Shown here: one piece after another, positions 1 to 64,000 of the stretch
How the letters are laid out: each line of letters opens with the position of its first letter
How positions within the stretch are numbered: position 1 is the first letter of the stretch
Assembly: GCA_950106755.1 (NCBI GenBank)
Contig: OX467089.1
Span: 24,657,345 to 24,721,344 of the forward strand
Origin: Climacium dendroides
Taxonomy: Eukaryota > Streptophyta > Bryopsida > Hypnales > Climaciaceae
Direction of reading: 5' to 3'
DNA length: 64,000 nucleotides
Notes under the pieces: generated by a model
Database searches by the model: none
What the model was told of the DNA's origin: nothing
Seen by the model: only the letters and a program-made list of their open reading frames with translations
Translations under genes and position numbers: made by a program

Positions 1-2
1 AG

Positions 3-230
3 AAGACCAAGATGGCAAGGGCGAGCATTCCAGCTCATACTAGAGATGCCAACATTACATGTTTCAATTGTAGAGGTGTTGGTCATAGATGGCAAGATTG
101 CAAGAAGACATCTCGCTAAGATGCGGTCAAAATTAACGCGTTTTGCTCTAGTTGCAGAATCAAGGACCATGTGGAGGCCAATTGTTGGAAGGTTCATCCT
201 AAACTCAAGCCCAAGAACACAAAGTAGGTG
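3..230 (+). pseudogene. gag nucleocapsid remnant with two CCHC zinc knuckles
   Basis: Reading from base 3, two zinc knuckles of the C-x2-C-x4-H-x4-C type are visible: the first from the Cys codon at 60 to the Cys codon at 99, the second from 144 to 185. A basic Lys/Pro-rich tail (KPKNTK) follows. A TAA at 117 separates the two knuckles, so the frame is broken. Paired knuckles bind packaged RNA in retroelement Gag proteins. The rest of gag lies upstream of the window. From 240 to 870 short open stretches (for example 303-605) probably belong to the gag-pol linker, but I recognise no domain there. Confidence 0.7.
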
Positions 231-876
231 AAGAGCAATGATTCCAAGGAAGCCAAGGCCACGAGAGAAGACTAGAAGTCATAGAAGTCGCGTTTCAAAG
301 AATTGGAGGCTAAAATGGTAGCTATGAGAGTCACTTTTGCTAAGGGGGCAACTTCATTTTATGTAGAAGGAAGTGACTATATGTTGTGTGGCATAGCTGA
401 TACTCGAACCACACCATTGGATGCTTATGCAATGACTAGAAATAAGACTATAGTGCACAATACACCACGAGGAGCAAGTTCAGGGTTGGATCTACAAAGA
501 GGTGAAGCCAACCACCAAGCTAAGCTGCTAGAGTCATTCACACTTGAAGATACGGTGCCCACCTCTTCTATAGTACCATTACATCACAATTCGAGTAGTC
601 AATAGGTTGCTTGGGCTCTACATGGTAATGGACAAGATAGAGGTGTTCTTTTTGATGCAGCAACCGCTGTTTGTCAAGCTCCTTTATTCACAGCATCCAT
701 GATTTCCCAAGCACAATTTAGTACTGCTACAGTGTTTCAATTGGCAGCTACTATGTGTGAAAACGGTGGCTCAGCACCGGTGAGCTCCATGGAAGCTGTG
801 CTTGAGCCATTGGCAGTGAGTGGACTGAAGCAAAAGGACTTTTATTAGCCGCTACTCGGGTCAAAACTATGCTAGC

Positions 877-1390
877 ATGTTGGGCCATAGAATGGTCCTC
901 CACTACCCCAGGGGTAGTGGTATTGGACAACTCCCAGTTGGGCCTAAAGGGAGAGTATTTACACCTCAACGGGTACTATTGGATTCCGGTACACAATCCT
1001 TGATGTTGGAAGTGTCAGCAATTGAAGGCTTGGGTTTGACTGAGGATGTGTCGAAAACGTGTCCGTCGACGATTTGTACTTCAATGGGAAGGACAAAGCA
1101 AGCGAAGGGCATCACGAGGGGCGAGTTAGTATTGTAGTTGCGTCAAGATGATGTCAAGGACGCTAGCTTCATGAAGGTGAAAGCCATAGTCATAGAGGCT
1201 AAATCATATGATGTTTTGGTGGGGGCTATGGTATTGTATCCTATGGGATTCACCTTGGACTTCTGGAAAGAAACAACATACTATAGACCGGGATGGCAAG
1301 CAGGAGATGGACGCATAACTCAACTGCCAATTCGATTTATACGAGTTCTTACTGATAATTTAGTTGATCTCTATTGTTTTGCTGGACTTA
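877..1390 (+). pseudogene. Retroelement aspartic protease domain, degenerate
   Basis: The segment contains the hydrophobic-hydrophobic-Asp-Ser-Gly active-site motif LLDSGTQ (Asp codon at 982), where Ser replaces the more common Thr, as in many pepsin-like retroelement proteases. It is followed by a hydrophobic stretch typical of the second half of such proteases (VLVGAMVLYPMGF near 1213-1251). A TAG at 1135-1137 interrupts the frame, which resumes unchanged directly after it. The same frame runs on into the methyltransferase, indicating a pol polyprotein in which protease precedes methyltransferase. Confidence 0.6.
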
Positions 1391-1677
1391 TAGATGAGGG
1401 TCAACTATGGATCAAGGAGGATTGCAAAGATCTTCTTATTGTCGCTTCGTTGGATGTCATTGAGCACCATGATCATCACGATGGTGAGGACATTGGGGGC
1501 CACATGTTGTACCGACCCGGCATGGAAATGGCATGGGATAGTACCACGGGACTACAAGAGGCGGCCAACAAAGTTACCCAGAAGGTGTGGCAACAATCAT
1601 TATTACCACAAGAGAACGCAGTGGTTGAAGGTGAAGACAACGATGGTCCTTGCTTGGACACTTCAACAATCCAATGG

Positions 1678-2715
1678 AAACCACCAAAAGAAGGTATAAT
1701 TTTTTTGGAGTTGTTTGGTGGCATTGGCACAGGGTTGGCAGCTGTATTGTAGGTGGGTATGAAGATGAAGCATTATATTTATGTTGATAACGATGATATG
1801 GCACGGCAAGTGGTCAAGCACCATGCTCGACGTTTATGTCGAGCATTTTCAACCTTATTATACACATATGCTATCATAACCGCGTTTTCTGCATTGCCAA
1901 ACAATATATCACTCATCTCACTCCAAGACATTGTCTGGTTGGGGGCGATAGACTTGGTTATTGCGGGATGGCCATGCCAAGGTATGTTTATGACTGGCAA
2001 ACAAAACGGATTGAAAGACAAACGTTCTTCAAAATTCCATGACATGGTGAAAATACTTTGGTATATTTAGACTTCTCAACAGTGGCCTCTAGGGTACATC
2101 ATTGAGAATGTACCAATGGTTGGTACATCACAAACCCATACGCTTAACAGTCTTCATCATGTACACAAAGTTCTTGGTATTCTAGTATTATTGAATGTTG
2201 CGGAGGTGAATTCTAGAGCTCGTAGGCTACGACTTTGGTGGACTAATTTAGCTCCACCGGAATTCTTGCATGCAGCAATACGACGTATTCATCGGCCTGA
2301 TTTATATATGAAGGACATCTTAGACCTTCATCGGTCACCACGGCGGGTTTACCACGATGATTAAGCACCACTTGTAGTAGTGAACCGCAAGGGTGAGCCC
2401 CAGAGAGCTTTACCAGCATTAGTGAGTTTTTCTAGGTCCTATGCATTCAAGAATAATGGTCCTGGGTTGGTGTGGGATGCCCGTACCGAAGAGATGGTTG
2501 AGCCCAACGCTGATGAGCAAGAACAGGCCATGGGGTTTCAAACGGGAATCACCCAAGCACCTAGCATTATTGAGTTTCAAAGGCGATATCTCATTGGCCA
2601 GGCCATGGATTTAAATTGTTTTTCATGGATTGTTTCACTTGTAACGGCCGAACAGAAGCGTTTAGCTTTGACATTGAATGGCCACTTGGGGTTCTATGAG
2701 CTGCAAGCGCTATGA
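1678..2715 (+). pseudogene. C5-cytosine DNA methyltransferase domain inside retrotransposon pol
   Basis: Conserved C5-MTase motifs occur in order and in one frame. Motif I is LELFGGIGTG (1705-1734), the S-adenosylmethionine site. Motif IV is AGWPCQGMF, with the catalytic Pro-Cys codons at 1972-1977. Motif VI is IIENVP (from about 2098; Glu-Asn-Val at 2104-2112). A motif-VIII-like SRARRLRLWWTN lies near 2209-2244, and a C-terminal block AMGFQTG followed by GQAMDLN (about 2530-2620) stands for motifs IX-X. Stops at 1750, 2068 and 2362 break the frame, but there is no frameshift across roughly 1 kb. No chromodomain, BAH, UBA or PWWP region is seen, so it is a bare catalytic domain. The enzyme would methylate cytosine in DNA; this copy is inactive as it stands. 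Whether it is closer to DNMT3/DRM or another class needs a tree. Confidence 0.85.
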
Positions 2716-3092
2716 AACCATCAAGTTCTACGACACCATACTTGATGGTTGGGGGCGAAGACGCTTGTACAACTCATCCATAGGACATGTGAAAAAATAA
2801 TGTATTTTTCACAAATCCAAAGACAAGCTTGACTAGTTGAGATTAATTGGCCAAGCCAAAGATGGAATTAGAGGAAGACGTGGACAAGTTGTTTATTGAA
2901 GAGGACATATCGAATCAAACAGAAGAACTATGGCACTTAAGCCAAGTTGAAGAATGATATGGTATGGCGGGTGTGGAGCAAGATGAAGCTGCTCCAACTG
3001 GTATGCAATAGCAACCAAAGGTGGAAAAATCTGTTTCAAAGGAAGAATGGAAGGAAACGGTAACCTAGGAAACTTGGAAACCGTTAGTAGGC

Positions 3093-4036
3093 TTGGAAGA
3101 TGAAACAGAGGAGAAACAGGAACAAGAGTTCTTCAAGAGTCATGTGGATTACTTCGCTTTTAATTTGAAGGACTCCCAAGTCCTTAAGGAACAAGAGGTA
3201 CGTATTAACTTGACAGATGACGCACCGATTTATCACAAGCCGTACAAGTATAGTGAGGTAGAAATCAAAATGATTCAAGACCGAACGAAGGAGTTGTTGG
3301 AGGCCGGATTGGTGGAATTAGCGCCCTCAGACTGTGAGTATGTATCAGTGATGGTCATGCCATCTAAGAAGGATATTTTTGATAATTAGACTGAAAAGAG
3401 GATGTGTGGGGATTATCAGAGAATTAATAAATTCACGAAGTCCAACCGTTATGTAATGCCAACACCGGAGGAGAACTTTGACGCCATTGGCCATGCTAAA
3501 GTATTTAGTACTTTGGATCTCCGGTCGGATTATCACCAACTTGGTATTCGAGAAGGTGATAAGGGAGAGACAGAGTTCTGAGGAATTGATGAGGATGGGA
3601 AGGATCGACTTTATCAATGGAGGTTTCTACCTTTTGGCTTGAAAAATGCCCCTACTGAGTTTCAAAGGGTTATGGACCATATCTTTTCAGGCTTGGATTT
3701 TACATTGATGACATTATTGTCTACAGCACAAATCAAAATCAACACAGAGCTCACTTGAAGAAAGTTTTTGCTAGACTGAGACTTCGTGGCTTAAAACTAC
3801 ATCCAAACAAATGCAAGTTTTATTATAACCGTGTGGAGTACTTGGGCCACATGATATACCCTGGTGGATTGGGTGTGCTAGCTAGCAAAGTGGAAGTGAT
3901 GATTTCTATACCAAGACCAAAGGATGTGAGTAGATTGCAAGCATTTTTGGGATTGTGCAATTACTATCGGAAGTTTGTGAAGACGTTTAGTGCCATTGCA
4001 AAGCCATTAACCGTACTAACAAGGAATGATCAATGA
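3093..4036 (+). pseudogene. Ty3/gypsy reverse transcriptase, broken
   Basis: Typical gypsy RT blocks are seen: the N-terminal HKPYKYS/ELLEAGLV region, KRMCGDYQRINK, STLDLRSDYHQLGI, LPFGLKNAPTEFQRVM, and the catalytic YIDDIIVYS with Asp codons at 3707-3712. After these come the palm/connection blocks LKLHPNKCKF and FLGLCNYYRKFV with KPLTVLT. TAG at 3387 and TGA at 3579 interrupt the first frame, and a frameshift just before the YIDD motif (about 3690-3700) moves the remainder to another frame, open to 4036. The LG(L)CNYYR block is the signature of Ty3/gypsy rather than copia. Expected RNase H and integrase do not follow. Confidence 0.88.
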
Positions 4037-4559
4037 TTAAGGAAAAAAGGAGTGGTTGTGAAACCACTTTCTACACCTAGTGTATTGAGTACTATAGGAT
4101 TTTTATTTCTTTACTATGCTATGGATGTTGTCAGTGTTAGTGTTGATGGTGATAGGATGTTTTTTGCATTACTACCATTATTTGCAAGATTTTACCGTGA
4201 TTGTGACTTACATCACAAGTCACGAGGCGTTTTTCCTATGACCACGGTGTCCACCGTTGGTCAGGAGCTATTGGATCTTGGTGTGGTTAAGTTACTAGTC
4301 AATTACAGAATCTATTATTTACATTTGCACGCTTTCTTCTATGTTGGCTCGTTATGATCTTGGCATGATGTGTTTGTGCACGACAAAGCGCTAGCCATCA
4401 ACATTAATTGAAAGGGTCAATGAATCCTTTAACAAAGGGCGAGCAAGCAACTTATATCACAAACATGGTCAAGCGCATTCTCAAATTTTTGCAAATGGAG
4501 TAGCGCTCTTCTTCGGCTTCAATTTTTACTTTCTTGTGGATTTGATTGAAGTTCTATAG
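4037..4559 (+). other. Unassigned 3' part of the retroelement
   Basis: About 520 bases between the RT and the LTR-like block. An open stretch 4052-4357 codes a hydrophobic 101-residue peptide with no RNase H or integrase motif that I can see. It may be degenerate pol, 3' untranslated element sequence or a nested insertion. Confidence 0.3.
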
Positions 4560-5120
4560 CTAACACTAGTATTTTGTACTTTATTTGTATGTTAAAAGTT
4601 GAGAATTAGGAAGATAGAGGTAGTTTACCTCATGATTTTGACCTTTGAAGTTTTTTGATCTTGAAAGATGAATAGGAATTTACCTTTGGGTGTTTTCCTT
4701 GAACCAATGAATATTTGGAGGCCCATTGTAAACACTATTGTGGCTATATGGTTATTTAATATTAGCCCTATTTTGTATTCGTGGCAACAAAATGGAATTG
4801 ATCACCCACATGGTCATGTTTTTTGTCGTTCTCATTGGTAAGGCACAATTATTGGTCACCGTAGGTTTGAAGTTTAAGAACTCATCATTGGACGACTTAG
4901 CTTGTAGTTTGGCCATCCTATTTTACTCGTCTAAAGCCATTGTTTTTTATTACACACACCAACTCTATCCTATTTAGAGCCACTACAGAATAGGCCAACG
5001 AAGACCTACTTAAAGAGTTGAAGACTAAAAGATTAGAAGACTTGACACGACTTCTCATCACACTTACTCCAATCGCAACTAGATACTCCGCGTATTCCTA
5101 AAGCAAGTTCCTCTCTATAC
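4560..5120 (+). repeat. LTR-like block, copy 1
   Basis: Bases about 4690-5060 match 25,100-25,470 along their whole length with scattered mismatches and indels, and match 8955-9300 in reverse complement. Shared landmarks include the phrases TTTGGAGGC, TTGATCACCCACATG, GGTTTGAAGTTTA and AGAGCCAC. The position directly downstream of the pol remnants makes this the best candidate for its 3' LTR. Exact ends and target duplications are not resolved. Confidence 0.55.
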
Positions 5121-7353
5121 AACAACATGAACCTTTATGGATCCTACTACATATAGTATACCTTGTAAAGATTCGAATTTGGTAGTTTTTCTCTTCATGT
5201 TTTCGAGAATCAATTTCCTTATTATTGTAGGCAATAAATGATCTTTGATGGCTTTGCAACACTCTCATACAATTACAAATGCGGTACTTTTAGTTATACC
5301 GTATAAATCTCTAATCATAGACAATGTATTGCTAGTTGCAAGTTTAGCAAGTATAATTGCAAGTTTAGTTTGAACATCAATACTTTTAGTCATTTGAGTA
5401 CTTTTTTCCTATATGTGACTCTAAAAATTGGCACAAGAAAAAAAAAGTTTCTTTGTTCACCCTAAGTTGATTTCAAAACATATTATCTGTATAGCTCCCC
5501 AACAATTGATTGTGTAAAAATCCTTTTAGTCTATTATGTCTACATAATGACCATATTTGTGGCCCTTGAATCATCTCTTAGCAAAAGAAAGACCATTAGA
5601 AGAATTGATACTTCATTTGAATGTATAGCTGCTTGCATATGTAGTATTAACATAGAATTGAAAACAAATTTCAAAACAAGGCATAATACTAATGATACTA
5701 AAACATTTTACCTTTGAGTAGTCACCATATTGTAGAAGTAGGAGAATAGAGAATGCGACTCAATGTATATTGACTAAACAAATAACCAAATATCAAAAAA
5801 TATATAATAAGATATGAAGTTTGCTTTTATATAAATATGATTTTGGAAAAGTAAAAGCAATATTGTTTTTAGTAAGGAAAAGTAAAAGGTTCAAAAAATG
5901 TAATAAAATTCACTTTTTTATTTTTGAAATATAAAAATAGGAAAATAAATAAATAAAAATAAAAAACTCTTTTTTATTTTAGGAATAGAACATATTGGAA
6001 CAAAAAAACCCAAAAAATAAATAAATAAATATAAAAAACTTTAATTTTTTTTTTTAAAAGAAGGAAAAGGTAAATATATATGTTTTTATATTTTTTTGAA
6101 TTGAGCATTGAAAAAATTCAAGAGCACATGAATTGGAAACTCAACCTTAGAATCTGGCCCAAGGGGTTTACATTAACTGGGATCAGATGGAAAAATTTGG
6201 GCCAAATTGAAGGCAAATCTGGCAAGCCTTCCATCCAACCCTAGGCATAATATAAATCCACCCTAATAAACCCCACATGCACTTATTGGAGGTTGATCAA
6301 ACTACTATACTAGACCTCCTCTTTATACGTAAAATTTCAAGGATGAACCAATCTACACTTCTATCTTCCATAGAAGGATCCTCTCTCATCCATAGGACAC
6401 ATTTAGGCCACCGCATTGTTATAGGGTCAAGGGTAGGCTTATATATAAGCCCGATGGGCAACTAGGCCACCAATATCCAAAACTTTAGCAAACCAATAAG
6501 TATATAAGTTAACCCTAGTGTGCCACCCGGGAAAGATTTTCAACCAATTAATGGGTAGAATCAGCCGCCACACAAGAATATTTTAGCTATCCATGGATAT
6601 GAGTCAAATCTTTTCATTGGATAGGAGATATTGCTGAAAATATCCCACTTGCTATAGGTGGCTGCTTTGAACCTTTTACTTTTGGTAGTAGAAGGTGAAT
6701 AGAAAGTATTGAATAGAGCTAATGGGAATTTCCTCTGTCTTTTTGGCTTCTAGGACCGTGCTTGAAGTATTTATACTAGATTTTGGAAGTTCTTGAGTGT
6801 TTGTATTGGAATTCTTTTGGAGATTTTTTATTGGAGTTTCTAAGGTTAAAATTGTGGACTTCAATTGTATACCATTCACTTTGAGGTACTTCATTCTCAC
6901 TGATTCTTTATCTATTTTTTTTTCCTCTAAAGTGCTGATTCCTTTCTTCTAGCATGATGGAAACAATTTGACTTTAGTTTTTCTTTCTATTGGATTTAGA
7001 CCCACATTTAAGTAGAATTTAAAAAAAAATTTAGGTTGTGTACTTGCTGTGAGAGACTATAGAAGAACTAAGCTTACTTGTGAAAATGCTCTTTGAAATA
7101 ATAAACATGTTGGATTTATATATATATATATATATAAAGTTGTTGGTTTGATAAACGAACAACAAACATGATGTTGTTTTAGTGCAATAGAAAAAAGATA
7201 TATTGTTAAAAAAAAGCAACAATAAAGTGCTTTTTTCATTTTATACAAGGTAATTAAGAGTCTCAATTTAAACACAAGAGATTATGATTGAGTTTTTAAA
7301 AATATAATTATAATTTGATAATACAAAAAAAGTTTTAAAACATTCATTATTAT
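5121..7353. other. AT-rich intergenic stretch
   Basis: No gene supported. The stretch is strongly AT-rich with long A and T runs (5880-6060) and a short (TA)n run near 7118-7136. Short reading frames at 6277-6465, 6676-6900 and 7031-7275 lack recognisable domains and look like chance openings. Confidence 0.5.
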
Positions 7354-7527
7354 GCGGAATTTTGTTAAAATGGTGGTATTTCATGTGCCATTTTGACCAT
7401 CTAGGATAGGTGTAGATTTCAAACCGAGCATTTTAAACCATCTATGACCTTTATAGATTTCAAAATAGGTGTTTGAATTGTAGAAGTGCCAAAGTTCTAG
7501 AATTATGCCACTTTAATGAAATTTGCC
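7354..7527. mobile_element. Small MITE-like element with terminal inverted repeats
   Basis: The left end (7354-7373, GCGGAATTTTGTTAAAATGG) and the reverse complement of the right end (about 7509-7527) agree at most positions. A related terminal sequence recurs at 29,229-29,270 in reverse orientation, supporting a dispersed family. No coding capacity. Confidence 0.5.
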
Positions 7528-7574
7528 ATTGTTTTTCATAATCAACATATATTAATAATTTTTTTGTATACAAA

Positions 7575-8216
7575 ATGGGGTCTCAAAAAATCCCTATTGA
7601 TCTCAACTGGAACCCTGAGTCCATTCACCTTGAGAATCAATTACAAGATGATATTCATGTGGAATTGGGAAGGCCTCAAGGAAGAACGGATAGTAGAGTG
7701 TACATAACTAGGAGATGGTCTATACCACATACTTTATCTCTTTGTCATGTAAGGAGATTGGACTTAGAAAAATATGGACCAATAAAAAGTCAATGCCTTC
7801 AAATGACTATAACACCAAAAAGATGGAAGGCTATGGTTGATGATTTATGGAAAAAAGGTGTTCATTGCAATGAACAACAAATCCAAGACAAATGGGAGCA
7901 GCTATCTCCGGACTTCAAAAAAGTTCATGATTATGAGAAAAAAATTTCCTCAAGTCAGAAAAACTATTTTGCAATGAGTCCGTTGGAGAAGAAGAATCAT
8001 ATTAGGAGGTTTCTACGAGCTCTTTTGGATGAGATTGTGTACCTAGCCATGTTGAAATGGTACCTGAGTATCTCCAATGCTAAGGATCCAAAAGACCTTC
8101 CTTTCAATATTGGGATGATGCCTCCATCTACTAGTATGTTTATCATCTTTTCACATTTTGATCATTATGTTTTGATCATTTTTGCATATTTTACTATTGC
8201 ACTAGAAGATTTTTAA
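7575..8216 (+). CDS. Trihelix (Myb/SANT-like) DNA-binding protein, Harbinger-associated
   Basis: A 213-residue open frame. Residues about 75-150 look like a trihelix/Myb-SANT-like domain: tryptophan-anchored helices (TPKRWKAMVDDLW, QIQDKWEQLSPDFKKVHDYEK), then a basic region (SPLEKKNHIRRFLRALLDEIVY). The C-terminus after about residue 175 is hydrophobic and probably intronic or untranslated sequence read through. PIF/Harbinger transposons characteristically carry such a protein beside their DDE transposase, and a transposase remnant lies 220 bp downstream on the same strand. This is therefore more likely the element's accessory protein than a host gene. The start ATG at 7575 is the first in frame; an exon boundary cannot be excluded. 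Confidence 0.6.
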   Translation: MGSQKIPIDLNWNPESIHLENQLQDDIHVELGRPQGRTDSRVYITRRWSIPHTLSLCHVRRLDLEKYGPIKSQCLQMTITPKRWKAMVDDLWKKGVHCNEQQIQDKWEQLSPDFKKVHDYEKKISSSQKNYFAMSPLEKKNHIRRFLRALLDEIVYLAMLKWYLSISNAKDPKDLPFNIGMMPPSTSMFIIFSHFDHYVLIIFAYFTIALEDF

Positions 8217-8432
8217 TATATCCTTCAATGTTGCAAAGAATGGCAAATCATTAATGAATTATTCTACAAAGAAACAATGTTTATCCATAAAGGTTGCAGA
8301 TGGGGCATTGGCATCAATGGATAAATTGAGACTTGAGTTTGTAGAAGCCATAAGTTTAGAATTCAATCGTAAGGATATACGCCATAGGAAAATTTGTTGG
8401 TGCCTTGGCTTGGAATTGAACTTTCTATATTA

Positions 8433-8626
8433 TATGAGGAATACAACTCCAAGCATTCATCTACACGTATGATAGTAGAACGTGCTTTTGGGATCCTTAA
8501 AGGAATGTGGAGGTTTCTAAAAATCCTATTACAAATCTTGATCTTAAAAGGATTCCGAGCTTGATAGTTGCATGTTGTTTACTCCATAATATCATCATTG
8601 ATAGGAATGATATTATAGATGAGTGA
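8433..8626 (+). pseudogene. PIF/Harbinger transposase C-terminal fragment
   Basis: The frame from 8433 gives EEYNSKHSSTRMIVERAFGI, matching the conserved C-terminal block of DDE_Tnp_4 (Harbinger) nucleases, where the Glu of VERAFG is the last catalytic acidic residue. After WRFLK the frame shifts by one, and the other frame continues with NLDLKRIPSLIVACCLLHNII, also typical of the family, ending at TGA 8624-8626. Only the last roughly 65 residues of a protein normally about 400 long remain, so it is not functional. Confidence 0.8.
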
Positions 8627-8954
8627 ATAGTTTTATGGAGACATTATGATTTCGGTTATACATAGCAAAATTCATTTACTACAATTTTATTGCAATTTCA
8701 ATTATGGACTTGAAACCATGGTCTATTGATTTTGTAATTAAGAATGACATAAACATTTGGTTGGCACCATGTTGTTATAGAATATTTTTATGCTTACTGT
8801 TGTCATGTAGAAAATGGTTTGCCTTAAAAAATCATGGGGATGCTGGCTGCAATCAATAATGGCTTAGAACTAAAGAAGTTGTAATTGTGTAGAATCTTCA
8901 AACTCAATTGTTGAATCTTCTATACAGCCATGAAACTATTCTCCATTGGCCTAT
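8627..8954. other. No gene seen
   Basis: About 330 bp of AT-rich sequence between the Harbinger remnant and the inverted LTR-like block. No terminal inverted repeat of the Harbinger element could be fixed here. Confidence 0.4.
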
Positions 8955-9670
8955 TTTGTAATGGCTCTAAATGGATTTAAAGGTTAGGTTAGGTGATAAA
9001 AAACCACAAGCTTCGAATGGGCAAAACTGGACGGCCAAACTATAAGCTGAATCATTCAAAGGATTGGCTCTTAATTTTTAAATTCACGGTGACTAGTAAT
9101 CATGCTTCACCAACGGGAACAACAAAAAAGTACAATCATATGGGCCAAAAATCTTAGTTTGTCGTTTTCATAACATAAAAGAAATTTAGCAATGATTTTA
9201 GTCACGTCGCCTACAACAACAAAGTTTACAAGAAAAGAAAATACACAAGCCACCACACACAAATCTTCAAAACCTCTTCCAACTTCCAAATTTCAAAATT
9301 CAACTTCTACTCCTTTATTGAACTTTGATTTAATATTGTCGTTTCATTCAAAGTCTAAATGAGTTGAATGATAGCTTTTTGAAAAGCTAGTATAATTTTC
9401 TACTTCTCCTTTAACTTTTAAATTATTTTAATACTCTGTCCAACTTCTATGGTCATCCAAAATTTTGGCCTTGAGAAAAGAGGACAACAGATCTTTCTTC
9501 ACTTCATCATTTATAACTCATTCATAAAAGATCCACATAGAATGAATGATAGCTTCATGAAAAGCCAACAAAAATTCTCACACTCTCACCAAATTTCATT
9601 GTAAACAAAAGATCTGTTCATCTTTTATAGCCGGTCAAAGTCTCTGTCTTTTTTTCATAGAAGGCAATAG
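8955..9670 (-). repeat. LTR-like block, copy 2 (inverted)
   Basis: In reverse complement this follows 24,590-25,400: shared landmarks are GGACGGCCAAA (9031), CACGGTGACTAGTA (about 9085), GAACAACAAA (about 9116), AATGAATGATAGCTTC (about 9542) and CGGTCAAAGTCT (about 9634). It carries no coding remnants on either side, so it is either a solo LTR or a fragment of a larger inverted copy. Confidence 0.5.
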
Positions 9671-10900
9671 ACCTCCCTTCATTCAAACTAACACAATTTT
9701 TTATTAACTTCAAATCAAGCAAATGAGATCAATTTAGAAACACCACACCATGATATACAACTCCAATTTTCATTTTAAAATTCTTCAAATACAACACACT
9801 ATGGCCTCTCAAACATTTAGGCCTTACAAGCAATAAAAAATATCTCCCTTAACACCCATTGGTCATGAATTTTGACTATAAGATTAATTTCATACTCCTA
9901 GCTAGAAGATAAATCACCTCAAATTTATTAAAGGCAAACTATTTGAATATTTTCCTCATATAACTTCATATACACAAAATTAATTTAGAAAAACACTCCA
10001 AGTATGAAATAAAGAATTAGAAAATTGAGAGGAGTCGCTGTCACTAACGATGATTAAAAGGGCCAGTCAATCCTTGCAATAATGTTGATCATCATTTAAT
10101 TCTTCAAAACATCCTTCAAATGTCACTTCAAGGTTGTTTGATTCAACACATCCAATTTGAAATAAGATTACCAAAGCCCGAACATCATGTTGAAGATTCT
10201 CGTGCCATCGTTGCTCTACGCGAGGTTGTTTTGATGATCGAAATGGCCCAGCTTCATCTGGTGATCATCCATAAGACTCAACAGCAGTTGAGGTTGATCC
10301 AACAATTGATATAAAGAAAATTCAAACTCATGCTCTTGTTGAGATTCTTCATTACGAGACTCAAAAAAAACTATTCAATTCGACATAGTATAATTTAAAT
10401 GAAGAACAAAGAAAAATAACATCACATACAATGAAGCTCTTAAGTGAACCCTCTTCTCTATAGTTGCTTGTCAAGGTAATGAGAAGGCGTCACCTTGAAG
10501 TCACTTCAAATAATGTCATCTCCTTCACTATTTTATAAATATGAAAATTCATTTAAATAATGTAAATATACATATTTTTACATAATGCCTACATGTGCAA
10601 CATGACACCATGAAATTTTTAGATGCATTGATCTTATTTTTATTTTATATGAATTTTTTTCAATATTTAAAAAAAATTCTCTCCAATTTCAATTATATCC
10701 TAACAAATCTGAAATTTTAATAACTTATACAATAGATGAAATAAAAATAAAAATAAAAATAAAAATAAAAATAATTAATTGAAACTTAGTTGCAAAATGG
10801 ACCATACAGAATGAATTTGAGTTTCAATCATGTCTGTCATTCCAAAGTTACCATGCTTGCGTAACTGATGGCCCCTGGTAACCTTGCAGGTCAGTTGAGC
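9671..10900. other. AT-rich intergenic stretch with an ATAAAA microsatellite
   Basis: No gene supported. A six-base A/T microsatellite runs from 10,741 to about 10,773. Short frames such as 10,120-10,314 show no known domain. Confidence 0.5.
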
Positions 10901-11260
10901 AGGTCACCATAGCCGCCCAAGCATTCATAAAAGTGCTTACCATGCTGGGTGGGTGGTTCTTTGCCCCACCGGGTGTGTAGCATGTAAAGGCTCTGCTTGG
11001 AGTCGCAATTCCTCGGCGGACCAAGTTTCAATACATATGCCAAATATATATACGGCACATATACGACACCAGATCTACAGTACGGTACAGTCACATCCTC
11101 ACGAAGTCATAAAACGTGAGTCAGTGTCGGCAAAGCGGGTTTCCTTGAAGGTCAACTGACAAAACGAGTGAAGCTTCATAAAACGTCGTCGTCTTCGCCG
11201 CTTCTTGCCCTTTCTAAGCTCCACTTTCCGTCGCTCCTCCGTTGCTCCTCCTCCACTATG
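10901..11260 (+). promoter_or_regulatory. Putative promoter and first untranslated exon of the ERF gene
   Basis: Base composition changes from AT-rich to balanced near 10,870. A TATATATA stretch lies at about 11,044, followed by a pyrimidine-rich leader (CTCC/CGTC repeats, 11,170-11,260) typical of plant 5' untranslated regions. The leader ends at an ATG that is immediately followed by a consensus splice donor GTAAGC at 11,261. No transcription start is proven. Confidence 0.4.
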
Positions 11261-13043
11261 GTAAGCTCCTGTCCATCTCAAGCCTCCGGAGCTCTCTTTG
11301 CTTTTCCATTCTCCGCCTTGTACCTTGTAAGCTTGCTTGCCTGTCCTTTTTACTATGCTGCACCCCCTCCCCCCGTTTCCCCCCCACAGTCGATTGTATT
11401 TCGATGTTGAATTTGAATTCCATCCCTGAGGATCCCTGACGACTTTGTTACAAATTTGTGAGAACTTTGTGTGGAATTTGGGAGGATTTCGATCTCTGTG
11501 GGATCCCAAGCCTCAGGTGTGACAAAAAGCTTGGAGTTCCGATGTTGTGCGTTTTTTGGAAGGAGGGTTTTTAGCGGTTGTCGGTATGGTGGTTTGATGA
11601 GCATTTTGGGTGATACGGTGTTGGATGGTTTGCTTGTTGTGAGGAGAATGGTCGTGTTAAAGGGTAACTTAAGGTGTTGGTATGGTTTTGTGCAGGTGAA
11701 ATAGTGAGAGGACGAACTGGGGCAGGGCTCCCCGTGGAAAGGGGCGATGACACAAGAGTGGTTTGATTGTTTTTAGTGCAGATTAGATTTGGTTTTGGGT
11801 GGAAATTTTGGTAGTTGTTCTCTTTCGGCGGGCTTGTGAAGAGAGGAAGGGTCGAAGTCGGAGGTCGTGGTGAAATTGTCGGTAGAGTGGAGTTGGAAAG
11901 AGGTTTGGCCGGTGGGCGTGAGATTTGCAAGGTTCAGGTATGTTCTTGAATCCCTACTGGACCACGGAGCGCAAGCGTATCTTGGATCTCATGTTTTATG
12001 TTTGGACTAGGTCATGGGGAGATTTCTTTGCATAATCTTGTTTAGTTTTTGATGAACGAATCCCGTGTTTTTCACTGATTTCGGTGATTTAAAATGTGGC
12101 CGCATCCAAATCTATTATTTTCATTCACCGTACGATCGATGGGATCGGCTATTCTAGAATTTTGAATTATCCTTGGTGGTTTAGGGGTTGATCATGTACT
12201 GTTGTAACAGGCTGGTTATGACCTATTTGGCAGGTGATGCTAGGGTCTGACCATAACTGATGGATCAGCCTTGACTGTCTCGTCTTTGTGGAACCCATAT
12301 AGTACTCGGACTTGTTTTGTAATTAAGTCGGTGGAGTCTGTCAGCATCAGGGTTACGGGAGCACGCAATATTGCGTTTTATTCCACATTTATGTTGCGTT
12401 TTTGATTTCCTAAGACGCTTTTTCTTCAATTCTGTTTTCATAACTCTGTTCTTTAGCTGAAATTACGCATACTACGGTTGAGAAACTTTAAAAATTTGTC
12501 AAATTATTACTCCGTAGTAAACTAGAAACTGGAAATGGAATGAAACGGTTTTATTCCGTTTTTCCCTTGACCCTGATCAGGATCATCCACCATTTGTTGG
12601 CAATTGTCAGCAGTTTTTGCCTTAGTTATTTTGCTGCATCAAGCAACTGATTGATATTTTCGTTTCCAAGCGTTCTACGAAATTTCTAACCTCGATTGTA
12701 AGATCAACTTAAAGATAAAGAGAGAATTCAGTCGGTATTGGAAGTGATCTTGGTTTCCCTTCGCTGTATCTTCAAATATCCTCAAATCTTCATGTGTGGG
12801 ACAACATCATTATTCCGTTTAGTCCAATCTTTAATTGCTTTAGACAGATTTTTTTCGATTCTGTTTTCAAGACTCTGTTCTTTAGCTCTATGTAAGTGCA
12901 CATACAAAGATTGATGAATATCAGGAACCGTTCAAATTAGTACCGAACAAGAAATCATTGAATGAAACAGAACGATTGTACTCCGTTTTCTAGTAACGCT
13001 GTTTTATGCCGTTGTACTCACCGACTATTGCTTCTCTGTGCAG
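11261..13043 (+). other. 5' UTR intron(s) of the ERF gene
   Basis: A donor GTAAGC at 11,261 and a strong acceptor (pyrimidine tract then CAG, ending 13,043) just before the ERF start codon suggest a leader intron. Inside it, an acceptor ending at 11,697 (TTTTGTGCAG) and a donor at about 11,939 (CAG/GTATGT) could define one further non-coding exon. No coding domain is seen in the interval. Confidence 0.45.
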
Positions 13044-13045
13044 AC

Positions 13046-14886
13046 ATGACAGAGAAGAAGCCCTGTCGATGGGGCCCCCTAATTCGCCAAGCGAGCGTCT
13101 TAGGCCGCTTCAAGAATAAGCTCCGCTTGAAGAAACTCGAATGGAAACGTTTTTACGAGCAGATGTGGGGTCCGACCCATCCCACCGCCGACTCAGAGCC
13201 TGAATTTCATCAAGACTGGGAAACTAGTTACCACACATCCGAAGGCAGCACAAACTCCAACTACAACAACTCCCAGTACTTCGACTCCCTCACCCCCGAG
13301 GAAGCCCTTGAGCTTTACCAACAAGCTCAAATCCCAACTTTACAACAAGTGCATCATCAACAAAGCACAGTCCCCTTGATCCCTTCTCGATTTCATCAGG
13401 AGTTTCAGGGAACGCAAGTGGGGGAACAGTTTGTACTCGACGATGGGACTGGTAACAATCCTTTACAAAATCAGGAATTGCAGATGGCGCCATGGATGGA
13501 GCACGTGGACTCTTTTAACTCGACGCCCTTATGCGTGAGTGAGTATCTGGATGCGAACGACTCGTATGCGGACGATTCAGTGTCGGAGTGGCTGCAGCTG
13601 GACGAACAAATGAGAATGGAGAGAAATTTCTCGTCGGCTATGAGCGTGGACTCCACGGGGCACACGGATGTGATGATGCGAGATGATGGGAACTCATCTG
13701 CGATTCCGATGAGGCCGGAGGAGCGGTTGCTGTGGTTTAAGAAGTTTTTTGAAATTGGACCGGAAGAAGCGTTGACAGGGCCGAGGACGCCGCAGGGATC
13801 AAGGGGGTGGAGAGTCATGGTGCGGATCGTGTGCGCTTGTAGAAAACTGTCCACGTTGTTAAGGATGCGGAAGATGGAAAAGAAATCGTCGGTGAGTGAA
13901 TTTATATCCGATCTCCTGGGTTTTCCATGTCTTTCATATCTGCTGTTGTATAAATCTTCACCTGTGTAGTATCGAGATTTCGTGGTTAGAAAATGAACAA
14001 TTTGATTGGACCATGTTGTGAAATATGTGATTCCAACGAAGGGGCCGAATTTCATATCCCCAGTCAATACCAATGCAGAAGATTGCATGCGTTGGACAAA
14101 GTATAAATGAAATTGGACGAAAGAAAGTCCGCATAATGACCTACTCAAAAGTGCTTATAGAAACATGAAAGCCCATTGTGGGCCTCTTAGACCGTGCGGA
14201 CTAAGTAGCCCAAATTGGACCCTGATGATTTTTTTAGCACTTTTGAGTGGGGTCATTATGCGGACTTTCTTTTTTCCAATTTCATTTATACTTTGTCCAA
14301 CACATGCAATCTGCATTGGTACTGGCTGGGGATATGAAATTCGGCCCCTTCGTTGGAATTACATATTTCACATGATCCAATGAAATTGGTCATTTTCAAA
14401 CCACGAAACCTCGGTGCTACAGCCTGGGTGAAGGTGTATTGGTGATGTCTAAACCATGAATCCTTATTCACCCAAGCGTTAACATAACCTCCCCTACAAT
14501 CTGAATCCCGACCTGCAACCAACCTTTTGCAGGGTCAGATCATAGTCAAGAAGCAGCGACACCGCGGATTCGGTGAGAACCGAAGCCAACTCTACAAGGG
14601 CGTGCGAAGACGCAACGGAAAGTGGGTGTCTGAGATTCGCGTGGGTCAGACCAACGAGAAAGTATGGCTGGGTTCTTACGACACGGAGAAGGAGGCCGCT
14701 CTTGCCTTCGACGCAGGGAGGTACCACTGCAGTACCAAGCGGTGTCGCAGCTTCAACTTCCCTGACTCGCCTCGCCTGCTGGGTCCTCAAAAGAACCTCC
14801 GTGGCATGTCTCCCAAGGACAGGAAGAAGGCCATCCAGAGATTGGCAGAAGATCACGCCAAAGCTTGCGCATCACAAACTCTCTGA
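13046..14886 (+). CDS. AP2/ERF transcription factor, two coding exons
   Basis: Exons 13,046-13,891 and 14,533-14,886, joined in phase 0 with donor GTGAGT and acceptor TTTTGCAG, give 399 residues. The start is the ATG two bases after a strong leader acceptor; an in-frame upstream ATG at 12,962 would lie in the intron. Exon 1 opens with a basic RFKNKLRLKKLEWKRFYEQMW segment, then a Gln/Ser/acidic region that could be an activation domain. Exon 2 holds one AP2/ERF domain (residues about 304-357): YKGVRRRNGKWVSEIR, VWLGSYDTEKEAALAFDAG, ending FNFPDSP. Such domains bind GCC-box or DRE-like DNA in the nucleus. With no second AP2 or B3 domain, it belongs to the ERF family broadly; a subgroup is not assigned. 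Two oddities: the intron is mostly an inverted repeat, and the frame beyond the TGA stays open over a tandem repeat. Confidence 0.88.
13974..14412. repeat. Large inverted repeat filling the ERF intron
   Basis: The left arm (about 13,974-14,163) and right arm (about 14,225-14,412) are reverse complements over roughly 185 bp with few mismatches, separated by about 60 bp. The outer ends read GAGATTTCGTGGTT and, in reverse complement, GAGGTTTCGTGGTT. The repeat sits wholly between donor 13,892 and acceptor 14,532. It looks like a fold-back MITE. If transcribed, the pre-mRNA could form a long hairpin. Confidence 0.85.
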
Positions 14887-15087
14887 GTCCTTTGCTTGGA
14901 GTGCTGCCATTTTGCTCATGTCAATGTTTGCGCATCAGCAACTCACGAAGTCTTCCAATGCCTGGAGAATTGCCATTTTGCACATGCTAGAGCTTGCGCA
15001 TCAGCAACGCTCCAAGTCTTCCAATGCTTGGAGTGTTGCCATTTTGCTCATGCAGCCACATTGGCTCTCGCAAGTTTAGGCACGTGA
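14863..15087 (+). repeat. In-frame 66-bp tandem repeat spanning the ERF stop codon
   Basis: The phrase GCCATTTTGC recurs at 14,906, 14,972 and 15,038, period 66 bp or 22 codons. The last codons of the ERF (ending KACASQTL) belong to the first, diverged unit. After the TGA at 14,884-14,886 the same frame stays open to a TGA at 15,085-15,087, coding a Cys/His-rich repeat (CHFAHARACASATLQVFQCLE). It may be 3' UTR repeat or a former C-terminal extension. Confidence 0.8.
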
Positions 15088-15429
15088 TGTACCATATGGG
15101 CACCGTTGTACAGATGCTTTTTTCTGGGGATTGGTACCGTTTTGGTGGGGGAAACTGGGCTGGTAGAAACTTAGGGTTCAGAATCTGGTTCGAGTACATT
15201 TGTTTGCACAGAAATCAGGTAGAGTTTGGAGGCAGCCTGAAGCAGCCTTTTTGAAATTCACAACAGGAGTTCAACAGCATTTGCGTCTGGTTTAGAGGAA
15301 GGAGTCTGGTAGATTCACTATCAACTCCAGGAGGAATTTGGAAGTTCTCATGCAGCTTCTGCTTATAAGATTTTCAAGGAGTCCATCACTGTCCATACTT
15401 TGTTTGCTGTCATTTTGCAACTATACCAT
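15088..15429 (+). other. Probable 3' untranslated region of the ERF gene
   Basis: Balanced composition continues to about 15,400 and then changes abruptly to AT-rich DNA, as expected for the end of the transcript. No polyadenylation site is proven. Confidence 0.35.
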
Positions 15430-15830
15430 TTTGCATGATATGAATGAAAAATTTTGTATTTATTTTCGTCTACAATTATATGTCTGCTGTGAGTCATAAA
15501 ATTTTCAAATTTGGGGGTGGGAAATTTGATGTTATTGTGAATTTTTTAAGAAAAAAATGAAGAAAATTCATATCAAATACAGAGTACAAAACATACTTGA
15601 AAAATCTGAAATTTCTCTTGAACTAGATGTATATTATAGTTTATAACATCATTGTATAAACCAAAGTTATTGTGTCACTCTAAATTTAGCAAATCAACAA
15701 ACTATGGTTATGTGCTTAAGGATCATATTGCTATAAAATATTGAAATTTATGAATTTTTCAAAATCTCCAATTGGAGTAGAACTACACTTGATAAGCTTC
15801 GCTTCATTTGTTGGACTCAAATTCAAAAAA
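15430..15830. repeat. Diverged direct repeat, copy A
   Basis: About 400 bp whose landmarks (ATGAATGAAA, ACATGTCT/ATATGTCT plus a TGC/CAAATCATAAAA-like phrase, ATATCAAATA, AACTACACTTGATAA) recur in the same order at 17,350-17,760. The two copies flank about 1.5 kb and could be ends of an old insertion. AT-richness lowers confidence in the exact limits. Confidence 0.45.
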
Positions 15831-17349
15831 AAACATTTTTATGCCTAAAACTCAAACCAAGAGTAAATAGTAGGAAATGGCCAAAATACATACAATGGGG
15901 ATCCATGGATTAAGCATCTTTCTTCTTTAGAAAAGTCAACAATACCACAATGAAGAAATTTGCAATACTATTTGCTAAAATATATACTCAAGCAACTTCC
16001 AAAAAAAATATTAAATGAAAAAACGTTTTTTTTCATCCTATAGACTTAGGTGAAGTCATCCGAAGGATATTTTGCGTCCTCGGGTAGTGTTTTAAGGTTC
16101 AGGGTTAATTCTCGAAAGTTGTTGTCACCATGATGAAGGTAGTTACTAAAACACTCCAAGTATCAGACCAACAAGTACCCTATGTTAATGCAATCCACAA
16201 AAAAATCATCCACTGAGCTTTTTCAATCTATAGTATCCTTATTAGATTGAAGCATGTAGTCATTTTCATTGCATTGAATTGTCTTTTCTAATATCAAGGG
16301 AGAAGTTATCATCACCTAAAAAATTAATATCACCACCAAATTTTGTTTTTTTGGAAATTAGTACAACACAAGATTGTTTCAACTTGAACCAATTCAAAAT
16401 TGTGTGATTTTAGAAAATTAATGTCATACACACTATTAGGACATATCATTGTAGTAAAGAACCAATGACCCCTATTTACTTTAGATTTTGCTAAATTTTA
16501 TTTCTTTGAATTTTTTAACATAAATTATTGTTTACTATACGTTTATTAAAATATATTATATTTTACATAATTTAATATATTTTTACCAATGATTGTTGGA
16601 AGAATTCTCTTAAATTTAGAAACATTCTTGTAGTTTTATATGTTAATTTTTTTTTAAATTAATATTAAATTTATTAATATATTCTGATAAATTTTAAATA
16701 AAATTTGATACAATATTATTAATAAAAAAGATCTTGGGAAACATAAATAGATTGGATTATGTAGGAGGTTCATAAAGTGATTAGGCTCTACAAGTGATTT
16801 CAAATACAAAAGTGTATATTGTTTTCTTCAATGTTTTAATTGCATTCATCAATGTATCAATACTAGATATAGCAAAGATAGACACTATTAGACCCTTATG
16901 TGATTTTTACTTCAAAATTTGTAACTAACTTCATGAAGGTTCAAAAAATATAAAAATAAATTTTGTTAGATGTCAATTCCATTGATCTTTCAAGGAAAAT
17001 TTCATTGAAAAAATATTTCAAGAAGTCAACTAACTTTTCAAAATTGCAAATTAGTATTGTAAATGGTCTTGTAGCTTAGTTATCATAATCAAAATTATGT
17101 GTGAACTTCTATAGGAAATTCAACTATAGATGCCATTCCAAAAAAACATATAAGTCAATAAAAATTACTAGACTTTGAATCCTGATTTTTTTTTTTTTAA
17201 ATTAATCAAACCAAATTTTCAATCCATTTAAAGTACTTGCACCTATCAATCATGCCAAAAAAATTATTATATTTAAACCTTGAAAAGATGGGCCTATGAC
17301 CATTTTTTCAAACCTTGAAGTCCTTCTCTTTATATCCTCCCATTCTACA
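15831..17349. repeat. AT-rich interval between direct repeats; includes a dispersed repeat fragment at 16,299-16,452
   Basis: No gene seen. Bases 16,299-16,452 match 43,841-43,990 (shared phrases ATCACCTA, TCACCACAAATTT-like, TTAATGTCATA, CACTATTAGGACA), so this is an interspersed element also present in an intron of the VAP-like gene. Confidence 0.45.
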
Positions 17350-17790
17350 ACTAAGTATGAATGAAATATTTTGTTTTTATTTTCAAAAGATATAATTACA
17401 TGTCTTCTGCAAATCATAAAAATGTCAAATATATTTAGTGAAAATTTCTTATCACTATGAATTTTTGAATAAAAAGTGAAAAAAATTATATCAAATATAA
17501 AATGTATTTACAAAATCTAAAAAAAATCTCTATAGGTGTAAAATGTATTGCAAAACACCATGGCACAAAAAAAATTTATCATGTCATTTTAAAATCTTGG
17601 TCTAAAATTAAAAAATCAATATTCTATAGTAATAGGTACAAAGTCCAAAATACAATAAAATATTCAAATTTTAGAATTTTTTAAAATTTCAAAATAGAAT
17701 AGAAAGAACACTTGATAAACTTCATTTTTTAAGTGGTCTCAAATTTAGAAAAGATCAATCTTACGACAAATTCAAATTTAGAGATAGAAA
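17350..17790. repeat. Diverged direct repeat, copy B
   Basis: Partner of the block at 15,430-15,830, in the same orientation. No coding potential. Confidence 0.45.
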
Positions 17791-17934
17791 TATAAATTGA
17801 CTAAATACACAATTTAACACTAGTAGAAAAAATGGTCTCCAAGCACCAAAGATTAGTGCTAGAGCATGGTGCTTAGGCCTATGTTGCCATATATAGAGAA
17901 ATATAAATAAAATTTGTGAATGGCAAAATTCCTA

Positions 17935-19320
17935 CCAAGAATTCCAAATAGATATGGAAGCAAATAAATTGAACCACACTCATGGTGGCAATTGAATGTC
18001 ATTTTATGTACTTCCAAAATTCAATGGCATCTACCAAAAATTTAGTTTATAAAGTTGATTTCATTCAATTGCTAGAATGGATGAGGAAAGGAAAAATTTA
18101 AAGGAGTACCTACATAATGTACACATAAAGGTGTTGCTTGTCTACATAATGGCATTCATAAAAAATGAGAAGCTCAATGCAATCCATTCTCATAAAGCAA
18201 TGATACAAATTTTGTAGTGGAATCGTTGGAGTTGTTACAAATACCTTCAAAATCCACATGGATTCCTTACATTCCATAATGATAGACATGCAATTCATAG
18301 ATTACATACAACATATGTCGACGACAACTATTGAGTGGACTAGGAAGTAAAATACCTCTTTCTTCTCAAGCTTTGCCTCCCATGTCTCGGATTCCCGGGC
18401 ATCAATATTCATCTCTCCATAATATGTCCCAACTTTTAAGTTTGTATTATGTTTAACAACTTTTGCTTGTTGTCCCACCATCAATCCACACAAATTTCTT
18501 ATAACTACACACAACAACATCAAGCCATTCCACAAAGCAACACAATGCAATGGACCCTACATGCATACAGGAATCAAGTCTTTAACAAGTACTAAATATT
18601 TCAAGAACACAATGATTCATAATTTGAGTAACTAAGACTTGAATCATCACTACTATATAAACAAAACAAAAGACATATTCAGGCAAAGGAAGACGGCAAT
18701 TTGCGTGCTAGGCTTTCAGTTGATATCAATGATGTGTAGTAATAGTACCACAACTATGTGTCTTTTTCCACTTCTAGTCTTTAAGAATATAATGGAATTT
18801 TCCTTCTTTGCTTTTCTAATAAAGAAATCTAATAAGTGCATCCCTTGAAATTCAACACATCCATTCAAATTTAAAATTTCACAATAACATGCCATGGCAT
18901 GTTATATATCAAATGTCAAAATACATTTTTGTAATCTAGCCATTTAAATTCTCCAAAATGACTACAATGTCAATACAAACTACAAGTTACAAATTCTATT
19001 ATCAATTTGACATCAAATTACATATTGTTCCATTAATTAACAAGTCTGTCTAGCATACACAAAAGCCTCAATTAGCAATAGCAACAATAAAAAAAAACCA
19101 TGGCTATTGGTGAACAAGAAAGTAATAAATTAAAAAAATTCATATGCAAGGAATTATGACATCCAAAAGGCCAGGAAGCACGTCCTCTTCTTCGAAATCA
19201 GAAGGTGGAGCTTCCACTACTGCATCAAAATTCCTTACAATCACCTTGTGGAACGCAAGTACAAAGTGGTGATGAAGCTACAATAAAAAACCTCATAGAC
19301 CAAAAATTGAAAAAGATCGA
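17935..19320. repeat. Segmental duplication, copy 1
   Basis: Collinear with 29,865-31,610. The stretch 18,060-18,300 is almost identical to 30,062-30,297: a 62-codon minus-strand frame is conserved in both with a single residue difference. It has no known domain, so I treat it as repeat sequence rather than a gene. Unlike copy 2, this copy lacks the two CACTA-type MITEs at 30,537 and 30,980. The similarity continues into the tandem array that follows. Confidence 0.8.
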
Positions 19321-19364
19321 TTGTGAGAGTAGACTAAATGCAAGTAGAATAGAAAGTGTCAGTG

Positions 19365-19515
19365 CACTACTAGAAAATTTCGTATTTCTGTTGTTTTGGT
19401 CGCGTTGATCCGGTCAAAATCTGATAGAAATCTGTTGAAACCAACAGATTTCTGTCAGATTTTGACCAGATCAACGCGACCAAAATTAACAGAAATACGA
19501 AATTTTCTAGTAGTG
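19365..19515. mobile_element. CACTA-type hairpin MITE
   Basis: A 151-bp element with termini CACTACTAGAAAATTTC and the exact reverse complement at the right end; the two halves pair almost throughout. It is flanked by a 3-bp direct repeat GTG (19,362-19,364 and 19,516-19,518). CACTA termini and 3-bp target duplications are hallmarks of the CACTA superfamily. Confidence 0.9.
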
Positions 19516-19549
19516 GTGTAGAAGTAGGCAATGAGAGCGTCAAAAATTG

Positions 19550-21870
19550 CTTGGAAACATGAAACGAAGTTTCACTATAACAGCCAAAGCAACAAAAAAG
19601 GCAGACATTTTTGAAGCAAAGTCAAACATCTTTGGAAATAGGGCCTTAAAAAAGATGCCACATGCAACAAAAGCATTCATCCACAAATATCATCTCAACT
19701 CCCAAACTTATTTACCACCAATATTAAGCACAATATTTTTTGATACCTTCTTCTCTACAACACCTAGAAAATGAATTTGCCTATAAACACCTTCATGACT
19801 CAAAAACACCATAGATTTTTAATCATGGAAGGATGTAGCTCCCATGACTACAATAGTTACCAAAAATATTTAGATTATTGCATCAATAGGTGCATTCTTC
19901 TTATATATAGTTAACCTTGGAAATTCATCAACTCCAAAAATTTATGTGAATTGCATTTTAAGAGGACTTTTTGTAAAACCCTCAAAATAGAAAAATAATA
20001 GAAGCATGTACAACTTCACCTCACTTGACCTTTTCTTCAATTATACAAATGTACAATCAAGCTATCAATAGTGCGTAAGACCCATCATTTTCATAGCTTC
20101 TTCAATTGGAATCTCCAAGAAAATCCTCCAAATCAATCCAAGTACACTTTGACCTTGTAAATTTGACTCTTTCTTCAATCATACAAATCCATGGCAAGCA
20201 ATCCATAGCCTATAAGACCTATGATTTTGATAGCCTCTTCAACTGGGTGCTCCAAGAATATCTTCCACATCAATACAAGTAAACTATGACCTCAAAAATT
20301 TTGACTTTTTCTTCAATCATTCAAACACGTAAGTGATCAATCTGTAGCATATAAGACTTGTAATTTTGATAGCCTCTTCAATGAAATGCTCCAAGAATAT
20401 CCAATACACCAATCATGTACAAGTGCTCTATTCTCATGAATTTGACCCTTTCTTCAATGTGACATTCTAAAATATCTTACATGCTTGCCACTGATACTAT
20501 CAATATTTAAGGCTTATCCAAAGCCAATGAATCTTTGATGATATGATAAGTACTCGAGTCCAAAAAAGCCATAGGCAACAAAAGCATTCATCCATGAATA
20601 TCATCTCAAATCCCAAACTTATTTAGCACTAGATTAAGCACACTTAATTGTGCCACATGTTCTATTTTTTAACACCTAAAAAAATGAACTTGCCTATAAA
20701 CATCTTCATTACTTGAAAATACCATAGAATTTTTAACCATGGAAGGATGTGGCCCCCATGACCAAGGTGGTCATCACAATATTTAAATTATTGCATCAAT
20801 AGGTGCATTCTTTGTATCTACAATTAACCCTAGAAGGATGGAGAGGCTCCAAAGTGGCCAATGGATGAATTTGTATCTACAATTAACCATAGAAATCCAT
20901 CAACTCCAAAAATTGACATGAAAGTGCATTTTAAGGGGGATTTTTATAAGATCCTCAAAATATGAAATTGATACAAGCACATACAACTTCACATCACTTG
21001 TTTTATTTCCTCAATCATACAAATATACAAACAAGTAATTAATAGTGCATAAGACCCATCATTTTGATGGCCTCTTCAAGTAAACATTCCAAAAATATTC
21101 TCCACATCAATTTAGGTACACTCAAATCTCTTGAATTTAACCCTTTCTTCAATCATATAAAACCCACAAGCAATAAATCCATAGCCTATAAGGTCCATAT
21201 ATTTGACAACCTTTTCAACAAGATGTTCTTAAGAATATCCAACACGTCAATCTAAGTACACTATGACCTCATGAATTTGACCCTTTCTTCAATCATATAA
21301 TTGCATAAGTGATCAATCTATAGCCTATAAGATCAATTTGTAGTCTCTAAGATCCACAATTTTATCGGGCACATTGGCAAATCAATCCAGGTATAAGTGC
21401 TCTATCTTCATGAATTTGACCCTTTCTTCAATGTGACATTCTAGAGAAACTTACATGCTTGCCACTGATACTATCAGTGCTTGAAGCTTATCCAAAGCCA
21501 ATGAGTCTTTGGCGATATGATAAGTACTTGAGTCCAAAGAAGCAACAAGCAACAAAAGCATTCATCTATGAATATCATCTCAACTTCCAAATTTGTTTAA
21601 CACCATGTCAAACACACATAATTGTCATACATTCTTTTCTCCAACACCTAAAAAATGAACTTGCCTATGAATACCTTCTTAACTCAAGAACACCATAGAT
21701 TTTTTAACCATGGAAGGACATGACCCCATGGTCACCACAATATTTAGATTATTGCATCAATAGGTACATTCTTTGTATCTACAATTAACCCTAGAAGGAT
21801 GTACAAGCACAAAAGTGGCCAATGAATGGATTTCAAAATATATAGATATATATGAATCTAATGTTTTATC
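19550..21870. repeat. Hierarchical tandem repeat array 1
   Basis: A unit of about 0.9-0.98 kb repeats: the phrase AAAGCATTCATC recurs near 19,670, 20,582 and 21,556. Inside each unit a shorter element of about 110-140 bp repeats up to four times, marked by TTTGACCCTTTCTTCAAT followed by ATACAAAT, CCTATAAG and CCTCTTCAA. Related arrays lie at 31,620-33,065 and 35,600-37,370. No coding capacity. Confidence 0.8.
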
Positions 21871-21879
21871 TTTGAATCA

Positions 21880-22900
21880 TTAAAGATAAAACACATTGGC
21901 ACTGCAACCCAGCCATGTGTGCATCAAGTGAGAAAATAGGGAAACAGAAACAATAACAATCCTATTGTTGAGAATGCTACAATGGAGCATTCATGAAGAT
22001 GACATACAAAAGAGCACGGCTGACTCCTTTCCAGACTTGTGTGTACACTGGATCTGGACACTGGTCAGTGTTTCATGCAAAGAACATTGAGCAAGGACCA
22101 TGTCTCACATTTGATCATCAGCCTTAAGCTTAACTCTGAAAGTAGAAAAGGATTGCATCAGCCTTATCAAAATGAGCCTTAATCTAAGAGAGAGACTATA
22201 ATGTAATCCCTTAATTAAAGCACAGGTGCTATTGAAGGTTCCAAACACCTATGGGCAGTAGTTCTTCAGGATGTTTTTTAATTTGGGGACGGTTGTGGCT
22301 GAGAAGCTGCAACAAGCTGGGAAGAATTGAGATGATATGTGAGGACTAAAGGCATGGATGTATTCAGCAACAACGGTGGCAGTCCTAGACACCATCTTTG
22401 TGATGACCATGATCTTGATACCCTGGCTGGGCTCTGAACATCAACGTCCATCCTATCATCTGAAAAGAGAGTTCTTTGCTTGCCTCCATCTAATCGAGCT
22501 TGACACCTGATTCAACCCTGTGAGCTCCTTGTGTGCCAGGTAATTGATAAAGAGCAATAACTACTGGTGGTTCACAAAAACTCATCTCATCCCATGCCTA
22601 GACCAGTGGATTTAAGCCTATTCACTAACCAGAGCAGCAAGGTTTCTCAAAAATAGCTGAAGTAGAGACGACACCAATTGCAGGACAGGTGGATGCAGCG
22701 TCCTTCACCTCACTTGAAGAGTACCTATAGCTTCATCAATAGAAGCCAAAGGGGTGACACGGTACCCTCCTTCAGGAACACCGACAAGATCTTAGGATTT
22801 GGCCACCAAGTTCTCGGTCACCAAGTTCTTGGAATTTGGTGAAATTTGGGGCCAATTCCAAGAGTGGGCACATATTTTTTTCAGAGGTGTGTGCTTGTTA
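21880..22900 (-). other. Higher-complexity island, possible decayed gene
   Basis: This kilobase is less AT-rich and less repetitive than its surroundings. On the minus strand short coding-like stretches appear, for example EGGYRVTPLASIDEAIG near 22,705-22,790, interrupted by many stops and shifts. I cannot assign a family. Confidence 0.3.
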
Positions 22901-24050
22901 TAAGTGGAATTATAATTTTTTGATTAAAATTGTAATTTCTATAAATTTTTTGAAGTGGGCTCCTTTGAAATTACAAAACACCCATAGAGTGGAGTCATGA
23001 ACATCTTATTAACAATCCGTAACTACCTTTCCATGTATCTATTAGCACTTAAGTATCCACTAATAAAAAGTTGTCATATTACCCTTGTTGACATTAATGC
23101 CAAAATTTTGAATGGATTTGGATTTTGGAGGGGATAGGTTTGGATGTTTTTCTAAACGGTTTAAGGGCCAAAAGTAGGGGATGGAATTGGACAGAGGATG
23201 GAATTAGACTTGCTACCTTAAAATTTTAACTAAGGACATGTATAGATTTTAGAGGACAAAATTGGGCTAGTTTACTTAATTGCAACTAGAAAAGAACTGA
23301 ACTTGTCATTGATCTTGTTTACCTTAATTTCAAGTAGGAAAGAATTGGGTTTGTTATTAGGTTTGTTTACTTTAATTTCAAATTAGTGCCACAACAAACT
23401 AGGACATTCATAGATTTTAGATTTTAGATAATGAAATTGGGCTTATTTGCCTTAATTTTAGGTCACAATAAACTAGGACATGTATAGATTTAAGAAGATG
23501 GATGGACTTGTTTTTACCTAAATTTCAAGTGAGTGCCACAAACTAGGACACTTATAGGTTTTTTTTCAAATAATGGAATATTGCCAATTTAACAATAAAT
23601 TGACATTAGGAGCAAGAACACTAGCATGAATATATAATAAAACTTGAAAGCACTCTAAGTAAAACAATTGGCATAAAAGTTATTTTAGAGAAGGATGTGG
23701 TAGTCTATTTCAATAATCGCAAACCTTATGATTTTAAATTTAGAAAGATGTGAAAGTGATTTGACCTTCAGTAATGCAAGAGCATGAATTATAGCACTTT
23801 TTTATGCACTTCTCTTATTTTCATTTTAACCAACTCTTGTAATAGTCTTGTTCTTTAATTGTATTGTAATAGTCATGAAGACAGTGTCGTGTTGTACATA
23901 CGTATGTAGTATAGAAATACGTATTTTTAATGTTATACAAGTAGCTTTAAGGTGACGTTTTCTCATGAAGATGCAAGTCATCAGTATAAGAAAGAAGATC
24001 CACATGAAAGTTGCATTGAATTGAAGTATTGTTGTTTGTTTTTCCACTTT
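22901..24050. other. AT-rich DNA with short dispersed repeats
   Basis: Between 23,200 and 23,570 a loosely repeated phrase (AAACTAGGACA followed by TATAGATTT, and GTTTACTTTAATTTCAA) occurs several times. No gene is supported. Confidence 0.4.
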
Positions 24051-24439
24051 AGATTTAGAATGTCAAATTGGAGGGGGGGTTTTGAGCCTCAAGATGAAGA
24101 TTGTCTTGGAACTCTAGTTTTTTACCTCTAATAGACATTGGCTTGATGTTAGCACTTAAATCCATATTTGAAGTATTTTATAGAAATTATTTTGTATGGT
24201 ATAGTTGTGAAAGGAAAGGATGGAATTATTTTGTCTTTTAGGTGGACTTTGAAGTGATTTTCTTTCTAAGTTAAAGATAAAGAAATAATTGTAGGATCAA
24301 ATATGAAGAACAACAGTTGTAAATTAGCTTTAGGAGCAAGTTATGGGCTAATGTCCACTTGTTTGTATGGTGGGGAGTTGTTAATAAGGTAGAGAAAAAG
24401 ATGAACACTTTTCATCTTCTCTCTCATTGTAGTTTGGGG

Positions 24440-25660
24440 AACCCGAATGTTTGGAGGCCCATAATGTGTGGAGTTTGGAGAATTTTAGAATGAAAATTGG
24501 AGAAATTGTACATCATGATGTCTTGCTTCTAAATTAATATCACTTGCTTGATTTGGCCTTAGCATTCAAAAGTTGTGCTTGTTTGAGTGGAGGGAGGTCT
24601 GCTACCACCTATGAAGAAGGTCTGAGACTTTGACCAACCATAGAAGATGGAAAAGTTTTTTGTTTTCAATTAAACTTTGAGAGAGTGTAGAAAATGTTGT
24701 TAGATTTTTGCGAAGCTATCATTCATTCAATTTGGAGTATTTATGAATGAGTTGTGAGTGTGGAAGTGAAGAAGGGTTTGCTGCCCTCACTTTTTGAGGC
24801 CGAAACTTTGAACAACCATAGATATTGGTTAGGATATTGAAATGAGTTGAAATTTGGAAGAAGTGTAGAAAATTGTATTATCTTTCCAAGGAGCTATTAC
24901 TCATTACATTTGAAGTTGTGAATCAATGGTGATGTTCATTCAAAATTCAACTTTGGATTTGGAGTTAGGGTGGAGTTTTGAAGTAAAAATTTGAAGTTCA
25001 AGTTGAAGTTTGAAGATATGAAGATTGAAGATTTGTGTGTTGTAACTTGTGGCTTGTTATTCTTAGCCGGATTTGGAGGCTCATTGTCTTTCTATTGTTA
25101 TTCCTAGTTAGTTTTGGAGGCTTGTTATTTTCTTTTCAACATCGTAAACCAGTTGCAAGCTCTGTGGGTATCCAATATTAATCCCGTTTTATGTTTGTGG
25201 TGACGAAGTAGGATTGATCACCCACATGATCAATCTTATTTGTTGTTCCTACTAGTGAAAGGCGCTTCCTGGTTACCGTGGGTTTGAAGTTTAGAAGCTC
25301 AATCCTTCGGACGGTCAACTCGTGTTTTGGCCGTCCCGTTTTACCCGTCCAAAGCCATCGGTTCTTATCACTTTATTCTTACCCTTACCCTTATAGAGCC
25401 ACCACAGGATAGATCAACGGAGAGGAGTTTGAAAATTGAAGACTAGAAGATTCAACGACCGTATACAAGATTTGAAGACCAAGCTCAAAGATTCACGAAC
25501 AACAATAAATTTTGTTGTTCTACGAAATCTTTCATTCCTAAGCCATATCTAGTTGCAGCCAAAATCCCTATGATTTTTCAACGCAAACCGTTTTCAACAC
25601 GACAACGGTGTCCCTAGTTCCATCTTCAATTTTAAATTTCAAGTTACCAAATTTTTGTTT
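24440..25660 (+). repeat. LTR-like block, copy 3
   Basis: Matches copy 1 (4690-5060) in its 3' half and copy 2 (8955-9670, inverted) over most of its length. There are no flanking pol remnants. It is a candidate solo LTR of the methyltransferase-bearing element's family. Confidence 0.55.
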
Positions 25661-26457
25661 TTAGCACAATTCCAACAACTCACAAGTGGATACCAACTAC
25701 AATGTTTCTAGTGTAACCAAAGGTTTAAGAATTTCGTTGAAAACATTCTACACTAAGTCTAAATTATAGTCAAAATCCAAAAATATTGCTCTTGCCAACA
25801 ACTCCACCAAATCATCCAACATTCAATAATAGAACACTAAAAAATACAACAATTAAGAAGGCTCTCACTCTTGAACAAATATTTTGTGCTATATTAAATG
25901 CAATATTGGTGTAGTAAGACCATACTCATGAGTGTTGGAAATATGAGTTTGTTGTGACTTCCATCTACTTAATAATATTTGAACTTAATATGTATTGGCA
26001 ACAATAGTAATAGGGTTTTATACTAGAAGCATTGCATGCTTTTGAGTACATAAAATACTTACTCTCAAAATAGCTTCTCCTTTCCAGACATGGCACCCAT
26101 CATTAGTAAGACTCATGTACAAAATTGACATACTTTTTTACACTCGTTGCCATTATTCTACAATTATGGAGTAAATAAAAATGAAGATTGTACTACATTG
26201 CTACTCATACAAAATAGTCATTATTCATTGCTTCTAACCTCAAATCTGTAAAGAATCCAGGATTTCATTTCAACAGTTCTAGTTCTTCATAAAAGTGCTT
26301 TGTAATGAGAAAACCAAGTACAAATTCTCCTAAAAACTCCAATTTCTATAGAAGCACAGCACACTATCAATACAAGTGGTGAATGACGAGAGAAAAATAT
26401 GCTTAGGCTCAAATAAATTCATAATGTATGTGCATATTTGTAGACCAAAGCACATAC
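25661..26457. other. AT-rich stretch, no gene seen
   Basis: Nothing recognisable. It was searched specifically on the minus strand for further Dicer-like exons downstream of the one at 26,458-26,708; none was found. Confidence 0.4.
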
Positions 26458-26708
26458 CTGATAACAATCACTAGTATGGTGAAGAGATGATCCATTTGTT
26501 AGAGCCTTCATTAATAAACACTTGTTTTCAAATTTATAACTTAACAATTTTTCAAATTCAGCAACCTTGATTTCTGGTAAAAGCCATACTTGCCCATGCA
26601 CACGAGTACAAGCTTCTTTCTTAATGCTAGGATCAACCCCAATTTCACAACCAAGCCATCTCATAATTGCTTGTGTAATATTTACATCACCATGAATATA
26701 ATGGACAC
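26458..26708 (-). pseudogene. Orphan Dicer-like exon (end of RNase IIIa to start of RNase IIIb)
   Basis: A single 251-bp exon with intact splice signals: acceptor TTTTTTTCAG before 26,708 and donor CAG/GTATGT after 26,458. The peptide has two Dicer-like parts. GVHYIHGDVNITQAIMRWLG resembles the segment after plant RNase IIIa domains (family pattern GxYYV-GG-AA--FMKWLG). EFEKLLSYKFENKCLLMKALTNGSS resembles the start of RNase IIIb, with Asn where the family usually has His in ALTHGS. It ends at CYQ, just where the RLEFLGDA catalytic motif would begin in the next exon. No other Dicer exon was found on either side, so this is a fragment. It may have been captured and moved by a DNA transposon, since a CACTA-like end lies at 28,471. 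Confidence 0.72.
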
Positions 26709-26859
26709 CTGAAAAAAACATACCTCATGTCATTATTGATGTTAAAAAAACATATGTTTTAAAAAGCACACTTGTACAAACGCCACACATTCAGATGGGA
26801 CATGATGAGAAGCATACAATTGTTTCACCTCATGTTATTCAAGACACTTAGACGTCCAC

Positions 26860-28475
26860 ATTGATGTCTCAAAAAACATCATTAAATTCTAGAAAGACTA
26901 TTTAGATAGCTCAAAAAATGCCACGTCAGAGTCTATAGATGCCACATCAGTCAATTTCGTCATCACTGATGTGGCATGCCACATCAGTGACACGTCAAAC
27001 GCCACATCATAGACAAGCAATGAATGAAAAAAATGACACTCTGGCTTTCTCGCGCTTAGGTGGCAGCCACATGTCAACTTCTAAGAACTCCGTTGACCGA
27101 TGTTTTTAGTGACGTGCGACGTTTTGCATAACGTACCATGTTTTTGGCACATCTGCCATAACGCGAATTTTTTGGATGTCTGGCCAGACGTGACAAGACA
27201 TCATGCACTGTCGGGTAAAGAGGCCTTACCTTAGAAAAATGCGGGGAATCTAGCTGCAACTAGATTTGGCCTAAAAAAATGAAGAACTACGAGGTCAAAT
27301 ACACTCACAAATTCACATATATATACATAAATTTCCAGATAGTGTTAAATAAACCAAATAAAACATCACATATTCGAATACTCCCATGATGTGTCATATA
27401 GGCCAAAAAGATGTCATCTTTTTGTATAAAAGTAGTAGAAGTTATATATAAACATCTTAAGCTCCCTTTAAAGAAACACCCAATACTAAAATGAGTGCCA
27501 AAACCACTTTAAGACTCCAAACTGAGAGTGTGATAATTCTCTGAAAATCTAACAAAAATATCTACGAACCCTACAAATATCAAATCAAAAGCTCATACTG
27601 TCCGACTTTTATAGTTTCTCAAAGTACACTCTCTCCAACTCAAAGGCAGCTCCTCACCACTTCACTTCTACACCCATAACTTTTGCATCCTAACTTCAAT
27701 TAAGGAGAATGATATCATTTTGGAAATCTAACAACTCAATCTATAAACACACCAAATCTCAAAAAAGAATATCACTTAATCAAGTATTTATAAGCTCTCA
27801 AAGATTCTACCCTCCATACTCCATAACAACCATCCCCCTCCCTCCCTCCCTCAAGCATAACTTTCATATAAAAACTCCAAATTGAGCAAGTGATAGAGTT
27901 TTGGAATTAAAAAAACATGATGAACAACCTTCCAAAATTTCATTAAAAAATTCCTCCTGTACAATCCCTTATGGCTCTTCAAAGTCTTTTTCTCCAATAA
28001 AACTAAGAGGAGGAAGAAGAAGACCCACCACCACCTTATCCGCCACCTCAACTTCCATACCATCCTAAAGAAGTAGATGTTAGATTTTAAAACTACCATA
28101 TGAACTTAAGTTCAACTATTGGCCATCTCTTTTGCCCCATAATTCTATCCTTATCCCCTACATGGACTTCTAATCCATTTAAAAACTTAAGAGAAAAGTA
28201 AAATAAACTTTACCTTTCATTTCAACAACCTCAAACACAAAATAAACCTTTGAAATCTTTAAACATAAAAATGAAAGAACTAACACTAAATAGTTGTCTA
28301 ATAGAGGTAAAAAAAGATAAAGTCTACTTCACTTAAATCATTAAACTCTTCAAAAAACCCACTACTATGACAACAAATATATATTTTTACATAGTAGATG
28401 TATATACAACATGACAGCGCGACGTTCGGATGCAAAAACTACGTGTCTAAAAAACACTATTTTCTTATAGTGACT
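26860..28475. mobile_element. Possible CACTA-like element: subterminal repeats, palindrome and one terminus
   Basis: ACGTC/GACGT-rich motifs cluster at 26,865-27,190 and again at 28,425-28,450, and the sequence ends TTTTCTTATAGTG at 28,471, the reverse complement of a CACTATAAGAAAA terminus. A perfect 24-bp palindrome sits at 26,965-26,988 (core GTGGCATGCCAC), within a series of GCCACATCAGT repeats. The opposite terminus was not found, so the extent is tentative. Between 27,300 and 28,400 there is AT-rich DNA with a (CCCT)n run at about 27,837-27,852 and no gene. Confidence 0.4.
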
Positions 28476-28990
28476 CCAATCACCAGATTTTTTGATACTA
28501 GGCTTGCAATCCTAAAGAACATTGAAGATGCTCTCTCAAAATAACTTTGTATTCTCTAGCTACACCCAACATTAATGAAAACATGATGGAAATGCAATGG
28601 AATAAAAAGTAGGGAGTGCATATGCAAGTTCTAACGGTATATGGACCAAGTGCAAAAGGGTCACTAGGTACTAAATAAATTTAGATCAAGATATAACGAC
28701 GTTTCATAGTTCACTAATCTATGCCCCTTAGCTTGTTGAGGATTAGACCAACAAAAACCTCCCAAGGAACTCAAAGCCTTGCTCAAAACCTAAGTTTTAA
28801 AATGTGCATCATGAATCAAACTATTTAACATCTAGTTTAAGATACTATAAAAACCATAGTCTAACTAATGTTCAACAAATACCTCATCAATTTTCAACTC
28901 TAAAGATAATTAGAGTAGAGGTGATACTAAAATTAAGCTTGTAAGATACACTAACAACAAAGTTGGTTAATAAAATACAATTATGTGACT
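28476..28990. other. AT-rich stretch, no gene seen
   Basis: No domain or repeat recognised. Confidence 0.4.
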
Positions 28991-29270
28991 TTGGCATTTT
29001 CACAGTTCAAACCTGGCGGTCTGAACTCTACTAGTGTCCTAGATTTTTGAAATCTATACCATTATTAGATATCTGAAATCTAGGAAATATGTAGATTTTT
29101 TAAATTGATTGGTCTGAAATCTACATCTTTCTTAGATTTAATACATCTAATAGTGGTATAGAGTTCACAAATCTAGGACACTAATAGATTTCAGACCGCC
29201 CGGTCTGAACTGTGGGAATGGCACACTATGAAAATGGCACATGGAATATCGCCATTTTAATGAAATTCCC
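28991..29270. mobile_element. Fold-back MITE
   Basis: The left arm from 29,001 (CACAGTTCAAACCTGGCGGT) pairs with the right arm ending at 29,214. About 100 bp per arm are complementary, with scattered mismatches. The right flank 29,229-29,270 resembles the terminal sequence of the element at 7354-7527. Confidence 0.8.
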
Positions 29271-29864
29271 CATAATTCTAAACTCTAACAATATCTAATT
29301 TTGGAAAAAAAAGCATCAAGAGGATACTCTTTCTTGATAGATTTGAGTAGAAAAAAATTTGTCAAAACTCCAACTCCATATAAAAGCTTGCAAGCATTCA
29401 AGAAAATAACTCGCACCTTAGAATTCCAATTCATCATAGGCACACTAATCACATTCTCATATGGAATAACAATGGAATGAGCAAAAATAAGACAAATGAA
29501 AAGGATCAAAACATAAAGAACATAGTTGGTCGAAGCAATCTTGCAAACAAAGATGTTCAAATAGGATGTAGGAAACAATATTCAAAAAATCTAAAAAAAA
29601 CACAAATAGAATTAGCTCATGGTCCTATGATACACACGAAACTTGCAAAGTTTGATTAACATTAAGTCTCATATTTTTTTTTTTAAAAACTAGTTAATTC
29701 TACAATAGAAAAAGTAATAAAGATTTGTAAGAAGTGCAATGCCCTCATGATTATACCTTTCTCATGAAAAGGAGACGTTGTCAACCTTAGTATTTAAGAA
29801 AGCTTGTAAGAATCATCCTTGCTCCGAGGATGATAAATTTCCTACTGAGAAATACAAACAAAAA
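29271..29864. other. AT-rich stretch, no gene supported
   Basis: A 97-codon minus-strand frame (29,285-29,578) is hydrophobic and matches no family that I recognise. Confidence 0.4.
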
Positions 29865-30536
29865 TGGAAGTGAATAAACTAAACCACACTCATTGTGGCA
29901 GTTGAATGTCATTTCCAGAACTTCCAGAATTCAATGATCCAAACAAAAATGGAAGCAAACAAATTGAATCAAACTGATGGTGGTAGTTGAATGTCATTTT
30001 ATGTATTTCCAAAATTCAATGGCGTCTACCAAAAATTTAGTTTATAAAGTTGATTTCATTCAATATTGCTAGAATGGATGAGGAAAGGAAAAATTTAAAG
30101 GAGTACCTACATAATGTACACATAAAGGTGTTGCTTGTCTACATAATGGCATTCATAAAAAATGAGAAGCTCAATGCAATCCATTCTCATAAAGCAATGA
30201 TACAAATTTTGTAGTGGAATCGTTGGAGTTGTTACAAATACCTTCAAAACCCACATGGATTCCTTACATTCCATAATGATAGACATGCAATTCATAGGTT
30301 ACATACAACATATGTCAACGACAACTATTGAGTGGACTAGGTAGTAAAATACTCAAGCTCTACCTCCCATGCCTCGGATTTTCAGGCATCAATTTTTCCA
30401 TAATACGTCCCAACTTTTAAATTATTTGTATAATGTTTAACAACTTTTGCTTGCTGTTCCACCACCAATCCACACAAATTTCTCATAACTATATACAATA
30501 ACATCCAGCCATTCTACTAAAGTAGCACAATACAAT

Positions 30537-30686
30537 CACTACTAGAGAATTTCATTTTTCTGTTGTTTTGGTCGGGTTGATCCGGTCAAAATCTGACAGA
30601 AATCTATTGAGATCAACAGATTTCTGTTAGATTTTGACTGGATCAACGCAACCAAAACAACAAATAAATGAAATTTTCTAGTAGTG
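30537..30686. mobile_element. CACTA-type hairpin MITE in duplication copy 2
   Basis: A 150-bp sibling of the element at 19,365-19,515, with CACTACTAGA and TCTAGTAGTG ends and a 3-bp target duplication AAT at 30,534-30,536 and 30,687-30,689. The matching place in copy 1 (about 18,548) is an empty site with a single AAT. Confidence 0.92.
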
Positions 30687-30979
30687 AATGGCCCCTACAT
30701 GCATATAGGAATCAAGTCTTTAACAAATACTAAAAATTTCAAGAACACAATGAATCACAACTTGAGTAACTAAAATTTGAATCATCATGATACCTACTAA
30801 ACAAGAGACATATTTGGGCAAAGGAAGACGGCAATTTGTGTACTAGGCTTTCGGATGATATCAACAATGTGTATTAATAGCACCACAATTGTGTGTCTTT
30901 TTCTACTTCTAGTCTCCAAAGAAATTTGATAAGTGTAGCCCTAGGAATTCAACAAATCAATTCAAATTCAAAATTTTAC

Positions 30980-31171
30980 CACTAGTAGAAAACGCAAGAA
31001 TTTCAACAGAATTTTGTTGTTTCGGTCGTATTGTTTTGGTCACTGAACAACAAATTTCTGTTGAAATTAACAAAAACCTGTTAATTTCAACAAAAACTTG
31101 TTGATCAGCGACTGAAATAATGCAACCAAAACAACAAAATTCTATTGAAATTCCTACGTTTTCTACAAGTG
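30980..31171. mobile_element. Second CACTA-type hairpin MITE in duplication copy 2
   Basis: A 192-bp element with termini CACTAGTAGAAAAC and GTTTTCTACAAGTG and a TAC target duplication on both sides (30,977-30,979, 31,172-31,174). Copy 1 has no insertion at the corresponding place near 18,878. The core shares the TTGTTTTGGTC phrase with the other CACTA MITEs. Confidence 0.88.
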
Positions 31172-31619
31172 TACAATAACATGCCATGGCATGAAATATA
31201 TCAAATGAATAAATATGTTTCTATAATCCAGTCATTCAACTTCTTCAAAACAAATACAATGTCAATACAAATTGCAAATTACGAATTCTATTATCGATTT
31301 GACATTAGATTATGTATTGTTCTACTAATCAATAGGTTTGTCTAGCACACACAAAAGCCTCAATCAACAATGACAACAATTGAGAGAAACCATGACTGTT
31401 GATGAATAAAAAAGCAATAAACTGAAAAAACTCACTTGTATAGAATCATGATATCCGAGAGGATAGAAAGCACGTGTTAATCTTTGAAATTGGAAGACGA
31501 AGCTTCCACTATTGCACTAGAATTCTTCATGATCCCCTTGTAGAACACAAGGAACAAAGTGGTGATGAAGCTACAACAGGAAACCTCATAGATCAAAAGA
31601 TAGAAACCTCATAGATTCT

Positions 31620-33065
31620 ATGGACAATAGAAGCATTCATTTATAAATATCATTTCAACTCCCAAACTTGTTTACCACTAGAAATTTTGAAACATTCTTT
31701 TCTCAACAACTAAAAATGAACTTGCCTATGAATACCTTCAAGACTCAAAAACACTGTAGATTTTTAACCTTGAAAGGACATGGCCCCTAGGACCAAGGTG
31801 TGCACCAAAATATTCAAATTATTGCATCAATAGGTGCAACCCTAGAAATTCAATCAACTCCAAAAATTATGTGAAATTGTATTTTAAGAGGACTTTTTGT
31901 AAAACCCTCAAAATAGAAAAATAATAGAAGTATATAGAATTTCACTTCAGTTGACCTTTTCTTCAATCATATAAATGCACCATTGATGAATTTTCAACTT
32001 GTCAAATCCATCATTTTGACAACCTTTTCAATTGGACACTCCATGAATATCCTCCACGTCAATCCAAGTATACTATGACCACATGAATTTGTCCCTTTCT
32101 TCAATCATTCAAATGCACAAGCAAACAATCCGTAGCTTATAAGACTCATCATTTTGATAGCCTCTTCAACTAGATGCTCCAATAATAAACAATATATTAA
32201 TCCAAGTACACTTTGACCTCATGAATTTGACCCTTTTTTCAATCATACGAATCCATAAACAAGGAATCTATAGCCTATAAGACCCAAAATTTTGACAACC
32301 GCTTTAATGAGACATTTTAAAAATATTTTGTATATCAATCTAGATATAAGTGCTCTATCCTCATGAATTTGATCCTTTCTTCAATGTGACATTCTCAAGT
32401 ATCTTGCATGCATGCCACTGATACTATCATTATTGAAGCTTATCCAATCTTTGACAATATGATAAACACTCGAGTCCAAAAAAAGCCATGGGCAACAAAA
32501 GCATTCATCCATAAATATCATCTCAAATCCCAAACTTGTTTAGCACTACATCTCAAAGTTTAGACCCTATGGTTTGTCAACAATTATCATGTGGTTATCA
32601 TTGTTTCATGGGTTTGGACGTTAATTATAATTTATAACATCGTTACAATGCATTAATTAACATCATTATTGCATTGTTACAATGCATTATTTGCAATTGC
32701 ATTGTAACGATGTGAAGTAATGCATCGTAATGATGCAATAAATTGTAATTAATGTGCAAAACCATGAAACAATGATAATCACATGATAACTTTTGATAGA
32801 CCGTAGGGTTTAAATTTTGTAATGTAAGTTAAACATACTTAATTTTTACATGTTCTTTTTTCCAACATCTAAAAAAATGAACTTGTTTATGAACACCTTC
32901 ATTACTTGAAAATATCATAGATTTTTTAACCATAGAAGGACGAGGCCTCCATGACCAAAGTGGTCACCAAAATATTTAGATTATTTCATCAATATGTGCA
33001 TTCTTTGTATCTATAGTTAATCCTAGAAGGATGGAGAGGCCAAAAAGTGGCCAATGGATGAATTT
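31620..33065. repeat. Hierarchical tandem repeat array 2
   Basis: Same composite unit as array 1; AAGCATTCAT landmarks lie near 31,628 and 32,500. Four short subunits fall between 31,940 and 32,400. It is interrupted by the hairpin element at 32,554-32,819. Confidence 0.75.
32554..32819. mobile_element. 266-bp fold-back element inside the tandem array
   Basis: The ends read CAAAGTTTAGACCCTA and, in reverse complement, CAAAATTTAAACCCTA, and complementarity continues through almost the whole element (for example ATTATCATGTG, ATCATTGTTTCATGG). The related unit near 20,617 lacks it. A clear target duplication was not identified. Confidence 0.82.
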
Positions 33066-33140
33066 CAAGATTGTTATAGAAAGAAGAATGGAGAGTTTTT
33101 TTTGAAGCAAGTTGACATCTTGTGTTTCAAAGATGTTCAT

Positions 33141-35344
33141 TTAAACTTTAAAGGACCATAGTTCCTTTGGGAAGAAAATGGATTTTGGGTAGGTTTATAT
33201 GACCTCAATATTTGGCATGACTTTTTGATATTTTTGAAGAAGATAGATAAACATATTAAGTTGTATGGGAATATAATTTTTATTTAATTAATGTTTAGGA
33301 GAAAAGTTATGCCATAACAAGCCCCTTTTTAGTTTTCTAAGCAACAAAACAAAACTACCAAAACTACCAAAACTTGATACATTATATTTTTTCTTCTTGA
33401 AAAGCTCTAATTCATAGCATTTGTATTAGTGATGTAAAAGTTGTTGGGCTTCTTGTTTTCTGGGCAATTAAAGCATCATGTTCAAAAAATAATTTATAGA
33501 ATTATTTTTTGAACAAATATTTTATAATTTAAAAAAAAACTTCTATTTTTAATCCCTAAAGTTCCTTGACTATGATGTCACCAAGAATACTCCAAAACTA
33601 CCATTTTTAGTACAAGTACCAAATTTTTTAAAAATAATACATTTTTGGACACATGGAATAGTACAATCTTGTATTGTTTTGGTTTGAAGGATTGTGGAAA
33701 AAATTTCAAAAATTTCCACCGTGTAGATTGCAAGAAATTAGCATTTAAATTGAGAAAAATCCTTTTTTTGCCCTGCAATAAACAATAAAGTTGTACTTCA
33801 CAAGGTCACATTTGTATGAAAAAATGTCCCTAATGGTGGTTCTTCTTAGGATTCATTCTTCAAGGCAAGTTGGCTACATACTTGAAAATTTTCAAATCAT
33901 TTGGAATTGTACAACATATAGGAATAAAATAGTAAATAGAAAGAAGTAGAGAATGATTCAAAATACTAAATTGTTGAGAATTTAGTTATGGAATTGAAAA
34001 ATGCCAATCCCAATGGTTTTAATTTTGTGTGATAAAAAATCTACATCTTATGATTTTTTTCCAAAAATATTGAAAATTGAATTAAATAAAGGATTTCAAA
34101 GTTTATTTTAGAATAGAAGATTCATAACTACCTGCAAATTAAAATTCCTCATAAATTTCATCTCATTAATTAAAATGTAATGATTCAAAGCTTTCCACAT
34201 GTATATAAATCTAGAAAATCAATTCAAATTTTTGTTTTTAAAAGTAATTTTTTCATATCTTCCAAGACTATTTGGCTAAGGAAAAAATCTACATATCATA
34301 CAATAATTTTTTAACCATGTAGTCAAAAGTTATGAAAATTGTTGAAAGTAAAAAAAAAAATTGTCCACAAATTGTGTGAAAATTTCAGAAAATAGAAATA
34401 AAAATTCCATTTGTAGTGAGTTGCTCAAAATTGCTATATTGCGAAAAAAAATGCAATTTGGTCCTTTAGGGATTAAACACCCAATGGACCACATTTTTCA
34501 ACTATAATTATCAATTATGGTAGTCCAATTCAATTTTCATTCGATAACATAAATTCACGTATGGTCACTTCATCATGAATCTAGGTATTTGATTTCATGT
34601 ATCAATTTAAACCTTCTATTATTTTGCATTTACCATTAGTAGACTATTTTTTTTACTCATCAATTCCAAATTATTCTTCCAAGTTGCATTTTATGAAAAA
34701 TCATTGTCATTGTAAGCTCTCAAAATTTGAAAAGCATATAGACATTTAGAAATTCAACTTAGTTTAGTTATTCACTACTCCAAAATAAACTTTGAAATCC
34801 TTTATTTTACTCAATTTTCAATATTTTTTGAAAAAAATAAAACTGTAGGATATAGATTGTTTATAACAACATTTCAACCATTGGAATTGGCATATTTCAA
34901 TTCCATAATTAAATCCTTAACAATTTAATATTTTGCATCATTCTCTACTATTGTCTACTTACTATTTTTTCCTATATGTTGTACAATTCCAAATGATCCG
35001 AAAATTTTCAAGCATGTGACCAACTTGTTTAGGAAAAAGAATCCAAAGAGTAATCACCATTTTGGACATTTTTCCATAGGAAAGTGAGCTTGTGAAGTGC
35101 AGCTGCCCTATTTTTTGCAGGGCTAAAAAAATGATTTCAGTGAATTTGAATGCTTATATCTTGCAATCTACACAATGGAAATTTCTGAAATTTTTACCAC
35201 ATATTCCCAAGTCAGCATACTATAAGATCCTATGGTTATATGTGTCAAAAAAGTTTTTTTTTTCAAAATTTGGTACTTGTACTAGAAATGGCAGTTTGGG
35301 AGCAAATTTTGGTGAAAATATAGTAAAGGAGCTTTAGGGGTTAA
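33141..35344. mobile_element. Nested fold-back transposon cluster
   Basis: Ends of the type CCTTTAGGG(G/A)TTAA occur at 33,549 (inverted), 34,476 and 35,344, and a partner left end TTAAACTTTAAAGGACC at 33,141. Arms 33,549-34,130 and 34,770-35,344 are reverse complements over about 575 bp; both carry a conserved LQST-WKFLKF-type reading frame in opposite orientation. The left-end sequence 33,141-33,330 resembles 47,474-47,640, showing a dispersed family. The nesting order is not resolved. Confidence 0.65.
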
Positions 35345-37375
35345 ACTTCTTATATTCATCATACATCAACAAGGATTTGTATTACAAGAAGCTTTATTCT
35401 TGTAGCATTAACTTAATTTGTTAGTGAGATAACTATTCACATTTTCCCAAGGTAGTTGTTGTAGATGCAAAGCATCCTCCCTTTTGACAAAAGTCAATGA
35501 AATAAACTTTTATTCATACATCAACTCCTAAAGTTTATGTAAAATTGTATATAAAGAAGGATCTCTATAAAGCCTTCATAATATGAAAATAAAAGAAGTG
35601 TTGCCTCTTTAATGAGACATTTAAGAATATCCTCTACATCAATCTAGTTACATTCTAACCTCATGAAGCTGACCCTCTCTTGAATGTGATGCTCTAGAAT
35701 ATTTTATATGCTTGTCACAGACTATCATTACATGACTTATCAAAAGCCAATGAATTAAACTTTTAAACTTTTACTTGCATTTTAAGAACGATCTTTGTAA
35801 AACCCTCAAAATAGGAAAATAATATCACATACAACTTCACATCACTTCACATTTTTTTCAATCATACAAACATACAAGCAAGCAATCTATAGCCTATAAG
35901 ACCCATCATTTTGACAGCGTCTTCAACGAGATACTCTAAGAATATTTAGCACATTACTCCAAATAGACTTTGATCTCTTGAATTTGACCCTTTCTTCAAT
36001 CATACAAATGCACAAGCAAACAATCTATAGCATGTAAGACGATTATTTTGATAGCATCTTCAATTGGACGCTCCATGAATATCCTCCGTAGCTTGTAAGA
36101 TCCATTATTTTCTTGATTATTTTGACAACCTCTTCAACTAGACATTCCAAGAATATCCTCTATGTCAATCCAAGTACACTATGACCCCATGAATTTGACC
36201 CTTTCTTCAATCATTCAAATGCACAAGTGATCAATTTGTAGCTTGTAAGATTCGTAATTTTGACAAGCCAATTTTGATAGCCTCTTCAATTGGATGCTTC
36301 AAAAATATCCAATACATCAATCTAGGTACATTTTGACCTCTTGAATTTGACCTTTTTTTCAATCATACAAATGCACAAGCGATCAATCTGTAGCCTGTAA
36401 GACCCATCATTTTGATAGCCTCTTCAATTGGATGCTCCAAGAATGTCCTCAACATCAATTCAAGTAGACTTTGACCTCTTGAATTTGACCCTTTCTTCAA
36501 TCACACAAACAAGCAATCTGTAGCATGTAAGATCCATTATTTTGACAGCTTTTTCAACCGGATGCTCTATGAATATCCTCTATAGCTTGTAAGACCCATT
36601 ATTTTGACAGTCTCTTCAATTGGATGCTCCAAGAATATCCTCCATATCAATCTAAGTACACTATGACCCCATGAATTTGATTCTTTCTTCAATCATTCAA
36701 ACGCATAAGTGATCAATCTGTAGCTTGTAAGACTTGTAATTTTGACAGCCTCTTCAATGAGACGTTCTAATCTTGAATATTTGGTACATCAATCTAGGTA
36801 CAAGTGCTCTATCCTCATGAAATTGATCCTTTCTTCAGTATAACATTCTCAAATATCTTGCATGCTTGCCACTAATACTATTATTAGTTGAGGCTTATCC
36901 AAAATCAATGAATTAAACTTTTATTCATTCATCACCCAAAAAATTTATGTGAAATTGCATTTTAAGAGGGATCTTTGTAAAATCCTCAAAGTACCAAAAA
37001 AATATGAGCATGTTGGACTTCACATCACTTAACTTATTCAACTATACAAGCACAAAATAATGTAATCAATTTGTAGACTGTATGCTCTACAATTTTGACA
37101 GACCCATCAATGAGACGTTCTAGAATATCCTACACGTCTGCACCTAGATATCCTACGTGTAGGATATTGACAATTTTGACAGACCCGTCAATGAGATGTT
37201 CTAGAATATCTTACACGTCTGCACCTAGATATCCTACCTAGATATCCTACGTGTAGGATATTGACAATTTTGACAGACCCGTCAAATATCTAGGTGTAGT
37301 CTAGCCTTATGAATTTGACTTTTTCTTCAATGTGACATTCATCAATATCTTGTTCTTCAATGTGACTTTTGGAAA
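35345..37375. repeat. Tandem repeat array 3
   Basis: From about 35,600 the short TTTGACCCTTTCTTCAAT unit repeats roughly eight times, one clear period being 137 bp (36,358 to 36,495). Between 37,080 and 37,300 a different local duplication of about 95-120 bp carries the near-palindrome ATATCCTAC-GT-GTAGGATAT twice. No gene. Confidence 0.75.
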
Positions 37376-37754
37376 TATCGTGTACGCTTGCCACTTATAC
37401 TATCATTTCATTACGTGCAGGACATTTGTCATACCATCATTGCACGTGCACTCTTGTCTCCCGTGCAAACCATTTGACCTCTACTAAAAACTATTTATCA
37501 AGCATTCAAATAAAGGGTTCAATGTGTATTAGATTTTTGGTGCCAATTAAAACCTCCTATAAGTTGAACTTTTTATTCATACATCACCTCCAAATTATTC
37601 TTCCCAATTCTATTTCCCTTAATTATTCTTCCAAATCTTCCGCATTCAAAAAGATAAAAGCATCTGGGGCTTCCCAGGCCGCTTATTTTTATAATACAAA
37701 ACCCACCCGTAATCACTCCTCCACCATTCTCAGATTTCCGGCATCAAATTTTAA
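37376..37754. other. Transition stretch, no gene supported
   Basis: A 134-codon frame (37,369-37,773) has no recognisable domain. Composition moves from AT-rich to mixed. Confidence 0.4.
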
Positions 37755-38344
37755 CCCCGGATTAAGAAACTAACCCTCCCGCTAAGCGGAGACTTTCCCA
37801 CCCCGTGACAAAAATAGCCTCCCCCACTGACCCGCACGTACAAGCAACCCCCTGAGACCCTGATTCCCATTCTCCCGACCCGACCCGACCGGGTCCCACT
37901 GGTGGGCCCCCATCTCCGCGCAGCCCGGAAGGCCGGAAGGCCGGGACCCGCGATCCGGGATGCGGGTGATCGCGCGACCCGCCGGGCCCCGCGGCCATGG
38001 CGTTGCCGCAAGTCCGCTATGGCGAGGCTGGTTTTCGGGGGGAGATCCCATCCCATCCCGCCATCGCTCGCGCACCGAGGTCACGCCACTCCTCAGGCAA
38101 ACTGTAGACTCGGATCCCGGATCTCCAACAGCACAACACATCGCCTTTTTCCATTCGTAGCCTGATTCCCCTGCTACGTTTTTGATTCGCGGAGAAGGGA
38201 GCAGACCGCACTCGAGCAAATGAGGAGCTTTGGGCTCACATTGGAGCTTTCATGGGGTGCAGAAAGCGTTCTGGACTAGGAGGAGGAATGACTGTGTCTT
38301 TGTTTTGAAATCGGCGGGTGCTTTGGCATCAATTTGAGGTTTCG
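37755..38344 (+). promoter_or_regulatory. GC-rich promoter region of the VAP-like gene
   Basis: About 350 bp (37,780-38,130) are strikingly GC- and CpG-rich in an otherwise AT-rich window, with small internal repeats (GGAAGGCC twice, GACCC several times). The overlapping frames here on both strands are a by-product of the GC content. The position upstream of a spliced gene fits a promoter/CpG-rich start region; the transcription start is not located. Confidence 0.45.
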
Positions 38345-38700
38345 GGGGTGCAGCGTTTGAGCGCTAATTGGTTTGCAGACAGTGTTCGTGTGTACTCGCT
38401 ACTTGCACGATGAGTGGTTGTGTATTGGGTTTTTGATCGACGGGTGTTGTTGTTGCTGTTAGGGGAGTTTTGGTCGCAGCGTTTGAGCGCTAATTGGTTT
38501 GCAGAGGGCGGTCGTGTGGACTCGCTACGTGCGCTTTTAATGGTTGTGTTTTGGGTTTCTGATCGACGGGTGTTGTTGTTGCAATTTGGTGCGTTTGAGC
38601 TCTGGTTGCGTATAATTGGGTTGCGGACGTACGATGAATGACTGTCTCCGTGGGTTGCGTTTTCGGTCGCTGATCGGGTTCTGTCCGGGGTTTTGCTGTA
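38345..38700 (+). repeat. Leader tandem repeat, about 128-bp unit, 2-3 copies
   Basis: GCAGCGTTTGAGCGCTAATT occurs at 38,350 and 38,478, each followed by GATCGACGGGTGTTGTTG after about 90 bases. A third, weaker unit begins near 38,590. This lies in the probable 5' leader or promoter of the gene that starts at 39,027. Confidence 0.75.
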
Positions 38701-39026
38701 ACCTCCCCGAGCTCACGTGGTGGGGTGTTTCCAGTGTCAGCATTGGCGCTTTCGTTGCCTAGATAGAATTGGGTTGCAGAGCTATTGCCTTGGCGCTGCA
38801 AAGCTCTTCCCAGGTTCTTGTATTGGGCTGTTTGAGTTGCAGCCATTGAGCTAGAATTGAGTTGCAGACGTCGTTCGCGTGTACTTGCTTGCTATTCAGA
38901 CGCTGAATGCCTGCCTCTTTAGTTCCTGATTGGCGTCAGTTCAAGCTCTGTGAAACTCCGCTGGGAAATGAAGCTCGAACTCAGCGGTTGTAGACTTTTA
39001 AGTTCGCGGTAGCGCCAGTCGTATGT

Positions 39027-42000
39027 ATGGCCCTTTCCGACCAGCGGCCGAACGGAAACGAGTCGACGGTGTCGTCTCCCCAGCCATGGAAGCTGAAGAA
39101 CCTCTGGGAGAAGAAGAAGACTCCACCGAAGACTCCACCGAAGACTCCATCGAAGACTCCCCCGAAGACTCCCCCGAAGTCCCCACCGAAGACTCCACCA
39201 CCCGAGACCGTTGTTCCGTCTGTGAAGTCCTTAGAGGACCAATTTCTAAACAGACCGAATCGGTCAATTCCTGTAACGTTCAAGGTCCGGAAGTACGACG
39301 CGGACGAGAAGGGGAAGTCCATCGAAGTTATTAAGAAACGGTCGTCCCTGGAGGGCAAGTATGAGCTTCCGTTCATTGAAGAGGCGAAGCGGAAAGAGGA
39401 GCTTGCTGCTGCGGCCAAGGCTGCGGAGAAGAACCAGTCGTCGTTGGCCGCATTGAAAGCTATGGTGATGACGAGACGACGACTACGGCTAGATCCCGAG
39501 AAGCACTTGTACTTTCTACGTGAGTTTGTACAAAGTTTCTCACTAATGCTTCGATTCTGATTGCTCCAGTTCCTGCAATATTTGTTGAGCATTTGAGTAG
39601 TGTAAACTGATTCTGTGCGTGTGTAAGGTATGCGCATTCCATAATCACTAATTACTTCTATTACTAAACATAATTTTTTGCAACACACTTTAGCATGCAT
39701 TGTTTGGAAACCCCATGAACAATTTATGAATGTTCAAAATACTGTCTTGAGGTGCACCAAAGACCAACACTAGGCTCTCATAGACTCTCATGTTTTTGAT
39801 TGAGTACATCTTGTGTAATCAATATCTAGGTTCTTAAGATGCTTTTTGGTCCAAATTTATGATGTCTTTTTTGATTATGGGTGTTGCATACCTTAAGTGG
39901 GACGATTTACTCTTCAGAATTCGCTGATGTGGTTGTTGAAGCGGTGGTAACCGGAGGATTTGATGGTTTGAAAATACAGATGATCCCGGACAGCAAGTTT
40001 CAAGTGCAATTAAGATCAAGAATGTCAGTAAAGGACATGTTGCTTTCAAAGTAAGCTCAGTTCTCACACTCATTTACAGTCGGACCTCTTCAATCCGTTT
40101 GTTTGGGGTCTCGAACATGATTATGACTGTTTGAAACCGTAGTGTGTCAAGTTTGCAAAATATTGCTGGATTTCGTTTTAGAGAAGGTCGTGTTGAAGAG
40201 GTCTGAAATTGTACTAAGGTTTAATGTCAGATTGGGTTTAATAGTGAGGAGGTTTTCTTGCTTCTTTTTTCCGAATTTTTAGGTTAACTTTGTGGTCAAG
40301 TCTCTCATGGGTGTGATGTCAAGTGCTCTTTGCTAAAGCTTGAAGACTGGTGGTAATGTCCTGCCTTGAATGCCTTGGAATGAAGACAGTAGTAATCTTC
40401 AAAATTTTATGGTCCCTTGAGGTTTACGTTGGTGGGTTACATTGCCCATTTGGATACCAGAGAAATCAGATTAAAGTTTCGGAATAACCGCTGTAGTAAA
40501 ATTCAATAAATGGAATCTCCTAGTAACTCAATCTGACACCCCTACAGGCTTTATACCAATTTTTGTGCTCTAGATACTCAATGCACAGTTTTAGCAGTGA
40601 ATTGCATTTCCTGTTTTGGCTTGGTTTACAAGATTTTGGTTTGTGTTCCTGAGACAAGATGTGGCGTTGATGTTGCAGTTTCAAACAAACGCTCCTAAGA
40701 GTTGCTTTATGCGCCCAAATAGTGGTGTGCTTGCACCGAAGGAGACCCTCATTGCTACAGGTTATTCGGAGTATAATATTGCAATTTAGCAAAGTATTTT
40801 ACTTTTTGAATGAGGTTTCTGCGTCTGGTCATAATTTCAGAAAAACACTTGCTAAGTTGACATGAAGCAGAGACGACCCCGAAAAAATCTTATCTACGAA
40901 TGCTGGTCAGAGAAGATGATTGTTGTATGAATATCAGATGACGTGAAACACTTTTTCTTAATGTTGAACATCAAGTTTACGACTATGGACACCCATAATT
41001 GTCGCTGACTAAATTGCCACTGACCCTAGAATCTTAGACCAGGGGTACATATTGATGAGGAGGATCTAGACCTGTTATTCATTTGTTCAAGTGTCGGTTT
41101 TTGGTCATGTATCAGTAAAACCTTGAACCTTGCAAACCCTTGCAAACCATATCTAACTAATGCATTCTTTGGTGTGTTGAAACCTCCTTTCATTAGCTTA
41201 TGAAAATTTCACAATACAAACTTTGCTTAGCAATTTTGGGTGTCCCTACCTCAGGTGTCTTTATGCAGACTGGTGATATTACGGGGGTGGCTAATATTAT
41301 TATCATACTGATGATTTTGTGTTGGGAGTGCAGTCATGAAGTTTATTGAACCCGTGGAAGGAGAACAGGAGAGAAAGACCAAAGATAAATTCAAGATACT
41401 TAGCCTGCCAATGGCGGCAGACAAAGTTGAGGAACTCAGTAGTTACGCATCCGAATTGGTAAGGAGAATAATTCATGTTAAAGTAAACCCAAACATCCCA
41501 ACCCAACTGGGTCCCTATACACATTCAATCATTTGTTTAGTCACATCAAGAGCAAGAGCTAAGGTTGGAGGTCCATAAAGCACCCATTTAAGAGCTGAAA
41601 CTGAATTTGGGGAGGTGAAACTTCTTGAAATATTTTTCAGTAAATTATAATTGAAAAACAAGTGAAATTGGCATCTAACCCAAGTCGTTTCATATTTTTT
41701 GGAGCTTCGTGGAATTAGTTATGAATTTTTGAAATGGCATAGGGCCCTAAAATCGCCCCCCTCCTCAAATGTACACATTTTGTACATTGCTGGTACAACA
41801 AAAAAGTAACATGTACAAACAGTGTATATTGGAGGAGGGGGGCGATTTTAGAGCCTGAATGCTTCAAGAACCTCCTACCTTAGTTTGCTAGTATACACAA
41901 AATTATGCATTTTCTGTTAACCATTTCAAAACCGCCTTTTTTTCTAGAAAAGTCAATAACATCTCAATGAGGAAATTTCCACCATTATCTGTTGCAAATG

Positions 42001-42848
42001 CATTAAAAGAAACTCTCGAAACAGTCAAAAATTGGATGCCAAATCCCAGTCCTTTGTCCAGAATTGTTCATTTGAAATCATGCAGGTGCCAATTTGTACA
42101 CCATGGGCACCAGGGTTAAAAGTAGATTTTATTTAAGTGTCTGGCTTGTTTCCTTAGAATAGGAATGCAGCTGCTATTGCTTGCCTTGATACTCTTGTTT
42201 TGTTTTGTTTTGTTTGGGGGGTTGAGTTTTGACTTGTCTTTCTTGATCACCTGAAGTTTGACTATCAAAAGGACTTGGTTGCGGTGGAAAGCATTTTGCG
42301 AGTCATTTACCTTGACCCCAACAAGGCGACTCCTGTAAGCAGCTCTCTAACTGTGCTTAGGTCATTTGTATGTATCATTTTGTAGTTCTCTTTTGGAAGC
42401 AGTTGTAGTCTAGGGATATGTAAGAGGGTTGTAAAACCAACTGGGTTCTAAAATGGTTTAAATGTGCCTATAATGATCATTTTAAACCATAAACGTATGT
42501 CCATATTATATGTCTCAAGTCATATTTTCAAAATAGCTTAAGGCATGTACTGTACAGTACAAGTTGAGCGCATTTGAATTATTTCAGAACCCTGCTGCTT
42601 TTGTAACCCTCCACCTTCGCTCCTGTCCCACTGTCGCAGTCCTGTGGGGTTGGTGTAGTTTGCCAACAAGTACAAGAAAATATTTTGTATACAAGTGCAA
42701 CGTTTTGAACAACATTGTTGAACCATGTTGAATACGTCCTTGGAATAAAACGACTGTTGAAATCTCATGGCTTTAATCATTAAAATCTAATTATTATAAT
42801 ATAATAATAATATCATACATCAAATATTATCAAACCGATCACATTTTT

Positions 42849-42889
<41 letters not shown>

Positions 42890-44745
42890 TGAAGGTAATA
42901 ATATCATATACTTGACATCAATAAGATATATTAAACTACTAGTTTTGAATGTTCAAGTTCATAGTTGCGCACTGTGTTTGTTCTAGTACAACGTTCTCGG
43001 CCGGCAACCTAGGTGCTGGTACTGATTTCAATCAACTTTCATTGCGTTGTCCATGTTCTCTGCACTGGTCTTTGTTTTTCTCAAGAATCGGGGTTTATTG
43101 CTCCGCCTGGTTTACAGGAGCAAGTGAACAGGATCCAAACACGGCTGAAAGAGGCCGAAGCAGCTGATGAAGCTCGCCTGAAGCCTGGAGAAGAGTCGAC
43201 AGTAAATCCTGCAGTGGTGGCGGACGCACTCATAGTTGATCAATGGGTATGTTAACAGTTTCCTTTCCTTTTCGTTTAAGTTTTTTCTTTCTGGAACACA
43301 TGGAAAACTTTTATTCCAGTGCAGTTTCTTCGATGTAGACTCTTGCTCGGGGTTGTAGCGAGTACCGACAACATTGCTTCAAGAATTCTGTGAGCGAATG
43401 AGCTTGTTTGAGCGTGTTACTTTAGTTTTTTCGTGTAGGACTACTTAGTTCCTGCATGACCTGGCCTGGAGCTTAACCATGTGGTCAAAAACTAAAGCAG
43501 TCTCTGGATGCACAGCTGCGTCATCAGGAAAAACAAATATATCGTAATATAGAAGTAAAAAAGTAAGCACAATACTGAAAGGAATATGTCGAAAAATGAT
43601 GATTTGGAATGAAATCATGCAATGACAAGTTAGTTTGGTTTTAGAGATAGGAAGAAGGGTTGCTAATGAAGAGTTCTACGAAGAGGCTTGAGATAGGGAA
43701 ATGGAGCTCCTGTTTATAAAATTAGATTCTTTTTTTTTGTAATGAGGACCACCCAGTCTAGAGCTAGAGGCAGGAGGGTCAGGCTCCCCCATGCAAATAG
43801 GCCCTTTGCAACTGCTACACTGATTTGTCGTATGAGTGAGGGGGTGAAATTAGCATCACCTAGAAAAGTAGTGTCACCACAAAATTTTACTTTTGTGGAA
43901 ACTTGGACGACAAATACAATAGTAGTTCAATAATTTAAAATAACATGACTTTGGTAAATTAATGTCATATGCACTATTAGGACAAATCCTTGTTGTCCTG
44001 GTTTCTTGGGTATTGCAAAGGGGGAGAGGAACAGATGAACCGACTTTTAATATGCACCAACCTTGAAAAGAGGTTGGAGTTATTTCTCTCTTCTCTCCGG
44101 AGAGAAACCTCAAGGCATGTCACTCTCAGATTTAGGTTTAACATATTTGGGAACTTAATACCTTCCTGCAGTTTTCCATTAGAGTTTTGTCTGATAGGTT
44201 TGCTCCATGACTGATTTCATATTATTGTGTGATTGATCTGCGTTCATGGTAATGTTGTTAATAGCTTTAGTCCTATTTGAAGAATAGCCAACTCTGTAAA
44301 AGCCAAAGGCAAGGATATCAACTCCTAGGGGACTTTTCTCAAATATTTTAGATCGCAAGTGAGACGGCCAACATGGCCTAGCAGCCTCATTACATAGCTT
44401 ACTCTGCTTGCTATACTTTGTATGGTTTGTGATTTAAGGTCGTCTTGAAAAAGCACCTTGAAATTTCAAGATCCGGTGTCTTCATGTGTAAGGGTCTTGA
44501 AACGATTGGGCTTGGAGAAAGAACCCGTATTTTAAGTATGCTAGGTTCCTCTTAAAACCCTCTCGAGTATAAATCAGCCCAAGTTGGGAAGTTGCATGCC
44601 TATGCCAAAGGGAAGGATCGTGTTTGCTTGCTAGAAATCTTTCGTTTCTCAAGCCATTTCTCAGTGACTGGTGTTTGTTTGCTGTGCCTTTCAGAGGAAA
44701 CAAAGAGAGAAATTCAAACGGCAACAAGTTCAAGGCGGAGGTTAA
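39027..44745 (+). CDS. MSP-domain (VAP/PapD-like) protein, seven exons
   Basis: Exons 39,027-39,519; 39,980-40,050; 40,679-40,760; 41,334-41,458; 42,257-42,334; 43,118-43,246; 44,695-44,745. All introns are GT-AG and the phases close, giving 342 residues. After a Lys-Thr-Pro-Pro repeat (residues about 31-60), the MSP domain starts at LRLDPEKHLYF and runs through SSAIKIKNVSKGHVAFKFQT, APKSCFMRPNSGVLAPKE and KFIEPVEGE to KFKILSLPM. A family-typical tail follows: VESILRVIYLDP, a coiled-coil-like RIQTRLKEAEAADEARLK, then ALIVDQW and a basic end. VAP MSP domains bind FFAT-type motifs and tether partners to the ER. No C-terminal membrane anchor is seen, so this resembles the soluble plant PapD-like group. 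The protein could be cytosolic or recruited through partners. Confidence 0.9.
39111..39205 (+). repeat. 12-bp coding minisatellite (KTPP repeat)
   Basis: Units of AAGACTCCACCG and close variants repeat about eight times inside exon 1 of the VAP-like gene, coding a Lys-Thr-Pro-Pro tract. The alternative frame gives an acidic Glu-Asp-Ser repeat, which is a shadow. Low-complexity proline-directed Thr/Ser sites could be phosphorylated; this is inference. Confidence 0.85.
41741..41856. mobile_element. 116-bp MITE in intron 4 of the VAP-like gene
   Basis: Two arms of about 45 bp pair, including a perfect 20-bp stretch CTAAAATCGCCCCCCTCCTC and its reverse complement. The GC-rich ends stand out from the AT-rich intron. 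No target duplication is fixed. Confidence 0.82.
42852..42887. repeat. (AT)n microsatellite
   Basis: About 18 AT units in intron 5 of the VAP-like gene. Confidence 0.95.
43841..43990. repeat. Dispersed repeat fragment in VAP-like intron 6
   Basis: Matches 16,299-16,452, sharing ATCACCTA, TTAATGTCATA and CACTATTAGGACA. Confidence 0.55.
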
Positions 44746-46804
44746 GAGTTGTGGACTACTCCGTATCTTAGACCTGAGAGTGACCCAGTTGCCTTATAAA
44801 CTGGAACCTTCACGGAGTTCACTTGTACATTCTTCTACTAGAATTACTCTAAAGTTATTTCTTCGTCATTTGGGAGAAACCTCACTCCTGGAGCTGGCTC
44901 CGGGTTCTATAGATTGTGAACAGTATATGCAGGATATAGCCTAGAACCTCCTTTTTCTAGATTCTTTTCGCTCAGGTTGGCAGTACGGCAGATGGGCAGA
45001 AAAAGATTCGACGCAGTGAGGGACCAGCTGTCGGTCTTGCAAACCAAACGGTCTGCTTTGGCGCACTTGGAGAACTGAATTTCACGGCATGTCCGTCCAG
45101 GTTCCATGTGCCTTGCATTTGACATGTTTGAAATTTTGGAAGGTTTCGTACCAACTGAACTCATGGAGATGACCGACAACTCCTATCTACGTAGAAATAT
45201 TCTTTAAGTTTATGCTTTACGGATGACTCTTCCCGGCTTTATTTAGATGATTATGATTCCTATTCTTAGTTTCTGTTTTACGACTGAGGTAGTTTTGTTT
45301 TTTATGAAGATGGCAGGTAATCTTAAAGGATGGTGGGACTCTCAAAGAGTACTCATGTACTCTGTAAAACTCAGTCCCTGCCTGTGTGCTACTTCGTCAG
45401 TAAAGGTTCCACCTTATGTTTTGTTCACTTTGTATTTGTTTTTATCTGTTCCTGTGGTACTGTGTCAGATCAGTGTCTCAGATGGTTCTTACAACATCAA
45501 ATGTGCCATTTAGCCCTTAAGTGCTCATACGTCCATTCATTGGACGAGGAACGGAGGGTTTGCAGGCACTCTTTAAGTAGTCTGAAAAGACATCTTTCCT
45601 TAACCCATAAAGAACGTTGTGGCCATTTTTGGGTCGATGAATGAGAGAATCCTTGTGTGTAGGATAGAGTGCAGCTATTTATCCTCAAAATTTATCCTCA
45701 AAATTTTGCCTCAAAAATTTTGCATGAAAAGGGGAGGTCTTGTATAGTGGTTTGACTTTGAATGAGTGCTTTTGGATTTTTTGGAATCAACTATTCACAC
45801 AATGTCAAAAGGGATGATTTCCATGGTCATAGGCCCGTCCTTTTAAGGGTTAATGACTAATTTCATGAAATTGCTATAAATGATATTTTTGTACAAAGAT
45901 ATACTATAAGCAAAGATGTGCTAAAATTCAAAAAAGGATTGAGATGTTCAAGGGTTAAACTCATTGTAAGTGACTTGAAGTGAACTTAAATGACACAAGC
46001 ATCACTTTGTACAAAGATATAAGCAAAAATGTGCTAAAATTTGAAAAAAGATTGAGGAGTTAAAGGATTAAAGTCACTCAAAATGAGTACAAAGATATAA
46101 ACAAAAATGCACTAAAATTTGAAAAAGGATCAAAGAGTTTAAGGATTAGAGTCACTCAAAGTAAGCTTAGTGTTAGTGAAATGATAGGGGCATTACCTTG
46201 ATCATCAACTAAAGAATTTTTCCTTCACTAGATAAATAGTTGTACTTCTTGTTTTTTGTTTCTATAGGAGCATGGAACTTATAAATGTCAATGCATAAAA
46301 AAATTGCAACAAGCAACTTAGATCTATTTGAAGAATGTCAATGAAATTACTTCATAAGATTTCACATTGTTCTTCATATAATATTTTACGTTGTGAAGAA
46401 ATTTCATATTAATTGGATTTTCTTGTTGTTATGTACCAATATATCTTTTTTTCTTGCTAAAAATGTTATATCAAATCACAAAATTTCATAAAATCTATAG
46501 AAAATTTTCATATTGATAAATAACATGTAGTCGCATGCAATAAAATTATAAGATTGAAACTTGAATATAAATTAAACAACTAGTGATTGATGTTGGACCC
46601 TTTTGTAATAGAGCTAGTCCCTTTTTACCCGTGCATCCAAATTTTCATTGGTCATTATGTTGAGCATGCTATAGGGGCTTAAAAATTTTATTTTTTTGTT
46701 GGAGATATTTACAAAAATTACATCCAATGGACATCCAAATATTCAAACTTGGGAGTCAAAAGTTATAATTTATTTTTATTTGAAGGTTGAAATCAAGTAG
46801 TTTC

Positions 46805-46871
<67 letters not shown>

Positions 46872-47473
46872 AATAGAATCCATATATATACATGAGACTT
46901 TGATAGAATACATTGTAATTAGTGAGATGAAAGAAATGAGAATTTTTATATTGTCAATACTTAAGTCAACTTCTAGCACTAAGAATATATGTGTTTCATT
47001 CTTAAACTTGTTTTTTATTTATTCTTTTAAAATAAAGAATTTCATAATATATGGATTCATTACTTAAACATTTTTGGCTCTTGCCTTTGAAAATCCCCTA
47101 TTCTATGGCAAAATTATAGTTTCTTCTTCAATCAAGTGGCCCTTTCTACTTAAGAAAATCAATTCATGTGATCTCTTTGTGAAATTTGGTAGAATCAAAC
47201 TAAACTATTATATGCCTAGAAGTAATCATCTTTCAATTAAAAGAATAAAGATACCGTGAAAGATACATTGAAACACTTTAATTTTCCTATACTCTTTCAT
47301 ATACGGTATAAGAAATGGTTTGTCCATATTGAATAATAATTAGAATTTGAAAACAAATTGTATACTACCATTTCCATAAGTATAGTGTCCTTATGTTAAA
47401 TAAGTCTCATCTTTTGGAAAATTTTCTTGTTTAATGATTTTTATTTGGAAACTTATTGTACAATGGGAATTTT
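44746..47473. other. 3' flank of the VAP-like gene and AT-rich repeats
   Basis: 44,746-45,650 has mixed composition and probably includes the 3' untranslated region. At 45,893-46,170 a phrase TACAAAGATATA followed by AAAATGTGCTAAAATTTGAAAAA occurs three times with uneven spacing. A long (AT)n microsatellite lies at 46,810-46,868. No gene is supported; short frames lack domains. Confidence 0.5.
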
Positions 47474-48408
47474 TTAATCTCTAAAGGAATCAATTGTCCC
47501 CTCAAGAGACAATATGGATTTTGGGCAGGTTCTTATGACCTCAATTTTTAATGAAACTTTTTCATAAGATAAAAAGAGTTCTCAACTTTGTGGAAATATA
47601 ATTTTTATTTCAATTGGTGCCCAGGAGCAAAATTTATGCCATCCTAAATATAATTTGCATGTCATTGGGTAGAAAAAAAATCCACAAACACTTTAAATTA
47701 AATTTTCTTTTTTCTCATAGATCGTATTTTTTCTACATGTGAAACTTTGATACATTCCATTTGGATTAGTGGTGTGAAAGTTATGAACAATCTTGTTTTG
47801 GGGGCAATCTAAGCATCTTCTTGAAAAAATAACTTATAGGAAAAACTTTTGAATGCGATTTTTACAATTTGAAAATAAAAAAATAAAAAAATGCTTGACT
47901 AAGTTAAGTTTGCTTGCCAAGAGAATCTCACCATTGGGAGTATTGTATTTAAATCCCATCTTAGAGCTATTGATGATTTAGTTTTTCTTTCAATTGTGGA
48001 CTTAACTTCTACAAAATAATTTTTTAAAGAATGAAAATCAAGCATTTTTTTTTAATTTTTTTCTTTGAGAATTTTTTTAGACTTTCAACTCAATTCTTCA
48101 ATACAAATTTGTTTAATTCAAAGTCTATAGTACAAAAAATTCCACAAATGATGGTCACAGTCATCTGAAATTGTAGGTCACTGTTCAAAAAACTATCTTC
48201 TCTAACTTTGAATGCTAATATCTCCCAATTTGTTTGATCAAACTTCATGAAAATTTTACTACATGATTTCATATAAGAAAAGTACAAGATCCTATAGTTA
48301 GATTCTATAAAAACTTTTGTTTTGTTTTGTTTCTTGGATGAATGCAAGAGAAACGATATTTTTGAGTGGTTTTTGACATAAAAATGGTCTTGGTCCTTTA
48401 GGGGTTAA
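47474..48408. mobile_element. Non-autonomous transposon with CCTTTAGGGGTTAA end
   Basis: The left end TTAATCTCTAAAGGA and the reverse complement of the right end, TTAACCCCTAAAGGACC, form short terminal inverted repeats. The interior resembles the cluster at 33,141-35,344 (GATTTTGGGCAGGTT, TGACCTCAAT, TTTAATTTTTATTT-like phrases at the left; GAATGCTAATATCT near the right). No transposase is seen. Confidence 0.6.
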
Positions 48409-49105
48409 TATTGACCTTTCCTCCAATCATCACTAGTCTTCTAGTTTTAGATCTTTTCCTTTGGATTCTTGGAAGGCATCTTCGAACTGGACAATCTTTA
48501 ATTGCTGTGCGTCTTGTAGTTTTAGATTGACACTTTTTGGTTTTGGGATGGCATCCTTCGGGCCAATCTCGAATTGCTATTGGTCCATTATTTTCTTCAG
48601 AAAGTGTTGAAGTTGTGTTCAAATTTTGATTTTCCATAGTCATTCTCATTCTCATTGGATGGCATCCTTCGGGCCAATCTCGAATTGCTATTGGTCCATT
48701 ATTTTCTTCAAAAAGTGTTGAAGTTGTATTCAAATTTTGATTTTCCATAGTCATTCTCATTCTCATTGGATGGCATCCTTTGGGCCAATCTCGAATTGCT
48801 ATTGGTCCATCGTCTTTTTCAAAAAGTGTTGAAGTTGTATTCAAATTTTGATTTTCCATAGTCATTCTCATTCTCATTGGATGGCATCCTTCGGGCCAAT
48901 CTCGAATTGCTATTGGTCCATCGTCTTTTTCAAAAAGTGTTGAAGTTGTATTCAAATTTTGTTTTCCCACATAGTCATTTTCATTGGAAGGATTAGATGC
49001 CATTGTTGCTGGATTATGTCCTTGTTGCCATTCTTGAACTGTAATGAGTTCATTAAACTCAATTTTAGACTGCGGTGAATTCATTCTCAAGCATTTGTCT
49101 TCCAA
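48398..49105 (-). CDS. Repeat ORF with SUVH-like RDWPEGC motifs, possibly truncated
   Basis: An open frame of up to 235 codons; the first ATG within it is at 49,084, since the upstream end has no ATG. Four nearly identical 37-residue repeats (111-bp period, GATGGCATCC at 48,547, 48,658, 48,769 and 48,880) each contain GPIAIRDWPEGCHP. Weaker versions lie before (ITVQEWQQGHNP) and after (TAIKDCPVRRCLP), so about six units in all. The motif resembles the VRDFPPGCG element in N-terminal regions of plant SUVH histone H3K9 methyltransferases. No SRA, Pre-SET or SET domain is present. The last codons and the stop fall inside the terminal repeat of the adjoining transposon. It may be a gene fragment expanded by tandem duplication, or a small gene; expression is unknown. 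Confidence 0.5.
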   Translation of the reverse strand: MEDKCLRMNSPQSKIEFNELITVQEWQQGHNPATMASNPSNENDYVGKQNLNTTSTLFEKDDGPIAIRDWPEGCHPMRMRMTMENQNLNTTSTLFEKDDGPIAIRDWPKGCHPMRMRMTMENQNLNTTSTLFEENNGPIAIRDWPEGCHPMRMRMTMENQNLNTTSTLSEENNGPIAIRDWPEGCHPKTKKCQSKTTRRTAIKDCPVRRCLPRIQRKRSKTRRLVMIGGKVNINP

Positions 49106-49955
49106 ATAATTTTTCAGTGAAGATTTATGAAAATAATCAAACAGAAAAAATATGACTATCTATTGTAATAAATATAAGAGATGACAAATCACTAAAATGA
49201 AACAAATTAATCCAATAATGGTTTTGAAAGAGAAGAATGCACTTTGAAATACTAAAAACAATTCATTGCTTTGGACTTATATGTACTTGATATATTACCT
49301 ATAATCTTTTACTTTGCTTTTACATTATTTTTTTTCCATCTTTTATTTTATCCCTTTGTTTGATTTATTTTTACTTTTATTATCTTTTACTTTATTTTTT
49401 ATTTCACCATTTTAATTTTGTTCTCAAGGTATAGACAATTGTGATTTTAAAAGATTGATTTCATGTGTGCCATTCAACACAATTATGATGGTGTATTATA
49501 AAGTATCTAATATTGCATTCTCTTTTAATCTAGAAAAATGCATTGAAGGGAAAATTGGTGTATAGAAGTAGATTTGGATATTCATGTTGGATATTACAAT
49601 AGTTTAGAGCTTGTACCTCAAATATACATAAAAATATATAGTTGTCCAAATTTATGAATTGTAACCTACCGTGCCAAAGTGGCAATATAAAATGTTATAG
49701 TGGTGCTTCAAAATTTGAAATTCATCCACATATTGAATAGAAAATATCACATTAGCACATATCACATGTGCATAATTCTGTCGTCATCCACAATTTGGTG
49801 ATTTCATCCAAGATTTTTTGTTGATTTGAAGTTTTTGGCAAAAAAGCCTTCATGATTTGTTGCCATTTTTTAGCCAATTGTTTTTCTTGCTGCAATCTGG
49901 CACTAGAACTATACCCCCCAAAATCCCTGGTTTGGAATTAAAACATAACACAGTG
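49106..49955. other. AT-rich stretch downstream of the Argonaute gene
   Basis: No gene seen. Part nearest 49,955 should be the 3' untranslated region of the minus-strand Argonaute gene. Confidence 0.4.
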
Positions 49956-52900
49956 CTACAAAAAATACATCTTGTTTCTTATTCTGACATGCACATTCTC
50001 AGGCACAATAGGGAAATAAGCTTGGGGATGACACGCCACTCTTCGCTTACTTCTCTTAGCAAGATACCAAACTCGACAACGGAATGCAGCCAAGTGGGCA
50101 TAATAAGCGGGTGTCGCCATTGAGACAGCTCGTGTACATCGCCCAAAAGTATAACACAATTTATTTGTAAGATTTTCAAAGTCATCTGCCCTGCAACCAG
50201 TGATCCAGATGTTGCATACAAAGTTAGCTCATTCCAATGCATACCATCACAATTCCATCCAAACTTTGGACTATGTTAACATAGATTAGAGTTAATCGTG
50301 AAGGTGTATCCAGTTTGTAGAAGGGGTGTCAGAGGAAGGTTTAATTAAAAATAGTACAAAAGAAACACAACAAACTCCATCAGACTCAGTTTGGGTGCTT
50401 CAAGAAGTTCGGTCCTCTGTTTTTCTCAAACTCCCACTCCTGCTCCTTCATTGCACACACTTTCCGATTAACTAATACAATTAATCGGAAAGTTTGTCTT
50501 GTATGATTAACTCTATTATCTTTGAGAGTTGGGGTCTTGATAAGATTATTTGGCAACCCGTTTCCTATAGTGACAAGTATTTTTTGTTTTTCCCAATCTC
50601 AAGCGTCGAGATCTGCACTACCTGGGGGTATCAGAGCTGGCCCGTAGAAGACGGCGATTTCAGAATCGCGGTCTTAAACTCTCTGAGGGAGCTAGTGATT
50701 CTGGGAAAGAAGAAATACATGTTGCACACAATTTCGTAGATAACCTACAAATCGCAGAGCAGAGATCGCAACCGTTAATGAAGATTTTGAAGAACCAAGA
50801 CTCTGTTTCTAACTGGAAAAACTTACGTGAATTTGGTGCCATCGAATATCATATGATAGTGAGTGGGCCGACTTGTGCCTTTCTCGCCTGCATGGCTGCA
50901 TAAGTAGAAGTCGAACTGACGAGGGTGAACGATCTTGTCATCTACGACTGTGCCTGGCGGCACATTCAAATCGCGGCAACCTGAAAGTGCTGCTGAAGTC
51001 TTCGGAGGATTCTTTGCATATTTTTTGTCGCAGATTCTCCGGAAGAGCCGAGTGTGGTGCCTCTTCTGGACCACTGCAAATGTAATACAAGGCGCGTACT
51101 CACACTGGGATAATTCAGTGCCCGCTTGATATGCAGCATCTTGCACTGCCTTCACCTCCGTCTCAAGCACCTCTTGGAATTGGCTTTGCCCCACGCCATC
51201 TCGATAGAAAATAATTACCTGTAAGTAAACCATTTAGAATTGCATTACGATGAAGTAGAACCTCATACTCGTTAATTAAATGGGTGCATCACAGAGTGCC
51301 AAAACTTTTGCAAGGGTGGACATCCGTAATCTAAGGCAAGTTGGAATGTGTTTCAAAAGCAAATTTCAGAGTGTAAAAGGTGACAGTCAAATGCCTAAAA
51401 GTCGAAAGTGTATGACCAGTACAGATTTGAGGTTTTGATGGCCGATTAATGGGTTTTGGTTGGACAACTCCAATCTGCTCCAGTTTCACTTGGGCTACTC
51501 AAATCTGTACCAGTTCCGTACCGTAAGCCTCAACCGCGGGCGTCAATTTCGTGAAATTCCACCAGCGTACCAAATGTGACCATATTATTCACTTGGTGTA
51601 TGGAAGCCTTTAATGTACACTAGTTCAGAAAGTTACGTATTATCTAGTGAACAATTTGGTAAGTTGAAGTTTCTGAGGGCCATAGTAATAGTCAAGATTT
51701 CTAAACCACCCTTCACTGGTTCCCACATGCACTAATCTGACTCCCATGGATGTGCTGACCTGAGGAAGCGAGTTCTGATTTGCTCGGTGCCATTCCAAGA
51801 GAAGATCCAAAACCATTTCCTTTAGGTTCTCAATGATTTCAGCGTTTCGTTTTTGAACTTGATGGCGTGCAAAGTAGCGTCCTGAATCAGGCCAATCGTT
51901 ACTAGCCACGACTGCTGCAATAGATGGTTCGTCGGGGTCGCACATGTCAGGGTGCGTTACGTCTGCCCCGAAAAATATGCAAGTCCTATTATGAATGCTA
52001 GCAAGCATTCCAACGTGATCAATAGTCTGATGGAGACGGAAATTGCGTCCGCCACACTTTATATTAATCTTCATGAGCAAGTTCGTGGCAGCAGTCTTGT
52101 TGAAGCACTTGTCACAGAGGTAACCTGCACAGTACACCCAAAATTAAGCTCAGCAAAATGTACACATCATCAGAATTCAAGAATACTATACCTCCTTGAT
52201 AATCAGCAGCAGGAATAGAATCCGCATGGTAATGAGATGTTGTAAGATTAACTTCATCCCTTGTGAATCACATATTTGCACTCAGGTGATGTAATATAGA
52301 TTTTGTCACCACAATGATGTGAACTTGATACTCACTCTGTTGCAAGGGGTAGTAATTGACAACTTGAACAGGGACTCCTCTCTCAATGTCGCCAAAGTAC
52401 TTGATTTCGTTGTACAGCGTGCTTCGCTTCCCGTCAACGATTACAATGATCAATTGACAATATGATCCTGATTCCTTCTCATACTGAGGGATGGCATTTA
52501 GAATCAAATTGAATGTCGTGCTTAAGGAATCTAAGTGACTTGTATGCGCCCTGCCAGTCGTTTGAGGTTTAAGCATGGTTATTCCCATTTCAGATGCACG
52601 GCTGCCTAATGAGAACCACCACAACAACGTATGAACGTTACTCAAATTGTCGACAACATCGGGAAGTCAAAGGAGACTTCAATTGTTCCCCAATTGTAGA
52701 CTTAAATTAGTTTTAGCACAAAAAATGCCCTGCAGAGAGAACCCAATTCAAGAAGATACCACCGTTGAACTCAAAGCTGGGCAATCCATCAATGGGTTTT
52801 TGGAGTTCACAATTTGATTTGACGCGCAGGTGGAAAGTCCTACAAACCCTAATTTATGCGTGATCTGATACAATCAATGTGTTGCTCGACTTCAACCTAG

Positions 52901-55900
52901 AACTTAAGAAGTTGAACGGCATGGATTCTTTCTTAGACCGTTTAGCCTCAGAGAATAAGATTTTGAGAACTTTCGGCTGATGAAAATTACCTCATAAGGA
53001 ACTGAATCCATTCTGTTCGTTTCGTGAACTTCCCTCCCGTTAAATCACAAACGCCCCACCATTTGATTTTAGCATCATGGAGAGCTTGCTTCTGATTCCA
53101 TGCCCAGAAGCCCATCCTGCCTGGATCAACAGGATCCTTGTCATCCTTGTACTGAATGATGGGTGCTCTCAATACTCGGCTTTGAACTTCCGTCATTGAC
53201 GTGTGGAAGCCGAGATCAAAAGCAGAACAGTATGGATCACTGGTCACCAAATCATGAAACTGGTTGTATGAGACAACGATAGTGAGAACTTCAGTTTCAG
53301 AGATAGTAGAGTGACGGAAACCCTGTGGGTTTTAGCTGTATGGTTACTATGTACAGTAGAACATTAGTAGGGAACAGTGACCTAAGTTACTCAACAAACG
53401 CTTAAATTATGAAGTACCTTGTAGGACGGTGGATATCTACGGAAAATTTTTCCTCCATCATGTCAGCTATTCGTTTACACCGTAAGTCTGGATTCCTCAA
53501 AGAATTTTGAAACTGAAATTCTTTGTCCTTGGTAATCCCTTTCCCCATAAATCTTGACGAAGGGGAGAGCTTTGCCAGTTCCATGGGGACATAGACTTTT
53601 CCTTTGGATGATTTCAGGATTAAGGCTGGCAAAAGTTTCCACACTATATCTTTGTCGTACTTCTCCTTAAAATAGTCAGTAACGCGGCAACCTTCGACAT
53701 TTCCTGGTTGCTTAGTGAACGTCAGTTGACATGTTGCGTGTTTAGAAAGCCCTGAAATCTTGAACTTTCGTATAACAGCTCCAACATAATAATCCAGCAC
53801 CACTTCAGTGCCCATCAAAAGATCAAGACAGAAATCTCTGCAGTTACAAAGAATGACTTAAGACATCAACATTGTGCACGGGAACTTGATTGTTCAAACC
53901 GCATTTCATAAGGGAGGTACAGTTCTCAGAGGCCTTCAAAGAGATTGTAAACAAATACTAGCCTATTCTGAACACTGAACCTCATGTTTTGTAATGTACT
54001 GTACAGTACTATAAACGAAATCTTTAGTGAACAAACTATATTGAAGGCTTTAGACACAACAACCTCTCAGCATAGAGTTTGTCATTTGCAGAGTGCTTAC
54101 CTCTGTTGGTGGGTTATCTCTCCGTGTTTCAGGAATTTCGAATTCAGCCCTCTGTCCATCATTTCCACCACATATTCCAGAACAGTTTCCGTTTTGAGGT
54201 CTTTTGCGAAGAAATCACTGCTAGAAACATCCACATTGAGGACTAGGCCCTGTTTTGTTGGCCTTAAGCTTTTGAAGAAGCCAAAAGAAGAGTTAATGAA
54301 CCTGTTAACTGGACTACTAAACGAAGTATCCGGATGATACAAACAGGAACCTGCCAGGACTACCTTACTGTGGTTCCGGTGTTGTTCTCGCAAAACACAT
54401 CCAAGTGCTTTGATGTATTCTTGATATTTTGAGGTGTCATCACCCGAGATATAATCTTGGAGAGACTTGCCAATAAGAGTTGCTCTAGGCTCCAATTTTA
54501 CATCATAATATTCCTGGTTCTGCCTATATAGTACAATGCACACAGATGAGTAACTTCAAGGCCGGTGTTTGTATTATCATACATGCAAGAGGGGTTGGGA
54601 GAAAATTACCTTTCTAAAGGCGGGGGATAATAGCGCTCGCTGAGTGTTCCAAATGGAAATATCCCATTACTGTACAGAGAGTCACGTCCATCATAAACCA
54701 ATGTTGGCTGACTACCAAACATCTCTTTAATTTTATCTTTCACAAAGTCTAATATTTTTGCTCTTAAAACATCTGATACTCCCGGTGTTATAGTCATCTT
54801 TTTAGCATGAATGTTTCCAAATTTGAAGGAATCCTTCACTTTGAAATGGTTGACTAGGACAATTTCACCCTGCACATTCAAAGGCATGTAATTAAACTCA
54901 GAACAATGATTTATTCCATTGATACATAGAGTGAGACTCATTATCAATACCACAATCAGAGCTGCATAAGAAGCCTCAATACCTGCTACACAATCAATGG
55001 CAGCAATTCAGTCACAGCTTTGTAAGAAAACTACTGAGCAGGACCATCAGTACCACCACATTGTGATTTTCATATGAAACGGTGCGATTCAAAGCCTACA
55101 GTAGGTTCGTTGCTTGTGTTAATACTCATTCGAAGGTCTGCTAGTGCAGCAAAAGTCACAGTAAGATGACTCTGAAATACCTTTCTAAAACTTTTTTTGC
55201 AAAACCCGACTTCCTTTGCAAAAAAAAGAGGAACAAAATTCTGAACTGAAGACGATTGTATGTCTTCATCCACAATTGGCATATAGAAGAGCCGTCATTT
55301 CAAAATTGTGAACATACGGGATGATGAATATCGATCAAGGAATCCTATTAAGAGAACGTCCTCAACGTGAGTTCTCTGCACTTCTTGATAATTATAGACT
55401 TACGTTTGTTTGTGCTTTACTCTATTGCACCTTTTCCAGAAGAAATAGCAATTACTTTAAATAGAACATGTTCCGTTCGCTGTGATTAGCAAGAGCATGA
55501 AAGCCTACCCAAATACTGCAGCGTTTTCACTTTTAAGCGACCCAAATATTCTAAAACACGCCCGTCGTCAAGTCAAGGATCTCAAGTCAAGCAGACTCGA
55601 TGGGGTTCTCAACAATGCTGGTGCTACTTATCCATATCAGCATTATGAGCATGGCATGCAGACCGCAAGTGATGCACCCATGGTTTAACGTGCTTACATT
55701 CTATTGCAACAACAGAAAACTTTTGAACAGATTATAAAGTCATGTTGTAAGAGCTCTGTACCCTTCCTGAGGTTGCTCTCTCAGTTGGTCTCGCAGCGAG
55801 TGATTTTATACCGGTGTCCTCGGGAGGTGCGCTTCCAAAAAGGGAGGATATACTTGATATGAGTCCTGGGCTGGGTGGACGTCCCAAGGAAGATGGAGTG

Positions 55901-57547
55901 CCTGGACATGAACATCCACCCTTTTGGGCGGAATGTGGTTCACTTACTGAAATCTTTTCTAGAGCAAGGGGATCAAGGGGACGGATTTTGGTGACGCCAA
56001 TCGCTTGCGGAGGCTCCCAATTTGTCACCACAGGGGCTAATGAAGGAGCAATAACTGTGGCCGATCCACCACACATAGACCCAGGTCTCGTATTGACAGG
56101 AGGTAAATAAACTTCTTGAACTGCTGGTTGTTCAATCTGGTGGCTGCAAGAGTTCCAAGTTCTACGAGATTGGGCACGAGGTCCTGATATAGAAGGACAT
56201 TCAACTCTTGTAAATCATCCTAAACGTCATGCCTACTGACAAACAAAAACTGCGTGATTTCCAGTAGCCATTACAAACCTGTGACTGATGCATCTTGCAT
56301 TTATCAATCTCTTTATTACTTCGCTGACAAAGTTATATAATACTATGACCGTTAGAGACGTGCTCCGTCTCTAAATACTGACCCCGTGTTATAAACAGAA
56401 TCTCATCTAGGCATACACTCGGTTGGTCAACCAGCGCGTGTTGTAAGCAGGTACATCAATGCACAGTTGTGGAGAGATCTTTGGGTACAAGGGCCAAATT
56501 TGTTGAGATCAAATATTTATGCCTTTATGCATGAATATCTTATGCAATTTTAGGTTGTAGACCACTGGAATTGAAAGTGGAAATCCATTATGTTAAAATG
56601 CTCAACATGACGCAAATAGTATCTTCTACCTCATATGGACTTGCTGTGACTTGTTTGTTTGCTTTAGCACAAACAATCCACTGCTCAAACAGGTATCAGA
56701 GCAAAGAATGCTGTTGTGAGTGCAGAGGAGAGAGGAGTGATCACGTACCCCGAGCAGGGGCATACACGGCTGGGCGCGGGTGCAGTTTGTCTGCTGGAGC
56801 GCCATGGGGATGCAAGTGGTGTCGCTCTCTTGGATCAATGTACGATCGCCATGCTTTGAGTTCAGAGGCCGACAGAGACTGCTTGCATGGGGGAGGAGGG
56901 CAATTCTTATACGCAATCTCCTCAAAGGTGACCCCCGGGTTACGTTCGCCGCTTTCGCCCCGATTCCACGGCTTCTCATGGTGCACTCGCGGATTGGAAC
57001 GAGGTCGACTCCGAGGAGATACACCCGTCGACCGACAATGGAGCGGAGACGAACATGGCGTGCGCGGCACTCGGCCTGCGGGACTGGGCCGGGGTTGCGC
57101 CAGGGACCGCATCTTCAGCGTCTTCGGGCAAGAGTAGCGCGCCTTGGGCGAGCATTCACGGCTAATTCGCTGAGGAGAGCATGGTCCATGGGGATCCTTG
57201 CGGCAGCACGAGTAAGATGTGGCAGGGGAGATTGAGCGGCTCTTGGATGCAGAGCGTGGGCGACTTGAGGCGTTCGCGGGAGAGCATGGACGGCTCTTGC
57301 TCGGAGTGCATCCTCTGCTGTTTCTTCGCGGCGAGAGACCTATGGGACTTCTCGGTGGAGAGCACAATACACTCTCGGTTGGTGAGAGAGGAGATGACGC
57401 TCGACTCCATGGTTGACTGTGATGCATCGGGGAGCTTCCTCGTCGCCGTTGACGTCGTCGTTGTCGTTTAATCGGGCACTCGGAGGGACAGTCCGGAGGC
57501 GTAAACTTGCAGCCCGGAGGAAGGTATTTGTCCAGAGGTGGTGCCAT
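49956..57547 (-). CDS. Argonaute protein, ten exons, catalytic tetrad intact
   Basis: Exons (minus): 57,547-56,745; 56,143-55,762; 54,869-54,610; 54,523-54,101; 53,837-53,441; 53,259-52,991; 52,601-52,336; 52,124-51,760; 51,218-50,827; 50,190-49,956. Phases close to 1,263 residues. The intron 1 and intron 5 donors (GTGATC, GTAGAT) are weak and inferred. Exon 1 is Arg/Ser/Pro-rich (CSP, SRP, SRS repeats) and unlike a known domain. Exon 3 starts the Argonaute N domain ([10 protein letters not shown]); exon 5 holds PAZ ([27 protein letters not shown]); exon 7 MID; exons 8-10 PIWI. The slicer set is visible: Asp in FGADVTHPD, Glu in RNAEIIENL, Asp in FYRDGV, His in YYAHLAAFR. It would bind small RNA and cleave or repress targets. 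The sequence is not clearly of the AGO4 type and looks divergent from AGO1, so no symbol is given. Confidence 0.88.
50458..50493. repeat. Short hairpin in the last Argonaute intron
   Basis: 13-bp arms ACTTTCCGATTAA and TTAATCGGAAAGT around a loop of about 10 bases. No function assigned. Confidence 0.6.
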
Positions 57548-58300
57548 TTCAACTCAATTGAATCGTCTTATCCAATTGCCAGATCCTGGAGAAATATACA
57601 AATGAAAACCGAACCAGAAACACGATTCGATTATCCAATCGTCCTTGTTTGGGGAGCCATTGTTGAATGAGAGCGTCTCCTGCGAGGTTCTCCAGCATCA
57701 GGAAGAAGAAGAGATCGGATGGCGATGAACAGTTGCGTTGCTCCAGTGGCGGGAGAAGCGGAGCTTACCTTTCACCTCCTTCGACAGCCATTTTCTTTGT
57801 GGCGCCATCTTCTTCTTGCATCACCTCTTCTCGTACGTGGTCGTACACACACCACAACTGCGAGATCCTACACATTCAACATGTTCCTTAAATTTCGAAC
57901 GACTGGTAAGGTAGTCTTCTTCTTCCGTAAGTAATGAAAACCGTCCACAACTTCAAGAACACATACATTCCACTGATTCCAGAATGTTTCTTCAAACTTC
58001 GGACAACTGCTTTTCTCACAATGAATTCGATTACTCAATCGCAAGATTGTGTAATCGATGTCATTATGAGAAAAGCAGTTGTCCGAAATTCCAGAGGTGG
58101 AGCTTTACCTTTCACCTCCTTCGATAACCTGCCAGACGATTTCCTCGCGGCACCCTCTTCCTCTTGCATCACCCCTTCTCTCGTGGATCGGATTTGCACC
58201 ATAACTGCATAATCACATTCCACTGCATATTTCGACAAATTTCGCAGGACTGATACAGTAGTCGTCTTCTCTCATAACGAAATCGGTTCCACAACTGCAA
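57548..58300 (-). promoter_or_regulatory. Upstream region of the Argonaute gene with duplicated blocks
   Basis: A block at 57,758-57,850 (CCTTTCACCTCCTTCGA then CTTGCATCACC) recurs at 58,098-58,190, spacing about 340 bp, and the following sequences are also related. Between the two lies a perfect-looking hairpin (see separate entry). The promoter and transcription start are not located. Confidence 0.5.
57998..58087. repeat. 90-bp hairpin with GCAA loop upstream of the Argonaute start
   Basis: The 43-bp left arm (57,998-58,040, beginning TTCGGACAACTGCTTTTCTC) and right arm (58,045-58,087) are reverse complements with about four mismatches. The four-base loop is GCAA. Size and pairing would suit a small-RNA precursor or a tiny fold-back element; nothing here decides between these. 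Confidence 0.85.
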
Positions 58301-59908
58301 GATTGCATTACTTCCAGCTTGTAGCTTCAAGTTTCGGACAGCGAACTCAATAGCCTTCTCTTAGAATGAATCGCCTCCAGAAACAAAGCTGTCAGAAGAA
58401 AACTTATTTTTTTATTCTGATCTTGCCGGGTCTTAAACAGACAGAGTTCATATCATCCACTTGACAAGACACTAATTCAGCGCACCTTAGACAGGAACAA
58501 TGTGAGTTCAGACCAACTGTTTGAGATTCGCAGCTCTTCAGGAGACTGTAAACTCGAAGTTCTCGCTCCACTGTCAGTAAAAAGGTTCACGATTTTCGAA
58601 TTGAAGATTAAACCGAAAGCAAAGTTCTGAGCTGCAGTTGCAATCAAATGTACAAACTCTCGGTACAGTTCTGTGATCGCAATTATAATAAGGTACCGGC
58701 CCCTGTCTATCATCAAATGTCCATGAAATATTAATGCCGGTACGTCGAGTCATGTGAAATATCATAAAAACAGCATGAGGTATAACATTGTTCACCAAGG
58801 CAAAAGGCTCCCCTTAATGAAAGAGAAGGCAGGATACTCAGCCTTTGTCAAAAATTGAACCTCATTCAACAATGGTAGTAGGGATCCCCGGAAGGAACCT
58901 CGTTTCTAGAACGGTATCTTCAAGAGACCCATGAAGTGCACTGCACTTGACATTAGTACTCATGTAATTTTGGAAAATCGGGAAAGGAGAAAGGAGACTT
59001 GTTTAATTTCAGGCAGCATGCTTATTCTGATGGTTTTACGTAGTAGTTGCCGTAAGAATGTGATGCACAGGAGGATGCCATAATAAAGAATCTGAATTTG
59101 ACTGTCCAGACATTAAAATGGACGGACAAATGGAAGTGCCACAATTGAGTCCTTACACATGAAAAGCATTGCAAGCCGTATACATGTTCTGCAAAAAAGA
59201 AGTAACATGCTATACTACAGTATGTCCTGGACAATTATTATCTGTACTAAGAATGTGAGAAGAACACAACTATACTGTACATACCTTACAGTACATACAT
59301 CAACGAAACCAAGTGTCAGACCAGAAAATCTGCACTTCTCTTTGTTAATCTGTGAGTAACCAAACTCTCAAGCCCAGGAGCTAATCAGTTAAGGGCGCCG
59401 TGTCTGTTTGCTACAGCAGTTTCTAATACAAAATTAAAGCTAGTCTCTTGCAAGTTTTACAGATCCGAAAACTTGCCGGCTAAGGTAAACTATTTTCTAC
59501 CAGCCAACCTTGAATGCCAATTGAATTGTCATGACAAACAATATAATGGAGACCCTCTCAACTGCTACACTCCCAGATTATGGGAGGAATATACCATAGA
59601 AATTGACGATGTAGGCTCCATTCATCGAATGCCACCACTTGGTGCCTGCAAAATGCAGCAACCGAAATATGGCGCAATTTGCAGCCTGAGAAACAACGCC
59701 GATTCTTCAGTGGAATCAGCGTACATGAAGAGTCTGTTCGTTCAAGATCCCACATCAATGCCCACGAGACAAGGAGAGCAACACAAGAACTATATACCCC
59801 GTTTTGAAGGGTATACTCATTACTCAACTGTACGCAGATCACCGGGCATTTTGCTACCTGGCTGTCAAAGACTGTTTTCCTTGCAGGCTCAAACACTAGG
59901 AGCAAATT
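58301..59908. other. Intergenic region between the GT14 and Argonaute genes
   Basis: No gene supported. It should contain the 3' untranslated region of the GT14 gene and distal promoter sequence of the Argonaute gene, both on the minus strand. Confidence 0.4.
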
Positions 59909-62900
59909 TTAAACCGGTTTATGTCGAGGCCATATGAAACGAGGAAGGAGGTGTGACAGGACATCAACTGCCTCTGGTAAGAATTTTCGTGCAAACAGAA
60001 AACAAGGGCGTTGTCGTCCATTCCACATACATGCCTTCACTGTTTGAATACCCTGCAAGGACAATTGGTGCAGAGTCAGTCAGGATGTAGGCGCTGGGTA
60101 GATGTTGCAGTTATACGAACAAAAACGCTCTCTGCAGAACAAGTGCTAAAATCGTTGGTGACATGACAGACCCGACCAACAACTCATCTATTCATGCACA
60201 AGGTTGGACTTACAAGCAAGTGGTGTCAGCACGACTTGGCTAAACGTCTATGGCCACTCTTGCCTACTGTACCTTCAATACCTCTACTGGCCTCATACCT
60301 CTCTCACTGAAATTGCTTAAGAAATCCACTGAGTGGTAAATATTTGATCTCAACAGATTTGACTCTTTTCCCAAAATTAGTTTACTCTATACAGCTCTAT
60401 GATGATCTCCCAATGAAACCACATTCCTACATACCGGTAATTGGTTAACATGCTTTTAAGTGACGCAAGAGAATCTTGTACCTTACCATCCGGGTTGATC
60501 ATTTCACAGAGACATAAGATTACGGGTTTGAGACTTACCCGGCCGTCACTAGTCACGTGCACGTGTTGGCTGATTTTCTGTAGCACAAACATAGAAGTCA
60601 TCATCAATTTAGATTCCTTGTCGCCTGTCTTTCATCAGCCTGCGTACTAAACTTATTCAGCAATACGTAATTCAAAATATTGAGGTGCAGTAACACATGG
60701 GGGTAACACTCTCAAGAAATGTGTGCATTGTGGTAACACTACTGTAGGTCTGGTTTGGTGAAGTTTTGGTTCCACTTCATCCTTCAAATGTCTGTTTCGA
60801 CTCCGCACCTTTGCAAAGAGAAGGGCTCACAATAATTACATAATAAATGGACACTCATAACTTTCACAGTGACAAATCGAGCTTCATAACTCACCTGTAT
60901 GTGCTGTAACCTTGAAGGTGAAACGTCATCTTTAGCATACGACTTTGGATGCCACTTCCCTTCAGACCAATCCACATGAGTTACAGTCCAATTGGACAGG
61001 TTTTCTGGATTCATTATCTGCAGGCATTCAATCGCTGTTCTTCAGATGCTCAAAATTGAAGAGGTTACTCTTACAAAAATACTTGACGCTCTTAACAATT
61101 TGGAACCATGTCGTAGGAAGTGCAGGCCTACTGGATACCTAGCACCATGAAACTTTACTCCGCAACATTTAACCCTCAAAACTAGAATAGTAATGAACAA
61201 CTTTGATGCTGCAGTAATTGTGTGGAGTGAAGAGTGAAGACCGTACGTAAAGAAATGTCGAAATGTAATGTTCATCAGGGTAGCAATTCCGATTCTCTGG
61301 ACCCGGCTGCAAATAACCATGAAACTTGGTCATCAGTTGTTCAGAACGAACCAGAGCATTGTAGACGCTGGAATATGTTCACTCCTTCGATCGAAACATT
61401 CGTCGATGTGAACTTCAGCAGCACACATCAAAGAGTACCATGATAATTTGCAATAACGTACATGTGCGGAACAATTTTAAAAGATGAGGTGCATATGCAA
61501 GTGAAGCCTACACTGAGAAGGCAATAAGGAAAGGCAATAGCCACCGCAAATCTCACCTTACAGTTCCACTTGAATTTGTTGTAATACAGATGATCAGCCA
61601 CTATCAGCAAAGCATGATGCCGAGTCACAACAAACCACTGCCAAAGAACAGCAAATGGCAAAGCTTGACAATTTGTTCAAAACGAGTTTCATAACCTAAA
61701 AATGCCAAAATACATATACAAATGCTACTAAATATTAGTACCTGTGCTCCTTTCTTCCAATCGCTCCTAGACACTTCTGGCATCATACTATCCATGTACC
61801 TCCCTTGGCCATGAGGTCCTGGATCGTCAAAACTGCCCAATCTTCCAAATGTCAGAGAACTCTCGCATAACCGAATTACTTGAAACCACACACCCTAAGC
61901 ATACGCAGTTTTCAGAAATTAGTCACAAGATACGTTCCAGATATGCCTAATTGAAAAAAAAAAAAAAAAAAAAAAAAGTCATTTCGGCAAAGAAAATCAC
62001 ATAAAGACATGATATCTCTGGCACTAAGTAGTCATCACAGACTACAGAAATTAAAACCTCTCCCATAACTGCCGGTCAACGAGAAAACCACACGGTATCA
62101 CCAGTATGAGAAATAACTTGACCGAGCGGAGTAATTCAGTACTTACCAATCCACATAACTAATGTTTCCACGTATAAAATAATCATATGTGTAGTCAAAG
62201 TCGTAGAGAGGTATACATCTGCCAAAACCAGCTCAAAGAACGTCAACCACCTACCCGTAATAAAACATTTCCCAAACTTTCAGTAATTTATAGACGAAGG
62301 TAGTAAGTAACATACGAGTCTGATAATAAGGCGAAGTATTGATTTTGCGGATCCAAGAGAGCATTGGCAAGTAATCGCCTTTCAGCATCCACCATATCGA
62401 TTTGCCCCCAAACAACCTACAACATTGAGACATGTCGCAACCTGTCAGCATACGATTCAAAGTATGACAAGAGTGTGTATTTCCAATTTCACCTCAAATG
62501 AAGTTCGGGTTGTTTCAACGAAATGTTATACTTGAACTGCCAACACATATGCCTTACGACAACAGTAGATAGAAACGTAGGGCATTCAAGATGCGCCGAT
62601 TCTCTGGAATCTTCTTTCTTCGGCACACATCTTGAAAAATGAAAGCGTTGGTACTCGGCCAACCATAGTGTAGCAAAGAAAAGGGCGGGCATTCGACACT
62701 GCTCTAGAATGATATGTATACTTCAACACCAAAACCAGTTCTCTTTGAAAATATATACCTTTTCAGATCGTATATCTCGACCTCGAAAGACACGGCTCTT
62801 TCGAATGGGCTGCTCCTGGGAGGCATGCACGTAAACGGAATATTTACCTTCATGGCCCTACAAATACAGAAACAGAGAACACAGTGAGTGTTTTGTACAC

Positions 62901-63394
62901 TACACAGCAATTTTCAAAGCTGTCGCGGGCATCTCTCGCATTGTTCCATTATATAACTCATAGGCCAAGGCACTGACCTTAAAAAACTTTTCCCACAGCT
63001 TCTCAAATGGCAGAGGTCCTCCTGTCAAGAACATGAACGCTACTTTAGCCTCTCCAACAGGACGCAGCGGTCGCGTCAGGATATCTTTGGCCAGCACAAA
63101 AGTTGCCAGTTCCCCATCAGAATAGTTTCGCACAGTCGGAAGAGTCGGAATGGAGACAGGCTTCGGAGTTGCATTTGCCTGTCCAGCAAGAGCAGCAGGC
63201 TGAAGTTGCGAATCAGGATATGGCGATGACCTTGGAACCATTTGGCACAAGTTGCCCTTCAAAAAATCACAGTAAACCTGGCCACCCAGATTCGCTACTG
63301 ATGCCCAGCAAAGGACGCACAGGAACAGCAGCGACACACCCACTACGGACCAAAATGATCTCCTCTGTGCCACCTTCCCTCTCCAAATCGCCAT
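59909..63394 (-). CDS. GT14 family (core-2/I-branching, DUF266) glycosyltransferase, ten exons
   Basis: Exons (minus): 63,394-62,978; 62,857-62,759; 62,416-62,316; 62,218-62,147; 61,832-61,742; 61,637-61,557; 61,306-61,247; 61,017-60,895; 60,577-60,539; 60,052-59,909. All are GT-AG with closing phases; 408 residues, usual for the family. An in-frame ATG at 63,454 would add 20 residues; MAIWRGK was chosen because the single membrane anchor (residues about 13-37, FWSVVGVSLLFLCVLCW) then lies at the usual distance. Family blocks in order: KVAFMFLTGGPLPFEKLWEKFF, KYSVYVHAS, DAERRLLANALLDPQNQYFALLSDS, CIPLYDFDYTYDYF, FDDPGPHGQGRY, YPDEHYISTFL, NWTVTHVDWSEGKWHP, HVTSDG and RPCFLFARKFLPEA. The protein should be a type II Golgi membrane enzyme related to rice BC10; the acceptor (arabinogalactan or other) is unknown. 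Confidence 0.93.
61951..61977. repeat. Homopolymer A run in a GT14 intron
   Basis: About 25 consecutive A bases on the + strand (T run on the gene strand), in the intron upstream of exon 5, near the acceptor side. Confidence 0.9.
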
Positions 63395-64000
63395 TGTGGT
63401 ATGGCAATGATTTTCTCCTTCACAAAGCTTCCTCATTCTCCTGTTTTCAAACATGCCAACATGAGTCCAGTCTCAAAGAAATATCCCAAACACCAAGGTG
63501 TCTAAGAATTGCATCAATGCGGAAGTGGAGCCGATTGTCACCTACGATGTACTAATCCAAGCTATTTGATGAACGTTTTCAAGGAGCTGCTAGCGCAACA
63601 CGGAGCGAAGAAAATTCATTCAACTAATCATCAGCGAAACGATATTTTACTCCAATCTCGCAACGCAGACGAACAAAACGTGAGTTGAGTCAATTTCGGT
63701 GCAAATAAAGCAGAAGGCTTACTCAAATTTCGATTGCTTCTTGGGCAAAATATCGATTTTATTGCACCAAGAAATCCAAGAAATGTGTGAAAAGTCAACA
63801 GCTTTGATTTTTGTTACACCCATGCAAGTAGAATAGCGCAAACAAACTTGCACCCAATGCTTTGTGGCCTAAAAATGAAAACAAAGTACCCTGGACTCGC
63901 TGTTTCCACGGCGTCCGTATCAGCTAGGCAAAGTAAGCCGCAGCGTTAAGTTGATTCTCAAAGTTTCAAAGCTACAACTGGGCCAATAAGTGATAAAGGA
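63395..64000 (-). promoter_or_regulatory. 5' flank of the GT14 gene
   Basis: No other gene is seen to the end of the window. An alternative in-frame ATG for the GT14 protein lies at 63,454. The rest should be leader and promoter; no specific element is supported. Confidence 0.4.

Follow-up and report, generated by a model that had tools for sequence, protein, structure and literature searches.

Retrotransposons that carry a cytosine methyltransferase (MTase) have been described from a small number of lineages. In the charophyte alga Klebsormidium nitens, the element KnitGypsy-Dnmt3 joins a gypsy polyprotein to a Dnmt3-type domain, and this kind of element, including DIRS-like repeats combined with gypsy domains, is already published (de Mendoza et al. 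2018, PMC5890265). The same paper treats dinoflagellate DIRS elements, for which methylation of the element's own DNA before insertion was proposed. In yeast, two of these SymbioDIRS domains methylated DNA and the isolated K. nitens domain did not, a result that its authors call inconclusive (PMC5890265). Some DNMT3 members are listed from retrotransposons (LTR Copia, DIRS) of streptophytes and dinoflagellates in a later paper, which cites the 2018 work (PMC12344493). The initial annotation of the present locus had cited the 2018 reports from charophytes and dinoflagellates correctly. Among the open-access papers listed by the literature searches, none was seen to describe such elements from bryophytes.

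The locus lies at the start of the window, i.e. the whole stretch of 64,000 nucleotides of the moss Climacium dendroides that was analysed. We consider it likely that this is a dead, deleted copy of an old gypsy-type lineage with a DNMT3-type MTase, an enzyme that would have methylated the element's own DNA before insertion. The remnant occupies window positions 1-4385, with all parts on the plus strand. The copy begins upstream of the window, where the remainder of gag was located (L031:8262-8960, equal to G000:C38:24656606-24657304; 42% to the gag of Marchantia P0044). The end of gag is marked by two CCHC zinc knuckles at 60-101 and 144-185 (frame 3, read by eye), which are separated by a stop. 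The aspartic protease (916-1341, frame 1, DSG at 982-990) showed 46-47% identity to the proteases of P0018 and P0044 (tblastn, E 6e-37 and 1e-39, respectively), and a weak match to PF13650 (E 0.043) that fell below the curated cut-off.

The MTase domain (1672-2709) lies in frame 1, as does the protease, so that a protease-MTase stretch spans 916-2709 in one frame. Its motifs are FLELFGGIGTG (motif I, from 1702), Pro-Cys-Gln with the catalytic Cys codon at 1975-1977, Glu-Asn-Val (2104-2112), R..R.WWTNL (ending at 2250), the IX/X-like NADEQEQAMGF (2506-2538) and LIGQAMDLN (2590-2616); the motif order and shared frame given in the initial annotation were thus borne out. The environmental homologue P0001 matched the domain over its whole length, with 64% identity over 346 residues (E 7.2e-153 among 5.8 billion proteins). 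The predicted gypsy reverse transcriptase (RT) does follow the MTase, at 3225-4033, in frame 3 (3225-3704) and then frame 2 (3701-4033), with 61-67% to the RT of P0058. Among the pieces of the window searched against Pfam, the PCQ piece alone matched PF00145 (E 3.7e-7) and the piece 3659-4033 matched RVT_1 (E 1.4e-13); the other eight gave no match above the curated cut-off. The 3' tail (4046-4385) is 88.9% to L051:1426-1766, a stretch downstream of the PHD finger in another copy. It ends GCACGACA, homology stops at 4385, and a different repeat family begins at 4385/4386 in 13 of the 43 matches listed.

This copy is dead. In-frame stops occur at 1135, 1750, 2068 and 2362, the last three of which interrupt the MTase domain, and the frame closes at 2713-2715. 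The RT carries a frameshift near 3701-3704 and is cut before RNase H, and no match to RNase H, integrase or PHD was found anywhere in the window. Since the RT is joined almost directly to a tail that lies after the PHD finger in L051, these three domains have been deleted internally. The extent first claimed, 877-2715, therefore holds as regards a protease and MTase in one frame; the element is larger, the frame is broken by stops, and the RT continues in frames 3 and 2. The 4-mers flanking the copy, AAGA and AAGC, are alike at three of four places, an agreement that may be due to chance. Each flank is part of a different repeat family, and no empty site was shown for this copy.

Several other features were observed in the window. 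A probable Argonaute gene of several exons lies on the minus strand at 50823-55007, its extent being taken from open frames, with a Piwi match in 51643-52143 and a PAZ match in 53405-53857. An AP2/ERF-like domain (14488-14883, plus strand) scored 32.5 bits, slightly short of the curated cut-off of 33.3 bits. Dense, diverged repeats in direct and inverted copies occupy 19365-21833 and 30537-37128, and a tandem repeat with a unit of about 111 bases (48546-48985) is located within a minus-strand open frame.

Nine further copies from the same genome were read as adjacent stretches, the fuller copies belonging to a sister subfamily ("young") of the window's. All nine contain protease, MTase, RT, RNase H, integrase and PHD finger in this order, and eight also have gag with CCHC; the Ty3/gypsy-type polyprotein order with H2C2 and rve was likewise found in all nine. 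Most of these copies contain stops and some have frameshifts or insertions; L038 and L044 have their MTase split over two frames or pieces, and L038 and L046 have the RT in pieces. Among the eight copies other than c36, the integrase motif WSLDF was present in seven and TDQG-EF in six, one of the latter with an internal stop. Seven showed the H2C2 pattern, and five the C4HC3 PHD pattern, again one with an internal stop.

Ordinary LTRs, i.e. two identical full LTRs, were sought in the copies and not found. Five of the nine further copies have DIRS-like split repeats instead, in the arrangement A1 ... B1-A2-B2, with A of about 342 bp and B of about 108 bp. The initial annotation had suggested a search for intact copies between LTRs, and the gag-to-integrase order was indeed recovered in eight of nine copies, with split repeats rather than two full LTRs in five of the nine. 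Because of the split repeats in these five copies, classification follows the polyprotein here, and the element is not treated as a conventional LTR element. In the other four the second A repeat was not seen in its normal place: three have A1 only, and c32 has a rearranged, inverted A and no gag. The split repeats are shown for the young subfamily; terminal or split repeats of the window's subfamily were not found in L031 or L051. One of the five split-repeat copies, c48, has an extra inverted B at its 3' end. Terminal repeats that are palindromic or inverted were seen in two element copies, L048/L049 (inverted B at the 3' end) and L033 (inverted A), and may be remnants of the replication route.

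The A1 and A2 repeats differ at 4/340, 2/343, 2/342, 7/344 and 7/345 positions (98.0-99.4% identity). Upstream of B1 lies a polypurine run, and the sequence at the B1/A2 seam is GACA-GC-TGTC or differs from it only slightly. The flanking 4-mers, taken as 4-bp target duplications, are exact in three of the five copies and differ by one C/T mismatch in two. Split repeats are regarded as a mark of tyrosine-recombinase elements. Judged from the integrase motifs and the flanking 4-mers, the elements do not fit the DIRS order, which has a tyrosine recombinase and no target duplication, and a predicted DDE-type integrase and 4-bp target duplications are found instead.

A search with the window MTase, in which stops were read as X, covered 6864 candidates, of which 43 proteins reached E <= 0.001; using the motif region as a protein query, as had been advised, thus recovered liverwort and Sphagnum relatives. 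The named sources were Calypogeia fissa (two), Marchantia polymorpha (four), Sphagnum troendelagicum (one) and a bacterial MAG (one), and 35 were unnamed. The MTase of P0018 as query gave 69 proteins (7994 scored), and that of Closterium P0078 gave 28 (7988 scored), 18 of them named Closterium. In the annotated relatives from Marchantia, Calypogeia, Sphagnum and Closterium (P0017, P0028, P0044, P0048, P0079, P0102 and others), the MTase adjoins a protease and/or RT and shows 46-72% identity to the query that found it. Their database names are hypothetical or unnamed protein, or refer to a single domain (e.g. DNA methyltransferase, reverse transcriptase); the name of the metagenome protein P0109 covers both domains. 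An MTase set within a gypsy polyprotein, with the protease before it and the RT after it, is borne out by the window copy and by many relatives, and the liverwort and Sphagnum relatives support the wider range, into land plants, that the initial annotation had foreseen. PF17921 and PF00665 follow the RT in P0077, P0093, P0102 and P0107. One scan of a virus collection with P0001 gave no match.

Thirty-three proteins match MTase as well as RT/RNase H; in 25 of them the MTase comes first, and in eight it comes after; P0114, one of the 25, also has copia-type domains. The MTase tree, read as unrooted, comprised 104 rows (85 proteins, 18 loci of the genome and one partial DNMT3A, the branch of which was very long at 2.27). 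Three lineages of the genome were resolved, namely that of the window beside P0001-P0011, the young copies with P0022 and P0068, and L013 with P0061. P0022, a methyltransferase from a Candidatus Obscuribacterales MAG, groups with the retroelement enzymes and may represent plant contamination of the bin. All seven MTase-after-RT rows fell in one 14-row clade (99/93), which contains none of the 25 MTase-first proteins. This separate clade includes P0077, P0086, P0090, P0118, P0120, P0121 and P0124, several of which share a PHD finger; either the domain may have moved, or it may have been captured twice. In an RT tree of 26 rows (short search), one branch separates the two domain orders, Closterium forms a clade (100), and Marchantia rows group with the young copies of the genome (83). 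The main clades agree between the MTase tree and the RT tree.

A profile of the relatives was nearest to DNMT3A, and the fold was nearest to DNMT3A/B among solved C5-MTases. The MTase stretches align to DNMT3A in linear order and are not permuted as in DRM. The single window sequence as query found DRM first and DNMT3A second, with a weak match to DNMT2. By motif order, profile and fold, the element enzyme is classed as DNMT3-type.

The genome searched (412.6 Mb) contains PF00145 profile matches at 50 places and matches to P0001 at no fewer than 89. Because 79 of 205 candidates were scored, counts of MTase loci are lower bounds. Among the 30 best MTase loci, the element type accounts for 25, each of them with protease and/or RT alongside. 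The other five (L001, L020, L019, L028 and L029) belong to the host type. In L001 and L020 the motifs follow, by eye, the DRM order (motif X before I), i.e. DRM-type exons; L020 additionally matches the element MTase weakly (27%). DRM is confined to streptophytes (PMC12344493). These exons, like the Argonaute and AP2-like matches in the window, support a streptophyte host. L019, L028 and L029 are short host C5-MTase exons with the motif GGFPCQDLS, neither of element type nor DRM. Around two further PF00145 matches, L050 contains a stretch that is MET1-like by eye.

The ratio dN/dS among nine young copies was near 1 (0.68-2.09 in 36 pairs, the nine of 45 pairs involving L013 being left out), indicating that these copies are now decaying neutrally. 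Among eight old copies the median was 0.60 (28 pairs). Between the groups, three of 80 pairs gave 0.21-0.27 and the other 77 had saturated dS and thus no ratio; the three may include L013, which was grouped as young by an identity threshold and is placed elsewhere by the tree. The simplest reading is purifying selection during activity of the element, followed by neutral decay after insertion. Private changes in the nine young MTases were C-to-T or G-to-A in 139 of 158 cases, with 23 on about 60 CG sites, 29 on about 52 CHG sites and 87 on about 358 CHH sites. This decay, measured on MTase-bearing copies only, fits methylated, silenced copies.

The locus might in principle be a host MTase gene that merely adjoins a gypsy insertion, as the initial annotation had itself warned for a gene with introns, or a single captured MTase exon in such a position. 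The host genome does have such genes, namely the DRM-type exons of L001 and L020 and the MET1-like stretch of L050, recognised by eye and located elsewhere. This explanation was rejected and is extremely improbable: 25 of the 30 best loci are of element type, the identical domain order recurs in many dispersed copies and in single polyproteins of other species, and flanks and target duplications differ from copy to copy. A second question is the substrate of the enzyme, since the domain might act on RNA, or serve as a structural cofactor of the polyprotein, rather than methylate DNA. The K. nitens and LINE domains did not methylate yeast DNA, and action on RNA was raised for the LINE element (PMC5890265). 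Nevertheless, we regard such a role as quite improbable, as DNMT3 heads both the profile and the fold searches, DNMT2 is absent from the 46 profile matches at E 1e-5 and from the 50 structural matches listed, the catalytic Cys-Gln and Glu-Asn show little or no variation, and SymbioDIRS domains methylate DNA in yeast (PMC5890265).

A DNA methyltransferase could also serve the host or restrain the element, its own methylation limiting copy number and host damage so that both survive, a possibility raised in the Discussion of PMC5890265. The young copies look heavily deaminated, and CG and CHG sites changed more per site than CHH, as in methylated DNA. However, methylation of any transposon by the host would leave the same trace, and this explanation is considered rather unlikely.

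Methylation of its own DNA by the element is retained as the preferred reading. The fuller copies of the sister subfamily have the layout A1-gag-CCHC-protease-MTase-RT-RNase H-integrase-PHD-polypurine tract-B1-A2-B2. The MTase would be made as part of the polyprotein, carried with the particle, and would methylate the new DNA of the element prior to integration, the copy thus bearing its mark on arrival. Such marking might protect from nucleases or DNA sensing, or might allow a quiet insertion that spares the host. The element would integrate by means of its own DDE integrase, and the PHD finger that follows this integrase may guide insertion, by analogy with the chromodomains of chromoviruses.

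The palindromic seam and the target duplications suggest how the split repeats could have arisen. The GACA-GC-TGTC palindrome at the B1/A2 boundary equals the two outer ends plus two bases. Normal reverse transcription would give a B-A ... B-A molecule, which could close to a two-repeat circle with an A2/B2 seam. If the integrase then cut the inner palindrome after CA on both strands, processed ends would result, and insertion would yield an A...B-A-B copy with a 4-bp duplication, exactly as observed. The circle would be marked by the MTase before it inserts. That gypsy-type elements integrate from a circle with a self-methylating payload, as a distinct life cycle, is put forward only tentatively and may well prove wrong. 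If true, a gypsy integrase would act on DIRS-like repeats, in a life cycle conserved across zygnematophyte algae and land plants.

The current study extends MTase-bearing gypsy elements from one charophyte to land plants, including the model liverwort Marchantia, in which the purpose of such an enzyme is testable. The least expected result is that DIRS-like repeats were apparently inserted by a DDE integrase, and in the young copies split repeats clearly coexist with an integrase of DDE type and with target duplications. As far as the open-access literature searched indicates, three features have not been seen in print: the occurrence of the kind in liverworts, Sphagnum and Closterium, its PHD finger, and target duplications of the integrase type. 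In the part of PMC5890265 consulted, the word PHD is absent, and the K. nitens text gives neither target duplications nor the position of the MTase in Pol.

The family belongs to the kind represented by KnitGypsy-Dnmt3, as a Dnmt3-type domain in a gypsy Pol and DIRS-like repeats were both found, the latter in the young subfamily only. Shared features are an embedded, unpermuted Dnmt3-type domain, the lack of introns and the DIRS-like repeats, and the host lineage differs (PMC5890265). Kinship rests on architecture and not on compared sequence, because the three protein searches (window MTase, P0018 and Closterium P0078 queries) returned no K. nitens protein. With SymbioDIRS-Dnmt3 of dinoflagellates, the moss elements share a Dnmt3-type domain in Pol, the A-coding-B-A-B repeats, and domain orders that vary between sub-lineages (PMC5890265). 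SymbioDIRS-Dnmt3 has a tyrosine recombinase (PMC5890265), whereas the moss elements carry a DDE-type integrase (H2C2-rve) and show target duplications of 4 bp.
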